A DNA stretch of 64,000 nucleotides from an uncultured Alphaproteobacteria bacterium (GTDB lineage Bacteria > Pseudomonadota > Alphaproteobacteria > HIMB59 > GCA-002718135). Numbering within the stretch: position 1 is the stretch's first letter; each line of letters opens with the position of its first letter. The translations under genes and the position numbers were made by a program. Below, piece after piece: positions 1-64,000 of this stretch. The notes beneath the pieces were generated by a model that made no database searches, had not been told where the DNA came from, and saw only the letters and a program-made list of their open reading frames with translations. Where the stretch lies: the NCBI GenBank assembly GCA_902525035.1, contig CABZFN010000004.1, forward strand, positions 1-64,000. The letters run 5' to 3'.

Positions 1-2094
1 ATTAATATAACCTTTTAAAACATTATTATTTGCCTCAAAACACATTTCATATTTTTCAAACGGATTAAATGTAAAATCTACTTCTTTAAGAGTTTTTAAA
101 CTATATTCCATTTTATTTATTTGCAATTTATTTGCAGATGTTATTTCTAATGAATAATATCTTTTAAGACCCTGAGATCTGATAATTAATCCTCCAGAAG
201 AAGCTAATCGAAACATTATTATTGATTTAACTGAATAATTTTTCCATTCAGAAGAGCCTGTAAAAATATGACCTCTAGAAGCATTTTTTATTAACCCAAA
301 AGAATTTCCTCGATTAGAATGCCATTTGTCAACATCATTTACCCATGCTAGTTTCCAAAGCTGGCCATAGTATTTATCTTCATCAGGAATATAAATACCA
401 TTTGTTAAAGATTTAATATCATGACTGATAGCATGTGATTGATTCTCTTTAATGTGTTCAGGTCTTTTAAATGACATTTTAGGTATTCCAACAATATCAA
501 GATAATTCATTAAAACTTTGCCAGATACTTTTTCATCAGAAGATATAGAGCATCCGATCTGAGAAATAGGGTTAGAAAATGTATGTGGAACTTTCCATTC
601 AATTGTTTTACTTTCATCGTATGAGAAGACATACTCTTCTGAATTTATTTTATATAACTTATCCCCTTCACCATAATATTTAATAAATAAATTAACTTTT
701 ATATTATTTTCACTTTTAGATATGATTTCAGTTTCAATATTTTGGCCAGAATAAATAATTGGACATCCAACGAAACTGTAGACCATAAGCATCATTTCTT
801 GTTGTTCATTTAATGTTGTATATTCTTCTGGAAAAAAAGTATTTACATATATCTCGCTGTTAATTCCTTTTGTAAGATTTTTATAGTTTATCTCCAACGC
901 CCTACTTCCTAAATCAGATTCAAATTCAATATTGTTTAGAAATGTATTCTTATTATTATCATTTGATTTATCAACTACCCATCCCTGAGTAGAAGTTTCC
1001 ATTTCAAAATTATATCTTGCATCATTTTTGATTATTTTACTTTCAAGCCCATCTAACTTTCTTCTTATGTTAATGATATTTTGGCTTTCTCTTAGAGCAT
1101 CAGTAATAGTATCTGAACCGCGAGCTGATGTTATATATAATGTATCATTTACAGGTGTAATAAAGTCAGGACCCTTTTGAATTCCTTCTATGCCATTCTT
1201 GATACCCATATAACAACCAACATTTCCTGAGTTACAATCTGTATCCCATCCAGCTGTATTAACTATCATTAAGGTCTTCTGAAAATCATCATCTCCAAAT
1301 AATAGAGCTAAAATAATCAAAGCATGGTTTGGAATAATATGACAGAAACCTTGATATTTATCATATCCATAATTTTCCTCAATTTTAGACCTTGCTTGCT
1401 CCCAATCTAAATTACCAGAACTCCAATCCTGAATATCTGAAATTAATTTATATATAATAGAATCATTAGGAATATATTTTTTACAATGTTCTATTATTTT
1501 CTTTGTATCATTCTCAATAAATGCCATCGCTTCCATAGATGCAACCATTTGCGCACCATAAACAGACTCACCATCATGACTAACACTTCCTGCTCTTTTT
1601 GCCAAATCAGCTGCAAAATCAGGATCACCAGCGGCAATCATGCCCCATCCATCAATAAAAATTTGAGCACCTATCTGTTCAGCTATAATTTTGCCATTTC
1701 TTTTAATTGATCCACTTTCAGGTGCCTCAATACCTTCTTTTAGATTTAAATAAGCGCTTTCTTCCGTCAGTAATCCTTTTCCGGCCCATGCTAAAACAGC
1801 TTGATTTTCTAAACAATAATTTAACCAAGTATCACCAATTTGCTTTGAAGTAATGTTTTTGTCAAAATTAAAATCTTTAAAAGCTTTAATGAAAGTAAAA
1901 GTACCATTTAGGTCATCATCTGTTACGTGCATTGGTACATTTAATTTATCATTCACATAATAATAAATAGGACCTAGTTCTTTCATTATTTTATCGTATG
2001 GCCAACCCTCAAAAGGTCTTCCTAAATATACTCCAATAATTTTTCCTAAGACGCCTGCGTAAACTTTATTTTCAAATCTATGATCTAATTTCAT
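1..2094 (-). CDS. ADP-ribosylglycohydrolase-fold protein with C-terminal jelly-roll, 3' end cut by window
   Basis: The frame is open from an ATG at 2094 to base 1 (698 codons) with no stop, so the gene continues outside the window. Its translation aligns along the whole length with the neighbour at 2107-4272, including the N-terminal TDDD acidic cluster and the GWDTDCNSGNVG motif typical of the ADP-ribosylglycohydrolase (ARH/DraG) fold. By that alignment about 35 residues are missing. It starts 12 nt after the stop of the upstream paralogue, as the last visible gene of a sugar-importer operon. There is no signal peptide, so it is probably cytoplasmic. The substrate is unknown; an N-glycosidic sugar derivative is an inference from the fold and the transporter context. 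Confidence 0.85.
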   Translation of the reverse strand, partial: MKLDHRFENKVYAGVLGKIIGVYLGRPFEGWPYDKIMKELGPIYYYVNDKLNVPMHVTDDDLNGTFTFIKAFKDFNFDKNITSKQIGDTWLNYCLENQAVLAWAGKGLLTEESAYLNLKEGIEAPESGSIKRNGKIIAEQIGAQIFIDGWGMIAAGDPDFAADLAKRAGSVSHDGESVYGAQMVASMEAMAFIENDTKKIIEHCKKYIPNDSIIYKLISDIQDWSSGNLDWEQARSKIEENYGYDKYQGFCHIIPNHALIILALLFGDDDFQKTLMIVNTAGWDTDCNSGNVGCYMGIKNGIEGIQKGPDFITPVNDTLYITSARGSDTITDALRESQNIINIRRKLDGLESKIIKNDARYNFEMETSTQGWVVDKSNDNNKNTFLNNIEFESDLGSRALEINYKNLTKGINSEIYVNTFFPEEYTTLNEQQEMMLMVYSFVGCPIIYSGQNIETEIISKSENNIKVNLFIKYYGEGDKLYKINSEEYVFSYDESKTIEWKVPHTFSNPISQIGCSISSDEKVSGKVLMNYLDIVGIPKMSFKRPEHIKENQSHAISHDIKSLTNGIYIPDEDKYYGQLWKLAWVNDVDKWHSNRGNSFGLIKNASRGHIFTGSSEWKNYSVKSIIMFRLASSGGLIIRSQGLKRYYSLEITSANKLQINKMEYSLKTLKEVDFTFNPFEKYEMCFEANNNVLKGYIN

Positions 2095-2106
2095 TTTTTA
2101 TCAATC

Positions 2107-4272
2107 TTATTCTATACTAATTGAGTTAGATGATAATGTTCCGTCTTGAGCAATAAAACCAATCATCCCTGATTCAAATGAATTATCTTTATCTTGTGTC
2201 TCAATTAAAAGTTTTCCATCTACATAACCTGATAATTTATTTCCATTAACTATAAATCGTAATTCATAATCTTTATAAAATTCAAAATTAAAATCTACTT
2301 CTTTTAACGTTTCGAGTTCATAAAACATTTTATTTATTTGTAATTTATTTTTTGAAGTTAATTCTAAAGAATAATACCTTTTTACACCTTGAGATCTTAT
2401 CACTAATCCTCCAGCTGATGCTAAAGGAAAATTCACTTTAGAAGAAACAGAATAATCCTTCCAAGAAGATGAACCCTGTAAAATATGCCCTCTTCCAACA
2501 CCGTTAATTATTTTAAAAGACTCCATCCATCTATATTGCCACTTATCAATATCGTTAACCCAAGCTCTTTTCCATAATTGGCCATAAAATTCTTGATTGA
2601 AAAAATATCCATTTTTTGTAGCATTTTCTATATGATCAGGTCTTTTGAAGATTGTTTTCGGTGTACCTTCAATATCAAGATAATTTATTAAAAGTTTTCC
2701 TGAAGTATTTGTATCTGAAGAAATTACAAACCCAATTTGTCCAATTGGATTAGAAAATGTATCTGGAACAGTCCACTCAATAGATTTTACCTCATTATTT
2801 AAAAGTTCATATTCCTCTGTATCTATTTGTTGTAATTTATCCTCTTCTCCCCAATATTTTATAAATAAAGTAACTTTAATATTATTTTTACTTTTAGAAA
2901 TTATTTCCGTTTTAATTTTTTGACCGGTATAAACTATTGGACATCCAACAAAATCATAGTGAAAAAATTTCTGCCTCTGAGCACCTTTTAATTCAGTAAA
3001 CCAATCTGGGAAAAAAGTATCTACATACACAACACTTGAATGACCAATTGATAAATTAGAAAAGTCAATTTCTAGAGCTCTTTGACCAATTTTTGACTCA
3101 TAAGCAACATTTGCAATTCTAGTATTAAGATTGTTATCATTTGACTTATTAACCTTCCAAGCTTGAGTTGAGTCAGGCATTTCAAAATTGTATCTTGCAT
3201 TATCTTTTATTAAATTATTTTCCAAACCGTTAATCCGTCTTGTAATATTTACAATATTTTGACTTTCTCTAAGAGCATCAGTCATTGTTTCCGCTCCATT
3301 ACTAGTTGGAAGATAAATAGTATCATTAACAGGAGTAATATAATCAGGACCATCTTTCATACTTTCAAGTCCATTTTTAATTCCAAGAAAACATCCTACA
3401 TTTCCTGAATTACAATCTGTATCCCATCCTGAAGTGTTAACAATCATTAAAGATTTTTGAAAATTATCATCGCCAAATAGTAATGCTAAAATAATTAATG
3501 CGTGATTTGGTACAATATGAACACCGCCTATAAATTTTTCATAACCATAGATATTATCTATTTTTTCTCTTGCTTGCTCCCAATCTAAATTTCCTGATCT
3601 CCAATCTTGAATGTCAGATATAAGTTTAAAAATTGTTGAATCTTTTGGAATATATCTTTTGCAATACTCAATAATTTTTTTTGTATCCTTTTCTATAAAA
3701 GCCATAGCCTCCATTGCAGCAACAACTTGAGCTGCATATACTGACTCACCATCGTGGCTAACACTCCCTGCTTTTTTAGCAAAATCGGCTGCTTGATCTG
3801 GATCTCCTGGTGAAACTAAACCCCAACCATCAATAAAGATCTGAGCACCTATTTGTTCGGCAACAATTTTACCATTTGTTTTAATAGATCCACTATCAGG
3901 AGCATGAATACCCTGTTTTAAATTTTGATAAGCAGTATCTTCTGATGACGTACCTTTACCACCCCACCATAAAACGGCCTGGTTTTCTAAACAATAATTT
4001 AACCATGTTTGACCAATTTGCTTGGAAGAAATATTTTTATCAAAATTAAAATCTTTTAAGGCGTTTATAAATCTAAATGTTCCAGTTAAATCATCATCTG
4101 TGATTTGTATAGGCATATTTAATTTATCATTTACATAATAATTAATTGGCCCTAATTCCTTTATAATTCTATCATACCACCAGCCCTCAAAAGGTCTGCC
4201 AAGATAGACACCTATGATTTTACCTAAAACTCCTGAATAGACTTTCTCCTGATATTCTTTGTTAAGTTCCAT
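2107..4272 (-). CDS. ADP-ribosylglycohydrolase-fold protein with C-terminal jelly-roll domain
   Basis: A 721-residue protein. The N-terminal half carries the ARH/DraG metal-site signatures: the acidic run TDDDLTGTF (about 58-66) and GWDTDCNSGNVG (about 282-293). These residues normally hold two Mg ions that cleave N-glycosidic ADP-ribose bonds. Residues from about 565 to the end look like a concanavalin/LamG-like beta-sandwich as found in 3-keto-disaccharide hydrolase (DUF1080-type) proteins. Classical ARH enzymes are about 300-350 residues, so this is a much larger architecture. A GGGAGGA ribosome site precedes the ATG. It lies 15 nt downstream of a MalG-type permease, which points to processing of an imported glycoside rather than protein de-ADP-ribosylation. 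That role is inferred. Confidence 0.85.
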   Translation of the reverse strand: MELNKEYQEKVYSGVLGKIIGVYLGRPFEGWWYDRIIKELGPINYYVNDKLNMPIQITDDDLTGTFRFINALKDFNFDKNISSKQIGQTWLNYCLENQAVLWWGGKGTSSEDTAYQNLKQGIHAPDSGSIKTNGKIVAEQIGAQIFIDGWGLVSPGDPDQAADFAKKAGSVSHDGESVYAAQVVAAMEAMAFIEKDTKKIIEYCKRYIPKDSTIFKLISDIQDWRSGNLDWEQAREKIDNIYGYEKFIGGVHIVPNHALIILALLFGDDNFQKSLMIVNTSGWDTDCNSGNVGCFLGIKNGLESMKDGPDYITPVNDTIYLPTSNGAETMTDALRESQNIVNITRRINGLENNLIKDNARYNFEMPDSTQAWKVNKSNDNNLNTRIANVAYESKIGQRALEIDFSNLSIGHSSVVYVDTFFPDWFTELKGAQRQKFFHYDFVGCPIVYTGQKIKTEIISKSKNNIKVTLFIKYWGEEDKLQQIDTEEYELLNNEVKSIEWTVPDTFSNPIGQIGFVISSDTNTSGKLLINYLDIEGTPKTIFKRPDHIENATKNGYFFNQEFYGQLWKRAWVNDIDKWQYRWMESFKIINGVGRGHILQGSSSWKDYSVSSKVNFPLASAGGLVIRSQGVKRYYSLELTSKNKLQINKMFYELETLKEVDFNFEFYKDYELRFIVNGNKLSGYVDGKLLIETQDKDNSFESGMIGFIAQDGTLSSNSISIE

Positions 4273-4287
4273 CTTCCTCCCATTGAA

Positions 4288-5130
4288 CTAACCTTTTGTT
4301 GCTCCACTGGTTAAACCAGCAATGAAACGTCTTTGAAAAAACATAAATAAAATAGCAATTGGTGCAGCCATTAAAATGGAAGCTGCGCTTACCAATCCAT
4401 AATCATTTGCAAATCTACTTTGAAATGTAAATAAAATTGAGGAAATGGGTTTGTATTCATCAGTAATAATAAAAGTAATAGCAAATAAAAACTCATTCCA
4501 AACTGTTAATGATACAATAAGTGCAGTTGTTAAAAAAACTGGCCAAGAAAGAGGTAGGGCGACCCTTGTAAACAATTGCATCACGGAAGCCCCATCTAGT
4601 TTAGCAGCTTCAAAAAGTTCTGTAGGTAGTTGCAACATATATGATCGAATTAAAAAAGTTGCGAATGGAGCATTTAAAGCGCTATAAATTATAATTAAAC
4701 CAATCCTTGTATCTAGGAGGTATAAGGTTTTCCACATTAAAAATAATGGTAAAATAAATAATTGAGCAGGAATACTTATTCCAACTAAAAGATATAAACC
4801 AACAACAATTGTTTGAATACCTTTTGGATTTAAAACTGCCAAACTGAAAGCAGCTAGACCTGAAACAGTCAAATTTAATATTAAAGTTCCAATAACTAAG
4901 GTGAGTGAATTTGTAAAAATTTGAGTATAATTTCCATTAACCCATGCATCATAATAATTCATTAATCTTATTTCATTTGGAAAACCCAAAGGATTTGCTC
5001 CAAATTCAGAAGATGGTTTTATAGAATTAAAAGCTAAAACTAGTAATGGTAAAATAATTGTTAAAGCCATAAAAATCAAAATAGCGTGATTTATATAGCT
5101 CGATCTTTGTCTAAATCTTGCAGTCGCCAT
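4288..5130 (-). CDS. Carbohydrate ABC transporter permease, MalG type
   Basis: A 280-residue inner-membrane protein with about six hydrophobic segments. It has the cytoplasmic EAA loop of CUT1 permeases (EAAKLDGASVMQLFTRVALP), which docks on the ATPase, and the usual MalG ending (RRFIAGLTSGATKG). It pairs with the MalF-type gene 8 nt upstream and with the binding protein at 6071-7396. No ATPase gene is in this operon, so the energising subunit must come from elsewhere; the MalK-type gene near 48.2 kb is one candidate. The sugar cannot be read from the sequence. Confidence 0.95.
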   Translation of the reverse strand: MATARFRQRSSYINHAILIFMALTIILPLLVLAFNSIKPSSEFGANPLGFPNEIRLMNYYDAWVNGNYTQIFTNSLTLVIGTLILNLTVSGLAAFSLAVLNPKGIQTIVVGLYLLVGISIPAQLFILPLFLMWKTLYLLDTRIGLIIIYSALNAPFATFLIRSYMLQLPTELFEAAKLDGASVMQLFTRVALPLSWPVFLTTALIVSLTVWNEFLFAITFIITDEYKPISSILFTFQSRFANDYGLVSAASILMAAPIAILFMFFQRRFIAGLTSGATKG

Positions 5131-5138
5131 TTATAATT

Positions 5139-6017
5139 TTATACCTCCCAACCCATCCGCCTTAAAATTGCAAAGAAACCTACTATAATGCCAACATAGA
5201 AGAACATCATAACACCTATAGTAGATGCGTAACCAACATTCATTCGTTGAAAGGCTTGCGAGTACAAATGGTTTGCTACAACTTCTGAGCTGTATGCTGG
5301 CCCACCCATTGTTAAAATATATACATAGTCAAATGTAGGGACAGACCAGATAATTATAATTATTAAAGATAAAACAAAAATTGGTCGTATCATTGGTAAA
5401 GTAATATATCTAAATTTTTGAAATTTTGTTGCTCCTTCAATATCTGCTGCTTCGTAGAGAGAGTCATCAACTTGATACATTCCAGTTAAATAAATAATAA
5501 CTAAGAAGCCCCAGAAATGCCACATATCTACCCAGGCAACAGCGTATAAGGCAGTCTCCTTCATAGCAAAAGGTGACTTAGCAAGAAAATCAATACCTTG
5601 ATTTTCAAACCAACCCCCTAAACCATGTCTTGGATGGAATATGTATCTCCAAATCAAACAGTTAACGATACTAGCTAGAATGTATGGAAAAAAATATACT
5701 AGCCTATAAAAAAGTTGTCCTCTTTTTATTCCAGTTAAAAGATATGCTATAACAAGTGCTACGATTACTGGTATTGTCAAGAACATTACTGTCCAAATTA
5801 TATTGTGTTTAACTGCTTTCTTGAAAACACGATCTCTAAATAATTCTTGAAAGTTTTCTAATCCAACATAATTTATTCTGCCAAATCCATTCCAGTCGGT
5901 TAAACATAACAATAAACTAAGTATCGATGGAAATGCTACAACGAAGAAATGAATAAATATAACTGGAAATAAAAAGTACCAGGAAATTGCATTTATACTT
6001 GTTAAAAATTTTGGCAT
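5139..6017 (-). CDS. Carbohydrate ABC transporter permease, MalF type
   Basis: A 292-residue membrane protein of the binding-protein-dependent transport inner-membrane family. It has six predicted membrane spans and an EAA loop (YEAADIEGATKFQKFRYITL). It is the first permease of the importer operon running 7396 to 4288 on the minus strand. It is separated from the binding-protein gene by a strong palindromic hairpin and from the MalG-type partner by 8 nt. The family and subunit role are clear; the substrate is not. Confidence 0.95.
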   Translation of the reverse strand: MPKFLTSINAISWYFLFPVIFIHFFVVAFPSILSLLLCLTDWNGFGRINYVGLENFQELFRDRVFKKAVKHNIIWTVMFLTIPVIVALVIAYLLTGIKRGQLFYRLVYFFPYILASIVNCLIWRYIFHPRHGLGGWFENQGIDFLAKSPFAMKETALYAVAWVDMWHFWGFLVIIYLTGMYQVDDSLYEAADIEGATKFQKFRYITLPMIRPIFVLSLIIIIIWSVPTFDYVYILTMGGPAYSSEVVANHLYSQAFQRMNVGYASTIGVMMFFYVGIIVGFFAILRRMGWEV

Positions 6018-6032
6018 AATTTTATTATTTTC

Positions 6033-6058
6033 AATAAGGGGAAATATTTCCCCTTATT
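6033..6058 (-). other. Perfect 26-nt palindromic stem-loop between binding-protein and permease genes
   Basis: A perfect inverted repeat: the arm AATAAGGGGAAAT (6033-6045) is followed at once by its reverse complement. It lies 12 nt after the binding-protein stop and just before the MalF-type gene. No T-tract follows on the minus strand, so it looks more like an mRNA-stabilising or processing hairpin than a terminator. Such hairpins commonly raise binding-protein levels relative to permeases. Confidence 0.75.
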
Positions 6059-6070
6059 TAAATTTTTAAA

Positions 6071-7396
6071 TTATCTTTTTCCAACTGGAACTAGTGCATC
6101 GTCTGCACGTGCTTGGTCCCAAAGTCTTTGAGATTCTTCCATAAATTCAAGTGGAGTAATATCTCCAGCCCAAACCACTTCCATATCCTTCCAAATATGA
6201 ACACCAGGATCATTTGGATAGAATGTCCATGTTGTGTATCCATAGTTTCCAGAATCAGAAGCTTCTGCGAATTCAGTCAAGAATCTTTTTTGTCTTGGAT
6301 CAATATTAGGATCAAAGTCAGCATCAGTATATTTTAGTGGCAACAACCAAGCGCCATAACCTAAGCTACCAGTAACCTTAAGAGCTCTTGCTTTATCAGA
6401 AAGAATCCAATCAATTACTTTTGCAGCTCCATCAGCATTTTTAGATGATGAATTAATTGACATTGTTCCACCTGTTGCAAGTTGGTAATTAGGAGCACTT
6501 CCTGCCTGTGAATTCAGAATTGGTAAAGGATTCCAATCCCAATCATCAGAAGATTCTCCAAAATTCGTTGCCGTTACATTGAAACCCCAAGTTCCGATCA
6601 TGAGCATTGCAGAACCTCTCGTAGCAAACTCGTTATTAAAATCATCCCAATCTAAAGAATAATATGTCTCTAAATTGCCAGACCAATAACCTTCATCTAC
6701 CATATGTTTTCTTAAAAGTTCAATTGCTTCTACAAACTCTGGATCAGTCCACTTTTTTTCACCAATTAATGCTTTATAGACATTTTCTGGTCCAGCATAA
6801 GTGTTGAAATAGTTGCCTACTAAATGTTCGTGAGTTGGCTGCCATCCAGCAGAACCATACGCATAAACATTCATTCCCTTAGCTTTGATTTTAGCAGCTA
6901 AAGATTCAACTTCTTCTAAAGTATTTGGAGTGCTCCATCCATTTTCTTCAAACAAAGTTTTATTATAAAAATAAATCATTGTTTCATAGTTTTTTGGAAT
7001 TGAATATAATTCACCATCAAATACTCCTGAGTTGTAAGCCCAACCTAGAAGTTTATCTTGCCAACCATATTGATCAGCATACTCTTGCATAGATTTAACA
7101 AGACCTGCATCTTGGTAAATTTTTATGTAAGAAGCACCAGGTGTATCAAACATGTCCGGTCCACTTCCAGATAAAAGAGCTGGTCTGATAGTATCATTGA
7201 TGTCTTCTTTGAATACACATTCTAATTCTACTTCATCTTGTTCAGCATTAAAAGCATCACACATCATTTCTTGAACTGTAGGGTCAGTATCTGCACTACT
7301 TTCCATCCACCAAACTACTTTAGTGGCAGCAAATGTTGAAGTTGCGAAAAAAGCTGTAAGAATAAAAGTTAAAAAAATATTTAAAATTTTATTCAT
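6071..7396 (-). CDS. Periplasmic sugar-binding protein of CUT1 ABC importer
   Basis: An extracellular solute-binding protein of family 1, about 441 residues, with an N-terminal signal peptide (MNKILNIFLTFILTAFF, cleavage near TFAA). It captures sugar in the periplasm for the permeases downstream. The frame is open further upstream to an ATG at 7408, but the GGAGG ribosome site lies inside those four codons. The start at 7396 gives a spacing of 5 nt and a clean signal peptide, so it is preferred. It is the first gene of the transporter plus ARH-like operon. The ligand is unknown. Confidence 0.93.
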   Translation of the reverse strand: MNKILNIFLTFILTAFFATSTFAATKVVWWMESSADTDPTVQEMMCDAFNAEQDEVELECVFKEDINDTIRPALLSGSGPDMFDTPGASYIKIYQDAGLVKSMQEYADQYGWQDKLLGWAYNSGVFDGELYSIPKNYETMIYFYNKTLFEENGWSTPNTLEEVESLAAKIKAKGMNVYAYGSAGWQPTHEHLVGNYFNTYAGPENVYKALIGEKKWTDPEFVEAIELLRKHMVDEGYWSGNLETYYSLDWDDFNNEFATRGSAMLMIGTWGFNVTATNFGESSDDWDWNPLPILNSQAGSAPNYQLATGGTMSINSSSKNADGAAKVIDWILSDKARALKVTGSLGYGAWLLPLKYTDADFDPNIDPRQKRFLTEFAEASDSGNYGYTTWTFYPNDPGVHIWKDMEVVWAGDITPLEFMEESQRLWDQARADDALVPVGKR

Positions 7397-7419
7397 CATT
7401 TCCTCCATTTAATATGAAA

Positions 7420-7447
7420 TTTATACTATAAATATGAATCCTGTAAA
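7420..7447 (-). promoter_or_regulatory. Candidate promoter for the binding-protein operon
   Basis: On the minus strand TTTACA (7447-7442) and TATAAA (7425-7420) are separated by 16 nt, about 25 nt before the binding-protein ribosome site. In DNA this AT-rich such matches arise easily by chance, so this is a weak prediction. Confidence 0.35.
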
Positions 7448-7529
7448 TCTATTTATGCAAGATTTTGATCCAAAAAATAAAGGAAAAAGCTAAATTGCGA
7501 CAAAAAATTAATCTAAAGCATAAAAATCA

Positions 7530-7610
7530 TTTGATCCCTAATTAAACTTAAAAAATAGTTAAAAGAAAAATAAAAAATAACTATTAAAAAAATCGCTATT
7601 AGGGACCAAA
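7530..7610. promoter_or_regulatory. Operator-like inverted repeats in the divergent intergenic region
   Basis: The 310-nt gap between 7397 and 7706 separates the importer operon from the divergent aldolase. TTTGATCCCTAAT (7530-7542) is the reverse complement, with one mismatch, of ATTAGGGACCAAA (7598-7610). The two centres are about 68 nt apart. A third related element, TTTTG-ATC-CAAAA, lies at 7463-7475. These relatively GC-rich dyads in an otherwise A/T-only spacer suggest binding sites for a regulator controlling both directions. No regulator gene is nearby. I see nothing else in the gap. Confidence 0.4.
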
Positions 7611-7706
7611 TTATGAATTTTATCATTTTATAGTTTTTATAAATTAAATAATGTTTAAGGATAATTATAATATAATATAAAAAATTATTAAATTCTAATC
7701 ATAATT

Positions 7707-8495
7707 ATGAAAAATAAGTTATTTGATATTTGGAAACAAGATAAAGCAACTATCAATGCATGGCTTTCAATACCTAATTCGTTTACTGCTGAGGCATTTG
7801 GAAAAATGGGTTGGGATTCAGTAACTATTGATATGCAACATGGTCAGAATGATTATTCAAGTTCAATTGCGATGATTCAAGGATTATCAAATAGTGATAC
7901 AGTTCCCATGACAAGAGTACCATGGAACGAGCCAGGTATTATTATGAAAATGTTAGATTTAGGTATCCAAGGAATTATTGCACCAATGATTAATACAAAA
8001 GAAGACTGTGAAAAGTTTGTTTCATATTGTTATTATCCTCCAATGGGTCAAAGAAGTTTTGGTCCTATGAGAGCTCAAGTGGTTTATGGATCAGATTACT
8101 ATCAACACGCTAATGAAAATATCGTAAGTTTAGCAATGATAGAAACGAAACAAGCTGTGGAGAATTTAGATGCTATTCTTTCAGTACCAAATTTAACTGG
8201 AATTTATATAGGTCCTGCAGATATGAGTTCTTCTTATGGGCTACCACCTAAATTTGATGTTCGTGAAGATCCGGTATTTTCAAATATTAAAATGATTGCA
8301 AAAAAAGCAAAAGAAAAAGGAAAGATTGCTGGTATTCATAATGGATCAGTTAAGTATATGAAAGAAATGATGGAATATGGTTTTCAATTTACCACTTTAC
8401 TTTCCGATTTTAGAATGATGACATCTCATGCTGAAAGTTTATTAAAAGAATTGAAAGATGAAGATACTAAATCTGATAATACTAGCGCATATTAA
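7707..8495 (+). CDS. HpcH/HpaI family aldolase
   Basis: A 262-residue class II pyruvate-type aldolase of the HpcH/HpaI/RhmA/YfaU family, about normal length. Expected active-site features are visible: the base H45 in IDMQHGQ, R70 in TRVPWNE, and the metal ligands E146 (MIETKQA) and D172 (IGPADMSSSYG). Relatives cleave 4-hydroxy-2-oxoacids or 2-keto-3-deoxy sugar acids to pyruvate plus an aldehyde. It diverges from the CUT1 importer and ARH-like operon, so the aldolase may act on a keto-deoxy acid made from the imported sugar. That link is inferred from position only. Confidence 0.9.
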   Translation: MKNKLFDIWKQDKATINAWLSIPNSFTAEAFGKMGWDSVTIDMQHGQNDYSSSIAMIQGLSNSDTVPMTRVPWNEPGIIMKMLDLGIQGIIAPMINTKEDCEKFVSYCYYPPMGQRSFGPMRAQVVYGSDYYQHANENIVSLAMIETKQAVENLDAILSVPNLTGIYIGPADMSSSYGLPPKFDVREDPVFSNIKMIAKKAKEKGKIAGIHNGSVKYMKEMMEYGFQFTTLLSDFRMMTSHAESLLKELKDEDTKSDNTSAY

Positions 8496-8502
8496 TAGTC
8501 GA

Positions 8503-10317
8503 TCAGTTACTCACTAAATCATCTTCCATTTTAATTAACTCATACCATCTATTTTCTTTTGTATTGAGATCATTATTCAGAATTTCCATTTTGGAAGTAA
8601 TTTCTTGATAGCGTTCAAAATTTTCCAAATATAAGTTTGTATCCTTCAATTCATTTTTAATATCTTCTAATTCTTGTTGAATATTTTTTATTTGGCTTGG
8701 AAGTTTTTCTAATTCATATTGAAACTTATATGATAATTTAGATTTTGAATTCTTTACTTTATTACTTTCTGAATGTGATTTTTTAACTTCTTTATTTTTA
8801 GCAACTTGTTGATTTTCAGATTTCAAAAAATCACTATATCCACCAAAAAACAAAGATACATTTCCATCCTCTTTGAAATGTAAAATTTTATTTACAGTTT
8901 GATCTAAAAAATCTCGATCATGCGATACTATTAATAATGTTCCATTATAATTGGATAGCATTTCAGTTAATAGATCTAGAGTTTCTAAATCTAGATCATT
9001 TGTTGGCTCATCTAATATAAGTCCAGTTTTAGGATTAGCTAATACTTTTGCCAAAAGTAATCTATTTTGCTCTCCTCCTGATAATGTTTGTATCGTATGG
9101 TTAACATTTTTAGGATCAAACTGAAAATCTTTTACATAGCTACAGACATGCCTATCACTTCCCTGAACTTTTAAATAGTCTCCCCCAGAGGGAACTAAAA
9201 TATCTTTAATAGATTTTCTTCCATTAAGATCATTACGCATCTGATCAAAATAAGAAAATTCTAAATTTTTTTTCAACTTAATTTTACCTTTAGTAATTTT
9301 TATTTCATTAAGAATGGTACGTAGAAAAGTTGATTTACCACTCCCATTATTACCTAAAAGACCAATACGATCATTTTTTGAAATTTTAATGGATAAATTT
9401 TTAAAAACAAATTCACTTTGATTTGGATATTTCACAAACACTTCTTGAAGTTCTGCAATAAATTTAGATTGATCAGTAGATTTTTTAGAAACTTGAGGTC
9501 TTAAAGATTTAATTGCACTTCTATAAGAAGCTTCATCCTTTTCTAATTGCGCTTTTAATTCTTTCGCTCTTTTTAATCTTTTTTCATTTCGCTTAACTCT
9601 CGCCTTTACTCCTTTATTTGCCCACTCAAGTTCAATATTAACAAATTGCTTTCTATTTCTTAATTCTCTATATTCTTGATCGAGTAACTCCTCTGACCAT
9701 TTATCAAAATCATTAAATCCCCTAGGGCTTACCCGTAATTTTCCTCTATCTATCCAAAAAACTTTATTCGTAAAATTACTGAGAAAAGTTCTATCATGAC
9801 TCACACATATAATTGTCTTATTTAAATTGCGTAAATAACTTTCTAGCCATTCGATGCATTGCAAATCTAGATGATTGGTTGGCTCATCTAATAACAAAAC
9901 ATCGGAGTCTTTTAATAAAGATCTAATTAAATAAACTTTTCTTTTTTGACCTCCTGAAAGATCTTCAACATTAGCAAGTTTATCTAAATTGAGTTTATTG
10001 CAAAATATATCAACAAAATGTTTATTTTGTTCATTAACTATGTCTGAAAAATTCTCTTCAACGGTTTTGTTATCTAGTTTTTCAAATTTTTGATTAAAAT
10101 ATCCAACTTTAAGATCAGGGTAATTCCATAATTCTCCTGCATCTAAATCTTGATCACCATAAATAGTTTTCATTAAGGTAGTTTTTCCAACACCATTCTT
10201 ACCAACGAGTGCAATCATATCGCCCTTGTGTAAATTTAGGTTTAAATCTTGAAAAATTACATTTTTTCCAAATTTAATTTCTACTTCTCTAAGAGAAAAT
10301 AATAAATCACTTACCAC
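8503..10317 (-). CDS. uup: ABC-F family ATPase, Uup type
   Basis: A 604-residue soluble protein with two ABC ATPase domains and no membrane segments. Walker A motifs are GKNGVGKTT (about 39-47) and GNNGSGKST in the second half. Signatures are LSGGQKRK and LSGGEQNR, each followed by an LLLDEPTNHLDL or LILDEPTNDLDL box. The charged interdomain linker and the C-terminal coiled coil (about 530-600) match Uup, which acts on ribosomes or branched DNA rather than in transport. The start codon is GTG with no obvious Shine-Dalgarno site. It converges on the aldolase with only 7 nt between stops. Confidence 0.9.
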   Translation of the reverse strand: MVSDLLFSLREVEIKFGKNVIFQDLNLNLHKGDMIALVGKNGVGKTTLMKTIYGDQDLDAGELWNYPDLKVGYFNQKFEKLDNKTVEENFSDIVNEQNKHFVDIFCNKLNLDKLANVEDLSGGQKRKVYLIRSLLKDSDVLLLDEPTNHLDLQCIEWLESYLRNLNKTIICVSHDRTFLSNFTNKVFWIDRGKLRVSPRGFNDFDKWSEELLDQEYRELRNRKQFVNIELEWANKGVKARVKRNEKRLKRAKELKAQLEKDEASYRSAIKSLRPQVSKKSTDQSKFIAELQEVFVKYPNQSEFVFKNLSIKISKNDRIGLLGNNGSGKSTFLRTILNEIKITKGKIKLKKNLEFSYFDQMRNDLNGRKSIKDILVPSGGDYLKVQGSDRHVCSYVKDFQFDPKNVNHTIQTLSGGEQNRLLLAKVLANPKTGLILDEPTNDLDLETLDLLTEMLSNYNGTLLIVSHDRDFLDQTVNKILHFKEDGNVSLFFGGYSDFLKSENQQVAKNKEVKKSHSESNKVKNSKSKLSYKFQYELEKLPSQIKNIQQELEDIKNELKDTNLYLENFERYQEITSKMEILNNDLNTKENRWYELIKMEDDLVSN

Positions 10318-10328
10318 GAATTAAAGTC

Positions 10329-10445
10329 TTATATAATTTTGTAATAGACAACAATAAAATCAAGGATCATAAATATAACGAATAGTATTGCCACTCTTGT
10401 TAAAGACCATTGACCTTTAGGAAAAATAAAATTTAAAAATTTCAT
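10329..10445 (-). CDS. Possible 38-residue single-span membrane protein
   Basis: An ATG at 10445, 6 nt after the stop of the DsbA-like gene, opens a 38-codon frame. It has a short basic/amphipathic N-terminus (FPKGQWSLTR) and one hydrophobic segment (VAILFVIFMILDFIVV) and ends 11 nt before the uup start. The position between two co-directional genes and the coherent topology support a real small gene. No ribosome site is evident and I recognise no family. Confidence 0.45.
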   Translation of the reverse strand: MKFLNFIFPKGQWSLTRVAILFVIFMILDFIVVYYKII

Positions 10446-10451
10446 AATAGT

Positions 10452-11057
10452 TTACTTACTTTGTAATTTAATCCATTTAATACAATCTTCAAGTCTATCA
10501 TCTCCCCAAAATACTTCCTTTCCATCGTATATAAATGTAGGACTCCCAAAAACTCCTTTTTTATAAGCATATTCAGTATTGCTTAAGTATTTATCTTGTA
10601 TTTCCTGATCGTTTGCTTTTTTTAAGGTCTCATCAGCATCTAAATTAAGCTCCTGAAAAATTTCATTTAAATTTGGCTGAGTAGCTGGTTCTTTACCTTG
10701 CTGAAACCATCTTTGATATGTTTTATAAACGTAGTCAACTCCCCAGCCCTCATTCATTCCAAGGATGGCAATTTGATTTGCTAAATCAAATTCTTTTAAA
10801 GGATAAGGAACAGGAACCTTAGCTTCAAAACCGTAAAATTTTGCTCGTCTTTCTATATCTCTCCACATGTAATCTGATTTTATCTTTTTAGCTGGCGGTG
10901 TGAATGGAATATTATCCATGTCCATCATAATTTTACGAACACTGAAAGGGTGCCAATTGAATTTGATATTTTCTTTTTTTGCTACATCATGCAATCTATT
11001 AACTGTTAAATAAGTATAAGTACTACCAATTGAAAACCAAAAGTTTATTTCTTTCAT
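10452..11057 (-). CDS. DsbA-family protein, 2-hydroxychromene-2-carboxylate isomerase / GST-kappa like
   Basis: A 201-residue thioredoxin-fold protein of the DSBA-like family. The N-terminus INFWFSIGSTYTYLTVNRL matches HCCA isomerases and kappa-class GSTs, with Ser/Thr instead of a CxxC redox pair, so a disulfide oxidase role is unlikely. The C-terminal GVFGSPTFIYDGKEVFWGDDRL is the conserved loop and helix of this family. It probably uses glutathione in the cytoplasm for isomerisation or detoxification. It is encoded 27 nt after a GST-like gene on the same strand, which fits a glutathione-linked pair. Confidence 0.85.
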   Translation of the reverse strand: MKEINFWFSIGSTYTYLTVNRLHDVAKKENIKFNWHPFSVRKIMMDMDNIPFTPPAKKIKSDYMWRDIERRAKFYGFEAKVPVPYPLKEFDLANQIAILGMNEGWGVDYVYKTYQRWFQQGKEPATQPNLNEIFQELNLDADETLKKANDQEIQDKYLSNTEYAYKKGVFGSPTFIYDGKEVFWGDDRLEDCIKWIKLQSK

Positions 11058-11084
11058 AAAGTATCCTTTTAAACTATTTTTTTT

Positions 11085-11936
11085 TTATTCGATAATTATT
11101 TCTTCAGGTGTTGTATCAGTATCAATTGCTGGATCCCAGGTAATACCACTCTTGCCTGACCCAAACTTAGCTCCTTTATTTGTAAAAGGTAATTTATATA
11201 ATTCTGAATTTAAATATTTTTGCAATCTAGGAAGCTGTATAAAATTGTTATAGAAATCAGATACAAGTGGATAACCAGCTAAGTTAAAAACGTTATTATC
11301 TTCAGCACCTTCAACAAAATTGTAATGCAAAAGAAATTTTTTATATAAATCTAAAGTATCAAATAAATTAAAGTCTGGAGAAGAAATAGTATTCCCTACA
11401 AGAAAATTTTTCGAAAGATTATTATCTTTTGAATTTAACCAGTGTTCAAATTTTTGAAGTTTTCCTGAATTCGACTTTTCAAATGCAGAAATAAATACTT
11501 CTTTGGCTGCAAATAATTCCTCTTCTTTTTTTAGAAAATGTGTGTAAGCAAATTTTGTTAAAACACTGCGAAGATCAACACTTTCTTGAAGCAATTGTTC
11601 ACATTCTATTTGCTCTTTACTTGTTTGCCCAAACATTCCAAATTCTTTTCCTAAAAAAGTAAGACATGTATTTGAATGCGAAATTACATATTCCTCATCA
11701 TCTTTAAAGAATTGTAAATAAGGTAAGTTTATTAAGCTATTTTTTTTCTTCAATTCAATTTTATCGTTGTCATGCCAAGAACTACCTTCATAATTTATTT
11801 CTCCATTTTCTTCTTTCGGAAGTACTTTATAAATCTTAGCAACTAGAGGAATACCAGCGTATATTATCATTTGTCTAGACGCCGATCCTAAACCTTTTGT
11901 ACTCCAGTATCCGAGAATTATTTTATCAATATTCAT
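11085..11936 (-). CDS. Glutathione S-transferase family protein, mu-class-like
   Basis: A 283-residue protein whose start (IILGYWSTKGLGSASRQMII) and NLPYLQFF...ISHSNTCLTFLG segment resemble the thioredoxin-like N-domain of mu-class GSTs. That includes the Tyr of the LGYW motif and the usual SN-containing glutathione loop (here HSNTCL). It is longer than typical GSTs (about 215 residues), with an extended helical C-terminal half. It probably heads a two- or three-gene minus-strand unit with the HCCA-isomerase-like gene. The substrate is unknown. Confidence 0.8.
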   Translation of the reverse strand: MNIDKIILGYWSTKGLGSASRQMIIYAGIPLVAKIYKVLPKEENGEINYEGSSWHDNDKIELKKKNSLINLPYLQFFKDDEEYVISHSNTCLTFLGKEFGMFGQTSKEQIECEQLLQESVDLRSVLTKFAYTHFLKKEEELFAAKEVFISAFEKSNSGKLQKFEHWLNSKDNNLSKNFLVGNTISSPDFNLFDTLDLYKKFLLHYNFVEGAEDNNVFNLAGYPLVSDFYNNFIQLPRLQKYLNSELYKLPFTNKGAKFGSGKSGITWDPAIDTDTTPEEIIIE

Positions 11937-12108
11937 TTAATTATAATTCAACTCATTATTTAGAATAATTCTAATTTAATATTAAGATAAAACATAATTA
12001 ATTTGTTAAAAATCCTCAATAAATTCTGTTTGTGTAAATACTATTAAAATTAAATATTTTAATATTATCTTAATATTTTTTTATTAATCCTTCAATTAAC
12101 TTTATTAA

Positions 12109-12119
12109 AAGGAGGTGAT
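12109..12119 (+). promoter_or_regulatory. Full-length consensus Shine-Dalgarno site
   Basis: AAGGAGGTGAT is an exact complement of the conserved bacterial 16S rRNA 3' end ATCACCTCCTT, eleven consecutive bases, ending one base before the ATG at 12121. It fixes that ATG as the start rather than the overlapping GTG at 12115. Most genes in this window have weak or no ribosome sites, so it implies unusually high translation. Confidence 0.8.
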
Positions 12120-12120
12120 T

Positions 12121-12747
12121 ATGATTGTACTTTGGAAATTTAGAACAAATTTTGCTAATGCTTATGATTTATATAACAAGGCATCAAAATTTCAAAAATC
12201 TGCAGGAGCTGAGTGGATTAACTTGACGGTTGTAACTGGGGCTGAAAATGGATCTTTTCAAATGGCGGCTGGATTTAAAAATGTTCAAGCTTATGGTAAA
12301 ATGGATGATATGTGGAATGCTTCTAATGGTGAGACAGATATGATGATGGAGCCAAATTTTCAAAACTTTGAAATATTAGAAACTCACAATTTAACAAAAT
12401 TAGTTGGGAATATTGATGATGATAAGAAAGATGGACCAGAAACTGTTTTTGCAAATTTTTTGTTTAGCTGTAGTGATAGACAATCTGTAATAGATAGTTT
12501 TGAACCTGATTGGCAAGCATATAAAGCTGGGGGATGTACAGGAATCGATATTCATGGAACAAATATTGGTGATGCTCCAGGTAATTATTTCTTTGTTGCT
12601 AGATTTAGCTCTATGGAAAAACTTGGCAAGTGTTTTGATAAAATGAATGAGAACACGGAATATTGGAATAATATTAGTGAATATCATTCCAAAATTAATA
12701 TTTCAAAAGCCTTTTATGCAAGAGTATTAAAAGAAGAGGCATTCTAA
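12121..12747 (+). CDS. Uncharacterised protein, paralogue of next gene, probable dimeric alpha/beta-barrel fold
   Basis: A 208-residue soluble protein that I do not recognise as a named family. It has two roughly 100-residue halves with a strand-helix-strand rhythm suggesting ferredoxin-like (dimeric alpha/beta-barrel) domains; this fold call is an inference. Motifs shared with the paralogue at 12789-13418 are KFRTNFANAY near the start, KSAGAEW (26-32), YGKMDDMWN (58-66) and GGCTGIDIH (137-145). The last, with one Cys and one His, may be a functional site. It is led by a complete consensus ribosome site and forms an operon with the paralogue and a YdhR-like gene, among GST-type detoxification genes. 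Confidence 0.85.
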   Translation: MIVLWKFRTNFANAYDLYNKASKFQKSAGAEWINLTVVTGAENGSFQMAAGFKNVQAYGKMDDMWNASNGETDMMMEPNFQNFEILETHNLTKLVGNIDDDKKDGPETVFANFLFSCSDRQSVIDSFEPDWQAYKAGGCTGIDIHGTNIGDAPGNYFFVARFSSMEKLGKCFDKMNENTEYWNNISEYHSKINISKAFYARVLKEEAF

Positions 12748-12777
12748 ATGAAAAAATTTAAAAATAATCAATCTAAA

Positions 12778-12785
12778 AAGGAGGT
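12778..12785 (+). promoter_or_regulatory. Strong Shine-Dalgarno site of second paralogue
   Basis: AAGGAGGT lies 3 nt before the ATG at 12789 and reproduces the strong ribosome site of the first paralogue. Retention of a near-full anti-SD match in both copies suggests selection for high expression. Confidence 0.65.
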
Positions 12786-12788
12786 AAA

Positions 12789-13418
12789 ATGATTGTAGCT
12801 TGGAAATATAGAACTAGTTTTGATAACGCTTATCAATCTTTTGAAAAACTAACAAATTTTCATAAAAGTGCAGGAGCAGATTGGATGAACATGTTTATTA
12901 CAACTGGAGCAGATAATGCATCTTTTATAACAGCTGTTGGTTTCGAAAGCATGAAAGCGTATGGAAAAATGGATGATATATGGAATTCTCCTGATAGCGG
13001 TATGGATAAAATGATGGCTGATAATTTAAGAGATACCCATTTAATTGAAACATATACTCTTAATAGGATGGTGGGTAATATGGAAGAAGGAGAAGAGCAT
13101 TCAAATGAAGTTTATTCAAACTTTATTTTTGAATGTGACGATGCAGATGTAGTAAAAGACAGTCATGAACATGATTGGAAATATTATAAAGAAGGTGGCT
13201 GTACTGGAATAGATATTCATCGAATTAACGGTGGAGATTACGCATCTAATAATACATTCTGGTTTAGTGCTAGATTTAAATCAATGGAAGATTTAGGTGC
13301 TAACTGGGACAGAATGGGAGAAACTTCATATGGGAAAGATCTTGCAGAGTATCATTCTAAAATTAAAATTTTAAAAAATTTTAATGGAAGAAGTTTAAAA
13401 TTTGAGAGATTTAAATAA
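12789..13418 (+). CDS. Uncharacterised protein, paralogue of preceding gene
   Basis: A 209-residue protein colinear with its neighbour at 12121-12747. It shares KYRTSFDNAY, HKSAGADW, the YGKMDDIWN segment and the exact GGCTGIDIH motif (136-144), which must be important in both. Other regions have diverged, so this is an old duplication rather than a recent copy. Its stop overlaps the ATG of the YdhR-like gene by one base (TAATG), indicating coupled translation. There are no signal peptide or membrane segments. The function is unknown; a small-molecule monooxygenase-like or binding role would fit the suspected fold and neighbour but is not demonstrated. Confidence 0.85.
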   Translation: MIVAWKYRTSFDNAYQSFEKLTNFHKSAGADWMNMFITTGADNASFITAVGFESMKAYGKMDDIWNSPDSGMDKMMADNLRDTHLIETYTLNRMVGNMEEGEEHSNEVYSNFIFECDDADVVKDSHEHDWKYYKEGGCTGIDIHRINGGDYASNNTFWFSARFKSMEDLGANWDRMGETSYGKDLAEYHSKIKILKNFNGRSLKFERFK

Positions 13419-13735
13419 TGAAAATTTTAATCATTAATTTTAATCTAAAAAATTTGGGTGTTGATGATTTCAAAGCTCAAGCTCATATAGATGCTATGGA
13501 CTTTCGCGGTGTTGAAGGATTAATATCTAAATATTTTATCGGTGATGAAAATGACAATGTTTATGGAGGTGTATATATTTTTAAAGATGAAGAAAGTCTT
13601 GAGAAATATAAAAAGGGTCCAATATTTGAATTTTTATCAACTAATGAATTCTTTGATAATTTTACAACTAAGGAACACGGTGTGATTGATGGTCCATCAA
13701 TTATTGCTGGAGCAAAAACAGAAACAATTTCTTAA
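13418..13735 (+). CDS. YdhR-like putative mono-oxygenase
   Basis: A 105-residue single-domain protein resembling the YdhR family, whose members have a dimeric alpha/beta-barrel fold related to quinol-type monooxygenases. Visible signatures are the first strand (ILIINFNL), EGLISKYFIGDENDNVYGGVYIF and the following helix DEESLEKYKKGP. The length is typical. Translation is coupled to the upstream gene by a one-base overlap, and a strong hairpin terminator follows 5 nt after the stop, so the operon ends here. The substrate is unknown. Confidence 0.75.
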   Translation: MKILIINFNLKNLGVDDFKAQAHIDAMDFRGVEGLISKYFIGDENDNVYGGVYIFKDEESLEKYKKGPIFEFLSTNEFFDNFTTKEHGVIDGPSIIAGAKTETIS

Positions 13736-13740
13736 ATAAT

Positions 13741-13765
13741 ATTAGCGGACCATCGGTTCGCTAAT
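13741..13765 (+). terminator. Rho-independent terminator
   Basis: ATTAGCG plus GACC pairs with GGTT plus CGCTAAT around a three-base ATC loop, giving an 11-bp stem with one G-T pair. A T-rich tail (TACTTTTCTTTT) follows. It lies just after the YdhR-like stop and isolates that operon from the tRNA gene downstream. Confidence 0.8.
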
Positions 13766-13810
13766 TACTTTTCTTTTCATTAATAAATATTGTGATATTA
13801 CTTATATTGA

Positions 13811-13885
13811 GCTGATATAGTATAATGGTTATTACAGGCCGTTGGTAACGGTCAGATTCAAGTTCGATTCTCGGTATCAGCACCA
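13811..13885 (+). tRNA. tRNA-Thr (anticodon GGT), 3' CCA encoded
   Basis: The acceptor arms GCTGATA (13811-13817) and TATCAGC (13875-13881) pair perfectly and are followed by A and an encoded CCA. The anticodon stem GGCCG/CGGTC closes the loop TTGGTAA, giving anticodon GGT for threonine ACC/ACU codons. The D-arm is short (GTA...TAC around an AATGGTTA-type loop). The T-arm has the GTTCGATTC core with one A-C mismatch in its stem. The fold was done by eye. A protein gene starts 7 nt after the CCA. Confidence 0.9.
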
Positions 13886-13891
13886 TAAAAA

Positions 13892-14278
13892 ATGAAATAT
13901 ATTATTGTATCATTTATTTTTTTTATAAATGTTGAAACAATGGCCAAACAAATAACTGATTTAAACTGGGAAAAAAGAGTAGTAATAATTTCATTTGAAA
14001 ACAAAAAGGAGAAAATATTTTTATCTTCACAAAAATTTATTCAAGAGAATAGATGCGCAGTAAATGATAGAAATATACAGTTTATATTTTTTGAAAAATT
14101 TAAAAATACTGAATTTGAAATGCCAAAATTTGTTAGTAATGAATTTGGGATTTGGTTAATCGGCTACGATGGTGCAATTAAAGATTATAGTAAAGATGAT
14201 AAAATATTTTTAAGATTATTTAATTTAATTGATTCTATGCCTATGAGACAAAATGAAATGAAACATGATAAATGTTAA
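13892..14278 (+). CDS. DUF4174 family secreted protein
   Basis: A 128-residue protein beginning with a hydrophobic signal-like segment (KYIIVSFIFFINVETMA), so probably periplasmic. The mature part matches DUF4174: DLNWEKRVVIISF near the start, LIGYDGAIKDYS and the diagnostic ending LIDSMPMRQNEM. The family has a thioredoxin-like look but lacks a CxxC pair, and its function is not established. The ATG is only 7 nt after the tRNA CCA, so the mRNA is probably co-transcribed with, and cut from, the tRNA, giving an almost leaderless message. Confidence 0.8.
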   Translation: MKYIIVSFIFFINVETMAKQITDLNWEKRVVIISFENKKEKIFLSSQKFIQENRCAVNDRNIQFIFFEKFKNTEFEMPKFVSNEFGIWLIGYDGAIKDYSKDDKIFLRLFNLIDSMPMRQNEMKHDKC

Positions 14279-14301
14279 ATACAAAATAGTTGTAAAATAA
14301 T

Positions 14302-14700
14302 TTAGATTTTATTAATATTTTTTGAAATCAATATTAAATTTAAACAAGATATAATTGAAAAAAATACAGCATTTATAGTTATGATATTAAGATTTGTTTC
14401 TCCAGGACTATCAGTAAATACATATCTCCAAAAATTTAATGCAGCTAAAAATTGAAAAAGAAAGATTATTAAAATAAATGGAAGCTGCCTTTCAAGACCT
14501 CTAAATACAATAATTGATAAAGCTATAATGAATGTAATAAAAATAATTCCAATTATTTCCGACAAACCTGCAACAGCGTGATTGAAGAAACCTAAATTAT
14601 TAATCGCAAATTCATCTGTAAATATAATTAGTTGGATTGCAAAATAGGCAAAGAAAATAATATTAATTATAATAATTAAAATATCTACTTTTTTGATCAT
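14302..14700 (-). CDS. Uncharacterised four-span membrane protein
   Basis: A 132-residue, strongly hydrophobic protein with four likely membrane helices (about 8-28, 42-65, 70-92 and 103-127) and short charged loops. I recognise no family with confidence; it resembles small DUF4345-type membrane proteins only in topology. It stands alone on the minus strand between the DUF4174 gene and a divergent GST gene, with 35 nt of shared upstream region. Confidence 0.65.
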   Translation of the reverse strand: MIKKVDILIIIINIIFFAYFAIQLIIFTDEFAINNLGFFNHAVAGLSEIIGIIFITFIIALSIIVFRGLERQLPFILIIFLFQFLAALNFWRYVFTDSPGETNLNIITINAVFFSIISCLNLILISKNINKI

Positions 14701-14735
14701 AACTGTGTATCATAGATCATAAATAAAAAATCAAT

Positions 14736-15392
14736 ATGGAAATTACATTATACTATTTCAAAATACCCTTTTGGAGAGCAGAGGTTGCACGTTTAGCCCT
14801 ATTTATTGGTGATATTCCTTTCAAAGATTATCGCTTTGAAAGTCAAGATACGGAAGCGCTAAAAAAAGATGGGAAACTTCCCAACGGGCTAATAGCACCA
14901 TTTAAGCAGTTACCAGTTTTAGATGTTGATGGTAAAATTTTTGCGCAAACTGGAGCAATTGGAAGATTTTGTGGCAAGTTATCTGGTTTGTATCCAAAAG
15001 ATAATGATTTTGAAGCAGCACAAATTGATCAAATTATTGATGCGGCGCAAGACATTAACTATCTAGTAACTCTTTCTGGTAGAGATAAAGAAAAGGAACG
15101 ATTAGAATTAGCGAGAAAAATATTAGCAACAAAACATTTACCAAAATGGTTTCAATATCTTGAAAATTTACTTGCAGAAAATAAAGACTCTAATTTTTTT
15201 GTTGGTAACAAAATTTCTATTGCCGATTTAGCAATTTGGAGATTACTTGGATGGTTAAGTTCAGGACTTTTAGATGGTGTGCCAACTAATATATTAGAGC
15301 CATACGAAAAAATTAATAGATTGAGAGAAGAAGTGTATAAGCATCCAAAAGTTAGTGAATGGATGCTTAAAACATATGGAAAAATAATTTAA
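14736..15392 (+). CDS. Glutathione S-transferase family protein
   Basis: A 218-residue cytosolic protein with the full GST layout. The thioredoxin-like N-domain starts ITLYYFKIPFWRAEVARLAL, with the family's early Tyr. The cis-Pro loop is KQLPVLDVDG and the glutathione-contact segment FAQTGAIGRFCG. The all-helical C-domain contains the N-capping signature FFVGNKISIADLAIWRLL. The pattern is closest to sigma/alpha-type GSTs. It is not closely similar to the mu-like GST at 11.1 kb, so the two are separate acquisitions. The likely role is conjugation or peroxide detoxification; the substrate is unknown. Confidence 0.88.
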   Translation: MEITLYYFKIPFWRAEVARLALFIGDIPFKDYRFESQDTEALKKDGKLPNGLIAPFKQLPVLDVDGKIFAQTGAIGRFCGKLSGLYPKDNDFEAAQIDQIIDAAQDINYLVTLSGRDKEKERLELARKILATKHLPKWFQYLENLLAENKDSNFFVGNKISIADLAIWRLLGWLSSGLLDGVPTNILEPYEKINRLREEVYKHPKVSEWMLKTYGKII

Positions 15393-15400
15393 ACTAATTC

Positions 15401-15721
15401 TTAAGTTTTTTTATAAGTTCCAGAAGCTTCCGCTGCTTTTTTTACAGTACTAACCATATCAAATTTTGTATCTAAAATGATTAATTCATTTAACATTCCT
15501 GATTGTAAAGCTGTAACCTTCATAGCAAGCATTGTTTCATAATCGCCCTCTGCTGTAGCAATCATGTCAAAGTCACCTCTTACAAATTCTAAACTATGTA
15601 ATTTACCTCCTGCTTTTTCAGCAGCACTTCCAACAATAGCAGCTCTATCTTGATCTGGATTACTCATATAACCTTTAACGTATTCTGGACTTAATTTGCC
15701 AATTAAATAAAATTTATTCAT
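15401..15721 (-). CDS. GYD domain-containing protein
   Basis: A 106-residue protein matching the GYD domain family: an N-terminal strand KFYLIGKLSPEYVKGY, a middle helix, then EFVRGDFDMIATAEGDYETMLAMKV, where RGDFD aligns with the family's GxYD signature. The fold is ferredoxin-like; the function of the family is unknown. It converges on the GST gene (8 nt between stops) and is divergent from pdxJ. It adds to a local concentration of small ferredoxin-fold proteins. Confidence 0.7.
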   Translation of the reverse strand: MNKFYLIGKLSPEYVKGYMSNPDQDRAAIVGSAAEKAGGKLHSLEFVRGDFDMIATAEGDYETMLAMKVTALQSGMLNELIILDTKFDMVSTVKKAAEASGTYKKT

Positions 15722-15795
15722 ATTACTCCTTTCTATTTGATGATATTGATAACTAAAAATAATAAGTGAACTTTAAATAAAAAAATTAATAAATT

Positions 15796-16530
15796 ATGAC
15801 AGCTTTAAGCGTAAATGTGAATAAATTTGCTTTGGTAAGAAATGCAAGAAGTGCTGACTTACCAAACTTGATTGATATTAGTAACAAATGTTTAAACTTT
15901 GGTGCTGATGGAATTACAGTGCACCCTCGCCCAGATGAAAGACATGCAAAATTTTCTGACCTAGTGCCACTAAAAGATTTATTGGCAAAATTTGAAAATA
16001 AAGAGTTCAATATAGAAGGATATCCATCAGATTTTTTCGTTAAAAAAGTAATTGAGGTTAAACCAGATCAAGTTACATTAGTTCCAGATCCACCTGGTGC
16101 ATTAACATCTTCATTTGGTTGGAATTGTAATGAAAATAAAGAATTTCTTAGAGATACGGTTAGTGAATTTAAAAAAAATAAAATTCGTGTTTCAATTTTT
16201 ATAAATCCATCGATTAAAACACTGGAAAATTTAGAAGTTATACAAACTGATAGAGTTGAACTTTATACATACGATTATGCTCATAATTTTACAGAGAATA
16301 AAGATGCTGCCATAAAGTCCTATATAGATGTATCAACATATTTAAAAAAAGAATTTCCTAAAATTAAATTAAATGCAGGTCATGATTTAAATTTGGAAAA
16401 TTTAAAATTTTTCTTAGAAAATATTAATGATATCGAAGAAGTTTCTATAGGTCATGCTCTGATCTGTGATACCTTTGAATTTGGTTTAGAAAAAACAATT
16501 AAAAAATATTTATCTCTAACAAAAAATTAA
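15796..16530 (+). CDS. pdxJ: Pyridoxine 5'-phosphate synthase
   Basis: A 244-residue TIM-barrel enzyme of vitamin B6 synthesis that condenses 3-amino-2-oxopropyl phosphate with deoxyxylulose 5-phosphate. The N-terminus LSVNVNKFALVRNAR and the active-site stretch GADGITVHPRPDERHA match PdxJ. So do FNIEGYPS, the LVPDPPGALTSSFGW segment with the catalytic Glu region, and LNAGHDLNLENL near the C-terminus. The HPRPDERH version of the phosphate/active-site loop is the form I associate with Bacteroidetes-type PdxJ rather than the HLREDRRH form usual in proteobacteria. The stop is immediately followed by the LysE-type gene's ATG. Confidence 0.9.
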   Translation: MTALSVNVNKFALVRNARSADLPNLIDISNKCLNFGADGITVHPRPDERHAKFSDLVPLKDLLAKFENKEFNIEGYPSDFFVKKVIEVKPDQVTLVPDPPGALTSSFGWNCNENKEFLRDTVSEFKKNKIRVSIFINPSIKTLENLEVIQTDRVELYTYDYAHNFTENKDAAIKSYIDVSTYLKKEFPKIKLNAGHDLNLENLKFFLENINDIEEVSIGHALICDTFEFGLEKTIKKYLSLTKN

Positions 16531-17148
16531 ATGACTTTTATCTTTTGGCTTCAATTTGCCTTAGTATGTATTGCTGGAGCTATGTCTCCTGGGCCTAGTT
16601 TGGCATTAATTATCAGAAACAGTGTTACAATTAATAGATATGCTGGCATTCTGACTTCTATTGGTCACGGGATTGGTATGGGGGTGTACGCAATTTTTGC
16701 AGTAACTGGACTAATAATTATTTTAACAACAAATGAAATACTATTTCAATTTATACAAATTATTGGAATTCTATTTTTATTATTTATAGGCTTCCAATTT
16801 CTTTTTAAAAAAAATCAAGAAATTGAGCATATAAATAATCAAAAACATTTTAATTCATTCTTACAGGGCTTTTCTATAGCAATTTTAAATCCTAAAATTC
16901 TCATATGGTTTTCTGCAGTATTTTCACAATTTGTAAAAATAGATGCATCTTTTTTTTCACACTCAATTCTTGTCATTACCGCATCTGTAATAGATGGCAT
17001 TTGGTATATTATAGTTACAGTTATAGTAACAAGTTATGGAATGGGCAATTTTTTTCAGAGAAGAAAAAATTTTATTCAAAAAACATCGGGAATAATTTTA
17101 GTTTTAATTGGTATACTTCTAATTATAGATTTCTTCCAAAACTCTTAA
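16531..17148 (+). CDS. LysE/RhtB family amino-acid exporter
   Basis: A 205-residue inner-membrane protein with about six spans. It has the family signature AGAMSPGPSLALIIRNS near residue 17-33 and the GHGIGMGVYA repeat-like segment that follows. LysE/RhtB transporters export amino acids or related metabolites by exchange with protons. The ATG directly abuts the pdxJ stop, so the two are co-translated. The 3' end overlaps the convergent dipeptidase gene by 30 nt, which is tight but common in such compact genomes. The substrate is unknown. Confidence 0.9.
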   Translation: MTFIFWLQFALVCIAGAMSPGPSLALIIRNSVTINRYAGILTSIGHGIGMGVYAIFAVTGLIIILTTNEILFQFIQIIGILFLLFIGFQFLFKKNQEIEHINNQKHFNSFLQGFSIAILNPKILIWFSAVFSQFVKIDASFFSHSILVITASVIDGIWYIIVTVIVTSYGMGNFFQRRKNFIQKTSGIILVLIGILLIIDFFQNS

Positions 17149-18201
17149 GATATTTTTACCCATAATTTTTTCAATTTCAGTATTTTTATATCCTCTTTTT
17201 TCTAAACTTTCTTGAATTATCATGTGATCTAGACAATCACTCCATTTATTTGGCAAACAATCAAGGCCATCATAATCACTGCCTATTCCGACATAATCAA
17301 TACCTATTTGATTAATTACATAATCAATATGATCAACAAATATTTCAATACTCGGACATATATTTGCTAATTTTTTTTGAAGAAAATGTTGTTTTGCTAT
17401 CCATTGAGATGTTTTGTTTAAATATTTTCTTTCAATAAAATTTAATTCATCAATATATTTTTTTCTTTCTTTTGTTTCTCTTTCTTTAAAAGATTTATCA
17501 ATAAAGAAAGGGTATGGATTAAGACCAATCAAACCATTTACTTTTTTAATAGCTTCAATTTGATCATCTTTTAAATTACGAAAATGAGGACATAAATTAT
17601 ACACGCTAGAATGCGAGGCTATAAAAGGTTTAGTACATATTGATGCAATATCCCAAAAACTTTTCTCTCCTATGTGCGAAACATCAACTAGCACATTATT
17701 ATCTTGGCAAATAGAAATAACTTTTTTACCAAATTCGTTTAAGCCATGACTTTTCAGCCTTGAAGAATTATAAGTCTCATCATAATTTGATGAAACCCAA
17801 TCCAAAGAATGATTCCAAGTTGGACCGAAATAGAAAAGACCCCTTTCAATAAAATGATATAAATTATTGATATCATTTTCTAAACCCTCTCCACCTTCCA
17901 TTGCAATTGGGAGTATTAATTTATTTTTTTCTATTGCTTCATTAATGTCTGAAAGTTTTTTTGGAATGACAATTTCTTCATGTGATGAAATTCTTTCAAT
18001 CTCATCATACATTTTATTAGCTCTTTTAAAAAAATTTGGTTCTGTTGAATTACTTGAGACCCAAATAATTAAAATTTCTAAATCAATTTGAGATTTTAAT
18101 AACCTTGGTATATCTGTATGCCCGTGTAATGTAAGTTTAGTAACATCTTCACCTTCGATAACTCTTTGCACAAGATCATTATGCAAGTCAGCAACAAACA
18201 T
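17119..18201 (-). CDS. Membrane dipeptidase, peptidase family M19
   Basis: A 360-residue binuclear zinc dipeptidase of the renal dipeptidase family, about normal length. Zinc-ligand motifs are visible in order: ADLHNDL at the start, MEGGEGL (bridging Glu), DVSHIGEKSFWD, ASHSSVYNL and GIGSDYDG. There is no signal peptide, so unlike the mammalian enzyme it is probably cytoplasmic. Relatives hydrolyse dipeptides, some with D-residues, or act on related amides. It overlaps the LysE-type exporter tail-to-tail and lies 4 nt downstream of the cyclophilin gene on the same strand. Confidence 0.9.
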   Translation of the reverse strand: MFVADLHNDLVQRVIEGEDVTKLTLHGHTDIPRLLKSQIDLEILIIWVSSNSTEPNFFKRANKMYDEIERISSHEEIVIPKKLSDINEAIEKNKLILPIAMEGGEGLENDINNLYHFIERGLFYFGPTWNHSLDWVSSNYDETYNSSRLKSHGLNEFGKKVISICQDNNVLVDVSHIGEKSFWDIASICTKPFIASHSSVYNLCPHFRNLKDDQIEAIKKVNGLIGLNPYPFFIDKSFKERETKERKKYIDELNFIERKYLNKTSQWIAKQHFLQKKLANICPSIEIFVDHIDYVINQIGIDYVGIGSDYDGLDCLPNKWSDCLDHMIIQESLEKRGYKNTEIEKIMGKNILRVLEEIYN

Positions 18202-18205
18202 TTAA

Positions 18206-18772
18206 TTATTTAATAATCTCCATTTTAATTATTTTATCTGGATCGGCAGGTGGTTCACCTCTTGTGATATTATCAACATATTCCATACCTTCGGTAACTT
18301 GAGCCCAAACAGTATATTGACCATCTAGAAAAGAGCAGTCATTAAAACAAATAAAAAATTGACTATTAGCACTATTTGGATTTTGAGCTCTGGCCATTGA
18401 CACTGCCCCTCTTCCATGATTTTCTGAAGAGAATTCGGCCTCTATATCAGGAAGTTTTGATCCGCCTGTACCAGCCCTTGATAAGTTAAAACTATCATTA
18501 CTTGAATTTCCAAATTCTATATCTCCTGTCTGAGCCATAAAACCATCTATTACTCTATGAAAAACGACTCCATCATATTGTCCTTCTTCTATAAGTTGTT
18601 TGATTTGTTTAACATGTTTTGGCGCTACTTCCGGTTTTGTCTCTATTACAACAACACCGTCTTTAAGTGTCATATGTATAATATCTTTTTTTTCATCAGC
18701 CATTAAGATCTCCCCTTTTAAAAATATTGAGAAAATTAAGATGAAAATAAATAGTTTTTTAAATTTTATCAT
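18206..18772 (-). CDS. Peptidyl-prolyl cis-trans isomerase, cyclophilin type
   Basis: A cyclophilin of about 188 residues. The core shows YDGVVFHRVIDGFMAQTGD, with the catalytic Arg in FHR, then NSANSQFFICF and the short prokaryotic TVWAQVTEGME end. An N-terminal hydrophobic stretch (FKKLFIFILIFSIFL) looks like a signal peptide, placing it in the periplasm. The frame extends upstream to an ATG at 18793, but the ATG at 18772 gives a better signal peptide. A short cytoplasmic form starting at MADEKKD is also possible. It is head-to-head with RidA. Confidence 0.88.
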   Translation of the reverse strand: MIKFKKLFIFILIFSIFLKGEILMADEKKDIIHMTLKDGVVVIETKPEVAPKHVKQIKQLIEEGQYDGVVFHRVIDGFMAQTGDIEFGNSSNDSFNLSRAGTGGSKLPDIEAEFSSENHGRGAVSMARAQNPNSANSQFFICFNDCSFLDGQYTVWAQVTEGMEYVDNITRGEPPADPDKIIKMEIIK

Positions 18773-18816
18773 ATTTGTTTTCTTTACCTTCACCCAAATT
18801 GTTTTATATATGTGTA

Positions 18817-19281
18817 ATGCACATCTTTGAAGAAAATATCAAGAAATTAGATTTAAATATTCCTGATATGCCTACACCACTAGCAAATTACGTACCTTAT
18901 AAAGTTTCAGATAGTACTGTTTATGTATCAGGTCAAGGACCAGTAATAGATGGTAAAATTTTGTATAGTGGAAAAGTTGGTGCAGATATTTCTGAAAAAG
19001 ATGGAATTAAAGCCGCTGAAATTTGCTGCATTAATATTATCGCAGCTTTAAAAACATCCATAAATGGCGATTGGGATAAATTAGACACTTTTTTAAAACT
19101 TGGAGGTTTTGTTAATTGTAATGACAACTTTACTGATCAACCTAAAATTATAAATGGAGCATCAGATTTATTAGTTAATATTTTTGGTGACAAAGGAAGA
19201 CATTCGCGGTTCGCAGTTGGTTCAAATGCTCTTCCACTCAATATTTCTGTCGAAATAGACGCAATAATTAAAATTAAATAA
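18817..19281 (+). CDS. RidA family protein (reactive enamine/imine deaminase)
   Basis: A 154-residue member of the RidA/YjgF superfamily, in the slightly long subgroup. The start LDLNIPDMPTPLANYVPYKV and VYVSGQGPVIDG match this subgroup, as do AAEICCINIIAALKTSI and the ending SRFAVGSNALPLNISVEIDAII, which carries the family Arg. RidA proteins hydrolyse reactive 2-aminoacrylate and other enamines from PLP enzymes. The frame is open upstream to 18775, but the ATG at 18817 gives the canonical family length. A FemAB-like gene follows after 9 nt. Confidence 0.88.
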   Translation: MHIFEENIKKLDLNIPDMPTPLANYVPYKVSDSTVYVSGQGPVIDGKILYSGKVGADISEKDGIKAAEICCINIIAALKTSINGDWDKLDTFLKLGGFVNCNDNFTDQPKIINGASDLLVNIFGDKGRHSRFAVGSNALPLNISVEIDAIIKIK

Positions 19282-19290
19282 ATACTCAAA

Positions 19291-20424
19291 ATGAGTGAAC
19301 ATTTTTTTTGCTCTTCGCTAAGTAACATCAAAAGTTCTGATTGGAACGAATGTGTTGGTAATGATCATCCATTTTTACAATATGAATTTCTTTACGCTTT
19401 AGAAAAAAGTAATAGTGCAAATACAAAAACAGGTTGGCAACCATATCATTATATTGAACAAGAAAATGATAAAATAATCTCATTATGCCCTCTTTACATA
19501 AAGAACCATTCTTTTGGAGAATATATTTTTGATCATTCTTGGGCAGATGCCTATCATCGATATGGAATAAACTATTATCCAAAACTTCAATCTGCAATAC
19601 CATTTACACCAGTAACTGGTGATAGAATTGTTTTAAACAAATCAGTAAAATATAAAAAGGGAAAGCAAGTTCAGGTAATTAATAATATGATAGAAGAGGC
19701 AAAAAAAATAAATGTTTCTTCTCTTCATTTTAATTTTGTCAATGATGTATCAAATTGGAATGAAATTGATAATATTATGGTTAGATCAGGAATACAATTT
19801 CATTGGAACAATAATGAATATAAAAATTTTAATGAATTCTTAAATGACTTATCCTCAAGAAAAAGAAAAATTATTAGACGAGAACGACAATGTATTGAAA
19901 ATAATAATTTAACTGTAAAATTACTTAATGGAGATGATATTAAAGAAGAGCATATAAATTTTTTTTATGATTGTTATTTAGATACTACAGGAAGAAAATG
20001 GGGTTCTACTTATTTAACTAAAGAATTTTTCTTTGAAATATTACATAATTTTAGAAACAAAATATTACTTATAATGGCTTATCAAGAAGATAAAATGGTT
20101 GCCTCTGCAATCAATTTTCTAAGTAAAACTCATTTGTATGGACGATTATGGGGATCAAAATATGAAGTGCCTTTTTTACATTTTGAACTTTGTTATTATC
20201 AAGCAATTGAATATGCAATTCAGAATAAGATTCAAATTGTAGAAGCAGGTGCTCAAGGTGAACATAAGTTGCAAAGAGGCTATGCGCCTACAAAAACATG
20301 GAGTGCTCATTGGATAAAAGATCAAGAGTTTAGCAAAGCTATTCAAAATTTTCTTGATAATGAAAGTCAGCTTATTGATAATCAAAAAGAAAAATTAGAA
20401 GATTATCTTCCTTTCAAAAATTAG
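19291..20424 (+). CDS. FemAB-like GNAT-fold acetyltransferase (DUF482)
   Basis: A 377-residue cytoplasmic protein of the FemAB_like/DUF482 family, which has two GNAT-type domains. Typical segments are HPFLQYEFLYALE near the N-terminus and EYIFDHSWADAYHRYG, then KRKIIRRERQ in the middle. VEAGAQGEHKLQRGYAPTKTWSAHW near the end is split here across HKLQRGY, the family's most conserved block. Named relatives transfer aminoacyl or acyl groups, some to peptidoglycan, but the function of this subgroup is unproven. It follows ridA closely and its stop overlaps the clpA stop by 4 nt. Confidence 0.85.
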   Translation: MSEHFFCSSLSNIKSSDWNECVGNDHPFLQYEFLYALEKSNSANTKTGWQPYHYIEQENDKIISLCPLYIKNHSFGEYIFDHSWADAYHRYGINYYPKLQSAIPFTPVTGDRIVLNKSVKYKKGKQVQVINNMIEEAKKINVSSLHFNFVNDVSNWNEIDNIMVRSGIQFHWNNNEYKNFNEFLNDLSSRKRKIIRRERQCIENNNLTVKLLNGDDIKEEHINFFYDCYLDTTGRKWGSTYLTKEFFFEILHNFRNKILLIMAYQEDKMVASAINFLSKTHLYGRLWGSKYEVPFLHFELCYYQAIEYAIQNKIQIVEAGAQGEHKLQRGYAPTKTWSAHWIKDQEFSKAIQNFLDNESQLIDNQKEKLEDYLPFKN

Positions 20425-22694
20425 GCTAATTCTTTTTTTACTTCTTGTTTATTAGAAAATTCAAAGTTAATTTTTTTATCTTTACATGTAATTTCAACAT
20501 GACCACCTTTAGCAAGTTTACCAAAGATAAGTTCTTCAGCCATCGGTTTTTTAACTTTTTCTTGTATTACTCTACCTAGTTCTCTAGCACCATAAACTTC
20601 ATCATAACCTTCTTCAGCTAAAAACTCTTTTGCCTCTTTATTAATTGATAATGAAACTCCTTTATCTTCGAGTTGTGCTTCAATTTCTATAATAAATTTA
20701 TCTACTATCGAAAGTACAATATTTTTAGATAAATGATTAAAATGAATAATTGAGTCAATACGGTTTCTAAATTCTGGTGAGAAAATTCTATTTATTGCAT
20801 CGCTACTATCATCGTTAGATCTTTTTGCATTAAAGCCAATTTTGTTTTTAGATACATCAATTGCACCAGCATTAGTTGTCATAATTAATATAACGTTTCT
20901 GAAATCTATCGTCTTACCATTGTGATCAGTTAGTTTTCCATAATCCATAACTTGTAAAAGAATATTGAATAAATCATAGTGGGCTTTTTCAATTTCATCC
21001 AATAATAATACACAATGAGGGTTTTGGTCTACTCCATCAGTTAATAATCCACCTTGGTCAAAACCTACATAACCAGGAGGAGCTCCAATAAGTCTACTCA
21101 CGGTATGACGCTCCATATATTCTGACATATCAAATCTAAGCAGTTTAATACCAAGTGTATTACTTAGCTGTTTAGCTACCTCAGTCTTCCCAACTCCTGT
21201 AGGCCCAGAAAATAGATATGAGCCAATTGGCTTTCCATCTTCTCTAAGTCCTGCTCTTGCCAACTTAATAGAAGATGATAATTCTTCGATGGCTTTGTCT
21301 TGACCAAAGACGAAATTTTTCAAATCTCTCTCTAAATTTTTTAAACTGTTCTTATCGCTTTGATTAACAGATTTTGTAGGAATTCTTGCCATTAAAGCAA
21401 CTACTGCTTCAATATCTTTAGAAAGAATAATTTTTTTTCTCTTTTCTTCTGGTAATAAATATTGAGATGCTCCTGCTTCATCGATAACATCAATAGCTTT
21501 ATCTGGAAGCTTTCTATCACCTATATATTTATTTGATAACTCAACCGCGCTAATAATTGCTTCTGGAGAATATTTAATTTTATGATGTTCTTCATAGTAA
21601 GTTTTTAAACCCTCAAGAATTTTAACAGTCTCATCTTTTGATGGTTCCTTAACATCAATTTTTTGGAACCTTCTAACTAAAGCTCTATCTTTTTCAAAAT
21701 AATTTTTAAATTCCTTATATGTAGTTGATCCAATACATTTAAGGGTGCCATTTCCTAGAGACGGTTTTAATAAATTACTTGCATCCATTGAACCTCCACT
21801 CGTTGCCCCTGCCCCAATAACTGTGTGGATTTCATCAATAAATAAAACGGCTTTGTCTTTTTTTTGTAGTTCTTTAAGAACGGCTTTCAATCTTTCTTCA
21901 AAATCACCTCTGTATCTTGTACCTGCTAGTAATGCCCCCATATCTAAAGAATAAATTACTGCATCCTCCATAATTTTAGGAACTTTTTTTTCTGTAATTC
22001 TTTTTGCTAAACCTTCAGCAATGGCTGTTTTTCCAACACCAGGATCTCCAACGAATAAAGGATTATTTTTTTGTCTTCTGCATAAAATTTGAATTGTTCT
22101 ATCTAATTCTTTACTTCTACCAATTAGCTTGTCAATTTTACCATCTTTAGACTTTTCATTTAGATTTATACAAAATTGACCTAAAGCACTTTTGGGTTTT
22201 TGATGCTCACTATTTTCATTTGTTTGACTATCCACAAATTCTTCATTCTCAAAATTTTCATTAGCTTTTGAAATTCCATGTGAGATATATTGAACAGCAT
22301 CTAATCTGCTCATGTTTTGTTGATGAAGAAAATATACTGCATGACTCTCTTTTTCTGAAAATAATGCTACAATCATGTTTGCTCCTGTAACACTTTCTCT
22401 TCCACTTGATTGAACATGTATAGCAGCTCTTTGTAAAACTCTTTGAAAACCATTTGTTAATTTGGGTTCACCAGTGAAATTTTCTTTTAGATTTTCTAAA
22501 TCATTAATAATAAACTTTTCGACACTATCTTTTAAGTTTGAAATATCAACGGCACATGCTTTAAGCACACTAACCGCATCTTGATCTTCCAAAAGGGAAA
22601 ATAATAAATGTTCTAAAGTTACAAATTCATGTTTATAAGTTGTAGCTAGTTGATATGCTTCTCTTAGTGTTTTTTCTAAATTTTGTGATAACAT
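20421..22694 (-). CDS. clpA: ATP-dependent Clp protease ATP-binding subunit ClpA
   Basis: A 757-residue AAA+ unfoldase that feeds substrates to ClpP. It has the N-domain (LRE...HEFVTLEHLLFSLL), a D1 module with Walker A GDPGVGKTAIAEGLA and Walker B VLFIDEIHTVIGAG, and a D2 module with GPTGVGKTEVAKQL and VLLLDEIEKAH. The short linker between D1 and D2, without a ClpB coiled coil, and the adjacent clpS gene identify ClpA rather than ClpB/C. The ATG at 22694 overlaps the clpS stop (TAATG). A frame extension to 22715 is less likely. No clpP is in the window. Confidence 0.95.
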   Translation of the reverse strand: MLSQNLEKTLREAYQLATTYKHEFVTLEHLLFSLLEDQDAVSVLKACAVDISNLKDSVEKFIINDLENLKENFTGEPKLTNGFQRVLQRAAIHVQSSGRESVTGANMIVALFSEKESHAVYFLHQQNMSRLDAVQYISHGISKANENFENEEFVDSQTNENSEHQKPKSALGQFCINLNEKSKDGKIDKLIGRSKELDRTIQILCRRQKNNPLFVGDPGVGKTAIAEGLAKRITEKKVPKIMEDAVIYSLDMGALLAGTRYRGDFEERLKAVLKELQKKDKAVLFIDEIHTVIGAGATSGGSMDASNLLKPSLGNGTLKCIGSTTYKEFKNYFEKDRALVRRFQKIDVKEPSKDETVKILEGLKTYYEEHHKIKYSPEAIISAVELSNKYIGDRKLPDKAIDVIDEAGASQYLLPEEKRKKIILSKDIEAVVALMARIPTKSVNQSDKNSLKNLERDLKNFVFGQDKAIEELSSSIKLARAGLREDGKPIGSYLFSGPTGVGKTEVAKQLSNTLGIKLLRFDMSEYMERHTVSRLIGAPPGYVGFDQGGLLTDGVDQNPHCVLLLDEIEKAHYDLFNILLQVMDYGKLTDHNGKTIDFRNVILIMTTNAGAIDVSKNKIGFNAKRSNDDSSDAINRIFSPEFRNRIDSIIHFNHLSKNIVLSIVDKFIIEIEAQLEDKGVSLSINKEAKEFLAEEGYDEVYGARELGRVIQEKVKKPMAEELIFGKLAKGGHVEITCKDKKINFEFSNKQEVKKELA

Positions 22695-23029
22695 TAACTT
22701 TTTTCCATTGTGCATTGAAGTGGATGTTCATTTTTCTTAGCCATATCCATTACAGATTTACATTTAGACTCAGCCACTTCATAAGTAAATGTTCCACAAA
22801 CGCCAATACCATTTTTATGAACATGTAACATTATTTGTGTCGCTTCCTCTTGTTTTTTATTAAATATTTTTTCTAATACCATAACAACGAATTCCATAGG
22901 TGTATAATCATCATTTAATAATAATACATTATACATTGAGGGTTTTTTTGTCTTAGGTTTTGTGTCTAATAAAAGACCTCTTTGAAAATCATCCTTATTA
23001 TTGTTATTATTTTGATCTTCATTAGCCAT
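22694..23029 (-). CDS. clpS: ATP-dependent Clp protease adaptor ClpS
   Basis: A 111-residue N-degron adaptor. The core [22 protein letters not shown] contains the ND and M residues that bind destabilising N-terminal amino acids. The family also shows [25 protein letters not shown] and the tail [11 protein letters not shown]. The N-terminal extension is Asn-rich and disordered, as usual. A longer frame begins at 23095, but the ATG at 23029 (MANEDQN) matches normal ClpS length. It overlaps clpA by one base, so adaptor and unfoldase are co-translated. Confidence 0.92.
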
Positions 23030-23112
23030 ATTTATTAAATAATATGTTTTAAAATATTTTAAAGTATTTTTGTGTTTGAAAGCATCGAAAATCATATGTT
23101 AATCAATAAAAA

Positions 23113-24210
23113 ATGAAAAAAAATTTATTATTAATCGTATTTTTAAATAGTTTGTTAATATTAGGTTTTACATCTAATCTATTTGCTAAAAAAGCAGCTA
23201 TAGTAATAGATTTTGACACAAAAGAAGTATTATTTGAAGTCAACGCTGATACTAGAAATTATCCTGCATCTCTAACTAAAATAATGACTCTCTATATTGT
23301 TTTTGACTACATTAAAGAAGGTAAACTGAATTATGATAGCCAATTAAGTGTATCAAATATTGCAGCTTCAAGATCCCCTAGTAAGCTATATTTAGAACCT
23401 GGATCAAGTATCGAAGTTCGAGATGCAATTAATGCACTTATTATTAAATCAGCAAATGATGTAGCAACAGTGGTTTCAGAAAATATTTCCGGAAGTGAAA
23501 AAGAATTTGCCAAACTGATGACAAGTTATGCAAAAAAACTAGGAATGAATAACACGACTTTTAAAAATGCTTCTGGTCTTCCAAATAGAGCTCAACTAAC
23601 TACTGCAAGAGATATTGCTAAACTTTCACATTCACTAATTTCAAATTTTCCAAATGAATATAAATTGTTTAGCAATACAGAGTTTTCTTATGCAGGCAAA
23701 ACTTATAAAACTCATAATAAATTAATGTTAAGTTATGAAGGAGCAGATGGAATTAAAACAGGTTATATTAAAGCTTCCGGTTTTCAATTAGCATTTTCAG
23801 CAGTAAGAGATAACAAAAGACTCATAGGAGTTATTTTTGGTGGTGATACTGGTAGTCAAAGAAATAAATCACTAAAAATTATTATGGATAAAGAATTTGC
23901 TGAATTAAATATTATTTCTAATGTTAGCGAAAAAAAAATAATAAAAAAAGAAACAAAAAAAATAGAAAAGGCAACTTACTCAATTGTTGTTGGAACCTTT
24001 AAATATAGAAACAATGCGGAAAAACAGATAAAATTAATTAAAAGTAAATATCCAGTATCTACAAAAGATAAGGCATCAAACATAGTCCTAATAAAAGTTA
24101 GCGGTAAACAACTTTATGAATCCAGATTTGAAAACTTTTCTAAAATAGAAGCATATACAGCTTGTAAAAGATTAAAAAAATATAACCGCGATTGTTTTGT
24201 TAGATTGTAA
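23113..24210 (+). CDS. D-alanyl-D-alanine carboxypeptidase with SPOR domain
   Basis: A 365-residue periplasmic penicillin-binding protein of the S11 family. It starts with a signal peptide (NLLLIVFLNSLLILGF), followed by the active-site triad of motifs SLTK (53-56), SAN (113-115) and KTG (215-217). The C-terminal 80 residues (YSIVVGTFKYRNNAEKQIKL onward) form a SPOR domain that binds denuded septal peptidoglycan, replacing the usual amphipathic anchor of PBP5. This architecture is frequent in alphaproteobacteria. It trims cross-linkable pentapeptides. The 3' end overlaps the convergent phosphomutase by 11 nt. Confidence 0.93.
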   Translation: MKKNLLLIVFLNSLLILGFTSNLFAKKAAIVIDFDTKEVLFEVNADTRNYPASLTKIMTLYIVFDYIKEGKLNYDSQLSVSNIAASRSPSKLYLEPGSSIEVRDAINALIIKSANDVATVVSENISGSEKEFAKLMTSYAKKLGMNNTTFKNASGLPNRAQLTTARDIAKLSHSLISNFPNEYKLFSNTEFSYAGKTYKTHNKLMLSYEGADGIKTGYIKASGFQLAFSAVRDNKRLIGVIFGGDTGSQRNKSLKIIMDKEFAELNIISNVSEKKIIKKETKKIEKATYSIVVGTFKYRNNAEKQIKLIKSKYPVSTKDKASNIVLIKVSGKQLYESRFENFSKIEAYTACKRLKKYNRDCFVRL

Positions 24211-25615
24211 ATTTATAATTTACGCCACTAAGAGATAACTGATTCTCAATTATGCCAATTAAAGATTGAAGTCCTTCTTGAGAGGTTGATTCTGCACGGC
24301 AAGTTAATTGATTTTGAGTGTTACTGGCTCGCATTAGAAACCATCCATCATCGTTTTCAACTCGTATGCCATCAATATCAATTATTTTACCTTCTAATTT
24401 TTTTATTCGTTCTTTTATCTCATCAATTATCAAAAATTTTTTTGTCTCATCTACGTCAAATCTTGTTTCAGGAGTAGAAAAGGTTTTTGGATAAACATTT
24501 ATTAATTCATTTAGGGATTTTTGTTGATTACATAGTATTCTAAGTAGTCGTAATGCTACATACATAGCATCATCATAACCATAAAAATCATCAGCATAGC
24601 AAACGTGACCACTCATTTCACCTGATAAAGGAGAGTTTAATTCTTTCATTTTTTCTTTTATAGGTGAGTGACCTGTTTTTGACATAATAGGATCGCAATT
24701 AATTTTTTTTGCTTCATCAAAAAAGACTTTGCTACACTTAACATCCATTATTATTTTTGGATTATCGTAAAAATTTGCAATTTCAGAACATAGTAATAAC
24801 ATATACTGATCTGCCCAAACTAAATTACCTAAATTGTCTACAACACCTAAACGATCTCCATCTCCATCAAAAGCAAGGCCAATGTCACAATTTTTATCTT
24901 TAACTACTTTTACTAATTGTTCCATATTCTTTGGCACTGTTGGGTCTGGATGATGGTTAGGAAAATTTCCATCAACTTCTTCATTAATTAAAATATTATT
25001 AGAGTTATTTAAGTTACTTGTAATCTCCTTAATCACTGCTCCCATTGCACCATTTCCAATATCCCAAGCAATTTTTATTTTTTTATTGAGATTAATATTT
25101 TGTAATAATCTATTGATATATTCCTTTTTAATATCTTGATTAATGATCTCTCCTTCTATTAATTTTAAATTATTTTGATCAATTAATTTTTGAAGGCTTT
25201 GAATGTCTTCTGCATAAAAAGAATGCTTATTTAAGACCATTTTAAAGCCATTGTATTCCGAAGGATTGTGAGAGCCTGTAACCATAATAACTGCGTCTGC
25301 TTTAAGGTGGAAATGTGCAAAATAAGTCATAGGCGTTGGACCCATACCAATATTAATAACTTTAGCACCTGAGTCCTTTAAACCTTCACAAAGTGCTTTA
25401 TGTAAATCTGGTGATGTTAATCTTCCATCAAAACCAGTAGCAATTATATTAGATTTTAATCGATTAATAACCGTGTAGGCAAATGTTCTACCAATAGTAT
25501 AGGCGGTATTTTGATCAATATTTTTACCGACCACACCTCGGATATCATACTCTCTCAAAACCTCTTGATCAAAATTTTCAATTTCCAATTTATTTGCCTG
25601 TTCCATAATATTCAA
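24200..25615 (-). CDS. Phosphomannomutase/phosphoglucomutase
   Basis: A 471-residue alpha-D-phosphohexomutase (ManB/AlgC type) interconverting hexose 6- and 1-phosphates. All four family sites are present: the phosphoserine loop VTGSHNPSEYNGFK, the metal loop AFDGDGDRLGV, the sugar-specificity loop GEMSGHVCY, and the phosphate-binding loop RASNTQNQLTCR. It lies just after ugd, overlapping its 3' end by 26 nt (16 nt if the ATG at 25606 is used). Together the pair can supply glucose 1-phosphate for UDP-glucose and then UDP-glucuronate, suggesting surface polysaccharide precursors. Confidence 0.93.
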   Translation of the reverse strand: MNIMEQANKLEIENFDQEVLREYDIRGVVGKNIDQNTAYTIGRTFAYTVINRLKSNIIATGFDGRLTSPDLHKALCEGLKDSGAKVINIGMGPTPMTYFAHFHLKADAVIMVTGSHNPSEYNGFKMVLNKHSFYAEDIQSLQKLIDQNNLKLIEGEIINQDIKKEYINRLLQNINLNKKIKIAWDIGNGAMGAVIKEITSNLNNSNNILINEEVDGNFPNHHPDPTVPKNMEQLVKVVKDKNCDIGLAFDGDGDRLGVVDNLGNLVWADQYMLLLCSEIANFYDNPKIIMDVKCSKVFFDEAKKINCDPIMSKTGHSPIKEKMKELNSPLSGEMSGHVCYADDFYGYDDAMYVALRLLRILCNQQKSLNELINVYPKTFSTPETRFDVDETKKFLIIDEIKERIKKLEGKIIDIDGIRVENDDGWFLMRASNTQNQLTCRAESTSQEGLQSLIGIIENQLSLSGVNYKFTI

Positions 25616-26888
25616 ATCCCATTTCTTTTAAATCTTCTGGAATATAAATATTTCTTAAATCAAAAATTATTTTTTCTTGTAACAAATTTGATATTTTTTT
25701 AAAATTTAAAGCTCTGAATTCATTCCATTCTGTTCCAATTATTATTGCAGAAGATCCTTCACAGGCTTCGTATGCAGAATTAAAAAAAATGAGATTAGTA
25801 TTTTCTCTTTTTGCACTATTCATTGCTTCAGGGTCATAACACTGTACCTTAAACCCTTGATCAAAAAGATTTGATGCAATTTTCATCGATGTAGAATCTC
25901 TAACATCATCTGTCTTAGGTTTAAAACTTAGTCCAAGAAAAGTAATTGTAGAATTATTTTTTATTTTTGAGCTAATTTTATTAGAAATTTTAATTATACG
26001 ATCTTGATTAGATTTATTTACCGCATTAATTATTGATAAATCAATATTTTTCTTTTTAGCTGTTGAATAGAATGCTTTTACATCTTTTGGAAAACATGAT
26101 CCTCCAAATCCAGGTCCAGCATTTAAAAATTTAGAACCAATACGTTTATCTATCCCCATTGCATATGCTACTTGCTGAACGTCAGCTCCTACTACCTCAC
26201 ATAAATCAGCAACCTCATTGATAAATGCTATTTTAGTTGCTAAAAAACTATTGGATGCATATTTAATTACTTCTGAAGTTTCTATTGATGTGGCCACAAT
26301 TGGAGTTTCTTTGAGAAATAATGGTCTATAAAGTTCTTTCATTATATTTTCAGATTTTTGATTATCTGTTCCTATAACAACTCTATCTGGCCTAATGAAA
26401 TCATCAATTGCAGATCCTTCACGCAAAAATTCAGGATTAGAAACTACATCAAAAAATTTTTGATCAACTTTATTTGAAATAATTTTTTTTACATCTCTTG
26501 TAGTTCCAACTGGTACTGTGGATTTAGTTACAACTAAACAATATTTTTTTATGTTTTCTGAAATTTCTTCTGCAACTTGCCATACAAAACTTAGATCAGC
26601 TTCGTCCTCTAATCTTCTTGTAGGTGTTCCAACAGTTATAAATATAATATCGGTATTATCTAATTTACTTTTTACACTGGAAGCAAAGGATAATAATTTT
26701 GTTTTATGAATGTGCTTATCTAAAAGTTCATCCATTCCAGGTTCAAAAAATGGGCACTTACCAGATTTAAGCTTGTCAAGACGCTCATTATCTTTATCGA
26801 TACATGTCACAGAGTAACCAAATTCAGCAAAACATGCTCCCGTTACCAAACCAACGTAGCCTGTACCAACGATTGTAAGATTCATCAT
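25590..26888 (-). CDS. ugd: UDP-glucose 6-dehydrogenase
   Basis: A 432-residue NAD-dependent dehydrogenase that oxidises UDP-glucose twice to UDP-glucuronate. The Rossmann signature is IVGTGYVGLVTGACFAEFG at the N-terminus. The catalytic Cys is in GPGFGGSCFPKD, and the UDP-binding C-domain contains FLGLSFKPKTDDVRDS. The start could be either of two adjacent ATGs (26888 or 26885). The stop is overlapped by the phosphohexomutase gene, so they form a two-gene nucleotide-sugar unit. No glycosyltransferase is nearby. Confidence 0.95.
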   Translation of the reverse strand: MMNLTIVGTGYVGLVTGACFAEFGYSVTCIDKDNERLDKLKSGKCPFFEPGMDELLDKHIHKTKLLSFASSVKSKLDNTDIIFITVGTPTRRLEDEADLSFVWQVAEEISENIKKYCLVVTKSTVPVGTTRDVKKIISNKVDQKFFDVVSNPEFLREGSAIDDFIRPDRVVIGTDNQKSENIMKELYRPLFLKETPIVATSIETSEVIKYASNSFLATKIAFINEVADLCEVVGADVQQVAYAMGIDKRIGSKFLNAGPGFGGSCFPKDVKAFYSTAKKKNIDLSIINAVNKSNQDRIIKISNKISSKIKNNSTITFLGLSFKPKTDDVRDSTSMKIASNLFDQGFKVQCYDPEAMNSAKRENTNLIFFNSAYEACEGSSAIIIGTEWNEFRALNFKKISNLLQEKIIFDLRNIYIPEDLKEMGFEYYGTGK

Positions 26889-27004
26889 ATTGCAGAATTT
26901 ATTAAAATTTCTGTCTCAATAACCTAAATATTTATCATTTGTTATAAATAAATAAGAGATTTTTACTGGAAAAAACTCAAATTTTTATTATTTATATCGT
27001 TAAT

Positions 27005-28015
27005 ATGCCAGAAACTAAAAAAATTCAAACAGGGATAAACAATATATCAAACGAATGGTTTAGAGCCAATATAGATAGAAAAACTCTAAAAAAACTTTCT
27101 AAAAGATCAGACTTTGAGGGTTGGAAACATATAATTGTTTATTCACTAACATTAGGAGCGCTAGGTTTATTATCGTTATATACATGGCATAGTTTATGGT
27201 TTTTACCTGTATACCTAGCTTATTGTACCATGTGGGGTGGAGCTGATGCTATTTGGCATGAGTGTGGTCATGGAACTGCTTTCAAAAATAGAAGACTAAA
27301 TAGATTCTTTTATAACATTGCTAGTTTTATGAATAACTTTGAACCTGTTAGATGGAAGTGGAGTCACTCTCTTCATCATAGCTATACTGCTTCAGTTGAT
27401 CCTCATGACTACGAAGTTGATGGTAGTATTTTTGCTAAACATACATTTTTAAGTTTTATTTTAAATTTTATTCCTGGGATTGGTTTTTTTACAATCCATA
27501 AATCTCTTTATGTCGAAATAATAAAACATGCATTAGGAATTCAAACTAACGTAATGAGAGATTGCATTCCAGAAGATAAAATCAAAGATTGTATAAATAG
27601 TTCTAGAATTTTTGTTATACTATGGATTACAATAATAGTTGCCTCAATTTACTTTTCTACCTTTCTGCCAATATTTTTATTTTTAATACCAAAGTTCTTC
27701 GGCATTAATGGTGTATGGGGTGTGACCCAACACATGGGGTTAAAAGAAAACGCTAAGGATCATAGACTATCAACAAGATCTGTTAGACTTAATCCAATTT
27801 TTAGTTTTATTTATTGGAAGATGGAATACCATATTGAGCACCACATGTTTCCTATGATACCTTCATATAATCTTCCAAAATTATATGAAGTTATAAAAGA
27901 TCAAATGCCAGAACCTCAAACCCTATACCATGCTTATAAAGAAATTATACCAGCAGTTATAAAAAAGTCTAAAAATCCTGAATATTTTATTCCTGTGCAA
28001 GTCCCAAATAATTAA
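27005..28015 (+). CDS. Membrane fatty acid desaturase-family protein (copy 1)
   Basis: A 336-residue integral membrane di-iron enzyme of the fatty-acid desaturase family. The three histidine boxes are HECGH (85-89), HSLHH (121-125) and HIEHH (276-280), with an extra His at TQHMG (about 243) as in the broad superfamily. It has four or more hydrophobic segments. The superfamily includes desaturases, hydroxylases and ketolases, so the exact reaction is open. A paralogue lies at 39843-40841. Both share the unusual DPHDYE segment after box 2, and both stand next to sugar-catabolic operons with Gfo oxidoreductases rather than lipid genes. Confidence 0.88.
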   Translation: MPETKKIQTGINNISNEWFRANIDRKTLKKLSKRSDFEGWKHIIVYSLTLGALGLLSLYTWHSLWFLPVYLAYCTMWGGADAIWHECGHGTAFKNRRLNRFFYNIASFMNNFEPVRWKWSHSLHHSYTASVDPHDYEVDGSIFAKHTFLSFILNFIPGIGFFTIHKSLYVEIIKHALGIQTNVMRDCIPEDKIKDCINSSRIFVILWITIIVASIYFSTFLPIFLFLIPKFFGINGVWGVTQHMGLKENAKDHRLSTRSVRLNPIFSFIYWKMEYHIEHHMFPMIPSYNLPKLYEVIKDQMPEPQTLYHAYKEIIPAVIKKSKNPEYFIPVQVPNN

Positions 28016-28022
28016 ACTATAC

Positions 28023-28052
28023 TTGACACATCTTTACCTTTAGTTTTATCTA
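28023..28052 (+). promoter_or_regulatory. Candidate sigma-70 promoter for the aldehyde dehydrogenase
   Basis: A consensus -35 TTGACA (28023-28028) is followed after 18 nt by TATCTA (28047-28052). The ATG lies 10 nt further on, about where transcription would begin, and no Shine-Dalgarno site is present, so a leaderless or near-leaderless message is suggested. Confidence 0.5.
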
Positions 28053-28062
28053 TGTTTTTTAT

Positions 28063-29499
28063 ATGGAATTAAGAAATTTTATTGATGGTAAATTCATTGA
28101 TTCACTCTCTAAAAAAAATATTCCTGTTTTAAATCCTGCAAATCAAAAAATTGTAGGGAATATTGATGAGGCATTAGATCAAGAAATAGATTTAGCATTT
28201 AATGCTGCAAAAAAAGCATTCGATAAAAGAATCTTAGTCGATATGGACTCAAAAGACAAGTCAAACATGATGAGAGCTATTGCTCAAAAATTAAGAGAGA
28301 AAAAAGAAGAAGGCGGTAAACTTCTTAGCCAAGAAAATGGTAAAACGATTAAACAATGTATTGATGAATTTAAAGGTGCTGCAGACACTTTTGATTTTTA
28401 TGCAGGACTTACAGACAAAATAGAAAATAAATTAATTCCATCTGGTCATGATACATTGAACTATGTTGTTTTAGAACCGTTTGGAGTAGCTCTTCAAATA
28501 GTTCCTTGGAATTATCCTGTTTCTATATTTTCAGGAATGGTTGCGCAGAATTGGATAGTAGGAAATACTATAGTTATAAAGCCTCCCGAACTTTGTCCAA
28601 TATCTTCTAATTTTTATGGTCAAATTTTTGAAGATGTTGGTGTTCCAAAAGGAATTATAAATATTGTTCACGGCTATGGAGAAACAACTGGCCGAAAATT
28701 AGTCCAACATCCAGGAAGTGATTATATTGTATTCACTGGATCACCTGAAGTTGCTTCAGAAATTCTTAAAGAAACAGCAGATAGAATTATACCTACTCAT
28801 TTTGAATTAGGAGGAAAGTCTGCAGCTATAATTTATGCCGATGCTGACATTGATAAAGCGGTAGATAGTACAGTTAAAGGAATTTTTAAACCAAATGCAG
28901 GTCAAATATGTGTTGCAATGTCTAGAGTTATAGTTCATCCAAAAATTAAAGATGAATATATGACAAAGCTTGTTGCAAAAACGCAAAAATTAAAAATAGG
29001 TGCAGGTGACGAAGATGGAACTGAAGTTACCCCTTTAATCTCAACTGATCAAATGCAAAGAGTTTCAAACTATGTAAAATCTGGTGTACAATCAGGTGCT
29101 ACTTTAACAATAGGTGGAGATAAAGCTAAGAGAGATGATGGAAATTTCTATCAACCAACTATTTTTGATAATGTTAAAGTTGATGCAACAATTGCTCAAG
29201 AAGAAATATTTGGCCCTGTAACATCAATATTTGATTTTGAAGATGAAGAAGAAGCAATAAGTATAGCTAATTCAACAAAATACGGTCTTGCTTCCGGAGT
29301 ATTTACTTCAGATGATCAAAAAGCAAAATGGACTGCTGATAGAATTCATGCTGGTATAATTTGGCAAAATGATTGGTTTGTAGATGGTAAAAATCTTCCT
29401 GGTGGAGGATATAAAAGATCTGGTTATGGAAGAGATGGTGGTGTTGATGGTGTCTATAGTCATGGACAAACTAAAAGGATCAGTAAAAGACTCTATTAG
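28063..29499 (+). CDS. NAD(P)-dependent aldehyde dehydrogenase
   Basis: A 478-residue cytosolic aldehyde dehydrogenase of normal family length. Visible elements are the cofactor-site motif IVPWNYPVSI with KPPELCP, and FTGSPEVA. The general base Glu lies in FELGGKSAA and the catalytic Cys in NAGQICVAMSR. EEIFGPV is also present. Overall it resembles betaine-aldehyde/lactaldehyde-type enzymes. It stands just upstream of a CUT2 sugar importer with ThuA and Gfo genes and may oxidise an aldehyde from that pathway, but a promoter after its stop suggests partly separate transcription. Confidence 0.92.
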   Translation: MELRNFIDGKFIDSLSKKNIPVLNPANQKIVGNIDEALDQEIDLAFNAAKKAFDKRILVDMDSKDKSNMMRAIAQKLREKKEEGGKLLSQENGKTIKQCIDEFKGAADTFDFYAGLTDKIENKLIPSGHDTLNYVVLEPFGVALQIVPWNYPVSIFSGMVAQNWIVGNTIVIKPPELCPISSNFYGQIFEDVGVPKGIINIVHGYGETTGRKLVQHPGSDYIVFTGSPEVASEILKETADRIIPTHFELGGKSAAIIYADADIDKAVDSTVKGIFKPNAGQICVAMSRVIVHPKIKDEYMTKLVAKTQKLKIGAGDEDGTEVTPLISTDQMQRVSNYVKSGVQSGATLTIGGDKAKRDDGNFYQPTIFDNVKVDATIAQEEIFGPVTSIFDFEDEEEAISIANSTKYGLASGVFTSDDQKAKWTADRIHAGIIWQNDWFVDGKNLPGGGYKRSGYGRDGGVDGVYSHGQTKRISKRLY

Positions 29500-29528
29500 T
29501 TGACATTTCTCTCAATTCTAAGTTAATA
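29500..29528 (+). promoter_or_regulatory. Candidate sigma-70 promoter for the CUT2 importer operon
   Basis: A perfect -35 TTGACA (29500-29505), a 17-nt spacer and TTAATA (29523-29528) start one base after the aldehyde dehydrogenase stop. A GGGAGG ribosome site at 29558-29563 precedes the binding-protein ATG by 6 nt. Both elements are better matches than most in this window. Confidence 0.55.
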
Positions 29529-29569
29529 ATCATAATAATTTTCAAAAATAATTTTCTGGGAGGAAAAAA

Positions 29570-30559
29570 ATGAAATATTTAAAAATAATAATTTCTTCAT
29601 TGATTTTAATATCATTTTCTTCACCATCTTTTTCAATTGAAAGAGATTTAGGTGATGGATGGTGTAAAGATGTAAGAATTCATTTCTTTGCTGGTGGTGC
29701 TGAGGGTGATGGATTTGCAGGTATTGTTCAAACTGGTGCAGAAAATGCAATCAGAGATACAGGTGCTGATGCTGAAATTCTATATTCTGAATGGCAGTCT
29801 GAAATAATGATACAACAACTTCGTCAAGCAATTGGAGCAGGTGTTGATGGTATTGCTATGATGGGTCACCCAGGTGATGAAGCAATAATGCCATTGGCTG
29901 AGGAAGCAAATAAAGCTGGAATATTAATGATGTATCAGAATGTTGATGTGCCAAGTGTTAGAGCAAAATATGGTGGCGGTTATGTTGGAGCAAATCTTGC
30001 AACACAAGGTTATGCTTTGGGACAAGAAGCAATAAGATTATTTGGTTTTGAAGCAGGTGACACTGCAATCGTTATGGTTCCTACTGGAGATTACTCAAGA
30101 GCACAACGTGAAGATAACACTAGAATTGCTTTTGAAGAGCATGGGATGAAAGTTGTAGTTTTGGATGGAACTCCAGAAATGGCAACAGATCCTAACTCTG
30201 CTATTCCAGTAATTTCAGCTGCTTTAGCTGCAAATCCTGATGCTAAAATCTTAGTTCATACTGGTGGACAAATGTTAGGAAATGCAGAAACTTTTGCAGT
30301 AGCGGCTGGTTACGGCCCAAATGAATTACTTCAGATTGGCTTTGATACTAGTCCTCAAGTCATGTCGGCGTTCGTGAATGGATATGCACATTTAACATCT
30401 GACCAACAACCATTCCTTCAAGGATATCTTCCAATACTTTCATTATGTCAAATGAAGGTTCTAGGAACTGGTGCTATTAATCAAGATACTGGTGCTGGAT
30501 TTGTAACTACAGATAATTATGAGTCTGTTATGGATCTTGCTAATGCTGGGTTAAGATAA
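29570..30559 (+). CDS. Periplasmic sugar-binding protein, CUT2 (ribose/rhamnose) type
   Basis: A 329-residue periplasmic-binding protein of the LacI-related (Peripla_BP_4) class, with signal peptide YLKIIISSLILISFSSPSFS. The mature protein keeps the two-lobe pattern of this class, seen in VDGIAMMGHPGDEAIMPL and DFAD-like ligand loop positions around YVGANLATQGYALG. It has its own promoter and a strong ribosome site and is followed by a GC-rich hairpin, consistent with high expression relative to the ATPase and permease genes downstream. The ligand is unknown; ThuA and Gfo partners suggest a disaccharide or keto-sugar. Confidence 0.92.
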   Translation: MKYLKIIISSLILISFSSPSFSIERDLGDGWCKDVRIHFFAGGAEGDGFAGIVQTGAENAIRDTGADAEILYSEWQSEIMIQQLRQAIGAGVDGIAMMGHPGDEAIMPLAEEANKAGILMMYQNVDVPSVRAKYGGGYVGANLATQGYALGQEAIRLFGFEAGDTAIVMVPTGDYSRAQREDNTRIAFEEHGMKVVVLDGTPEMATDPNSAIPVISAALAANPDAKILVHTGGQMLGNAETFAVAAGYGPNELLQIGFDTSPQVMSAFVNGYAHLTSDQQPFLQGYLPILSLCQMKVLGTGAINQDTGAGFVTTDNYESVMDLANAGLR

Positions 30560-30575
30560 ATAATTTAATTTTAGT

Positions 30576-30593
30576 GGCCCTAGAAATAGGGCC
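30576..30593 (+). other. Hairpin between binding-protein and ATPase genes
   Basis: GGCCCTA (30576-30582), a GAAA tetraloop and TAGGGCC (30587-30593) form a compact 7-bp stem in the 52-nt gap after the binding-protein stop. GNRA tetraloops are stable. No T-run follows, so it probably protects the upstream mRNA or partly attenuates. Confidence 0.65.
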
Positions 30594-30611
30594 TCTGATA
30601 TACTTATAAAT

Positions 30612-31364
30612 ATGGAACCTATAATCGAATTAAAAAATGTTAGTAAGAGATTTGGCGGAATTACCGCTTTAGACTCAGCATCTTTACATGTAGATGAAGG
30701 TGAAGTAGTTGGATTAATAGGTGATAATGGAGCAGGAAAATCAACTTTAATTAAAACTTTAGTTGGTGTTCATCCCCCTGACAGCGGTGATATTATTATA
30801 AGGGGTGAAAAAGTACAAAATTGGAATACAAAAAAAGCTAGACAAGCAAAAATTGAAACTGTTTTTCAAGATAGGGCTCTTACTCCTCAACAATCAATAG
30901 TTTGGAATATTTTTATGGGCAAGGAGTTGAGACACTCCTTTGGATTTATTAGGGTAAAAGAACAAGTGGAAGAAGCAAATAGAATAATTAGAGAAATTGG
31001 TTTTACTTCAAAATTAATTGATGCAAATTCTCCCGTTGGTAACCTATCTGGTGGTGAAAGACAGGGAGTTGCAATAGCTAGAGCAATTTATAATGATGCT
31101 GAATTAATAATTTTAGATGAACCAACAACAGCCTTGTCATTAATAGAAACACAAAAAGTTTTTGATTTTGTTAATAATGTAAAAGCAAAAGGTAGATCAG
31201 TTTTATTTATTGGTCATAATATTTTTCATGTATATGATATTTCTGATAGGTTTATAATTTTAGACAGAGGAAAAGTAATACACAAACTAAGTAAGGAAGA
31301 TGTTGGCAGCCCTGAAGAATTAATTAAAATTATGAAAGAAACAGTAACAGGTAAAAAAGAATAA
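30612..31364 (+). CDS. Sugar ABC transporter ATPase, single-domain CUT2 type
   Basis: A 250-residue ATPase. It has Walker A GDNGAGKST (37-45), signature LSGGERQG, Walker B LIILDEPTTAL and the switch His in FIGHNIFH. CUT2 ATPases of the RbsA type usually hold two fused ATPase domains (about 500 residues); this one has a single domain, so it should dimerise, as in the fructose FrcA-like branch. It sits between the binding-protein and permease genes of one operon, the permease starting 1 nt after the stop. Confidence 0.92.
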   Translation: MEPIIELKNVSKRFGGITALDSASLHVDEGEVVGLIGDNGAGKSTLIKTLVGVHPPDSGDIIIRGEKVQNWNTKKARQAKIETVFQDRALTPQQSIVWNIFMGKELRHSFGFIRVKEQVEEANRIIREIGFTSKLIDANSPVGNLSGGERQGVAIARAIYNDAELIILDEPTTALSLIETQKVFDFVNNVKAKGRSVLFIGHNIFHVYDISDRFIILDRGKVIHKLSKEDVGSPEELIKIMKETVTGKKE

Positions 31365-31365
31365 A

Positions 31366-32340
31366 ATGGAGAAAAAAGTTACATTGTGGTCATATCTAGC
31401 TGATAACAGTAGACCAGTAAGCAGTTTATTTTATTTTGCTTTAATAATGACAATCTTTTTTGCATCTGCACCTCAAGTTTTTTTTGCACCAAAATTTCAT
31501 CAAGCTGTTCTTACTGTTATTCCTATAATTATTTTTTTGGTTATCCCACTAGTTTTTATTGTAACAATGGGTGAAATTGATCTCTCTTTTGCTTCAACGT
31601 TTGGATTTGCGGCATGGGTTTTTGCAAGTTTAGTAAAATATTTTAGCTTTGATCCTTTTCTTGGTTTTATTATAGGAATAATTGGTGGTGCGGTTGTTGG
31701 TATTTTGATGGGTTGTTTAGTCGTCTATGGAAGGATTTCATCTCTAGTTGCTTCTCTAGGAGCTTTATTCTTAATTCGTGGTTTTCTATTTGTAGTAAGT
31801 GATAGCAAGTCCATTACAGTCATTGAAGTACGTGACCACTGGATGCATTCTGCTCTTGTAGGTAAATTTTATGGTTTTCCAATGCAGTGTTTCTGGGCTG
31901 CAATTTTCATAATAATAGCGTACTACTTGTATCATAGGCATGTATTTGGAGTACATGTTCATCATGTTGGTGATAATCCTGAGAGCGCAGCTCAAATGGG
32001 AGTTAATGTTGATTTAACTCGAATTTATTGTTTTATGTTTTGTGGTATTGGTGCGGGATTTGCAGGAATCTTTTCTACTTTAATTAATTTTACATGGTGG
32101 CCTACTCAAGGTTTTGGTTATTTACTATTAGGGTTAGCAGCTGTTTTTGTAGGAGGGACACCAACTTGGGGAGGAGTAGGAACTATTTTTGGGGCCGTAT
32201 TTGGTTCCGGTGTAATCGCTTATATGGAAACAGGAATTGTTGCTATGGGATGGAGCGGTCTTTGGAGACAATTTTTTAATGGTCTAATTATTATTCTTGC
32301 ATTATTAGGGCATAGATTTCACGGGAATAGGATAAGATAA
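31366..32340 (+). CDS. Sugar ABC transporter permease, CUT2 (RbsC/XylH) type
   Basis: A 324-residue inner-membrane protein of the BPD_transp_2 family with about 8-10 hydrophobic segments. It contains the family's GEIDLSFASTFGFAAW region and VHHVGDNPESAAQMGVNV, the cytoplasmic coupling segment equivalent to the EAA loop. GLAAVFVGGTPTWGGVGTIF near the C-terminus is also typical. A single gene implies a homodimeric channel. Its stop overlaps the thuA-like ATG by one base, tying transport to catabolism in one message. Confidence 0.92.
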   Translation: MEKKVTLWSYLADNSRPVSSLFYFALIMTIFFASAPQVFFAPKFHQAVLTVIPIIIFLVIPLVFIVTMGEIDLSFASTFGFAAWVFASLVKYFSFDPFLGFIIGIIGGAVVGILMGCLVVYGRISSLVASLGALFLIRGFLFVVSDSKSITVIEVRDHWMHSALVGKFYGFPMQCFWAAIFIIIAYYLYHRHVFGVHVHHVGDNPESAAQMGVNVDLTRIYCFMFCGIGAGFAGIFSTLINFTWWPTQGFGYLLLGLAAVFVGGTPTWGGVGTIFGAVFGSGVIAYMETGIVAMGWSGLWRQFFNGLIIILALLGHRFHGNRIR

Positions 32341-33125
32341 TGGTTAACTTAGTTATTTGGAATGAATTTGTTCATGAACAAGAAGACGAGCATGTTAAGT
32401 CAATTTACCCTAAAGGAATTCATGGATGTATCAAGGAATTTTTATCGGATGATGAAAGTTTAAATATTAAAACCGCAACTCTTCAAGAAAAGGATCATGG
32501 CTTAAGTGAAGAATTATTAAGTAACACTGATGTACTAATTTGGTGGGGTCATAAGGCACATAAATTAGTTGAAGATAAAATTGTTGATAGAGTTCAACAA
32601 AGAGTATTAGAGGGAATGGGTCTTTTAGTTTTACATTCTGGACATCATTCTAAAATTTTTAAACGAATGATGGGTACAACAGCTAACATAAGATGGGCTG
32701 AAAGAGGTGAAAAAGAAAGAGTCTGGGTATGTAACCCAGGTCATCCTATTGCAGAGGGTTTAGGTGAATATTTCGAAATCGATATGACAGAGATGTACGG
32801 TGAGCCTTTTCAGGTCCCTGCACCAGATGAAACGGTTTTTGTGAGTTGGTTTGAAGGCGGAGAGGTATTCAGATCTGGACTTTGTTATAAAAGAGGAAAT
32901 GGGAAAATATTTTATTTCAGACCAGGACATGAATCTTATCCGGTTTATTATAATAAAGATGTTCAAAAAGTAATTAAAAATTCAATCCATTGGGTTTGTC
33001 CGGAAAAAACATCTGGTTTATGGATAGATAGAATAGCAAAAGGTATTGATAATATGGAAAGAAAAGATCCAGTGCAACCAATCGAAGTAAAAGGTTATCA
33101 AGTAGATCATAATTATAAAAAATGA
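32340..33125 (+). CDS. ThuA domain protein (trehalose utilisation family)
   Basis: A 261-residue cytoplasmic protein of the ThuA family, which has a class I glutamine-amidotransferase-like fold. The family features are IWNEFVHEQED at the start, TDVLIWWGHKAH, GLLVLHSGHHSKIFKRMMG and the C-terminal GNGKIFYFRPGHESYPVYY. In rhizobia ThuA works with the oxidoreductase ThuB on imported disaccharides via 3-keto intermediates. Here too a Gfo/Idh/MocA gene follows at once with an ATGA overlap. The exact reaction of ThuA remains debated; a keto-glycoside isomerase/hydrolase role is inferred. Confidence 0.9.
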   Translation: MVNLVIWNEFVHEQEDEHVKSIYPKGIHGCIKEFLSDDESLNIKTATLQEKDHGLSEELLSNTDVLIWWGHKAHKLVEDKIVDRVQQRVLEGMGLLVLHSGHHSKIFKRMMGTTANIRWAERGEKERVWVCNPGHPIAEGLGEYFEIDMTEMYGEPFQVPAPDETVFVSWFEGGEVFRSGLCYKRGNGKIFYFRPGHESYPVYYNKDVQKVIKNSIHWVCPEKTSGLWIDRIAKGIDNMERKDPVQPIEVKGYQVDHNYKK

Positions 33126-34195
33126 TTAAATTAGGAATTGTTGGTACTGGAGGCATGGCAAATGCCCATGCATTGGCTTTTAAAAATATTAATGAAGTAG
33201 AAATAGTTGCTGTTTGCGATGTAATTGAAGACAGAGTTCGTAATTTTGCTAAAGAGTACAATATCAATCAAATATTTACTTCATTTGATGAAATGCTTGA
33301 AAATTGTGAGTTAGATGCAATTAGTAATGTAACGCCTGATTCATTTCACAAAGAAATAGCTTTAAAATCTTTGAATAAAAATAAACATATTTTTTCTGAA
33401 AAACCTCTAGCTGAAAATTTTCCTGATGCCCAAGAAATGTATAAGGCAACTTTAAATACTAACTGTATAAATATGGTAAACTTAAGTTATAGAAATTCTT
33501 CTGGTTGGCAAAATTTAAGTAAAATGATTCAAAACAACGAATTAGGTCCTGTTAGACATGTTGATGCTAGCTATTATCAATCTTGGTTAACATGTAAATA
33601 TTGGGGTGATTGGAAAGCAGAGCAGAAATGGTTATGGCGTTTATCGGAAAATCATGGAAGTAAAGGAGTTCTTGGTGATCTTGGTGTTCATATTTTTGAT
33701 TTCGCGTCGTATCCAGTTGGCATAATTAATAAAATAAATTGTCGACTTAAAACTTTTAAAGATAAAGGTGAAAAAATTGGAGAGTATATTTTAGATGCAA
33801 ATGATTCATTTGTATCAATGGTAGAATTTGAAAATGGAGCAATTGGTACAGTAAGTTCAACAAGATTTGCAACGGGAAATGTAAATAAATTAGATTTAAA
33901 AATTTATTGTGACAAGGGTGCTGTATCTATGAAATTTGATGACCCAATAACGCAAGGAAATACTTATTCTATATGTACAGATATAAATGCAACTTCTCCT
34001 AATAATGAAAAGGGATTAGATTGGAAAACTATTAAAACGGATCCAACACCTTCTAATTATGAACGATTTATACATTCAATAAAAACTGGAAAAAATGATC
34101 AGCCTGACTTTAAAAGAGGTGCAGATATTCAAAAAATACTAGATAGTTGTTTTATTAGTTCTGAAAAAGATCAATGGATTGATCTTAACGCTTAA
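33122..34195 (+). CDS. Gfo/Idh/MocA family oxidoreductase (ThuB-like partner)
   Basis: A 357-residue NAD(P)-dependent sugar oxidoreductase. The Rossmann start is LGIVGTGGMANAHALAF. The conserved EKP of the active site is at about 93-95 (SEKPLAENFPDA), and GVLGDLGVHIFDFA carries the catalytic His. It overlaps the thuA-like stop by four bases and is the last gene of the CUT2 operon. The pairing of ThuA with a Gfo enzyme and importer mirrors rhizobial thuAB and suggests oxidation of an imported sugar to a keto-sugar. It converges on the MalG-type gene with 2 nt between. Confidence 0.9.
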   Translation: MIKLGIVGTGGMANAHALAFKNINEVEIVAVCDVIEDRVRNFAKEYNINQIFTSFDEMLENCELDAISNVTPDSFHKEIALKSLNKNKHIFSEKPLAENFPDAQEMYKATLNTNCINMVNLSYRNSSGWQNLSKMIQNNELGPVRHVDASYYQSWLTCKYWGDWKAEQKWLWRLSENHGSKGVLGDLGVHIFDFASYPVGIINKINCRLKTFKDKGEKIGEYILDANDSFVSMVEFENGAIGTVSSTRFATGNVNKLDLKIYCDKGAVSMKFDDPITQGNTYSICTDINATSPNNEKGLDWKTIKTDPTPSNYERFIHSIKTGKNDQPDFKRGADIQKILDSCFISSEKDQWIDLNA

Positions 34196-34197
34196 GG

Positions 34198-35418
34198 TTA
34201 CCCCTTAATACCACCAGCCGTTAATCCACCAGTTAAATATTTTTCAGCCCACAAAAACACAACAATAACTGGAACAGTTGCAATCACTGACCCTGCCATT
34301 AAATGTTGTCTTGGTACCTCTGTTCCATCTAGTTGTTCTAATCCTCTAGGTAATGTGAATATTGAAGGAGTATCTAAAAACATATATGCAAATAAATATT
34401 CATTCCATGCTACCATAAAAATAAACAAAGAGACTGAAGCTAATGCAGGAAGTGATAAAGGTAGTGTAATTCTTAAAATTACTCCAGTTCTTGAAAGTCC
34501 ATCAACTAATCCAGCCTCTTCAAGTTCTTGAGGAATTGTTTGAAAGTATCCTTGCAACATATAGATCGCTACTGGAATAGTCACTGCAGGATAAACAATA
34601 ATCAAACCAAACAATGAATCTCTTAAATTTAAAAATGTAAAAAAGGAATAGAGAGGTATTAGTAATGTAATCATCGGTATTAAATAAATCAATAGTATTG
34701 AATTAATCATTAACAGTTTGCCTGGAAAATTGAATCTTGCCACTGCATAAGCCCCTGGTATTGCAAAAACCAGTGCAATAAAAATCGATGATAATGATAC
34801 AATCATAGAATTTAATAAATAAAACCCAAATCCCCAATCAGTAAAAAGCTCAATATAGCTTCTAAACATACTTACACCTCTTGAAATATCTACAGAAAGA
34901 TCAAGAGGATTTAATATAAGCAACTGATGAGTTTTTAAACTCATTAAAACCATTACATAAAAAGGAAATAATACTATTGTTAAAAAAAATGTAAAACCAA
35001 AGCCTTTTAAAACTCTAATGAATATAATTTCTAAAAATAATCTATTAAAAGACATTTTATTTATACCAGAAAGACAAATATTATTTCCAATCAAAATTAT
35101 AAAAGATTGAATAAGCAAGAATAAAATTTGTAAAAAAGAGTTTTGATCTATAGCTAATCCATATGGAGATATTCCAGTGAAGACTAGTATTAAAATGAAC
35201 GTTAATAAAAATATACTAACATTAGTTTGTAGATTTTTTTTGTTATAAAATGTAATTATTAGTGAAGTAATAGACGAAACAATTATAAACGATAAATAAT
35301 TAAATTGGATTGTAGTTCCAATTAAAAGAATAATAAAAATACCTAATATAAGGTTACTGATTAAGCCCCAAAAAGAACCAATTATAAATGATATTATAAT
35401 TTTTTGAATATTACTCAT
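34198..35418 (-). CDS. CUT1 sugar permease, MalG type, with extra N-terminal membrane domain
   Basis: A 406-residue permease whose last 270 residues form an ordinary MalG-type subunit, with the EAA loop LEEAGLVDGLSRTGVILRIT and the end KYLTGGLTAGGIKG. Residues 1 to about 135 are an additional hydrophobic domain with around four membrane spans before the canonical first span (GFTFFLTIVLFPFYVMVLMS, from about 141). MalG proteins are usually 275-300 residues. I do not recognise the extension. There is no stop or frame change between the parts, so it is a fusion as sequenced. It pairs with the MalF-type gene 2 nt upstream. Confidence 0.9.
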   Translation of the reverse strand: MSNIQKIIISFIIGSFWGLISNLILGIFIILLIGTTIQFNYLSFIIVSSITSLIITFYNKKNLQTNVSIFLLTFILILVFTGISPYGLAIDQNSFLQILFLLIQSFIILIGNNICLSGINKMSFNRLFLEIIFIRVLKGFGFTFFLTIVLFPFYVMVLMSLKTHQLLILNPLDLSVDISRGVSMFRSYIELFTDWGFGFYLLNSMIVSLSSIFIALVFAIPGAYAVARFNFPGKLLMINSILLIYLIPMITLLIPLYSFFTFLNLRDSLFGLIIVYPAVTIPVAIYMLQGYFQTIPQELEEAGLVDGLSRTGVILRITLPLSLPALASVSLFIFMVAWNEYLFAYMFLDTPSIFTLPRGLEQLDGTEVPRQHLMAGSVIATVPVIVVFLWAEKYLTGGLTAGGIKG

Positions 35419-35420
35419 GT

Positions 35421-36695
35421 TTATTCTTTAGGTGAAAATCTTATTATAAAAATAGCAGCAAAAACTAAAATTAAGAAAACTAAAACTGCATTTGCAGCAC
35501 CAGTACCTAAGTTTCCAATATTAAAACCAGTTTCATAAACATCAACTGTTAGAGTTTTTGTACCAGCAGCACCACCAGTCAATAAAAAAATATCATCAAA
35601 TTTGTTAAACGTCCAAATAAATCTAAGAAGAAATAAAACAAACAAAACACCTAAAATTAATGGCCAAGTAATACTTCTAAATTTTTGAAATGGAGTGGCG
35701 CCATCAATTTCAGCAGCTTCGAAAAGTTCTTTCGGTACTGATTGCAACCTTGCTAAAATAAAAATCATAGCTAAAGGAAAGTATCTCCATGATTCAAATA
35801 AGATAACAAAACACAATGCTACAGGTAAAGTAAAATCTAAACCTACAAAACTAAATGTCATTTCTCTTACTTGTAAGAAACTTATTGGCTCATTCAATAT
35901 TTCCAGCTCTGTTAATATTCCATTTATGGTTCCAAAAAAAGGGTCTGTTAATATTTTCCAAGTAATAGTAACCGCTATTATTGGAGCAATATAAGGGAAT
36001 AAAAAAACACCTCTTATAATTCCTCTTCCAATAAATGTAGTCATTAGAAGTTGAGCTGCTAATATTCCAAGTGTTAAAGAACCAATTGCTGAAAATAATG
36101 AATAGGCAAAACTAATTCTTATAGTTTTCCAAAAATTTGGAGAAGTGAAAATTTCTTCAAAATTTTTAATTTTTAAATCTAAATTTAGTAATCTATTTTC
36201 AGATTTACCTTCAACAATAGGAGAGGAATCTTTTGGATTTTCATTATTTAAAAAATATTTATCTTCTGCAATTGTTTCAAATTTTAATTTCTTTTTTTCT
36301 TTTGGTTGAAAATTTCCTAATTCACAACCAATAATATTTTCTGATAAGTTACAATTAGAAGGTAAATCTTTTATTATTAAACCAATTGGTATTTTATCTT
36401 TAAAAGAAACTTCTTTTATATTTGAGCTTTTTGAAAAATTATTAAATCTATACTCTATTTTTGAAATGTCCCCTTTTTCCTTTGGTTTTTTTTGGAATTT
36501 TTCACTTACTTTTATTTCAGCTGTTCTTAAATCAGATACTGTTACGTCTTTAAAACTTATCCAAAAATTAGCTAGAAGAGGAAATAAGACAATCGCCATA
36601 ACGATTGCGACAGTTGGAACAAGCATTGTATAAGCTTGAACAACTCCTTGTTTTTCAATGGGCCCCATTCTTTTTTTAAAAATCTTGGAGCCCAT
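35421..36695 (-). CDS. CUT1 sugar permease, MalF type, with large periplasmic insertion
   Basis: A 424-residue permease. The transmembrane core and EAA loop (FEAAEIDGATPFQKFRSITW) are normal. Between the first span (about 22-46) and the next (about 190 on) is an insertion of about 130 residues on the periplasmic side. E. coli MalF has an analogous P2 loop. Here the insert contains two Cys (115 and 124) inside a stretch (LPSNCNLSENIIGCELGNF) that resembles DUF11-type Ig-like repeats and may form a disulfide. It probably contacts the binding protein encoded 13 nt upstream. Confidence 0.9.
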   Translation of the reverse strand: MGSKIFKKRMGPIEKQGVVQAYTMLVPTVAIVMAIVLFPLLANFWISFKDVTVSDLRTAEIKVSEKFQKKPKEKGDISKIEYRFNNFSKSSNIKEVSFKDKIPIGLIIKDLPSNCNLSENIIGCELGNFQPKEKKKLKFETIAEDKYFLNNENPKDSSPIVEGKSENRLLNLDLKIKNFEEIFTSPNFWKTIRISFAYSLFSAIGSLTLGILAAQLLMTTFIGRGIIRGVFLFPYIAPIIAVTITWKILTDPFFGTINGILTELEILNEPISFLQVREMTFSFVGLDFTLPVALCFVILFESWRYFPLAMIFILARLQSVPKELFEAAEIDGATPFQKFRSITWPLILGVLFVLFLLRFIWTFNKFDDIFLLTGGAAGTKTLTVDVYETGFNIGNLGTGAANAVLVFLILVFAAIFIIRFSPKE

Positions 36696-36708
36696 AAATA
36701 ATTTATTA

Positions 36709-38049
36709 TTAGAGCTTTGCAGCTTCTGAGTTTAACATATCTACAGTTTCTTCTGCAGAGCGATCTCCATTGATATATTCCATCATTAACCTATTCATTA
36801 GTCCACTGTTTACAAGCTTAGCTGCAACTGGAAGTTGACCTTCCTTTGCACCCCATCTTGTTCCTACAGCAAGTCCATTAATGAGAGATTCAATGATTTC
36901 ACCTGAATAAATCTGGTTAATTGGAATTTTTCTATCAACACCGATAGGTAAATTACCCCATTCATCTATAAAGATTTTTGATCCAGCACTTGGCCCTGGT
37001 CTAATTGGAAAACTACCTTCTGGAGCCATACCCAACCAAGTGACATACTCTTCATTCATAACATATTCAATGAACGCTGCTGCTTCATCAGTATTAGCAT
37101 CAACAGTAACACCAAAATTATGAACTTCAACCCATGTTCCACCATCTGGATTAGATGGACCTGCCATACCAACTATAACATTAGTATCTTGGGCTAAGGC
37201 TAGGGATTGAGGATTATCATCTACCATAATTGGAACATTGTCTCTTGTGCCAGCAATATCATCTAGAAGATAAGATGCCCAAAAAGTTAATGGAACAACA
37301 TCACTTGCATAAAAATCTCTTCCATTTTGCCAGTGATGAATCCCCTCTGGAGACATTCCAACAAGAGCTTTATATGTTTCTAACATTTCAATTGTTTTCT
37401 TCTGATCAAAATTAATTGATCCATCTTCTTTTACTGGATGCAATCCATTTGCGATTGCAAAAGTTTCCATCCATTGACTCATAAATCCGGCAGCAACATC
37501 CGTAGGAACAATTGCACCATAACGATTTGGTGGATTATGAAGAGCCTTGGCACCTGCTAAAATATTTGCATAGTTTGTTGGTGTTGCAAGACCATTATCA
37601 TTATAATAACTCATTCTATAATAAGTAGCGTTTGGCCATGCACCTGAAGGAACAGAAGCATATACTCCTGGCTCAACTTCAGACATAGCTAGAACTCCCT
37701 TAGCACTATAAGTATCGACGCCTAAAGAATTAACTATCTCTGTTGCAGCATCAGAGTCAAATACTCCTTCATCATAAGCCCATGCACAAAAATTAACACA
37801 TGCTGCATTAAAAATTACATCTGGCAAGCTATTAGCAGCAAAAGCAGCAGAGGCTTTTTCAATTAATTCATCTTCTTCTTGAGGAACTAATTTAACTTCA
37901 ATGCCAGTTTTAGCAGTAAATCTTGCTATTAATTCTTCTTGGATTTGCATTCTTCCAGGTTGTGTTTCTGTAGTCCATAAAGTCATACTGAATACCGAAT
38001 TTGAAAAAAGCAAAACTGAAGAAATAAAAGTAAATAATATTTTTTTCAT
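36709..38049 (-). CDS. Periplasmic sugar-binding protein of CUT1 ABC importer
   Basis: A 446-residue family-1 extracellular solute-binding protein. A signal peptide (KKILFTFISSVLLFSNSVFS) precedes the mature start MTLWTTETQPGRMQIQEELI, the usual first strand and helix. An AGGAGG ribosome site sits before the ATG. The permeases follow with 13 and 2 nt gaps, and a PanB-like and a PhyH-like gene precede it on the same strand. It lacks the intercistronic hairpin seen after the other binding-protein genes. The ligand is unknown. Confidence 0.93.
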   Translation of the reverse strand: MKKILFTFISSVLLFSNSVFSMTLWTTETQPGRMQIQEELIARFTAKTGIEVKLVPQEEDELIEKASAAFAANSLPDVIFNAACVNFCAWAYDEGVFDSDAATEIVNSLGVDTYSAKGVLAMSEVEPGVYASVPSGAWPNATYYRMSYYNDNGLATPTNYANILAGAKALHNPPNRYGAIVPTDVAAGFMSQWMETFAIANGLHPVKEDGSINFDQKKTIEMLETYKALVGMSPEGIHHWQNGRDFYASDVVPLTFWASYLLDDIAGTRDNVPIMVDDNPQSLALAQDTNVIVGMAGPSNPDGGTWVEVHNFGVTVDANTDEAAAFIEYVMNEEYVTWLGMAPEGSFPIRPGPSAGSKIFIDEWGNLPIGVDRKIPINQIYSGEIIESLINGLAVGTRWGAKEGQLPVAAKLVNSGLMNRLMMEYINGDRSAEETVDMLNSEAAKL

Positions 38050-38121
38050 ATTTTAACCTCCTAAAATATTAAAAACTAAGCATAAAAAGTAATAAAATAA
38101 AATACTAATTTTAAAGGATTT

Positions 38122-38955
38122 TTATTTTTGAGAACTCAGTAATTTCGCCCTTTTTTTAAATTTTTGAAGCTCTGTATTATTTATTTTTACTGTATTCTTT
38201 AATGATGCAAATTTCCTAGTTTTGGCTCTTTTATAAAATTTATTCACTGCTTTAACTTTTTCATTATAAATTTTTTCTCTCAATTTATAAACTTTTGCAA
38301 AACTAAATGCATGTCTTGGTATTTCTTTATTTTCGCCACAAATATCATCCATAAATAAATAATTAACATCTCCAAAGTTTCCTGATCCTAAAGAAACTGT
38401 AATTAAATTTACGTTTTCTGAAATAAATTTTAGTGTTTGGTCAGCTATTACCTCCGCTTCAACTGCAAATGCTCCTGCATTTTCCATAGTTTTAAATTCT
38501 TGATATAATTTAAGTGCCTCTGATGCTGTTTTTCCTACACCTCTTAATCCACCTATCCAAATTGATTTTCTTGGAACTAATCCCAAGTGAGCCATTACAG
38601 GAATTGATTCTCTTGATAAAAACTCTACTACATAAGGAGATCTGGCAGTGTATATAGCATCAGCGCCCTTGTTAAGAGCTTCTAAAGAAGCCTTTAAAAT
38701 TTCATCTTTAGTCTTAAACTCTGTAAAAGGGATAGCAACAGTAATAAAATTATTTTTTGCAATTGATCTTACATTTTTAATAGAATTAAGACCTGTAATT
38801 AATAATTCAACTTTTGCATCAAGAGCAATATTAGTCTCATCTTCATTTTTTACATTTATTTGAGAAAGTTTTTTTTTACCCTTAACATCAAAAAGGTCTT
38901 TGATGGTATAATTTCTATAACTAAGAGAGCCAGAGAAATTATAAATTTTTTTCAT
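38122..38955 (-). CDS. PanB-like (ketopantoate hydroxymethyltransferase superfamily) protein
   Basis: A 277-residue protein whose central part follows PanB: IPVMAHLGLVPRKSIWIGGLRGVGKT, then ALKLYQEFKTMENAGAFAVEAEVI and a DDICG segment. The N-terminal block with the usual metal-binding Asp residues and the TAYD motif is not recognisable, and the C-terminus is a Lys-rich tail. It is therefore unlikely to be the housekeeping pantothenate enzyme. A phosphoenolpyruvate/isocitrate-lyase-fold C-C lyase acting on a 2-oxoacid is plausible. It lies 2 nt after the PhyH-like gene and upstream of the sugar importer. Confidence 0.7.
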   Translation of the reverse strand: MKKIYNFSGSLSYRNYTIKDLFDVKGKKKLSQINVKNEDETNIALDAKVELLITGLNSIKNVRSIAKNNFITVAIPFTEFKTKDEILKASLEALNKGADAIYTARSPYVVEFLSRESIPVMAHLGLVPRKSIWIGGLRGVGKTASEALKLYQEFKTMENAGAFAVEAEVIADQTLKFISENVNLITVSLGSGNFGDVNYLFMDDICGENKEIPRHAFSFAKVYKLREKIYNEKVKAVNKFYKRAKTRKFASLKNTVKINNTELQKFKKRAKLLSSQK

Positions 38956-38957
38956 AT

Positions 38958-39680
38958 TTATATCAAATACGCTCTTCCTCTTTGAATGCCGTTAAATGGA
39001 TCAATAATATTTTCAGAAGAGTATTGAGATAAATATGCTTTACGATTTTTTTTGGTAATATTGGCACCAGATGAATGCGGGGTTAAACTTGAAAAGATTA
39101 TTATTGTTCCAGCACCAACGCAAAGCTGAATTGCTTTTTTTTCATTCACGTTAATGCCTAAATCTTTTGATTTACTTTGCCATTTATGTGATTTTGCATT
39201 TTTAGTTTTTTTTAAATTAGTAGGAATAATACTCAAAGATCCATTTTTTTCATTTGTATCAGTTAAGGCAAGCCAAACTGATATATAGGGCTTATGCTTG
39301 AAATGAATATAACCTGAATCTTGATGCCAACTAAAAGAACTTGGAGTATTTGGATTTTTATTTACTAGTTGTTCATTAAATAAAAAAATTTTTTTGCCTA
39401 AGAGCTTTGAAACTATATTTTTCATAAATTTCCCCTTTGCATAAGAATTTATATGAGGATAATATTCACACTGGTTACCAAAAAATATTTTTCCATTTTT
39501 ACTAATATCACCATGCTTTTTTCTTTCATTATTATTTGACTGTTTTCTATTAATGCCTTTTTTGAAATCACTTATCATTTGATCAGCATTCTTATTAAGC
39601 TTAGATAATGTAGATTTTGAAACAATATTAGGAAGTACTACATATCCATTTTCTTCAAAACTTTTTTTATTAATTTTCAT
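38958..39680 (-). CDS. Phytanoyl-CoA dioxygenase (PhyH) family protein
   Basis: A 240-residue Fe(II)/2-oxoglutarate-dependent oxygenase of the PhyH type. The iron-binding HxD is in FSWHQDSGYIHF. The distal His in LTPHSSGANITKKNRKAYLSQY is followed by the Arg that usually holds 2-oxoglutarate. The N-terminal FEENGYVVLPNIV is the typical family start. Such enzymes hydroxylate small substrates, including sugars, lipids and phosphonates. It is the first gene of the operon that continues into the PanB-like gene and a CUT1 importer, so hydroxylation of the imported compound is a reasonable guess. Confidence 0.87.
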   Translation of the reverse strand: MKINKKSFEENGYVVLPNIVSKSTLSKLNKNADQMISDFKKGINRKQSNNNERKKHGDISKNGKIFFGNQCEYYPHINSYAKGKFMKNIVSKLLGKKIFLFNEQLVNKNPNTPSSFSWHQDSGYIHFKHKPYISVWLALTDTNEKNGSLSIIPTNLKKTKNAKSHKWQSKSKDLGINVNEKKAIQLCVGAGTIIIFSSLTPHSSGANITKKNRKAYLSQYSSENIIDPFNGIQRGRAYLI

Positions 39681-39842
39681 ATAATCCGTAAATTAAGTTA
39701 CTAAAATAGATCGAAAAATCAATAATTTTAAAAAAAAACCATATTTTTAACAATAAGGATTTAATTCATAATTCTTGATTGTGACAATAAATGACCAATT
39801 TTTTAGTTAAATTAAATAAAATTAATTGTATAAATAATTCTG

Positions 39843-40841
39843 ATGAGTGAAAAATTGGATAATGTAGACACTAAGTGGTATAGAGCTGAAATAAACAAAA
39901 AAGACCTAAAACTTTTATCTAAAAAAAGTGACCTTAAGGGTTTGCAACACGTTGTCTTATATTTTCTATTACTATTTTTCTTTGGTTATATGTCTGTAAC
40001 AACTTGGGGAACATGGTGGGCAGCTCTATGGTTATGGTTGTATGGCGTTTTATTTTATGCAAGTAACCCTATCTGGCACGAATGTGGCCATAGAACAGCT
40101 TTCAAATCAAAATATTTAAATGAAATTTTTTATCAAATTGGTTCTTTCATGACTGACTTTGAACCTACAAGGTGGACATGGAGTCATTTTAGGCATCATA
40201 GCAACACTGCTTCTGTAGCAGACCCTCATGATTACGAAGCTGCATTATTCCATCAATATCCAACCTTACAAAGTTTTCTTTTTAGCTTTGTGCCATTTGC
40301 TGAGTTAATAAAATTTAAAAATTCATGGAAATTTGAAACTATTAAACATGCACTAGGGATTACAACCCCTGTTATGAGAGATTGCATACCTCAAAATGAA
40401 ATTTTGAAATGTAGACTTATATCAAGGATTCATGTTGCAATATGGGTCTCCTCTTTTGTAATATCTTTTTATTTAATGAACCCACTTCCAGCTCTATTAA
40501 TTTTCTTTCCTAGATACTGGGGAAATATTATTGAACTTTTTAATCAAACTCAACATATCGGTCTACCAGAAGATATAAAAGATCACAGATACACTACTAG
40601 ATCAGTACGCTTTAATCCAATCTTTAGTTTTTTATATTGGCATATGGAATATCATGTTGAACATCATATGTTTCCCTCAGTACCATCATATAACTTAAGA
40701 AAATTAAGTAACTTAATTAAAGATCAGTTACCTAAAGCTAATTCAAGTCTATTTGATGCTTACAAAGAAATAATTCCTGCGATAATTAAACAACATAGAG
40801 ATAATAGTTATTTTATTCAAAAAGAAGTACCAAATACATAA
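39843..40841 (+). CDS. Membrane fatty acid desaturase-family protein (copy 2)
   Basis: A 332-residue paralogue of the desaturase-family gene at 27005-28015, alike along its whole length. The histidine boxes are HECGH (79-83), HFRHH and HVEHH, with the shared DPHDYE segment and the conserved ending SYFIQKEVPNT (YFIPVQVPNN in copy 1). The spans and the di-iron site are intact. It precedes a Gfo/PHP/sulfatase cluster, 52 nt before the Gfo gene. The 162-nt upstream spacer shared with the divergent PhyH gene is AT-rich with no clear operator. Confidence 0.88.
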   Translation: MSEKLDNVDTKWYRAEINKKDLKLLSKKSDLKGLQHVVLYFLLLFFFGYMSVTTWGTWWAALWLWLYGVLFYASNPIWHECGHRTAFKSKYLNEIFYQIGSFMTDFEPTRWTWSHFRHHSNTASVADPHDYEAALFHQYPTLQSFLFSFVPFAELIKFKNSWKFETIKHALGITTPVMRDCIPQNEILKCRLISRIHVAIWVSSFVISFYLMNPLPALLIFFPRYWGNIIELFNQTQHIGLPEDIKDHRYTTRSVRFNPIFSFLYWHMEYHVEHHMFPSVPSYNLRKLSNLIKDQLPKANSSLFDAYKEIIPAIIKQHRDNSYFIQKEVPNT

Positions 40842-40893
40842 TCTTTTTAAAATTTTTTATTTGTCCATTTATTTTTTGAGTTTATAAAAAATA

Positions 40894-42090
40894 ATGTCAA
40901 TGAGTATTGGGATAATTGGTGTTGGAGTAAGAGGTGCGAGCCTTTCTTTTCTTATTAATAAGTATTTCAAAAAACAATTAAAAATAGTCGCTTTGTGTGA
41001 TTTAATTGAAGATAAATGCAATAAAGTAAAGAAGGAAATTAATGATAATAGAATAAATATTTATACAGATGCAAAAAATCTAATAAAGAATGAAAAGTTA
41101 GATGGTTTAATTATTACTTCTCATACCGACCAACATTACAAACATGCTAAACTTGCAGCAGAAAAAAATATTAAATCTATTTTAGATAAGCCAATATCAG
41201 TAAGTTTAAAACATGCTAAAGAAATAGTGCAGCTTGAAGAAAGAAATAAATTTCAATTTTTAATGTCATTTACTAGAAGGTATGAAGCTTCATGGATTAA
41301 AGCTTGGGACTTAATATACAATAAAAAATTAATTGGAGACGTATATCTAGTTAAACTTAATTCTATAGTTCCCTATACAAGATATTTTCAGACTTGGCAC
41401 AGATACAATAAGTACTCAGGTGGTGGAATTAATGATAAATGCTCTCATCATGTTGATGTTTTGAGATGGTTTGCAAATTCAGAAGTTTTATCTCTTTCAA
41501 GTTTTGGAAGTAGACATTCACATTTTACCTCAAAAAAAAATAAAAATATAAGATGTAAAGATTGTTATGAAAAATGTAATTATCGAAGATACGACTCATT
41601 AGGTGATTCCAGAGAAAACTTAAAAAAATTTAAAAATAATTATTCATCATTAAATGATGAAAGACAAATAGACGATCAGTGTGTTTGGGCAGAAGGAAGT
41701 GATATTCTTTCTCATTTTTCTTGTAATATTAATTTTGAAAATGAGGTTATTGGGAATATAAATTTTTCCTGTTTTGGTCCAGCAGCTGAAGATCAAGAAA
41801 CACTAGAAGTTGTTGGTGTAAAAGGTAAACTAAAACTTATCAGATCAACAGGTATAATTGAAATAACACATGATAATGGAAAAAAATTTAAACGAATTGA
41901 TGCTAAAGATAATCATCATAAAACATCACATTACGGCGCTGATATAAGATTACTGAAAAGTTATATAAGTTATTTAAAAAAAGGTAAATCAGAAGTTTCA
42001 GCTGAAAATGGAATCAAATCTTTAAAAATAATAGATATGATAAATAAATCGATTGCAAAAAAAGGAAAACTAATTGAAAAAAAAATCTAA
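40894..42090 (+). CDS. Gfo/Idh/MocA family oxidoreductase
   Basis: A 398-residue NAD(P)-dependent oxidoreductase. The nucleotide-binding start is IGIIGVGVRGASLSF. DKPISVSLKHA provides the active-site Lys (an EKP variant), and GGGINDKCSHHVDVLRWF holds the catalytic His. A Cys-rich insertion (RCKDCYEKCNY) after the substrate domain start could bind a metal. The enzyme resembles the one at 62730-63875 in its KYSGG and FGSR segments more than the ThuB-like one at 33 kb. It overlaps the PHP-family gene by 17 nt and is probably part of a sulfated-sugar pathway. Confidence 0.88.
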   Translation: MSMSIGIIGVGVRGASLSFLINKYFKKQLKIVALCDLIEDKCNKVKKEINDNRINIYTDAKNLIKNEKLDGLIITSHTDQHYKHAKLAAEKNIKSILDKPISVSLKHAKEIVQLEERNKFQFLMSFTRRYEASWIKAWDLIYNKKLIGDVYLVKLNSIVPYTRYFQTWHRYNKYSGGGINDKCSHHVDVLRWFANSEVLSLSSFGSRHSHFTSKKNKNIRCKDCYEKCNYRRYDSLGDSRENLKKFKNNYSSLNDERQIDDQCVWAEGSDILSHFSCNINFENEVIGNINFSCFGPAAEDQETLEVVGVKGKLKLIRSTGIIEITHDNGKKFKRIDAKDNHHKTSHYGADIRLLKSYISYLKKGKSEVSAENGIKSLKIIDMINKSIAKKGKLIEKKI

Positions 42091-43573
42091 AAAGACTGAA
42101 GTAGTTCTTTTTGGGGATTTACATAATCATTGTAATATCTCTTATGCTCATGGTAGTTTAAAAAGAGCAATTGCATTTTCAAAATTATCTTTAGATTTTG
42201 TATCTGTTACAGGTCACGCTGGTTGGCCTGATATGAATACTAAAGATATTTCAATAAAACATATTATCGATTTTCATAAAGTTGGTTTTCAAAAACTAAA
42301 AAAAAATTGGAAAAAAATTTTAGAGACAATAAAAAAAGAGAAAGGTATTATTATCTATCCAGGATATGAAGTACATTCAAATAAATATGGCGATCAAACA
42401 ATTGTATTTAAGGATATAAAAAAACATGAACTTTTAGTTGATCAAATTGATACTTTAAAAATGAAATTTAAAAAAAATAAAATAAAAAATTATATTTTTA
42501 TGCCACATCACTTATCCTATAAACAAGGACGAAGAGGAGTTAACTGGGACATATTTGAACAAAATGTTTCACCAGTAGTTGAACTATATTCAATGCATGG
42601 CTGTTCTGAAAATGATCAAGCAGAATATCCTTTTTTACATTCAATGGGGCCTAGAAATTATAAAAATACAGTTAAATATGCTCTAGAGAAGAAGATTAAA
42701 CTAGGATTTATTGCAAATACTGATCATCATAGTGCTTCCCCAGGAAGTTATGGTCATGGAAGATTTGGAGTTTTAGTTAAATCTAAAAATAGAAACTCAA
42801 TATTTAAATCAATAAATCAAAGAAGAACTTTTGCACTAACTGGAGATAAAATTATTCCAAATATATATTTAAATAAAAATGTTATGGGTTCAGACGTAAA
42901 GATTCAAAAAAATAATTTACTAGATATAAATGTAGAAGGTAGATTTGCTATTGAATATATAGATATAATAAAAAATACAAATTTATATAAAAGATTTAAT
43001 TGTAAGGATCAAAAAAATATAAAAAATACAAAAAATATATCAATAATAAATATTGATTTTGGTTGGGGGGAAAGAACTAAAGAATTTCTATGGAATGGAG
43101 AACTTCAATTTAAAAATATTGATATAATTGCAATTGAAAATAAATTTAGAGGGCCTGAAATTGTTTCCCCTTTAGATAAAAAGAGTAAGTATTCTTTTTT
43201 CATTCCAGAAGTAAAGAAGTTTAAAAATAAAATCAAATTTAAATTTTTAACATCTGGAAATAGTAATAATTATACTAATGAAACAAGTGGATTTACGATT
43301 ATGGCTAAATTGAAAAAAAATTCGCAAATAATAACAATGACCAATAATAAAAAATTTGATATTTTAACAAAAGCTTTATCCAAAGGTTCAGTTTCTTTCA
43401 ATTTAGGAGAAATAGATACACCGGCAATTTTATTTAATAAAATTCCAAACTTTAAAGAATGGAATTTTAGAAAAAAAATTACACTTCCATTAAAAAAAGA
43501 TGATAATGTTTATATAAAAATAAAGCAAAAAAATAATCAAATGTGTTGGACCTCACCCTTTTTTATTAGATGA
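42074..43573 (+). CDS. PHP-domain / DUF3604-like metal-dependent protein
   Basis: A 499-residue protein with a polymerase-and-histidinol-phosphatase-type metal site. LFGDLHNHCNISYAHG gives the first His pair. VTGHAGW, the distal GFIANTDHHSASPGSYGHG and the following QRRTFALTGDKIIPNIYLN match DUF3604. The C-terminal third is probably a beta-domain. There is no signal peptide, so it is cytoplasmic. The likely start is TTG at 42074, overlapping the Gfo gene by 17 nt. The next gene, a sulfatase, overlaps its stop by four bases. A hydrolase acting on a sugar ester or lactone is inferred only from company. Confidence 0.8.
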   Translation: MKKKSKKTEVVLFGDLHNHCNISYAHGSLKRAIAFSKLSLDFVSVTGHAGWPDMNTKDISIKHIIDFHKVGFQKLKKNWKKILETIKKEKGIIIYPGYEVHSNKYGDQTIVFKDIKKHELLVDQIDTLKMKFKKNKIKNYIFMPHHLSYKQGRRGVNWDIFEQNVSPVVELYSMHGCSENDQAEYPFLHSMGPRNYKNTVKYALEKKIKLGFIANTDHHSASPGSYGHGRFGVLVKSKNRNSIFKSINQRRTFALTGDKIIPNIYLNKNVMGSDVKIQKNNLLDINVEGRFAIEYIDIIKNTNLYKRFNCKDQKNIKNTKNISIINIDFGWGERTKEFLWNGELQFKNIDIIAIENKFRGPEIVSPLDKKSKYSFFIPEVKKFKNKIKFKFLTSGNSNNYTNETSGFTIMAKLKKNSQIITMTNNKKFDILTKALSKGSVSFNLGEIDTPAILFNKIPNFKEWNFRKKITLPLKKDDNVYIKIKQKNNQMCWTSPFFIR

Positions 43574-44874
43574 AAAAAATAAATATAATTTTAATACATA
43601 CACATGATACTGGAAGGTATATTTCACCGTATGGATATGATGCTAAAACAAATAATATTCAAAGAATAGCAAATAAAGGTAGTGTATATAGAAATTTCTT
43701 TACTGCCGCACCGACTTGCTCACCGAGCAGAAGTGCATTAATGACAGGTTTATATCCTCATCAAAATGGGATGTATGGTTTGGCACATAGAGGTAGTAGA
43801 TTACATGATTACAATTTGCACTTGTCAAACTATTTAAAGAATAAAGATTTTGAAACAGCGTTGTTTGGTATTCAACATGAAATAGATAAAAAAAAAATTA
43901 ATGAACTTGGATATAATAAAACATTTTGCACAACTACAAATGATTCCATCAAAATATCTTCAACTGCTTCAAATTGGATTAAAAAATATAACTCTCAAAA
44001 GCCATTTTTTATTTCAGTAGGATTTTTTGACACTCATAGGCAGTATGTAGAAAAAATATCAAAAAATTTTAATCCTAATTGGATTAGACCACCTGAACTT
44101 TTTTTAGATAATAAACAAATGAGAGAAGATATGGCAAAATTTTATTCTTCTTTGGAGAAAATAGACAAAGGTATAGGAAAAATATTTGATACTCTTAAAA
44201 AGAAGAACAAATTAAATAATACACTAATACTTTTAACAACAGATCATGGTATTGCGTGGCCAGGAATGAAATGTAATTTAAATGATCATGGAACTGGGAT
44301 ATTCCTAATAGCATATCTTAAAAATGTATTTGAAGGCGGTGTTGTCTATGATGATTTAACCTCAAATACAGATATTTTTCCAACAATATGTAAGATTTTA
44401 GATCTTAAAAAACCAAAATACTTAAACTCATATATTCTACCAAATAAAAAATATAAAACAAAAAAAAGAAAATATGTTTATTCTGAAGTTAATATACATG
44501 CTTCTGTAGAGCCTTGTAGAAGTATAAGATCGAAAAGATTTAGATTATTAAAAAGATTAAATAATAGAACTAAACTGAATCTTTCAAATATTGATGAAAG
44601 TGTCTCCAAAAGTTTTTTATTAAAGTATGGTTTAAAAAAAATGAGAAAAAATAAAGAAGAATTTTATGATTTATTTTTAGATCCTTTGGAAAGAAATCCA
44701 ATTAAAGACTTTAAAAAATTAAAAAGCTATAAAGAATTGAATCAGGACCTGAAAAAATTTATGAAAAACACTAATGATCCATTATTAAAAAAGAATTTTA
44801 AATGGCCTAGAGAAATTAAATTAACACCAGAAAACGCAGAAAACCCTGAAATTGTTATAAACTGTCAAGATTAA
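43570..44874 (+). CDS. Type I sulfatase, N-sulfoglucosamine-sulfohydrolase-like, cytoplasmic
   Basis: A 434-residue sulfatase. The motif CSPSR (50-54) contains the Cys converted to formylglycine. PHQNGMYGLAHRGS follows as in heparan N-sulfatase-like enzymes. The N-terminal metal site reads HTHDTGRY instead of the common DDxG, a variant I associate with this subgroup. TTDHGIAWPG supplies the distal metal residues. It lacks a signal peptide, unlike most sulfatases, so desulfation probably takes place in the cytoplasm after import by the transporter encoded 100 nt downstream. No sulfatase-maturing enzyme is in the window. Confidence 0.9.
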   Translation: MKKINIILIHTHDTGRYISPYGYDAKTNNIQRIANKGSVYRNFFTAAPTCSPSRSALMTGLYPHQNGMYGLAHRGSRLHDYNLHLSNYLKNKDFETALFGIQHEIDKKKINELGYNKTFCTTTNDSIKISSTASNWIKKYNSQKPFFISVGFFDTHRQYVEKISKNFNPNWIRPPELFLDNKQMREDMAKFYSSLEKIDKGIGKIFDTLKKKNKLNNTLILLTTDHGIAWPGMKCNLNDHGTGIFLIAYLKNVFEGGVVYDDLTSNTDIFPTICKILDLKKPKYLNSYILPNKKYKTKKRKYVYSEVNIHASVEPCRSIRSKRFRLLKRLNNRTKLNLSNIDESVSKSFLLKYGLKKMRKNKEEFYDLFLDPLERNPIKDFKKLKSYKELNQDLKKFMKNTNDPLLKKNFKWPREIKLTPENAENPEIVINCQD

Positions 44875-44975
44875 ATAGCAAAAATATATTAAATCTTAAC
44901 AATTATTTCTTGATTATTTTTTATTTCGAATTACCGTTTTTTTATATTTGTAAAATCAAATTAGGAGGAAAACAT

Positions 44976-46232
44976 ATGAAAAAAATAGTATTATCCTTAT
45001 TTGCTTCTTTAACTTTTATTTTTTCACTTAATGCTACTGCAATTGAGTTAAACTTTGCTCAAGGTGGTGGTTCTCAAGGAAAAATGACAATGGAGTTAAC
45101 GGCAGAATGGGAAAAAAAGACAGGTCATAAAGTTAATTTTTTAGAAATGCCTGCGAGTACTTCTGACCAATATGTACAATATAAGACTTGGTTGTCAGCA
45201 CAAAATAGTGATGTTGATATTTATAAAGTTGATAATGTATGGGCTGGTGAGTTTGGAACTCAGCTTATTGATTTAAAACCATTTCTAGATGAACAATTAG
45301 AAATTATGCCTAATGTTCTTTCAGCATATACTACAGCTAAAGGTGAAATAATTGGTTTACCTTATAGTGTAGGTATACCAATGTTATATTACAGAACTGA
45401 TCTATTAGAAAAATATAATAGAGATGTACCTGAAACTTGGGATGAAATGACTGAAACAGCTCAATTTATTCAAGATAAAGAAAGAGCTGCTGGTAATGAC
45501 AAAATGTGGGGTTTTGTATGGCAAGGTAATGCCTATGAAGGTCTAACATGTGATGCATTAGAGTGGGTTGCTAGTCATGGTGGCGGAATGATTGTTGAAA
45601 AAGATGGAACGATTTCTATCAATAATGCAAATGCCGCTGCTGCTTTAGATATGGCTGCAAAATGGGTAGGAACAATTTCTCCTGAAGGTGTTATTGGTTA
45701 TAAGGAAGAAGATGCTAGAGGTATCTGGGACCAAGGTAATGCTGTATTTATGAGAAATTGGCCTTATGCATGGAGCTTAAGCAATAAAGATGAATCTTCC
45801 GTAAAAGGTAAATTTGATGTTGTTCAATTACCAAGAGGTCCAAATGGTAAATCAACTAGTACTATGGGTGGCTGGGGTTACGCAGTATCAAAATATTCTG
45901 AAAAGCAGGAAGTTGCTGTTGATCTAGTTAAATTCCTATCAAATAGAGACGCGCAACACGCAACTATTGCCGAATATTCAATGCCACCAGTATATATTGA
46001 GATATATGACAACAAGGAGCATGCAGAAACTTATACTCTGTTACCTCTTTTAAAAGGTCCATCTCAAGCACTATTACCTAGACCCTCGGCACAAACTTCT
46101 GGAAAATGGCCACAAGTGACTGTAGCATTTTATACTGCTGCTCATGAGGTAATTACTGGGAAAAAAGATGGGGCTACCGCTGTAGCTGAGCTTGAAACTG
46201 CTCTTAAGAAAATTAAGGGCAAAGGCTGGTAA
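44976..46232 (+). CDS. Periplasmic sugar-binding protein of CUT1 ABC importer
   Basis: A binding protein of about 418 residues. The frame opens at 44910, but the AGGAGG site at 44963-44968 and a clean signal peptide (KKIVLSLFASLTFIFS, cleaved after NATA) set the start at the ATG 44976. The mature protein begins IELNFAQGGGSQGKMTMELT, as in trehalose/maltose-type binding proteins. It is the first gene of the only complete CUT1 importer here (binding protein, two permeases, ATPase). Its position after the sulfatase suggests a sulfated or otherwise modified sugar. Confidence 0.93.
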   Translation: MKKIVLSLFASLTFIFSLNATAIELNFAQGGGSQGKMTMELTAEWEKKTGHKVNFLEMPASTSDQYVQYKTWLSAQNSDVDIYKVDNVWAGEFGTQLIDLKPFLDEQLEIMPNVLSAYTTAKGEIIGLPYSVGIPMLYYRTDLLEKYNRDVPETWDEMTETAQFIQDKERAAGNDKMWGFVWQGNAYEGLTCDALEWVASHGGGMIVEKDGTISINNANAAAALDMAAKWVGTISPEGVIGYKEEDARGIWDQGNAVFMRNWPYAWSLSNKDESSVKGKFDVVQLPRGPNGKSTSTMGGWGYAVSKYSEKQEVAVDLVKFLSNRDAQHATIAEYSMPPVYIEIYDNKEHAETYTLLPLLKGPSQALLPRPSAQTSGKWPQVTVAFYTAAHEVITGKKDGATAVAELETALKKIKGKGW

Positions 46233-46253
46233 TTTAGTAGTTCAAAATAAAAT

Positions 46254-46276
46254 AAAGGGGATATAAAATCCCCTTT
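46254..46276 (+). other. Hairpin between binding-protein and permease genes
   Basis: AAAGGGGAT (46254-46262) and ATCCCCTTT (46268-46276) form a 9-bp stem with a five-base loop, 21 nt after the binding-protein stop, followed by CTTAATTTTTAAA. It is sited like the hairpin at 6033-6058 and is probably a partial terminator or mRNA stabiliser, since the permeases follow within 15 nt. Confidence 0.75.
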
Positions 46277-46290
46277 CTTAATTTTTAAAT

Positions 46291-47205
46291 ATGAAATCTG
46301 TAAGTCAAATAAGAAAAAGAACAGCATTAATTTTTTTAATACCTGTTACAATTATATTATTATCTTCAGCTCTTTATCCATTGATTAGCACACTTTATTT
46401 AAGTCTTACTGATGCGGAATTAGAAAATTTTTTAAATCCAAATTATGTTGGTTTTATTAATTACATAGAGAATTATGAAGGGATGTGGTACGGAGTTCTT
46501 GCTGATAGTTTATTTTGGAATTCTGTCAGAAATACTCTAGTTTTCACAATTTTTTCAATAAGTTTGGAAGTTGTTCTTGGCATTAGTTTTGCCCTTATTA
46601 TGCTTATTGAAAATAAACTAAAATGGTTTGTTAGAGCTGCAGTTTTAATTCCGTGGGCAATACCAACAATAGTTAGCGCAAGAATGTTTGAATGGATGTT
46701 ACAAGATCAATTTGGAATATTTAATTACATGCTGATTGGATTAGGGATATTAGAACAAGGAAAGGCATGGACAACCGACCCTCAAACTTCGATGATTGTA
46801 ATCATCATTATTGATGCATGGAAAACGTCGCCATTTGTTGCAATATTAGTTTATGCAGGTCTGAAGGCACTTCCAAATGAAGTATTGGAAGCTGGTAAGG
46901 TTGACGGAACCAATGGAATAACTCAGTTTTATTACATCATTTTTCCTTTAATACTTCCAGCAATTGCAGTGGCTATAGTATTTAGAGGGTTAGACGCGCT
47001 ACGTGTCTTTGATTTAATCTACCTGATTAATGCCGGAAGCAAAGACATTATGTCTATGACAGTTTATGCAAGACGAGAAATGTTTGAATATTCTCATTTT
47101 GGATTTGGTGCTGCTGCCTCGACAATGTTAACTTTAATAATTGGAGTTATTGCTGTTATTTTTATTCAAAGAACAAGATTACATAAATTAGATGAAATGG
47201 AATAA
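46291..47205 (+). CDS. Carbohydrate ABC transporter permease, MalF type
   Basis: A 304-residue inner-membrane protein with six main spans and an EAA loop (LEAGKVDGTNGITQFYYIIF, a slight variant). It contains the RVFDLIYLINAGS segment typical of trehalose/maltose-type permeases. Unlike the MalF-type protein at 35.4 kb it has no large periplasmic insert. Its stop overlaps the MalG-type ATG by one base (TAATG). Confidence 0.94.
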   Translation: MKSVSQIRKRTALIFLIPVTIILLSSALYPLISTLYLSLTDAELENFLNPNYVGFINYIENYEGMWYGVLADSLFWNSVRNTLVFTIFSISLEVVLGISFALIMLIENKLKWFVRAAVLIPWAIPTIVSARMFEWMLQDQFGIFNYMLIGLGILEQGKAWTTDPQTSMIVIIIIDAWKTSPFVAILVYAGLKALPNEVLEAGKVDGTNGITQFYYIIFPLILPAIAVAIVFRGLDALRVFDLIYLINAGSKDIMSMTVYARREMFEYSHFGFGAAASTMLTLIIGVIAVIFIQRTRLHKLDEME

Positions 47206-48068
47206 TGAATAAACTATACGACAAAATATTTAAATATGGACTTCAAATTATAGTAATCATTTTTTGCGTTTTTCCATTTTACTACGCTGTGATGACTTCT
47301 TTAGAAGGTAGTGCTGCAGTTTTTGTACCAAATTTTTTTCCAACTGAAATAAACCCTAAAAATTATATCTATCTTTTATTTGAACATAATTTTCCTAATA
47401 CAATTTTGAATTCTTTATTTGTTGCAATTGTTACAGTTTCAATATCTATAACTATTTCTTATTTTGCTGCTTGGTCTTTAAGTAGAGTAAATTTTCAAGG
47501 TAGAAGTATGTTTTTATTTGTAATACTTGCTATTTCAATGTTTCCTCAAATTGCAGTATTAACAGGTATGTACCAATTATTTCTAAATTTTAAAGAATTC
47601 TATTTCAATATTTTTGATTTAAGAGTCAAAGGAATTACTTCTTTATTATGGTTATGTTTTACATATACAATGTTTAATATACCATTTACAGTATGGGTAT
47701 TAACTACTTTTATGAAGGGTGTGCCTAAAGAAATTGAAGAAGCAGCAATTGTAGATGGTGCATCTTCTTTTTTAATTTTAAGAAAAATTTTTCTTCCAAT
47801 TATGACTCCTGCAATATTTACTACCGCAATTATGGCAATGATTGCAGTGTGGAATGAATTTCTTTTTGCCCTCACATTTACTGCTACAAACAGTGATAGA
47901 ACTATTACAGTTGGAATTGCACTAATTAATGGCACTGTTGAGTACGAAGTTCCATGGGGAAGTATAATGGCTGCCTCTGTCATTGTCACAGTCCCTCTAG
48001 TTATAATAACTTTGCTTTTACAGGGCAGAATCATGTCTGGATTAACAGCTGGGAGTATAAAAGGCTGA
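47205..48068 (+). CDS. Carbohydrate ABC transporter permease, MalG type
   Basis: A 287-residue membrane protein. The EAA loop is IEEAAIVDGASSFLILRKIF and the C-terminus GRIMSGLTAGSIKG. It is of standard length, without the N-terminal extension of the permease at 34.2 kb. It is translated from a one-base overlap with its MalF-type partner. The ATPase gene follows after a 93-nt gap with its own strong ribosome site. Confidence 0.94.
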   Translation: MNKLYDKIFKYGLQIIVIIFCVFPFYYAVMTSLEGSAAVFVPNFFPTEINPKNYIYLLFEHNFPNTILNSLFVAIVTVSISITISYFAAWSLSRVNFQGRSMFLFVILAISMFPQIAVLTGMYQLFLNFKEFYFNIFDLRVKGITSLLWLCFTYTMFNIPFTVWVLTTFMKGVPKEIEEAAIVDGASSFLILRKIFLPIMTPAIFTTAIMAMIAVWNEFLFALTFTATNSDRTITVGIALINGTVEYEVPWGSIMAASVIVTVPLVIITLLLQGRIMSGLTAGSIKG

Positions 48069-48161
48069 TTTTTATATAGATTTAGAATTTAATTTATTTT
48101 AAGATATATATTAAGATTATAGTGATCTTAGCACTTGAAAAATCGCTCAAAGGAGGATGAA

Positions 48162-49241
48162 GTGGCAGATATAAATGTTAATACAGTAAATAAATATTTT
48201 GGAGATGTTCACGTTATTAAAGATATCTCTCTAGATATTAAAAGCCAATCATTTACAGTTTTAGTTGGACCTAGTGGTTGTGGAAAATCAACTATGCTTA
48301 GAATGATAGCGGGGTTAGAAGATATTAATTCGGGTACAATTTCAATTGATGGCCAAGTCGTAAATGATTTACCACCAAAACAAAGAAATATTGCAATGGT
48401 GTTTCAGTCTTATGCATTATACCCGCATATGACTGTGTTTGATAATATGGCATTTGGATTGAAATTAGAAAAAAGATCTAAAGATGAAATTAATGAAAGA
48501 GTTAATGAGGCAGCAAGAATTCTTCAAATTGAAGACTACTTACTTAGGAAGCCAAAACAATTATCTGGAGGTCAAAGACAACGTGTTGCAATTGGCCGAG
48601 CTATTACTAGAAAACCAAAAGTTTTCTTATTCGATGAACCACTTTCAAACCTTGATGCAGCATTAAGGGTACAAATGAGAGTCGAGTTAGCTAAGCTCCA
48701 TAACGAGTTAGATGCTACAATGATATATGTAACTCACGACCAAACAGAAGCAATGACTCTTGCAGATGATATTGTTGTTCTTGATACAGGTATTGTTTCT
48801 CAAAAAGGTTCTCCTTTAGAACTATATGATAAGCCAAATAATATGTTTGTTGGTGGATTTATTGGATCGCCAAAAATGAACTTTATGCCTTCAAAAATAT
48901 TAAGCAAAAGTGCTGACTCTACTGAAGTTGATCTTATGGGAATGTCAAAAATATCAGTTCCTAAATTGTCAGCGTCATCTTCTGAGGGTGATGCAGTAAC
49001 CTTAGGCATAAGACCTGAACACTTAGTAGTTAATGGTGATGCAGATGGTTCTTGGGAAAGTAAAGTGTTCGTTGTCGAAAAACTAGGTGACGTTACGTAT
49101 CTATACCTTGAAAAAGATGGAGAGCCATTAGTTGCTGAAACTGAAGGACATTCAGAAATTAAAGTTGGTGATAGTGTAAAAGTTGGTTTCCCTGCTGGAA
49201 GATGCCAATTATTTGACAGTTCAAATCAGGCTTTTAAATAA
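48162..49241 (+). CDS. ugpC: Sugar ABC transporter ATPase, MalK/UgpC type
   Basis: A 359-residue ATPase. It has Walker A GPSGCGKST (36-44), Q-loop VFQSYALYPHMTV, signature LSGGQRQRVAIGRA, Walker B VFLFDEPLSNLD and switch His THDQTEAM. A C-terminal regulatory TOBE domain (about 235-359, LGIRPEHLVV) is present. The GTG at 48162 after AAAGGAGG is chosen over an upstream TTG at 48135, because it gives the usual MADINVNTVNKYFG start. It is the only CUT1-type ATPase in the window, against four CUT1 permease sets, so it may serve several of them. Confidence 0.93.
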   Translation: MADINVNTVNKYFGDVHVIKDISLDIKSQSFTVLVGPSGCGKSTMLRMIAGLEDINSGTISIDGQVVNDLPPKQRNIAMVFQSYALYPHMTVFDNMAFGLKLEKRSKDEINERVNEAARILQIEDYLLRKPKQLSGGQRQRVAIGRAITRKPKVFLFDEPLSNLDAALRVQMRVELAKLHNELDATMIYVTHDQTEAMTLADDIVVLDTGIVSQKGSPLELYDKPNNMFVGGFIGSPKMNFMPSKILSKSADSTEVDLMGMSKISVPKLSASSSEGDAVTLGIRPEHLVVNGDADGSWESKVFVVEKLGDVTYLYLEKDGEPLVAETEGHSEIKVGDSVKVGFPAGRCQLFDSSNQAFK

Positions 49242-49258
49242 ACAGAATCGTATTGATT

Positions 49259-49282
49259 ATTGCCCCTAATATAAGGGGCAAT
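49259..49282 (+). terminator. Hairpin terminator of the sulfatase-linked importer operon
   Basis: ATTGCCCCT (49259-49267) and AGGGGCAAT (49274-49282) form a perfect 9-bp stem with a six-base loop, 17 nt after the ATPase stop. A T-run (49291-49295) starts only 8 nt later, so termination efficiency is uncertain, but the position at the operon end fits. Confidence 0.7.
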
Positions 49283-49339
49283 ACATCACTTTTTTAAAAA
49301 TTTTCAATAATTATCATAAATTTAAACTAGAATAATATA

Positions 49340-49406
49340 GGGCAGAAGGTTCATATTATTTCCTCCTATAAGAAGTATTCCTCTTATAAAACTTTTCTGC
49401 CCACCA
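49340..49406 (+). other. Nested inverted repeat with tRNA-like acceptor end, in convergent gap
   Basis: GGGCAGAA (49340-49347) pairs with TTCTGCCC (49395-49402), and an ACCA follows directly (49403-49406). Inside, TATAAGA (49367-49373) pairs with TCTTATA (49382-49388). On the plus strand the ends therefore look like a tRNA acceptor stem with a CCA tail, but the 67-nt length and the absence of recognisable D- and T-arms argue against a normal tRNA. It could be a tRNA-derived remnant, a small structured RNA, or a terminator for the truncated glpD. Confidence 0.4.
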
Positions 49407-49437
49407 AATTTGAAAAGTTATTTAAGAGGGATACCAA

Positions 49438-50589
49438 TTATAGCTTTTGTTTAGCAGTCCAAGAATTTTTCTTATTTATTGGAATATGTTTATTAAGAGT
49501 TAAAAGAACATTTTCAGCTAATTTTCTATACGTCGTTAGTTTTCCTCCATAGATGTTTAATAATGGTGCCTGTGAACCATCTTCATTTAAGTCGAATATA
49601 TAATCTCTAGTAACTTTTGATGCTTCTTTGAAATCCTCAATAAGTGGTCTAATTCCAGAATAAGAACTTACCACATCATCTCTTGATATTTGTTTAATGA
49701 AATATTTATTTACTGAATTTAATAAATAATCAATTTCACTTTTATCAATTTTTGGATTTTCTGGTGAAAAAACTTCTGTTTCGGTAGTGCCAATAAGAGA
49801 ATATTCATCTTTATAAGGTATAACAAAAATTATTCTGTTATCTTCATTTTGCAAAGTGAAAGCATTTTTCTGGCTGTAAAGACTTTTAGTTATTATATGG
49901 CTACCTTTTACAAGTCGAATTGATTTACTTGAATTTAATTTAATGACATTGCTTAAAACTTCATTAATCCAAGGTCCGGCAGCATTTATAAGAATTTTAG
50001 ATTTAAGTATAGTATTATCATCTAAAGTTATATCCCAAATATTTTTATTTCGATTTGCTTCTATTACTTTTCTATTTTGAATAATCATAGCACCTTTTTT
50101 CTTTGCATCTTCAACATTTAACTGAACAAGTTTTTTATCATCAACTTGTAAATCATAATATTGGAAACCAATTTTAAATTGATCTTTTAAAATATTAGGA
50201 ATTTCCTTTTTAATATTAACAGTTGAAGATTTTGGTATAGTCATTTTACCACCAATATTATCGTATAAAAATAATCCCAATTTGATTAACCATTTTGGTC
50301 TTAAAGATTTTTGATAAGGTATAATAAAAGGTAATGGTGTTATTATATTACTGGCAATTTTTTTAATTACTTCTCTTTCCTTAAGAGATTCACGTACAAG
50401 ACGAAATTCATAATTTTCAAGATACCTTAATCCACCATGTATTAATTTTGTAGACCAAGATGAAGTGGCTGAGCCAACTGTGTTTTTTTCAACTAAACAA
50501 ACTTTTAGATTTCTTCCTGAGGCGTCTCTTACAATTCCCGCACCATTAATACCACCGCCAATAACTAAAATATCAAAAATTTCAATCAT
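49438..50589 (-). CDS. glpD: FAD-dependent glycerol-3-phosphate dehydrogenase, C-terminally truncated
   Basis: The 383-residue frame matches the FAD/substrate domain of GlpD. It has ILVIGGGINGAGIVRDASGR with the dinucleotide fold, TSSWSTKLIHGGLRYLE, INAAGPWINEVL, SGIRPLIED and GGKLTTYRKLAE. It stops at SWTAKQKL, exactly where full-length enzymes (about 500 residues) continue with the LPGG linker and a helical C-terminal domain of about 115 residues. No continuation is visible in any frame of the 196-nt gap downstream. It may be a functional short form or a decaying gene. It lies 6 nt downstream of a HAD phosphatase gene. Confidence 0.85.
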   Translation of the reverse strand: MIEIFDILVIGGGINGAGIVRDASGRNLKVCLVEKNTVGSATSSWSTKLIHGGLRYLENYEFRLVRESLKEREVIKKIASNIITPLPFIIPYQKSLRPKWLIKLGLFLYDNIGGKMTIPKSSTVNIKKEIPNILKDQFKIGFQYYDLQVDDKKLVQLNVEDAKKKGAMIIQNRKVIEANRNKNIWDITLDDNTILKSKILINAAGPWINEVLSNVIKLNSSKSIRLVKGSHIITKSLYSQKNAFTLQNEDNRIIFVIPYKDEYSLIGTTETEVFSPENPKIDKSEIDYLLNSVNKYFIKQISRDDVVSSYSGIRPLIEDFKEASKVTRDYIFDLNEDGSQAPLLNIYGGKLTTYRKLAENVLLTLNKHIPINKKNSWTAKQKL

Positions 50590-50595
50590 AATAAA

Positions 50596-51186
50596 TTAAA
50601 TAAACCTTTTAATTTCTTGAATTATTATTTCAGGGTTAGTTAAATGTATAGTTAAAAAACCAAGTTTGTTTGCGACTTCAATATTCTCTTTTTTATCATC
50701 TATAAAAACAGTTTCCTGTGGAATTAGATTAAAACGGTTTACTGCTAATTTATATATTTGAGTATCAGGTTTAACTAATTTTTCTTTTCCAGAAATTATT
50801 AAACCATCAAATTTATTTAAGAATGGATATTTTTTATCCATACCTTGAAATGTTTCCCAGGACCAATTTGATAAAACATAACACTCATATTTTTTATTCT
50901 TCAAATCATCTAAAACATTAACTGAATGCTGAAAGATTTTCCTGAACATTCTATGATGATTTTTATAATATAATTTTATTTTATCTTCATAATCAGGATA
51001 CTTCTTTACTAGATCAGTTTCTGCGTCTTTAATTAGTCTTCCAGCATCTTGTTGGATATTCCATTCATCATTGCAAATATTATTAAGGAAATTATCTCTT
51101 TCTTCTTTATCTTTAAATACATCTTTATAAAAATAATGAGGGTCCCAATCAAAAAAAACACCGCCCAAATCAAAAAGAAATTTCAT
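50596..51186 (-). CDS. HAD-IA family phosphatase, YihX-like
   Basis: A 196-residue HAD hydrolase. The nucleophile motif reads FLFDLGGVFFDWD, with the DxG form typical of the YihX branch, followed by a helical cap. YVLSNWSWETF is motif II, K in GKEKLVKPD motif III, and FIDDKKENIEVA motif IV. YihX relatives dephosphorylate sugar phosphates such as glucose 1-phosphate. It is probably co-transcribed with the truncated glpD 6 nt downstream and divergent from the glycerate-kinase-like gene. Confidence 0.87.
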   Translation of the reverse strand: MKFLFDLGGVFFDWDPHYFYKDVFKDKEERDNFLNNICNDEWNIQQDAGRLIKDAETDLVKKYPDYEDKIKLYYKNHHRMFRKIFQHSVNVLDDLKNKKYECYVLSNWSWETFQGMDKKYPFLNKFDGLIISGKEKLVKPDTQIYKLAVNRFNLIPQETVFIDDKKENIEVANKLGFLTIHLTNPEIIIQEIKRFI

Positions 51187-51218
51187 GTATAAGTATTTTG
51201 TTTATAAATAAATATTAA

Positions 51219-52079
51219 ATGAGTGCATTAATAGACTATATTCAAATAGAAATACACAATACATATAATAAAAAATATTCCAAAAAGTACATAGAAGATA
51301 AATTAATTCCAATCATAGATTATATTTGCTCTAGTAAATCAAAAAAATTCCTATTTGGAGGCTCTCAAGGTATTGGAAAATCGTCATTTATTAATATAAT
51401 CTCTAAAACTATTGAAAAGTTTTATAATAAAAAAATACTTTTGCTTAGTTTAGATAATTATTATTTATCAAAAAAACAACGATTACTGTTATCAAAACAA
51501 ATACATCAATTGTTTATAACTAGAGGTGTTCCAGGAACACATGATATTGAAAAATTATTTAAAAATATAAAACAATTTAATAAAAGTAAATACCCCATCA
51601 CAACCCCTCTATTTGATAAATTGATTGATGACACGACTAAATCAACAAAAATAACTAGAACTAAATGTGATATTCTTTTCTTAGAAGGTTGGTGTTGTGG
51701 AAGTTCAGAAATTCCAAAAAAAATTCTTCATAACAATATAAATAATTTAGAAAAAATTAAAGATCCAAAATATCAATGGAGAAATTTCTATAATAATAAA
51801 TTAAAATTAGAATATAAAAAATTATTTAAGCTATTTGATGAACTTATTTTTTTGAAAACATCTTCTTTTGACAATGTTTATAAATGGCGTTTACAACAGG
51901 AATATACCAATCAATCAAAAAATAAAAAATCAAAAAGAATGTCTCCAAATGAAATTAAATATTTCGTTCAACATTATGAGAAGATAACTAAATGGATGAT
52001 GAAGGATCTAAATAAAAAAGCTCAGATTGTTATTAAATTTGAAGAAAATCATAAAATTTCTAAAATAAATTTTAACTAG
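51219..52079 (+). CDS. D-glycerate 3-kinase-like P-loop kinase
   Basis: A 286-residue P-loop protein. The Walker A is FGGSQGIGKSSF. LLSLDNYYLSKKQR and TRGVPGTHDIEKL are diagnostic of the plant-type glycerate kinase/Tda10 family, whose bacterial relatives phosphorylate D-glycerate to 3-phosphoglycerate. LFLEGWCCG is the second conserved block and matches the family's EGW motif. It stands alone on the plus strand between a HAD/glpD pair and the amino-sugar operon. Use on another small hydroxy-acid or sugar cannot be excluded. Its stop overlaps the ICMT-like gene by 4 nt. Confidence 0.85.
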   Translation: MSALIDYIQIEIHNTYNKKYSKKYIEDKLIPIIDYICSSKSKKFLFGGSQGIGKSSFINIISKTIEKFYNKKILLLSLDNYYLSKKQRLLLSKQIHQLFITRGVPGTHDIEKLFKNIKQFNKSKYPITTPLFDKLIDDTTKSTKITRTKCDILFLEGWCCGSSEIPKKILHNNINNLEKIKDPKYQWRNFYNNKLKLEYKKLFKLFDELIFLKTSSFDNVYKWRLQQEYTNQSKNKKSKRMSPNEIKYFVQHYEKITKWMMKDLNKKAQIVIKFEENHKISKINFN

Positions 52080-52534
52080 AAAAAAATCCATCTTTTAACA
52101 GAATTACAATATCTTTCAAATTCATCCCCAAATTTATCTTTTAAATATTTTTCCTCTTCATTTATTACAAAATTATTTAACCAAAAAAATAATCCTATAG
52201 AACAAATAAAATACATAATGTTTTCAAAAGTAAGAAACATACCAAAATGAAATAAAACAAAACATAGATAAATAGGATTTCTAGAATAAGCATAAATTCC
52301 AGTTTTTATAATTCTATTTGTTTCAGTTTGAGGAGGTAATTTTTCTTCATGTGCATTAAATGCATTTCTTGAGGAAAAAAATACAATTGGCATTAAAATT
52401 ATAATTAATAATCCAAAAAGATTAAGAATATATAGAAGTGGATATTTAGGAAAAATAAATTCACCTAAAATGTAGGAGGCTATCAAAAGATAGACTGAAA
52501 TATAAAGTGGATTTCCTTTTACATCTGGTCCCAT
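52076..52534 (-). CDS. Isoprenylcysteine carboxyl methyltransferase-like membrane methyltransferase
   Basis: A 152-residue integral membrane protein with four likely spans. It has the ICMT/phospholipid-methyltransferase signature TGIYAYSRNPIYLCFVLFHF and the C-terminal NEEEKYLKDKFGDEFERYC, which bind S-adenosylmethionine. Bacterial members modify lipids or unknown small molecules. Its ATG directly abuts the stop of the HAD gene upstream, so it is the last gene of the long minus-strand operon. Confidence 0.85.
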   Translation of the reverse strand: MGPDVKGNPLYISVYLLIASYILGEFIFPKYPLLYILNLFGLLIIILMPIVFFSSRNAFNAHEEKLPPQTETNRIIKTGIYAYSRNPIYLCFVLFHFGMFLTFENIMYFICSIGLFFWLNNFVINEEEKYLKDKFGDEFERYCNSVKRWIFF

Positions 52535-53194
52535 TTAAAGTTCCTCTATTGCCTTACCTAAACTTTTATAATCACTAAATACATTCAAAGCACCATTGTC
52601 AAATAATTCATTTTTATCTCTATTTGAGTGCCAATGTTTTCCTGCGGTAAGACCAAATACCCTTACTCCTGCTGCAGTTGCTGCTTTAACACCTACTCCA
52701 CTATCTTCAATAATGACTGAATCTTCTCTATTAAGTGAATTATCATTTAAAACCTTTAAGTATATATCTGGATCAGGTTTTGGTCTTTTAACCATATCGA
52801 ATGAGTAAACCTGATCACTTAAAAAAAATTTATCTAACCCAACAAGTTTCAATCCATCTAGAATTCTATCCTTATTACTGTTAGATCCAATAAAGTGATT
52901 TCTATCTGATTTACTAATATAATCTTTTGCTCCATCGACTAGTTTTAAATCCTTGGAATAAACTTCTGAAACAATAGCAAATATTTCGTTTGTAAATTTT
53001 TCTTTATTTTCAATCTTATATTTAAAAGATAATAAATCTATTACTTCAACAGTTTTTTTTCCTGCATATTTATAAAATTGCTCCTCTTTAATTGATTTAT
53101 CAAATTTACTTAAATATTTAGAAAATGCTTTTGAGGCTAGCACTTCACTATCAACTACTACCCCATCAAAATCAAAAATTATATTCTTAATCAT
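52535..53194 (-). CDS. HAD-IA family sugar-phosphatase / beta-phosphoglucomutase-like
   Basis: A 219-residue HAD hydrolase with canonical motifs: NIIFDFDGVVVDSE (nucleophile and acid Asp), IGSNSNKDR (motif II), KRPKPDPDIYL (motif III) and VIIEDSGVGVKAATAAG (motif IV). It has a small helical cap. The sequence is nearest to the beta-phosphoglucomutase/2-deoxy-sugar phosphatase branch. It lies 4 nt after the enolase-superfamily gene, so it probably acts on a phosphorylated intermediate of that operon. Confidence 0.9.
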   Translation of the reverse strand: MIKNIIFDFDGVVVDSEVLASKAFSKYLSKFDKSIKEEQFYKYAGKKTVEVIDLLSFKYKIENKEKFTNEIFAIVSEVYSKDLKLVDGAKDYISKSDRNHFIGSNSNKDRILDGLKLVGLDKFFLSDQVYSFDMVKRPKPDPDIYLKVLNDNSLNREDSVIIEDSGVGVKAATAAGVRVFGLTAGKHWHSNRDKNELFDNGALNVFSDYKSLGKAIEEL

Positions 53195-53198
53195 TATT

Positions 53199-54299
53199 TT
53201 ATATTTCTGTCTTTTTATATTCTGATTTCTCTAACCAATCAGGATTAATCTCGATACCCCAGCCAGGAGTATCTTCAACTTTAACCATTCCATTAGATAT
53301 TTTAAAAGGATCATCTAAAAATAAATTCTGTTGCCAAGGATAATAATCTTTACCCTCTATCGAAAATTCAAGATAGGGTCCTGAGTTGTTTATTGCTTTT
53401 AAAAAATGCATTGTGCAAATTGTTACTAAAGATAAATTAGCTGTATGTGGAGTACATATAAAACCACCATTTTCAATAATTTTAGCAACTTTTAAAGATT
53501 TTGTTAATCCTCCCATATACATAACATCTGGCTGAAAGATATTTACAATTTTTCTATTGACCATATCTCTCCAAATTCTAAGATCACAATCTTGTTCTCC
53601 TCCAGTAACATCTATCTTCAAACTATCAGTAACTTTTTTTGTTTCTTCTGGCTTCCAATAAGGACAAGGTTCTTCAAAATGAGTAACATTATTGTCTTCT
53701 AAAAGTTTTCCAATTTCTATTGCTTGAATAGAGCTATAACAACTGTTTGCGTCTACCATTTTAATTACACTTTTATCTAAAGTCGAATTCATTGTTTTGA
53801 CAATACTGGGGGTTCTTCCTTCCCATTCATCAACCCCTCTTCCACATTCAGAACCAACTCTAAATTTAAATGCATTAACACCTTTTTCATCAAAGAGTTT
53901 TTTAAATCTATCTGCTTCGTCATCTGGTGTTATATCTCTTTTCATTGATGAGCCATAAATTCTTAAATTTCCTGGAGATCCTCCTATCAATGAGACTACA
54001 GGTTTACTTTCTATTTTACCTTTCAAATCCCACAACGCTGTATCTAAACCAGCAATTGCACGTAAAAGATATGATCCTGGAAATTTATGCTCTCTTTCAA
54101 AGATAAAGTCTTCTAAATCATCAAAATCAAAATATTCTTTTCCTAAAACCCATGGTGCTACTTGTTTATGAAAAATTTGAGCTGTGATATCTGCATGATA
54201 AGTTGACATTTGACCATAACCAGTTGAACCATCCTCAACTGTTATTTTTACAAAACTTACATATGGTTTTGTAAATGTTTCAAGTTTAACTATTTTCAT
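53199..54299 (-). CDS. Mandelate racemase/muconate lactonising enzyme family dehydratase
   Basis: A 366-residue enolase-superfamily enzyme. Metal ligands are D183 (VDANSCY), E209 or E210 (FEEPCPY) and E235 (GGEQ). The acid/base dyad is D258 (QPDVMYMGG) and H285 (TPHTANLS), with K145 (AFKFRVG) on the other face. This arrangement is that of the mandelate-racemase subgroup, most members of which dehydrate sugar acids to 2-keto-3-deoxy acids. It is encoded just after a GMC oxidoreductase, suggesting sugar to lactone or acid to keto-deoxy acid. That sequence of steps is inferred. Confidence 0.9.
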   Translation of the reverse strand: MKIVKLETFTKPYVSFVKITVEDGSTGYGQMSTYHADITAQIFHKQVAPWVLGKEYFDFDDLEDFIFEREHKFPGSYLLRAIAGLDTALWDLKGKIESKPVVSLIGGSPGNLRIYGSSMKRDITPDDEADRFKKLFDEKGVNAFKFRVGSECGRGVDEWEGRTPSIVKTMNSTLDKSVIKMVDANSCYSSIQAIEIGKLLEDNNVTHFEEPCPYWKPEETKKVTDSLKIDVTGGEQDCDLRIWRDMVNRKIVNIFQPDVMYMGGLTKSLKVAKIIENGGFICTPHTANLSLVTICTMHFLKAINNSGPYLEFSIEGKDYYPWQQNLFLDDPFKISNGMVKVEDTPGWGIEINPDWLEKSEYKKTEI

Positions 54300-54302
54300 A
54301 AA

Positions 54303-55916
54303 TTAAATCTTTTTTAAATCTTCAATAATAAATTTACTTCCAAGATTAGCAAGCATCATTACAGGGGCATTTATATTACCAGAAGTAATATTTGGAAAAA
54401 CAGATGCATCAGCAATCCAAAGATTCTCCATTCCATGAACTTTTAATCTTTCAGAGACAACTCCCTTTTTGGGATCTTCATCCATTTTACAAGTACCACA
54501 AGGGTGATAGATAGAAACTGCATTAGATTTAAAGTGATCAACCATTTCTTCTTCACTTGCATTTAAAAGATCATGCGTAACACTTTCATTTCTAATTTTT
54601 TTTATACTATTTGTATTTGCTAAAACTTTAGAAAAATTAATTGCACATTTAACATCATATATATCTTCTTCATGCGATAGAAAATTTGGATCAATCAGTG
54701 GAGCATCATCAAAATTAGGAGAGTTCAATACAACTCTACCCAAACTTTTTGGTCGACAAGAATTATAACCAATAATAAAACCATTAAATTTGTCAGTTTT
54801 TAGAAGAGGTCTTTTATTTCTATGAGTAATGGAATAAGTTAACGGATTAAAATATATCTGTAAGTTGGGATAATGATGTTTTGAATTCCAATTTATATAT
54901 CCCCCAGACTGATTAATACTTAGTGATAATGGTCCTTTCCTATTATAAATATATTTTAATACAGAAGTAATTCTGCCTGGCCAAGTTCCTAACGATTTAT
55001 TTAGTGAATGATGATGGGTTTTAAATAAATAATCTAACCCAAGATGATCCTGAAGATTTCTTCCAACATTAGAATTGTCAATTATTATTTCTTTATCAAA
55101 TTGTTTTAAATGCTTTTTGTCACCAATACCAGAATGCATTAATAAGTAAGGTGTCATTATAGAGCCAGAACATAAAATTGCCCCATGAGATAGGTGTATT
55201 ATTTGCTCTATTGATTTATTTTGAATTTTAATACCAGTAATTTTTTTATCTTTAATTATTAAATTTTTAACTTGAGTATTGTCTAATATAATAAGTCTAG
55301 GATTTTTTAATACGGGCTTTAAAAAAACTTTTGATGATGAATGTCTAGTACCGTTGTAAGTATTAATATTATAATGACCTACTTGATTTTCGATTGATGT
55401 AGTTAAATTTGTATTTTTTTTAATACCAATTTCATTACTAGCATCAAAAAAAAATTCCAAAATTGGATGATGATGCTTACTTACATTATTTACTGGAATC
55501 TTTTCTTTTGTAAGAAATTCTTTATCATCATTTATTTGTTGCTCCATAGAACTGTATACTTTTTTTATATTTTCAAAACTCCATTCCTTGTTGCTACCCC
55601 AATTCTCATAATCTGTTTCTAATCCTCTCGCATAGACCATTGCATTTATTGAGCCAGAGCCACCTAAAACTTTACCTCTCGGATAATATATTTGCCTATT
55701 GAATAAATTATCTTGTTTTTCTGAATAGAAGTTCCAATTAATTTTTTTATTATAAAATGTCATCCCATAACCAAGAGGAACGTCAATAATAGGATTGTTA
55801 TCTTTAGGCCCAGCCTCAATAAGGGCTATATTAAAATTAGTTTCACTAAGAAGTTTATTTGCTATTATACTTCCTGCAGAACCTGCGCCAATAATTGCTA
55901 TATCAATATTAATCAA
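54303..55916 (-). CDS. GMC family FAD oxidoreductase
   Basis: A 537-residue flavoenzyme of the glucose-methanol-choline family, of normal length. The FAD-binding start is IAIIGAGSAGSIIANKLL. YYPRGKVLGGSGSINAMVYA is GMC signature 1, and the HLSHGAILCSGSIMTPYLLM region contains signature 2. The C-domain YHPCGTCKMDEDP and SGNINAPVMMLAN hold the catalytic His and Asn. There is no signal peptide. It oxidises a primary alcohol or sugar hydroxyl. Adjacent SIS and enolase-superfamily genes, 1 and 3 nt away, place it in the amino-sugar operon. Confidence 0.9.
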   Translation of the reverse strand: MINIDIAIIGAGSAGSIIANKLLSETNFNIALIEAGPKDNNPIIDVPLGYGMTFYNKKINWNFYSEKQDNLFNRQIYYPRGKVLGGSGSINAMVYARGLETDYENWGSNKEWSFENIKKVYSSMEQQINDDKEFLTKEKIPVNNVSKHHHPILEFFFDASNEIGIKKNTNLTTSIENQVGHYNINTYNGTRHSSSKVFLKPVLKNPRLIILDNTQVKNLIIKDKKITGIKIQNKSIEQIIHLSHGAILCSGSIMTPYLLMHSGIGDKKHLKQFDKEIIIDNSNVGRNLQDHLGLDYLFKTHHHSLNKSLGTWPGRITSVLKYIYNRKGPLSLSINQSGGYINWNSKHHYPNLQIYFNPLTYSITHRNKRPLLKTDKFNGFIIGYNSCRPKSLGRVVLNSPNFDDAPLIDPNFLSHEEDIYDVKCAINFSKVLANTNSIKKIRNESVTHDLLNASEEEMVDHFKSNAVSIYHPCGTCKMDEDPKKGVVSERLKVHGMENLWIADASVFPNITSGNINAPVMMLANLGSKFIIEDLKKI

Positions 55917-55917
55917 A

Positions 55918-56940
55918 TTAGAATGTTTGTGTTACTTTAGTTAAATATCTAGGTTTGTCAGGATCTAGACCCTTTTCAAAAGAGTAATTAACTATCCATG
56001 GATAAAATTTTGATAGAACTATGATTGGATCTAACTCTATCATTTCACTAGTGTTATATTTTAATTTTGTATTCGAGTTTTCATCATAGGTAATTTCATA
56101 GTGAAGATTAGTTAGTGCAATAATTTGACTAGAATCTTTTGCTACTATCATCCCACTTTTATCTCTAAGCGATATAGTAAATAACTTGAATGAGTTTTCT
56201 ATCAAGCTTTTTGGGCCATGCATTACTTCAGCGCTACTAAAAGGTTCTATCATTTCTTGACATAACTCTTTAAACTTTAGAGATATTTCATTAGAAATTG
56301 CGTATCCAACACCCCTACTAATTATATATCCATTACTTATCGTTTTATCTAATATATTTGGACTCCATTGATTTTGATTATCTAAAATTAAATGATCACT
56401 TAACTTTTCAATATGCTTATTAATATCTTTTTTATTAAGAGTATTAAAAACAAGCTTTAAAATTATCAATAAAGACAAAACAAAAGTTTTTGTTGCTGCA
56501 ACACTTTTTTCTTCTCCCGCATTTATATCAAAAAAATAATTGGATGTTTTGATAATGGGGCTATTTAAATTATTACTTATTAATATGGTCTTAGCTCCCA
56601 TTTTTTGCACCCTTTTATGACATTCAACTAAATCTTCACTTTTTCCAGATTGAGAAATAATGAAAACTAATGCTCTCGAAAAATCAAATTTTGATTCTTC
56701 TAAAGTTATTATAGATGGAGGCATGCTATATGTTGGTAAACCAAGATATTTTGCAAACATATAAGACAAATAAAGAGCTGCACAATCTGAAGTACCTCTT
56801 GCCACAGTAACAACATAATCAATTTTTTTTTGTAATATTAAATTTGATATTTCCTGATAATTATTTTTATCATTCAAGCTAAAATGATTAATTTTATTTG
56901 GAATTGAGAGTGCTTCGGATAAAACTTGAGAACTAGACAT
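55918..56940 (-). CDS. SIS-domain glucosamine-6-phosphate deaminase/isomerase-like (NagB-II/GlmS C-terminal type)
   Basis: A 340-residue protein with two SIS domains and no amidotransferase domain. VTVARGTSDCAALYLSY and ISQSGKSEDLVE form the phosphosugar site, and AGEEKSVAATKTFVLSL matches the GlmS isomerase core. EMIEPFSSAEVMHGP and the ending GLDPDKPRYLTKVTQT are diagnostic of the NagB-II/AgaS group. It would convert glucosamine 6-phosphate (or the galacto isomer) to the ketohexose phosphate and ammonia. It overlaps nagA by 8 nt, so it acts directly after the deacetylase. Confidence 0.9.
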   Translation of the reverse strand: MSSSQVLSEALSIPNKINHFSLNDKNNYQEISNLILQKKIDYVVTVARGTSDCAALYLSYMFAKYLGLPTYSMPPSIITLEESKFDFSRALVFIISQSGKSEDLVECHKRVQKMGAKTILISNNLNSPIIKTSNYFFDINAGEEKSVAATKTFVLSLLIILKLVFNTLNKKDINKHIEKLSDHLILDNQNQWSPNILDKTISNGYIISRGVGYAISNEISLKFKELCQEMIEPFSSAEVMHGPKSLIENSFKLFTISLRDKSGMIVAKDSSQIIALTNLHYEITYDENSNTKLKYNTSEMIELDPIIVLSKFYPWIVNYSFEKGLDPDKPRYLTKVTQTF

Positions 56941-58027
56941 TAATTTTTTTTCCTCTTAAATAAATTTCTTTAAGATTAAATTCTTTATCTAAAATAAGAA
57001 AATTACTTAAAAAATTTTTTTGAATAATACCGACATTATCTAGATTCAAATATTTAGAAGCATTATAACTAGTTAAAGCAACTGCTTCTTCTAATGAAAA
57101 ATCCATTGATATTAAATTTTTAAAAGTTTGATCCATAGTAACAACACTTCCTGCTAAAGTACCGTCAGACTTAATTTTTACTGAATGATTTTCTTTTTTT
57201 ATATTATTTTTTGCAAAAATATATTCTCCATCATTCAGTCCGCTAGCGTTAATAGAATCTGTTATAGTATACAGACCTGGAATACATTTTTTTGCGATTT
57301 TTATTGCTTCTTTACTAACATGAATATTATCGCAAATTATTTCAGCATATTTTCCTTTTGAAAGAGCGGCTGATAAAACTCCTGGTGATCTATGATCATT
57401 ACCAGACATAGCATTATACAAATGTGTAAAACCAATTTCATGATCTTTCATAATTTTTTCACAGCAATCAAAGTCTGCCAAAGTGTGACCAAATTGAATC
57501 TTAATATTTAGCTCCACTAAATCATTTATAAATTCTTGCATTCCATCAATTTCCGGAGCTAAAGTAATGATTTTTACATTAGAAATTTCAAGAATTTTTT
57601 TTATAAAATCTAAAGATGGTTTCTCAGTTAAATTTGGTTGAGCGCCAAGTTTATTAGGATTAATAAAAGGTCCCTCTAAATGAACGCCAAGGATATTATT
57701 ACCATTATCTCTCTTTATTTCATTAAATCCTTTTAACGCTGAAATAGTATTTTCTAAGGTATTAGTCCAAGTAGTTGGCATTATTGAAGTTGTCCCATGC
57801 CGTAAATGATATTTTGACATTTCAATGATTGATTGTGAGCCCTCCATTACATCAAAACCATTACCACCATGACAATGGAGGTCAACAAAACCAGGAATTA
57901 TAATATTATCATAATCTACAGAGTCTTTTATTTTCAAGTCGATAATTTTTTCGTTGAAATATACATCACCAATATAGGAAGAATTATGATTTATAATTTT
58001 CCCGCTAACTTTATTTTGATCAGTCAT
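56933..58027 (-). CDS. nagA: N-acetylglucosamine-6-phosphate deacetylase
   Basis: A 364-residue amidohydrolase. The metal and substrate motifs are IPGFVDLHCHGGNGFDVMEG, GVHLEGPF with the metal Glu, FGHTLADFD, FTHLYNAMSGNDHRSPG and the catalytic Asp in TITDSINASG. It removes acetyl from N-acetylglucosamine 6-phosphate in the cytoplasm. The length is slightly under the usual 380. It is followed by a NagB-II-type deaminase with overlapping codons and preceded by a second SIS gene and the importer, which together define amino-sugar catabolism. Confidence 0.92.
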   Translation of the reverse strand: MTDQNKVSGKIINHNSSYIGDVYFNEKIIDLKIKDSVDYDNIIIPGFVDLHCHGGNGFDVMEGSQSIIEMSKYHLRHGTTSIMPTTWTNTLENTISALKGFNEIKRDNGNNILGVHLEGPFINPNKLGAQPNLTEKPSLDFIKKILEISNVKIITLAPEIDGMQEFINDLVELNIKIQFGHTLADFDCCEKIMKDHEIGFTHLYNAMSGNDHRSPGVLSAALSKGKYAEIICDNIHVSKEAIKIAKKCIPGLYTITDSINASGLNDGEYIFAKNNIKKENHSVKIKSDGTLAGSVVTMDQTFKNLISMDFSLEEAVALTSYNASKYLNLDNVGIIQKNFLSNFLILDKEFNLKEIYLRGKKINV

Positions 58028-58082
58028 TTAACTTTAATATCTTATATAGCAATTTCTTAATTCTTAAAAAAATTTAAAAAAC

Positions 58083-58811
58083 TTATAAATGAGGATTAAT
58101 CTTACTAAATTTTTTCTCTAATATATCATTATTTTTTTTAGCATTTGGCATATTTACACTGATGTAGAATGGGAATAATTTTTCATTTTTTAAGATATTT
58201 GCAACTTCAATTAAAATTGAATTTAAAATAAAAGATCCGGTAATTGTTGAAGCTGGCCCAACCATATTATCTTTTACATTTATAATCGCATCACCAGGTG
58301 GAATCTTATTATCAATGAATATATCCGTTATTTCAAATAATCTTTTATTCAATTTAGATAGAGGAGCTTGTTTAGAAAATTTCACAGATGTTAGTGAAAT
58401 AGTTTTTATTTTTTTTTTCTTTGCAATTAATGCTGCTTCAACTGGCGCATGATTAACACCAGAATTAGATACAATCATTAAAATATCTTTGCTAGTAATT
58501 TTATATTTTGCAAGAGCTTTTTTTGCAATGTTTGGAGTTCTTTCTAAAGCAGTAGCTTTTCTTGCTCCTTTTTTAAAACTGAGATCATCATCTCTTATTG
58601 GACATGCGGCAGCAAAACCTCCTGCTCTGTGAAAAGACTCTTCTCCAAGTAGCCTAGAATGTCCAGTTCCAAAAATATATAACTGCCCACCTTTTTTATA
58701 TGATTTGCTAATTAATTTAGCACACTCTAAAAATTTTTTTTCTTCTTCTTTTAATATTTTCTTTAAAATTGTATTAATTTTTGAGGAATAAGATCTTGTT
58801 AGTTTGCTCAT
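58083..58811 (-). CDS. SIS-domain phosphosugar-binding protein, UPF0309-like
   Basis: A 242-residue single-SIS protein resembling the UPF0309 group. QLYIFGTGHSRLLGEESFHRAGGFAA is the highly conserved first block and LMIVSNSGVNHAPVEAALIA the phosphosugar loop. PPGDAIINVKDN is a third block shared with that group. These proteins accompany amino-sugar or sugar-phosphate operons, and their reaction is not firmly known; isomerisation or epimerisation of a phosphorylated amino sugar is likely. It is not MurQ: the etherase motifs are absent. It lies between the binding-protein and nagA genes. Confidence 0.85.
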   Translation of the reverse strand: MSKLTRSYSSKINTILKKILKEEEKKFLECAKLISKSYKKGGQLYIFGTGHSRLLGEESFHRAGGFAAACPIRDDDLSFKKGARKATALERTPNIAKKALAKYKITSKDILMIVSNSGVNHAPVEAALIAKKKKIKTISLTSVKFSKQAPLSKLNKRLFEITDIFIDNKIPPGDAIINVKDNMVGPASTITGSFILNSILIEVANILKNEKLFPFYISVNMPNAKKNNDILEKKFSKINPHL

Positions 58812-58828
58812 TTGAATTTTATATTAGA

Positions 58829-58853
58829 TGCTAGGGCATGTATTGCCCTAGCA
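58829..58853 (-). terminator. Hairpin after the amino-sugar binding-protein gene
   Basis: TGCTAGGGCA (58829-58838) and TGCCCTAGCA (58844-58853) form a 10-bp stem with a five-base loop, 12 nt downstream of the binding-protein stop and 17 nt before the SIS gene start. T-richness on the minus strand is weak, so it may act mainly as a stabiliser or partial terminator within the operon. Confidence 0.7.
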
Positions 58854-58865
58854 ATAATAATATGA

Positions 58866-60077
58866 TTATTTGTATTCTTCTAACTCTTCAGCAGCTTCAG
58901 CTACTAAATCTACTGCATCTCCTTCACCAAGAATTGCTCCTTGGATCATTGAGTTCATAACAGCTTGAAAAGCTTTGTAATCTACAAACAGTGGCTCTGG
59001 TCCACCATCACCGATCGCATCAATAAACATCATCCAATAATCTTCATTATACGGAGCCTCATTTCCAATTTGAGGATATTGCATAATTGGTGTTAAGCCC
59101 CAATCAGTATCAAGACTGTATTGAGAATCACCTGAAGCGATTATGCTAGCTATTTCCATTGCCTCTTTCTCAACACCAGTGTTAGAAAAAACAGCAAGAC
59201 TATCTGTAATTAAAAGAGTGCCTTGACTTCCTTGTGGTCCAGCAGGAATTCTAACTGTTTTTACATCTAGACCTTCCTTATGCTGACCTCTACCCCAAGG
59301 TCCATTAATATACATGGCAATTTTCTCATCATTAAAGAGTTCTGTTAACTGAGATCTCTCCCAAGCCAAAGGACCTTCTTGAGAAACATTTGCTAATTTT
59401 CCATAAAATTCTAATGTTTCAACAGCATTAGATGAATTCAAAGTTATTTCGTTTGTAACTGGATCAATAACTTGTCCCCCGTTACTGTAAAGGTAGTTTA
59501 GGAATTGATGCATAGTGTTATCAAAATCTTTACCAGCTAGTCCAATTCCAGATGCTCCATCAACATTTTTTGTTACAGCTTCAGCCATTGAATATAGTTC
59601 ATCCCAAGTTTGAGGGCCTTCACATGCAACACCAGCTTTTTCTAAAAGACCACAATTCATGAAAAGTGCTTTAGTTGAAAACGCGTGAGGGAAACCCCAA
59701 GTTTTACCCATGTGTGTTACTGTGTTTAAGATACCTGGTTGATACATTGCTTGTTGTGAAGCAGGAATATTTGTTTCTAAAATATGTCCATTTTCTGCAA
59801 GACCTTTTAGAGTTCTTGATCCAACATATGAAAATGCAACAGGATCGCCTGCAATAGCAAGATTGATTACTTTATCCTGACATGTTCCCCAAGGAACAGC
59901 CTCTAGAGTTACGTTTACTCCAGGATTGTCTTCCATGTACTTATCAGCTATTTCAACATAATTAGGTCGAAGATCACTACCACAGAATACACCGTGTACG
60001 TCAGCAGCATATGCTTTAAAGCCAACAAGTGAAAGTATAGCAATTGTAAGAAATGAAGATAGTTTTTTGAAATTCAT
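58866..60077 (-). CDS. Periplasmic sugar-binding protein of CUT1 ABC importer (amino-sugar operon)
   Basis: A binding protein of about 403 residues. The frame extends to 60116, but GGAGGAAAT directly before the ATG at 60077 and the signal peptide starting MNFKKLSSFLTIAILSL (cleavage near YAADVHG) set the start. The mature protein shows the family-1 pattern (RPNYVEIADKYMEDNPGVNV). Several Cys residues (SVFCGSDL-like start, GTCQD, MNCGLLEKAGVACEG) may make disulfides. It lies downstream of the permeases, unlike the other operons. The context of NagA and SIS genes suggests N-acetylated amino sugars as ligand. Confidence 0.93.
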   Translation of the reverse strand: MNFKKLSSFLTIAILSLVGFKAYAADVHGVFCGSDLRPNYVEIADKYMEDNPGVNVTLEAVPWGTCQDKVINLAIAGDPVAFSYVGSRTLKGLAENGHILETNIPASQQAMYQPGILNTVTHMGKTWGFPHAFSTKALFMNCGLLEKAGVACEGPQTWDELYSMAEAVTKNVDGASGIGLAGKDFDNTMHQFLNYLYSNGGQVIDPVTNEITLNSSNAVETLEFYGKLANVSQEGPLAWERSQLTELFNDEKIAMYINGPWGRGQHKEGLDVKTVRIPAGPQGSQGTLLITDSLAVFSNTGVEKEAMEIASIIASGDSQYSLDTDWGLTPIMQYPQIGNEAPYNEDYWMMFIDAIGDGGPEPLFVDYKAFQAVMNSMIQGAILGEGDAVDLVAEAAEELEEYK

Positions 60078-60116
60078 ATTTCCTCCATTTAAATTATAAA
60101 GAAGAGATAACATCAT

Positions 60117-60134
60117 CTTGCTCTATGAAGCAAG
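60117..60134 (-). other. Small hairpin between duplicated permease and binding-protein genes
   Basis: CTTGCT (60117-60122) and AGCAAG (60129-60134) with a six-base loop lie in the 76-nt gap after the permease stop. It is short and could be coincidental, but intercistronic hairpins recur in the transporter operons of this window. Confidence 0.4.
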
Positions 60135-60153
60135 TTAGATTTTAAGTATTTCT

Positions 60154-60993
60154 CTAGTTTTTTACAGCTCCAGAAGTCAAACCAGCAACAATATATTTCT
60201 GTAGAAAAAGAAAAATGATTAATACAGGTGCTATCCCAACAAGAGAGGCTGCCATCATTTCATTCCATTTAACTGTCGTGTAACCAATAAATTCATAGAG
60301 TCCTGAGGGAATAGGCATGTACTCTTTTTTCTGATTAAAAGTTATTGCAAATAAAAACTGTTGTGCATATGATCCTATAAAAGCATATATCCCAACAACT
60401 ACTAAGCCAGGAGTACTAAGTGGTGCTATAATGTGTCTTAAAATTTGAACTCTTGAAGCTCCATCAACGAATGCAGCCTCTTCCAAATCAATTGGAATTT
60501 TTTCAAAGTATGATTTTAATAACCATATTGCGGTAGGTATTAAGAAGGCGACACCTGGTACTATCATTGCTTGGTATGTATTAAGAAGACCAAAAGTTCT
60601 TAAAACTTTATATAATGGAATTAAAAGTACAGCACCTGAAAACATATTTATTGCTAGTAATATATATAAAGATGAATTCTTAAAAGGAAATCTGAAACGA
60701 GCATAAGAATAAGCGGCAGGAATAACAAATAACAAAGTAATTAAAGATGTAACACTAGCAAGAAAAAAGCTATTAAAAATATATCGCGGCAACATTGGAA
60801 CAGTTTTCCACATTTCTCTATATGCCCAAAAAGATAAATCATCAGAATAAAACTGATATGGTGATCGAAATAAATGATCCAAAGGACGGAGAGATGCATA
60901 GAACATTTCTACAAACGGTAGAAGTATAAAAGTCATGAAAACTAGTATACCTAAATATAAGATTATCTTTTCGTATAAATTATATTTATCCAA
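60154..60993 (-). CDS. Carbohydrate ABC transporter permease, MalG type, tandem copy 2
   Basis: A 279-residue permease nearly identical over its length to the gene upstream (60995-61834). They share FYASLRPLDHLFRSPYQFYS and the EAA loop LEEAAFVDGASRVQILRHII, and end ...AGAVKN or SGAVKN. The open frame reaches 61032, but homology begins at a TTG codon (60993; LDKYNLYEKI aligned with MNKYNTFEKI). That TTG is one base after the copy 1 stop, with AGGAG 15 nt before, so it is the probable start. A recent tandem duplication is evident. Confidence 0.9.
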   Translation of the reverse strand: MDKYNLYEKIILYLGILVFMTFILLPFVEMFYASLRPLDHLFRSPYQFYSDDLSFWAYREMWKTVPMLPRYIFNSFFLASVTSLITLLFVIPAAYSYARFRFPFKNSSLYILLAINMFSGAVLLIPLYKVLRTFGLLNTYQAMIVPGVAFLIPTAIWLLKSYFEKIPIDLEEAAFVDGASRVQILRHIIAPLSTPGLVVVGIYAFIGSYAQQFLFAITFNQKKEYMPIPSGLYEFIGYTTVKWNEMMAASLVGIAPVLIIFLFLQKYIVAGLTSGAVKN

Positions 60994-60994
60994 T

Positions 60995-61834
60995 TTAGTT
61001 TTTAACTGCTCCTGCAGTAAGTCCTTCAACAATATATTTTTGTAAAAAAATAAAAACTAATAAAACAGGTGCTATCCCAACAAGAGAAGCTGCCATCATT
61101 TCATTCCATTTAACACTTTGATATCCTATAAATTCATATAATCCTGAAGGAATAGGCATATATTCTTTTTTTTGATTAAACGTTATTGCAAATAAGAACT
61201 GTTGTGCATAAGCGCCAATAAATGCATATATTCCAACTACAACCAATCCAGGAGTACTAAGTGGAGCTATTATATGACGTAGGATCTGTACTCTTGAAGC
61301 CCCATCTACAAAAGCAGCTTCTTCTAAATCAATTGGTATTTTTTCAAAGTATGATTTTAATAACCAAATAGATGTAGGAATTAAAAATGCTACTCCAGGT
61401 ACAATCATTGCTTGATAACTATTCAACAAACCAAAAGTTCTTAAAACTTTATATAAAGGAATTAAAAGAACTGCCCCTGAGAACATATTTATTGCAAGCA
61501 ATACATATAGACTTGTATTCTTTGCTGGAAATTTGAAACGAGCATAAGAATATGCTGCTGGGATTACAAAAATAAGTGTTATTACTGCAACTGAAGTTGC
61601 TAAAAAAAAACTATTAAATATATATCTTCCAAGCATTGGAACTGTATTCCACATTTCTCTATATGCCCAAAAAGATAAATCATCAGAATAAAACTGATAT
61701 GGAGATCGAAATAAATGATCTAATGGACGAAGGGATGCATAAAACATTTCTACAAAAGGCAAAAGTATAAAAGTCATAAAGACTAAAATGCCTGAATAGA
61801 TAAGTATTTTTTCAAAAGTATTATATTTATTCAT
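60995..61834 (-). CDS. Carbohydrate ABC transporter permease, MalG type, tandem copy 1
   Basis: A 279-residue inner-membrane permease with six spans and an intact EAA loop (LEEAAFVDGASRVQILRHII). Differences from copy 2 are mostly conservative and lie in the first two spans and the periplasmic/second-span region (ATSVAVITLIF versus ASVTSLITLLF). Its start overlaps the MalF-type gene by 8 nt and copy 2 follows 1 nt after its stop, so both copies are expressed together. Either copy could pair with the single MalF-type subunit. Confidence 0.93.
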   Translation of the reverse strand: MNKYNTFEKILIYSGILVFMTFILLPFVEMFYASLRPLDHLFRSPYQFYSDDLSFWAYREMWNTVPMLGRYIFNSFFLATSVAVITLIFVIPAAYSYARFKFPAKNTSLYVLLAINMFSGAVLLIPLYKVLRTFGLLNSYQAMIVPGVAFLIPTSIWLLKSYFEKIPIDLEEAAFVDGASRVQILRHIIAPLSTPGLVVVGIYAFIGAYAQQFLFAITFNQKKEYMPIPSGLYEFIGYQSVKWNEMMAASLVGIAPVLLVFIFLQKYIVEGLTAGAVKN

Positions 61835-62726
61835 GAGAAATTTTTTTATTTATTCTTGCAAGAAGAGCTAGGTAAAAACCAGCAAATAAAGTTAATAAAA
61901 TCATGACAACTACAGCTCTTGCTGCTCCTCTTCCAAATTTATAATTTCCTAAAGCTTGTTTGTATGTATCTATTATTAATGTTGTTGTTGCACCTCTTGG
62001 CCCACCCTCGGTTAATATCCAAATTATTTCAAATGAATTGAAAGTCCAAATCGCAGACAGTAATGACATTGTAATTATTACTGGAGTTATTTGAGGAAGG
62101 GTAATTTTAAAAAATCTATCCCATCTTGAAGCACCATCGCAATAAGCTGCCTCGTATAAATCTCTTGGAACACCTTGCATTGCGGCAAGAAAAAAAACTG
62201 TTACCATTGGCGTTCCAACCCAAACATCCGCTATAATTGTAGAAATAAAAGCACTTTGCTTGTATGCAAGAAAACCAAATGGACCATCTAAAATACCAGT
62301 TCTCATACCAACACCAGCAATTATTCCAAAATATCCATTGTATAACCATAACCAACCCAACATTCCAATTGCAATAGGGACTACCCAGGGAGGCATTACA
62401 AGAACTCTGAATATTGATCTTCCTTTTAAATTAGCATTTAGTAAAACAGCTCCAATTAAACCAATAATAAGTTTTAAAGACACTGAAAAAAACATCCAAA
62501 CAAAAGTTCTAGTAACAATCCCATTGAATTTTTTACTTGAAAGCATTTTTTGATAATTTTCAAATCCAACATAATCTTCTCCAGCTAAACTTGAATTTGT
62601 GAATGAAAGTCTGATTGTTTCCAATAACGGCCAGGCAACAATGAGAACTATATAAAGTGCAGCTGGAGCAATCAAAGCATATGCTAAATAAGTCTGGGTA
62701 TTATATGATTTTAATTTTTGTTTCAT
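61827..62726 (-). CDS. Carbohydrate ABC transporter permease, MalF type
   Basis: A 299-residue membrane protein of the CUT1 permease family. Six spans are visible, with the EAA loop YEAAYCDGASRWDRFFKITL and TFNSFEIIWILTEGGPRGAT. It is the only MalF-type subunit of this operon, against two MalG-type copies. It lies 3 nt after the Gfo gene and overlaps MalG copy 1 by 8 nt. No ATPase gene accompanies it in the window. Confidence 0.93.
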   Translation of the reverse strand: MKQKLKSYNTQTYLAYALIAPAALYIVLIVAWPLLETIRLSFTNSSLAGEDYVGFENYQKMLSSKKFNGIVTRTFVWMFFSVSLKLIIGLIGAVLLNANLKGRSIFRVLVMPPWVVPIAIGMLGWLWLYNGYFGIIAGVGMRTGILDGPFGFLAYKQSAFISTIIADVWVGTPMVTVFFLAAMQGVPRDLYEAAYCDGASRWDRFFKITLPQITPVIITMSLLSAIWTFNSFEIIWILTEGGPRGATTTLIIDTYKQALGNYKFGRGAARAVVVMILLTLFAGFYLALLARINKKISHE

Positions 62727-62729
62727 ATG

Positions 62730-63875
62730 CTAGGTTAATAAAGAGTCAAATTTATCCCAAGTACTTTTTAAGTCAATTACTTTACCTGTATTTCTAGACT
62801 CATCAATTTTCATTGCTACAATTCCTGCTTCCATACACTCTATTACACCAACTGGTAATTCTTTATTATTTTTTAACAAATAATTATTAATGTCTTTAGC
62901 CATTAAACTGTCTGCACCATAATGACCTTTTATTTCTTTTCCAAAGGCTGCTCCATAATCTTCGTCTATAAGTACATTATTATTTTCATCATGAGCTTTC
63001 ATAAAACCTCTAACAAAATCTCCCTCAATCATTCCTTTAGAACCTATAATAGCAAATCTTCTAAATTCATCTGGAACTTTCATATTAGTGTGAAAAGATA
63101 ATACTGCTTTATTTTCATATTCTATTATTGCTACTTGATGATCAACAATATCAGCATCACTATTAAAAACATTTGATTTTGACTCCCAACCTTTCAGTCT
63201 GTCTTTTGTATATTGTTCATGAGAACCCTCTGGAAGATTGTCTGGTATAAAAGATCTTCTTGAACCAAAACTAGCAACTTTAATAGGTCTACTTTTTGTA
63301 ATCATTGAATAAAAATCAATATCATGGCAACATTTTTCCAGCATAAAGCCTCCTGAATATTTTTGTTTTCTTCTCCAATTTCTCATAAAAAAAGCACCGT
63401 GCGATGGTACAATATGTTCTGAAGCTTCAATCGATATTATATTTCCAATAGCATTTTGATTTAATAATTTTCTTACAGATCTTGCTTGCTGCGAATATCT
63501 TAGAACTAAGCCAACTATAATTCTTTCTTTGCCATATTCTTTAATTAATTTAGCTAACTCAAAAGTTTCTTGTTCATTTATTACTATTGGTTTTTCAGCA
63601 AAAATTTGTAATCCAGCTTTTAATCCAAGCTTAATATGATCTAAATGTAAATGATTAGGAGATCCAATCATTAACATATCTAGTTTCTCTCGACCCAACA
63701 TTTCGTTTAAACTTGAATATGATTTATTTGGAAAAAAATTATTTTTCTCAGCAAAATCTTTTCCTATTGGCTGAGGATCTACATAAGCAACCAATTCAAA
63801 ATTTGGATTAACTTTTGAAAATTCATTATAAACACCCGCTGTTCTACTCCCAAAACCTACTGCACCTATTTTCAT
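62730..63875 (-). CDS. Gfo/Idh/MocA family oxidoreductase
   Basis: A 381-residue NAD(P)-dependent oxidoreductase. The Rossmann start is KIGAVGFGSRTAGVYNEF, the active-site EKP lies in IFAEKPIVINEQE, and GGFMLEKCCHDIDFY carries the conserved His. The GVLSFHTNMKVPDEFR-like region and the NWRRKQKYSGG segment relate it to the Gfo enzyme at 40.9 kb. It is the first complete gene of the amino-sugar importer operon and probably oxidises a hydroxyl of the imported sugar. Confidence 0.9.
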   Translation of the reverse strand: MKIGAVGFGSRTAGVYNEFSKVNPNFELVAYVDPQPIGKDFAEKNNFFPNKSYSSLNEMLGREKLDMLMIGSPNHLHLDHIKLGLKAGLQIFAEKPIVINEQETFELAKLIKEYGKERIIVGLVLRYSQQARSVRKLLNQNAIGNIISIEASEHIVPSHGAFFMRNWRRKQKYSGGFMLEKCCHDIDFYSMITKSRPIKVASFGSRRSFIPDNLPEGSHEQYTKDRLKGWESKSNVFNSDADIVDHQVAIIEYENKAVLSFHTNMKVPDEFRRFAIIGSKGMIEGDFVRGFMKAHDENNNVLIDEDYGAAFGKEIKGHYGADSLMAKDINNYLLKNNKELPVGVIECMEAGIVAMKIDESRNTGKVIDLKSTWDKFDSLLT

Positions 63876-63892
63876 ATTTTTTTACTTTAACA

Positions 63893-64000
63893 TTAAAAAT
63901 TGTGATATCGCCAGCCTAATTTTTTTAAAAAATTCATAGAATTTAGAAGTGCTGAACGAAATTCTATCCATTTTCTCGAAATTTTTCCTTTCCATGCAAC
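63893..64000 (-). CDS. 3' end of an unidentified gene
   Basis: A frame open from the window edge ends at a TAA (63895-63893) after 35 codons, 17 nt upstream of the Gfo gene. The sequence is basic and aromatic-rich (KWIEFRSALLNSMNFLKKLG) and looks coding in composition, but it is too short to assign. It would be the gene preceding the amino-sugar operon on the minus strand. Confidence 0.4.
   Translation of the reverse strand, partial: VAWKGKISRKWIEFRSALLNSMNFLKKLGWRYHNF

Follow-up and report, generated by a model that had tools for sequence, protein, structure and literature searches.

In the maltose importer of Escherichia coli, MalFGK2-MalE, the MalF subunit carries two extra N-terminal helices and a folded periplasmic domain, P2, which is Ig-like. 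MalF of enteric bacteria and Thermotogales is described as an eight-helix protein whose periplasmic domain comprises 180 residues, and the MalG of Thermotogales is said to contain an additional stretch of about 500 residues (PMC2246101). On the same account, both permease subunits of one pair carry extras in the Thermotogales Mal1 and Mal2 systems, so that a pair with two extras has a precedent; there, however, the MalG extra is hydrophilic and lies between helices one and two (PMC2246101), whereas the pair described here has four N-terminal membrane helices. P2 contacts MalE, according to PMC3150292 and to titles in reference lists. The closest solved MalG-type core is that of SugB (33% identity) from the mycobacterial trehalose importer LpqY-SugABC, but SugB has 271-273 residues in the structures, which do not cover an extension. 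Here we describe a permease pair in which MalF has a DUF11-like domain at the place of P2 and MalG has a membrane extension, and we show that these extras go together throughout a distinct family of importers.

Results

Architecture of the permease pair

The window, by which we mean the whole 64-kb stretch of DNA analysed, contains a locus in which two PF00528 cores adjoin a binding protein of the SBP_bac_1/8 type, the arrangement by which we assign it to CUT1 (Table 1). An EAA loop can be read in both permease sequences (EAAEIDGATPFQKF in MalF, EEAGLVDGLSRTGVI in MalG), and the MalF stretch aligns with E. coli MalF. As the earlier note had claimed, both extras are absent from the other three CUT1 systems of the window, where the permeases are of ordinary length (MalF of 292, 304 and 299 aa; MalG of 280, 287, and 292 plus 279 aa). 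No ATPase gene of the MalK class adjoins the MalF-MalG pair, although kin are encoded elsewhere in the window and the genome. The pair would therefore probably borrow a shared ATPase encoded elsewhere, for which Table 1 lists a candidate (50% identity to the family ATPase in a second comparison).

Table 1. Features of the importer locus within the 64-kb window
Feature	Position	Strand	Evidence
MalG-type permease, 406 aa	34198..35418	-	ORF; PF00528 at residues 220-395, 58 bits (cut-off 26.4)
MalG N-terminal extension, about residues 1-125, four predicted membrane helices	35044..35418	-	AF2 helices; loop charges
MalF-type permease, 424 aa	35421..36695	-	ORF; PF00528 at residues 207-418, 49.4 bits (cut-off 26.4)
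MalF insert with DUF11-like beta-sandwich, P2 position, about residues 50-175	36171..36548	-	alignment, Pfam, AF2, hhalign
MalF Cys115, probable disulfide partner	36351..36353	-	invariant, 53/53 rows
MalF Cys124, probable disulfide partner	36324..36326	-	invariant, 53/53 rows
Solute-binding protein (SBP), 446 aa	36709..38049	-	SBP_bac_8 E 4.9e-16; SBP_bac_1 E 1.8e-12
PanB-like (ketopantoate hydroxymethyltransferase-like) gene, upstream of SBP	38122..38955	-	Pantoate_transf E 4.6e-28; 6/6 named window-clade loci
PhyH-type oxygenase gene, first in presumed operon	38958..39680	-	PhyH E 1.4e-27; 6/6 named window-clade loci
Candidate shared ATPase	48135..49241	+	closest match in genome to the family ATPase (51% identity, E 8.7e-103)

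Elsewhere in the window, two tandem, slightly overlapping MalG-type genes on the minus strand (60154-61032 and 60995-61834; 90% identical over 279 residues) adjoin one MalF gene, and a second MalG-type frame likewise follows in the relatives L029, L030, L032-L035 and L037. At another ordinary CUT1 locus, L007 (G000:C3, 547-2376, minus strand), a 609-aa frame has a MalG-type core match and a 616-aa frame at the same place matches the MalF type, possibly a fused permease pair.

MalG has about 125-135 extra N-terminal residues ahead of its first core span, close to the 135 or so residues with roughly four spans that had been noticed before. Four helices are predicted for them (residues 3-33, 41-57, 63-81 and 94-115; pLDDT 82-94 in ten-residue blocks) in an AF2 model of the whole of MalG, from which the fold of the extension is taken and which is weaker overall (mean pLDDT 76.5, pTM 0.57). 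The net charges of the five flanking segments alternate in the N-in sense (family means over 90 rows: +0.83, -0.41, +1.53, -0.36 and +1.32). The Pfam domain 5TM-5TMR_LYT was matched by 12 of 43 extension members (best 3e-4), with the window copy below the cut-off, and we take this match as hydrophobic similarity only.

In MalF, about 126 residues separate TM1 (residues 26-44) from the core, and matches to the UgpA and MalF models begin at residue 176. This agrees with the periplasmic insert of about 130 residues and two Cys in the earlier description; both Cys residues, together with five further insert columns, are invariant in 53 aligned inserts. An AF2 model built on the 53-row insert alignment is a beta-sandwich (mean pLDDT 84.8) with strands running from 15-22 to 114-119, and its neighbours are Ig-like and related sandwiches. 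At E<=1, DUF11 was matched by 36 of the 53 insert relatives (best 2.7e-6) and DUF7933 by 38 (best 6.4e-8). The Pfam cut-off for DUF11 (24.6 bits) was passed by two of seven relatives scanned singly, with 25.7 and 25.4 bits, while the window copy gave no DUF11 match at E<=1 and lies below the cut-off; the DUF11/Ig-like resemblance proposed earlier is right for the family. When the insert profile was compared with a protein containing five DUF11 stretches (L157), the two aligned with Prob 90.6 and E 1.3e-6, both Cys in register. The insert and the DUF11 (PF01345) repeat proteins are alike in fold type, in the stretch 'D.(L/I)P.G' and in the Cys pair; they differ in that DUF11 recurs in long proteins, as it does five times in L157, whereas the insert is one copy inside a membrane permease. 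Judged by these profile matches and the predicted fold, the insert is a DUF11-like beta-sandwich at the level of the family. A literature search on DUF11 in permeases gave only papers that, judged by title and abstract, are unrelated.

The position of the insert corresponds to that of P2, a point that is absent from the earlier note. When the MalF family was aligned with E. coli MalF by hhalign, the window TM1 was paired with the span that precedes P2, and the insert with P2 itself. The first hydrophobic segment of the family, residues 26-44, thus aligns with the span preceding P2, and the two extra N-terminal helices of the eight-helix MalF layout are missing from the window MalF. The system has CUT1 cores in common with MalFGK2-MalE, and in both MalF carries a folded domain on the periplasmic side at the same site, but the two periplasmic domains have no detectable sequence kinship (hhalign Prob 0.3 in a comparison with one P2 sequence), so that homology of the insert to P2 is not proposed. 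P2 was also absent from the lists of structural neighbours of the insert, which does not speak for a different fold. Unlike E. coli MalG, the window MalG carries four extra helices.

Co-occurrence of the two extras

Profiles of the insert and of the extension were searched separately. Among 385 Alphaproteobacteria, ten genomes matched the insert profile and ten the extension profile, nine of them in common. The genome with an insert match only (G296) encodes a MalG of 398 aa with an extension that has diverged too far for the profile to recognize, so that both extras are present; the genome with an extension match only (G518, E 3.7e-6) has no CUT1 match at that place. All ten insert loci in this sample hence have the extension as well. 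In a partly overlapping sample of 398 Pseudomonadota, the insert profile matched 20 genomes at E<=0.001, 16 of them at full length (E<=6.7e-36) and four weakly only, and the extension profile matched exactly the same 16 genomes, in each case 1.1-1.3 kb from the insert. The weak matches that were read, in three of the four weak-only genomes (G654, G590 and G660, to the exclusion of G762 and of a second weak match in G164), turned out to lie in DUF11 domains that belong to other proteins. When the MalG core served as query, five of 240 genomes gave matches at 63-81% identity, all belonging to the importer family, and the next best match was at 41%, leaving no core intermediates in between.

Both the insert and the extension were recognized by automatic criteria in 106 of 113 loci, a count that leaves out ordinary CUT1 loci (L002-L008, L027-L037), the E. 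coli locus L118 and second copies (L001, L129-L159), and in which L009-L016 and L038-L043 in part represent the same genomes. Of the remaining seven, one (L120) does not encode a permease and six were settled by profile matches or assembly faults (L045, L048 with 475 N in the locus, L068 with a split frame, L071 at a contig end, L123 and L160). Neither extra has been lost in any complete family locus examined. The earlier note had suggested a survey of whether the two extensions always co-occur, its claim to fall if orthologues carried either one alone in a random fashion; no such pattern was found, and random occurrence of the two is rejected by the matching genomes from separate profile searches. 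Their joint presence in one heterodimer is strongly supported.

In a tree of 66 rows, the 44 inserted MalFs form a single clade, split off by a branch with support 100/99, in an analysis whose bootstrap was not fully settled and whose outgroup branches are long. The members of the family include Deinococcota and Gammaproteobacteria, which points to horizontal spread. The MalF/MalG pair with both extras appears, then, to define a distinct CUT1 family that has probably spread horizontally.

Gene context of the family

Of the 74 loci that lie outside the window clade, 69 have a gene for a GH63 relative of mannosyl-/glucosylglycerate hydrolases, a tie that the analysis adds to the earlier note. 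One family hydrolase matches the sequence of 2z07/4wva with E 5.8e-100; 4wva is the Thermus thermophilus mannosylglycerate hydrolase (PMC6608630). A plasmid-encoded homologue scores 326.6 bits with the NCBI glucosylglycerate hydrolase model, below its cut-off of 550. Of five plasmid regions, two encode a relative of glycerate 2-kinase and one a relative of D-mannose isomerase; among the 74 loci outside the window clade, the kinase was found in four and the isomerase in four. Four of the five plasmid records label the gene that separates MalG from the ATPase simply as 'hypothetical protein', and the one such protein that was scanned is a glucosylglycerate-hydrolase relative. None of three solved SBP relatives at E<=1e-8 is named for mannosylglycerate or glucosylglycerate, and no transporter of these compounds was found in the literature by that wording. 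The GH63 neighbour and the kinase/isomerase context point to a family of importers for protective sugar-glycerates, without favouring mannosyl or glucosyl; the family at large probably imports sugar-glycerates and uses a P2-like domain for docking.

On a plasmid of Paroceanicella profunda (L163, 1598-3298 and 3529-9575), the hydrolase place of the family operon holds no gene and a divergent GH13 gene of the sucrose-phosphorylase-like type lies alongside; phosphorolysis possibly replaces hydrolysis there.

Discussion

We consider it moderately probable that the pair belongs to a CUT1 family in which the DUF11-like sandwich at the place of P2 has a docking role, the four-helix MalG extra acts as a belt, and the substrate is a sugar glycerate. 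By analogy with P2 in the maltose system, the MalF sandwich would most likely contact the SBP in the periplasm, and this contact would most likely hold the SBP on the transporter or signal its loaded state. The four MalG helices would most likely form a belt around the MalG core, with a stabilising or regulatory function. The most probable substrate of the family would be mannosylglycerate or glucosylglycerate, which the GH63 hydrolase encoded nearby would cleave after uptake. Several observations weigh against this explanation: the absence of sequence kinship between the insert and the single P2 sequence compared, the score of the plasmid hydrolase below the glucosylglycerate-hydrolase cut-off, the variability of the insert relative to the SBP, the lack of a specific link between insert and SBP distances, and the missing hydrolase in the lineage of the window; the last three are taken up below.

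Among 91 genomes of the genus, nine carry the window type of the importer (89-100% identity) and ten a second type (47-48%). The SBP gene of the window type follows PhyH and PanB-like genes in all six named loci; the second type sits elsewhere, without these genes (three loci read). No GH63 hydrolase was found in the six window-clade loci or in 19 genus genomes that bear the pair and are mostly incomplete, whereas three control genomes were matched; nor was a glycerate kinase found in the eight that were tested of these 19 mostly incomplete genomes, with one control matched. It is accordingly a serious possibility, if not the one we would choose, that the window copy has been retargeted to another substrate, handled by the upstream-encoded PhyH and PanB-like enzymes. 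Yet the incompleteness of most of the genus genomes tempers these absences, an unrelated hydrolase or phosphorylase could substitute for GH63, as the Paroceanicella plasmid suggests, and the window SBP is about 38-45% identical to hydrolase-linked members. Under the sugar-glycerate explanation that we prefer, the lineage of the window kept the importer and may take up the same glycoside or one related to it.

In other genomes of the genus, the second-type SBP-MalF-MalG set (L129, L130 and L131; MalF about 46% identical) is flanked by homologues of window genes 12115 and 13892, and the window carries tRNA-Thr 13811-13885 at that site, which may be an island site. The window also encodes, at 27005-28015 and 39843-40841 on the plus strand, two paralogous proteins that by eye resemble membrane desaturases; a relative in L132 is 87% identical to the 39843-40841 protein and 50% to the other.

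It is also conceivable, though we think it unlikely, that the extras, a membrane bundle and a stable beta-sandwich, are passive passengers, acquired once by the ancestral operon and inherited ever since without a docking or regulatory role. Both vary fast, as would be expected of passengers: mean pairwise identity is 0.40 for the insert and 0.26 for the extension, the fastest-varying region among those measured, against 0.72 and 0.76 for the two cores and 0.65 for the SBP. The partial correlation of insert and extension distances is 0.38 given both cores, with none of 2000 permutations as high, and 0.60 given slow core columns (50 loci). Correlations of either extra with fast core columns are, however, equal or higher (0.62-0.68; 50 loci), and co-evolution specific to the two extras is therefore not claimed; the lack of a signal above fast core columns likewise suits passengers. 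Distances of the insert and the SBP correlate at 0.37, compared with 0.54-0.64 for fast-column controls, and thus show no specific link between the two in these 50 loci. The co-evolved module proposed in the earlier note is not specifically supported; the data are in keeping with two domains that were passed on jointly within a single family of operons. On the other hand, passengers would hardly be expected to persist in every complete family locus, as both extras do, with the exceptions to the automatic count explained, or to keep two Cys and five further insert columns invariant.

A bolder variant of the docking explanation seems doubtful to us, namely that a DUF11 domain of the type found in long repeat proteins, placed in a permease, independently took over the role of P2 in docking and in sensing the loaded SBP, and works with the new four-helix MalG belt, the pair having been kept in streamlined marine genomes and retargeted to a different, osmolyte-like substrate handled by the PhyH and PanB-like enzymes. 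Least probable by far is that the insert binds sugar, as a carbohydrate-binding module by which substrate is concentrated or selected at the mouth of the transporter: Foldseek and VIA-align did place cellulose- and chitin-binding domains (3ndy, 6qfs, 2cwr) beside Ig-like sandwiches among the neighbours of the insert at Z of about 10, but integrin, alpha-2-macroglobulin, AP2 mu2 and TRAP domains score similarly, so that the mixture indicates a common fold and no function, and the sequence kinship of the insert points to DUF11.

The insert represents a second periplasmic domain at the place of P2, and one without detected sequence kinship to it, which makes the role of periplasmic insertions in SBP docking testable by comparison, beyond the maltose system. 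In addition, the combination of insert and extension, usually with a GH63 neighbour, provides a sequence marker for candidate mannosyl- or glucosylglycerate importers, mostly in marine bacteria.
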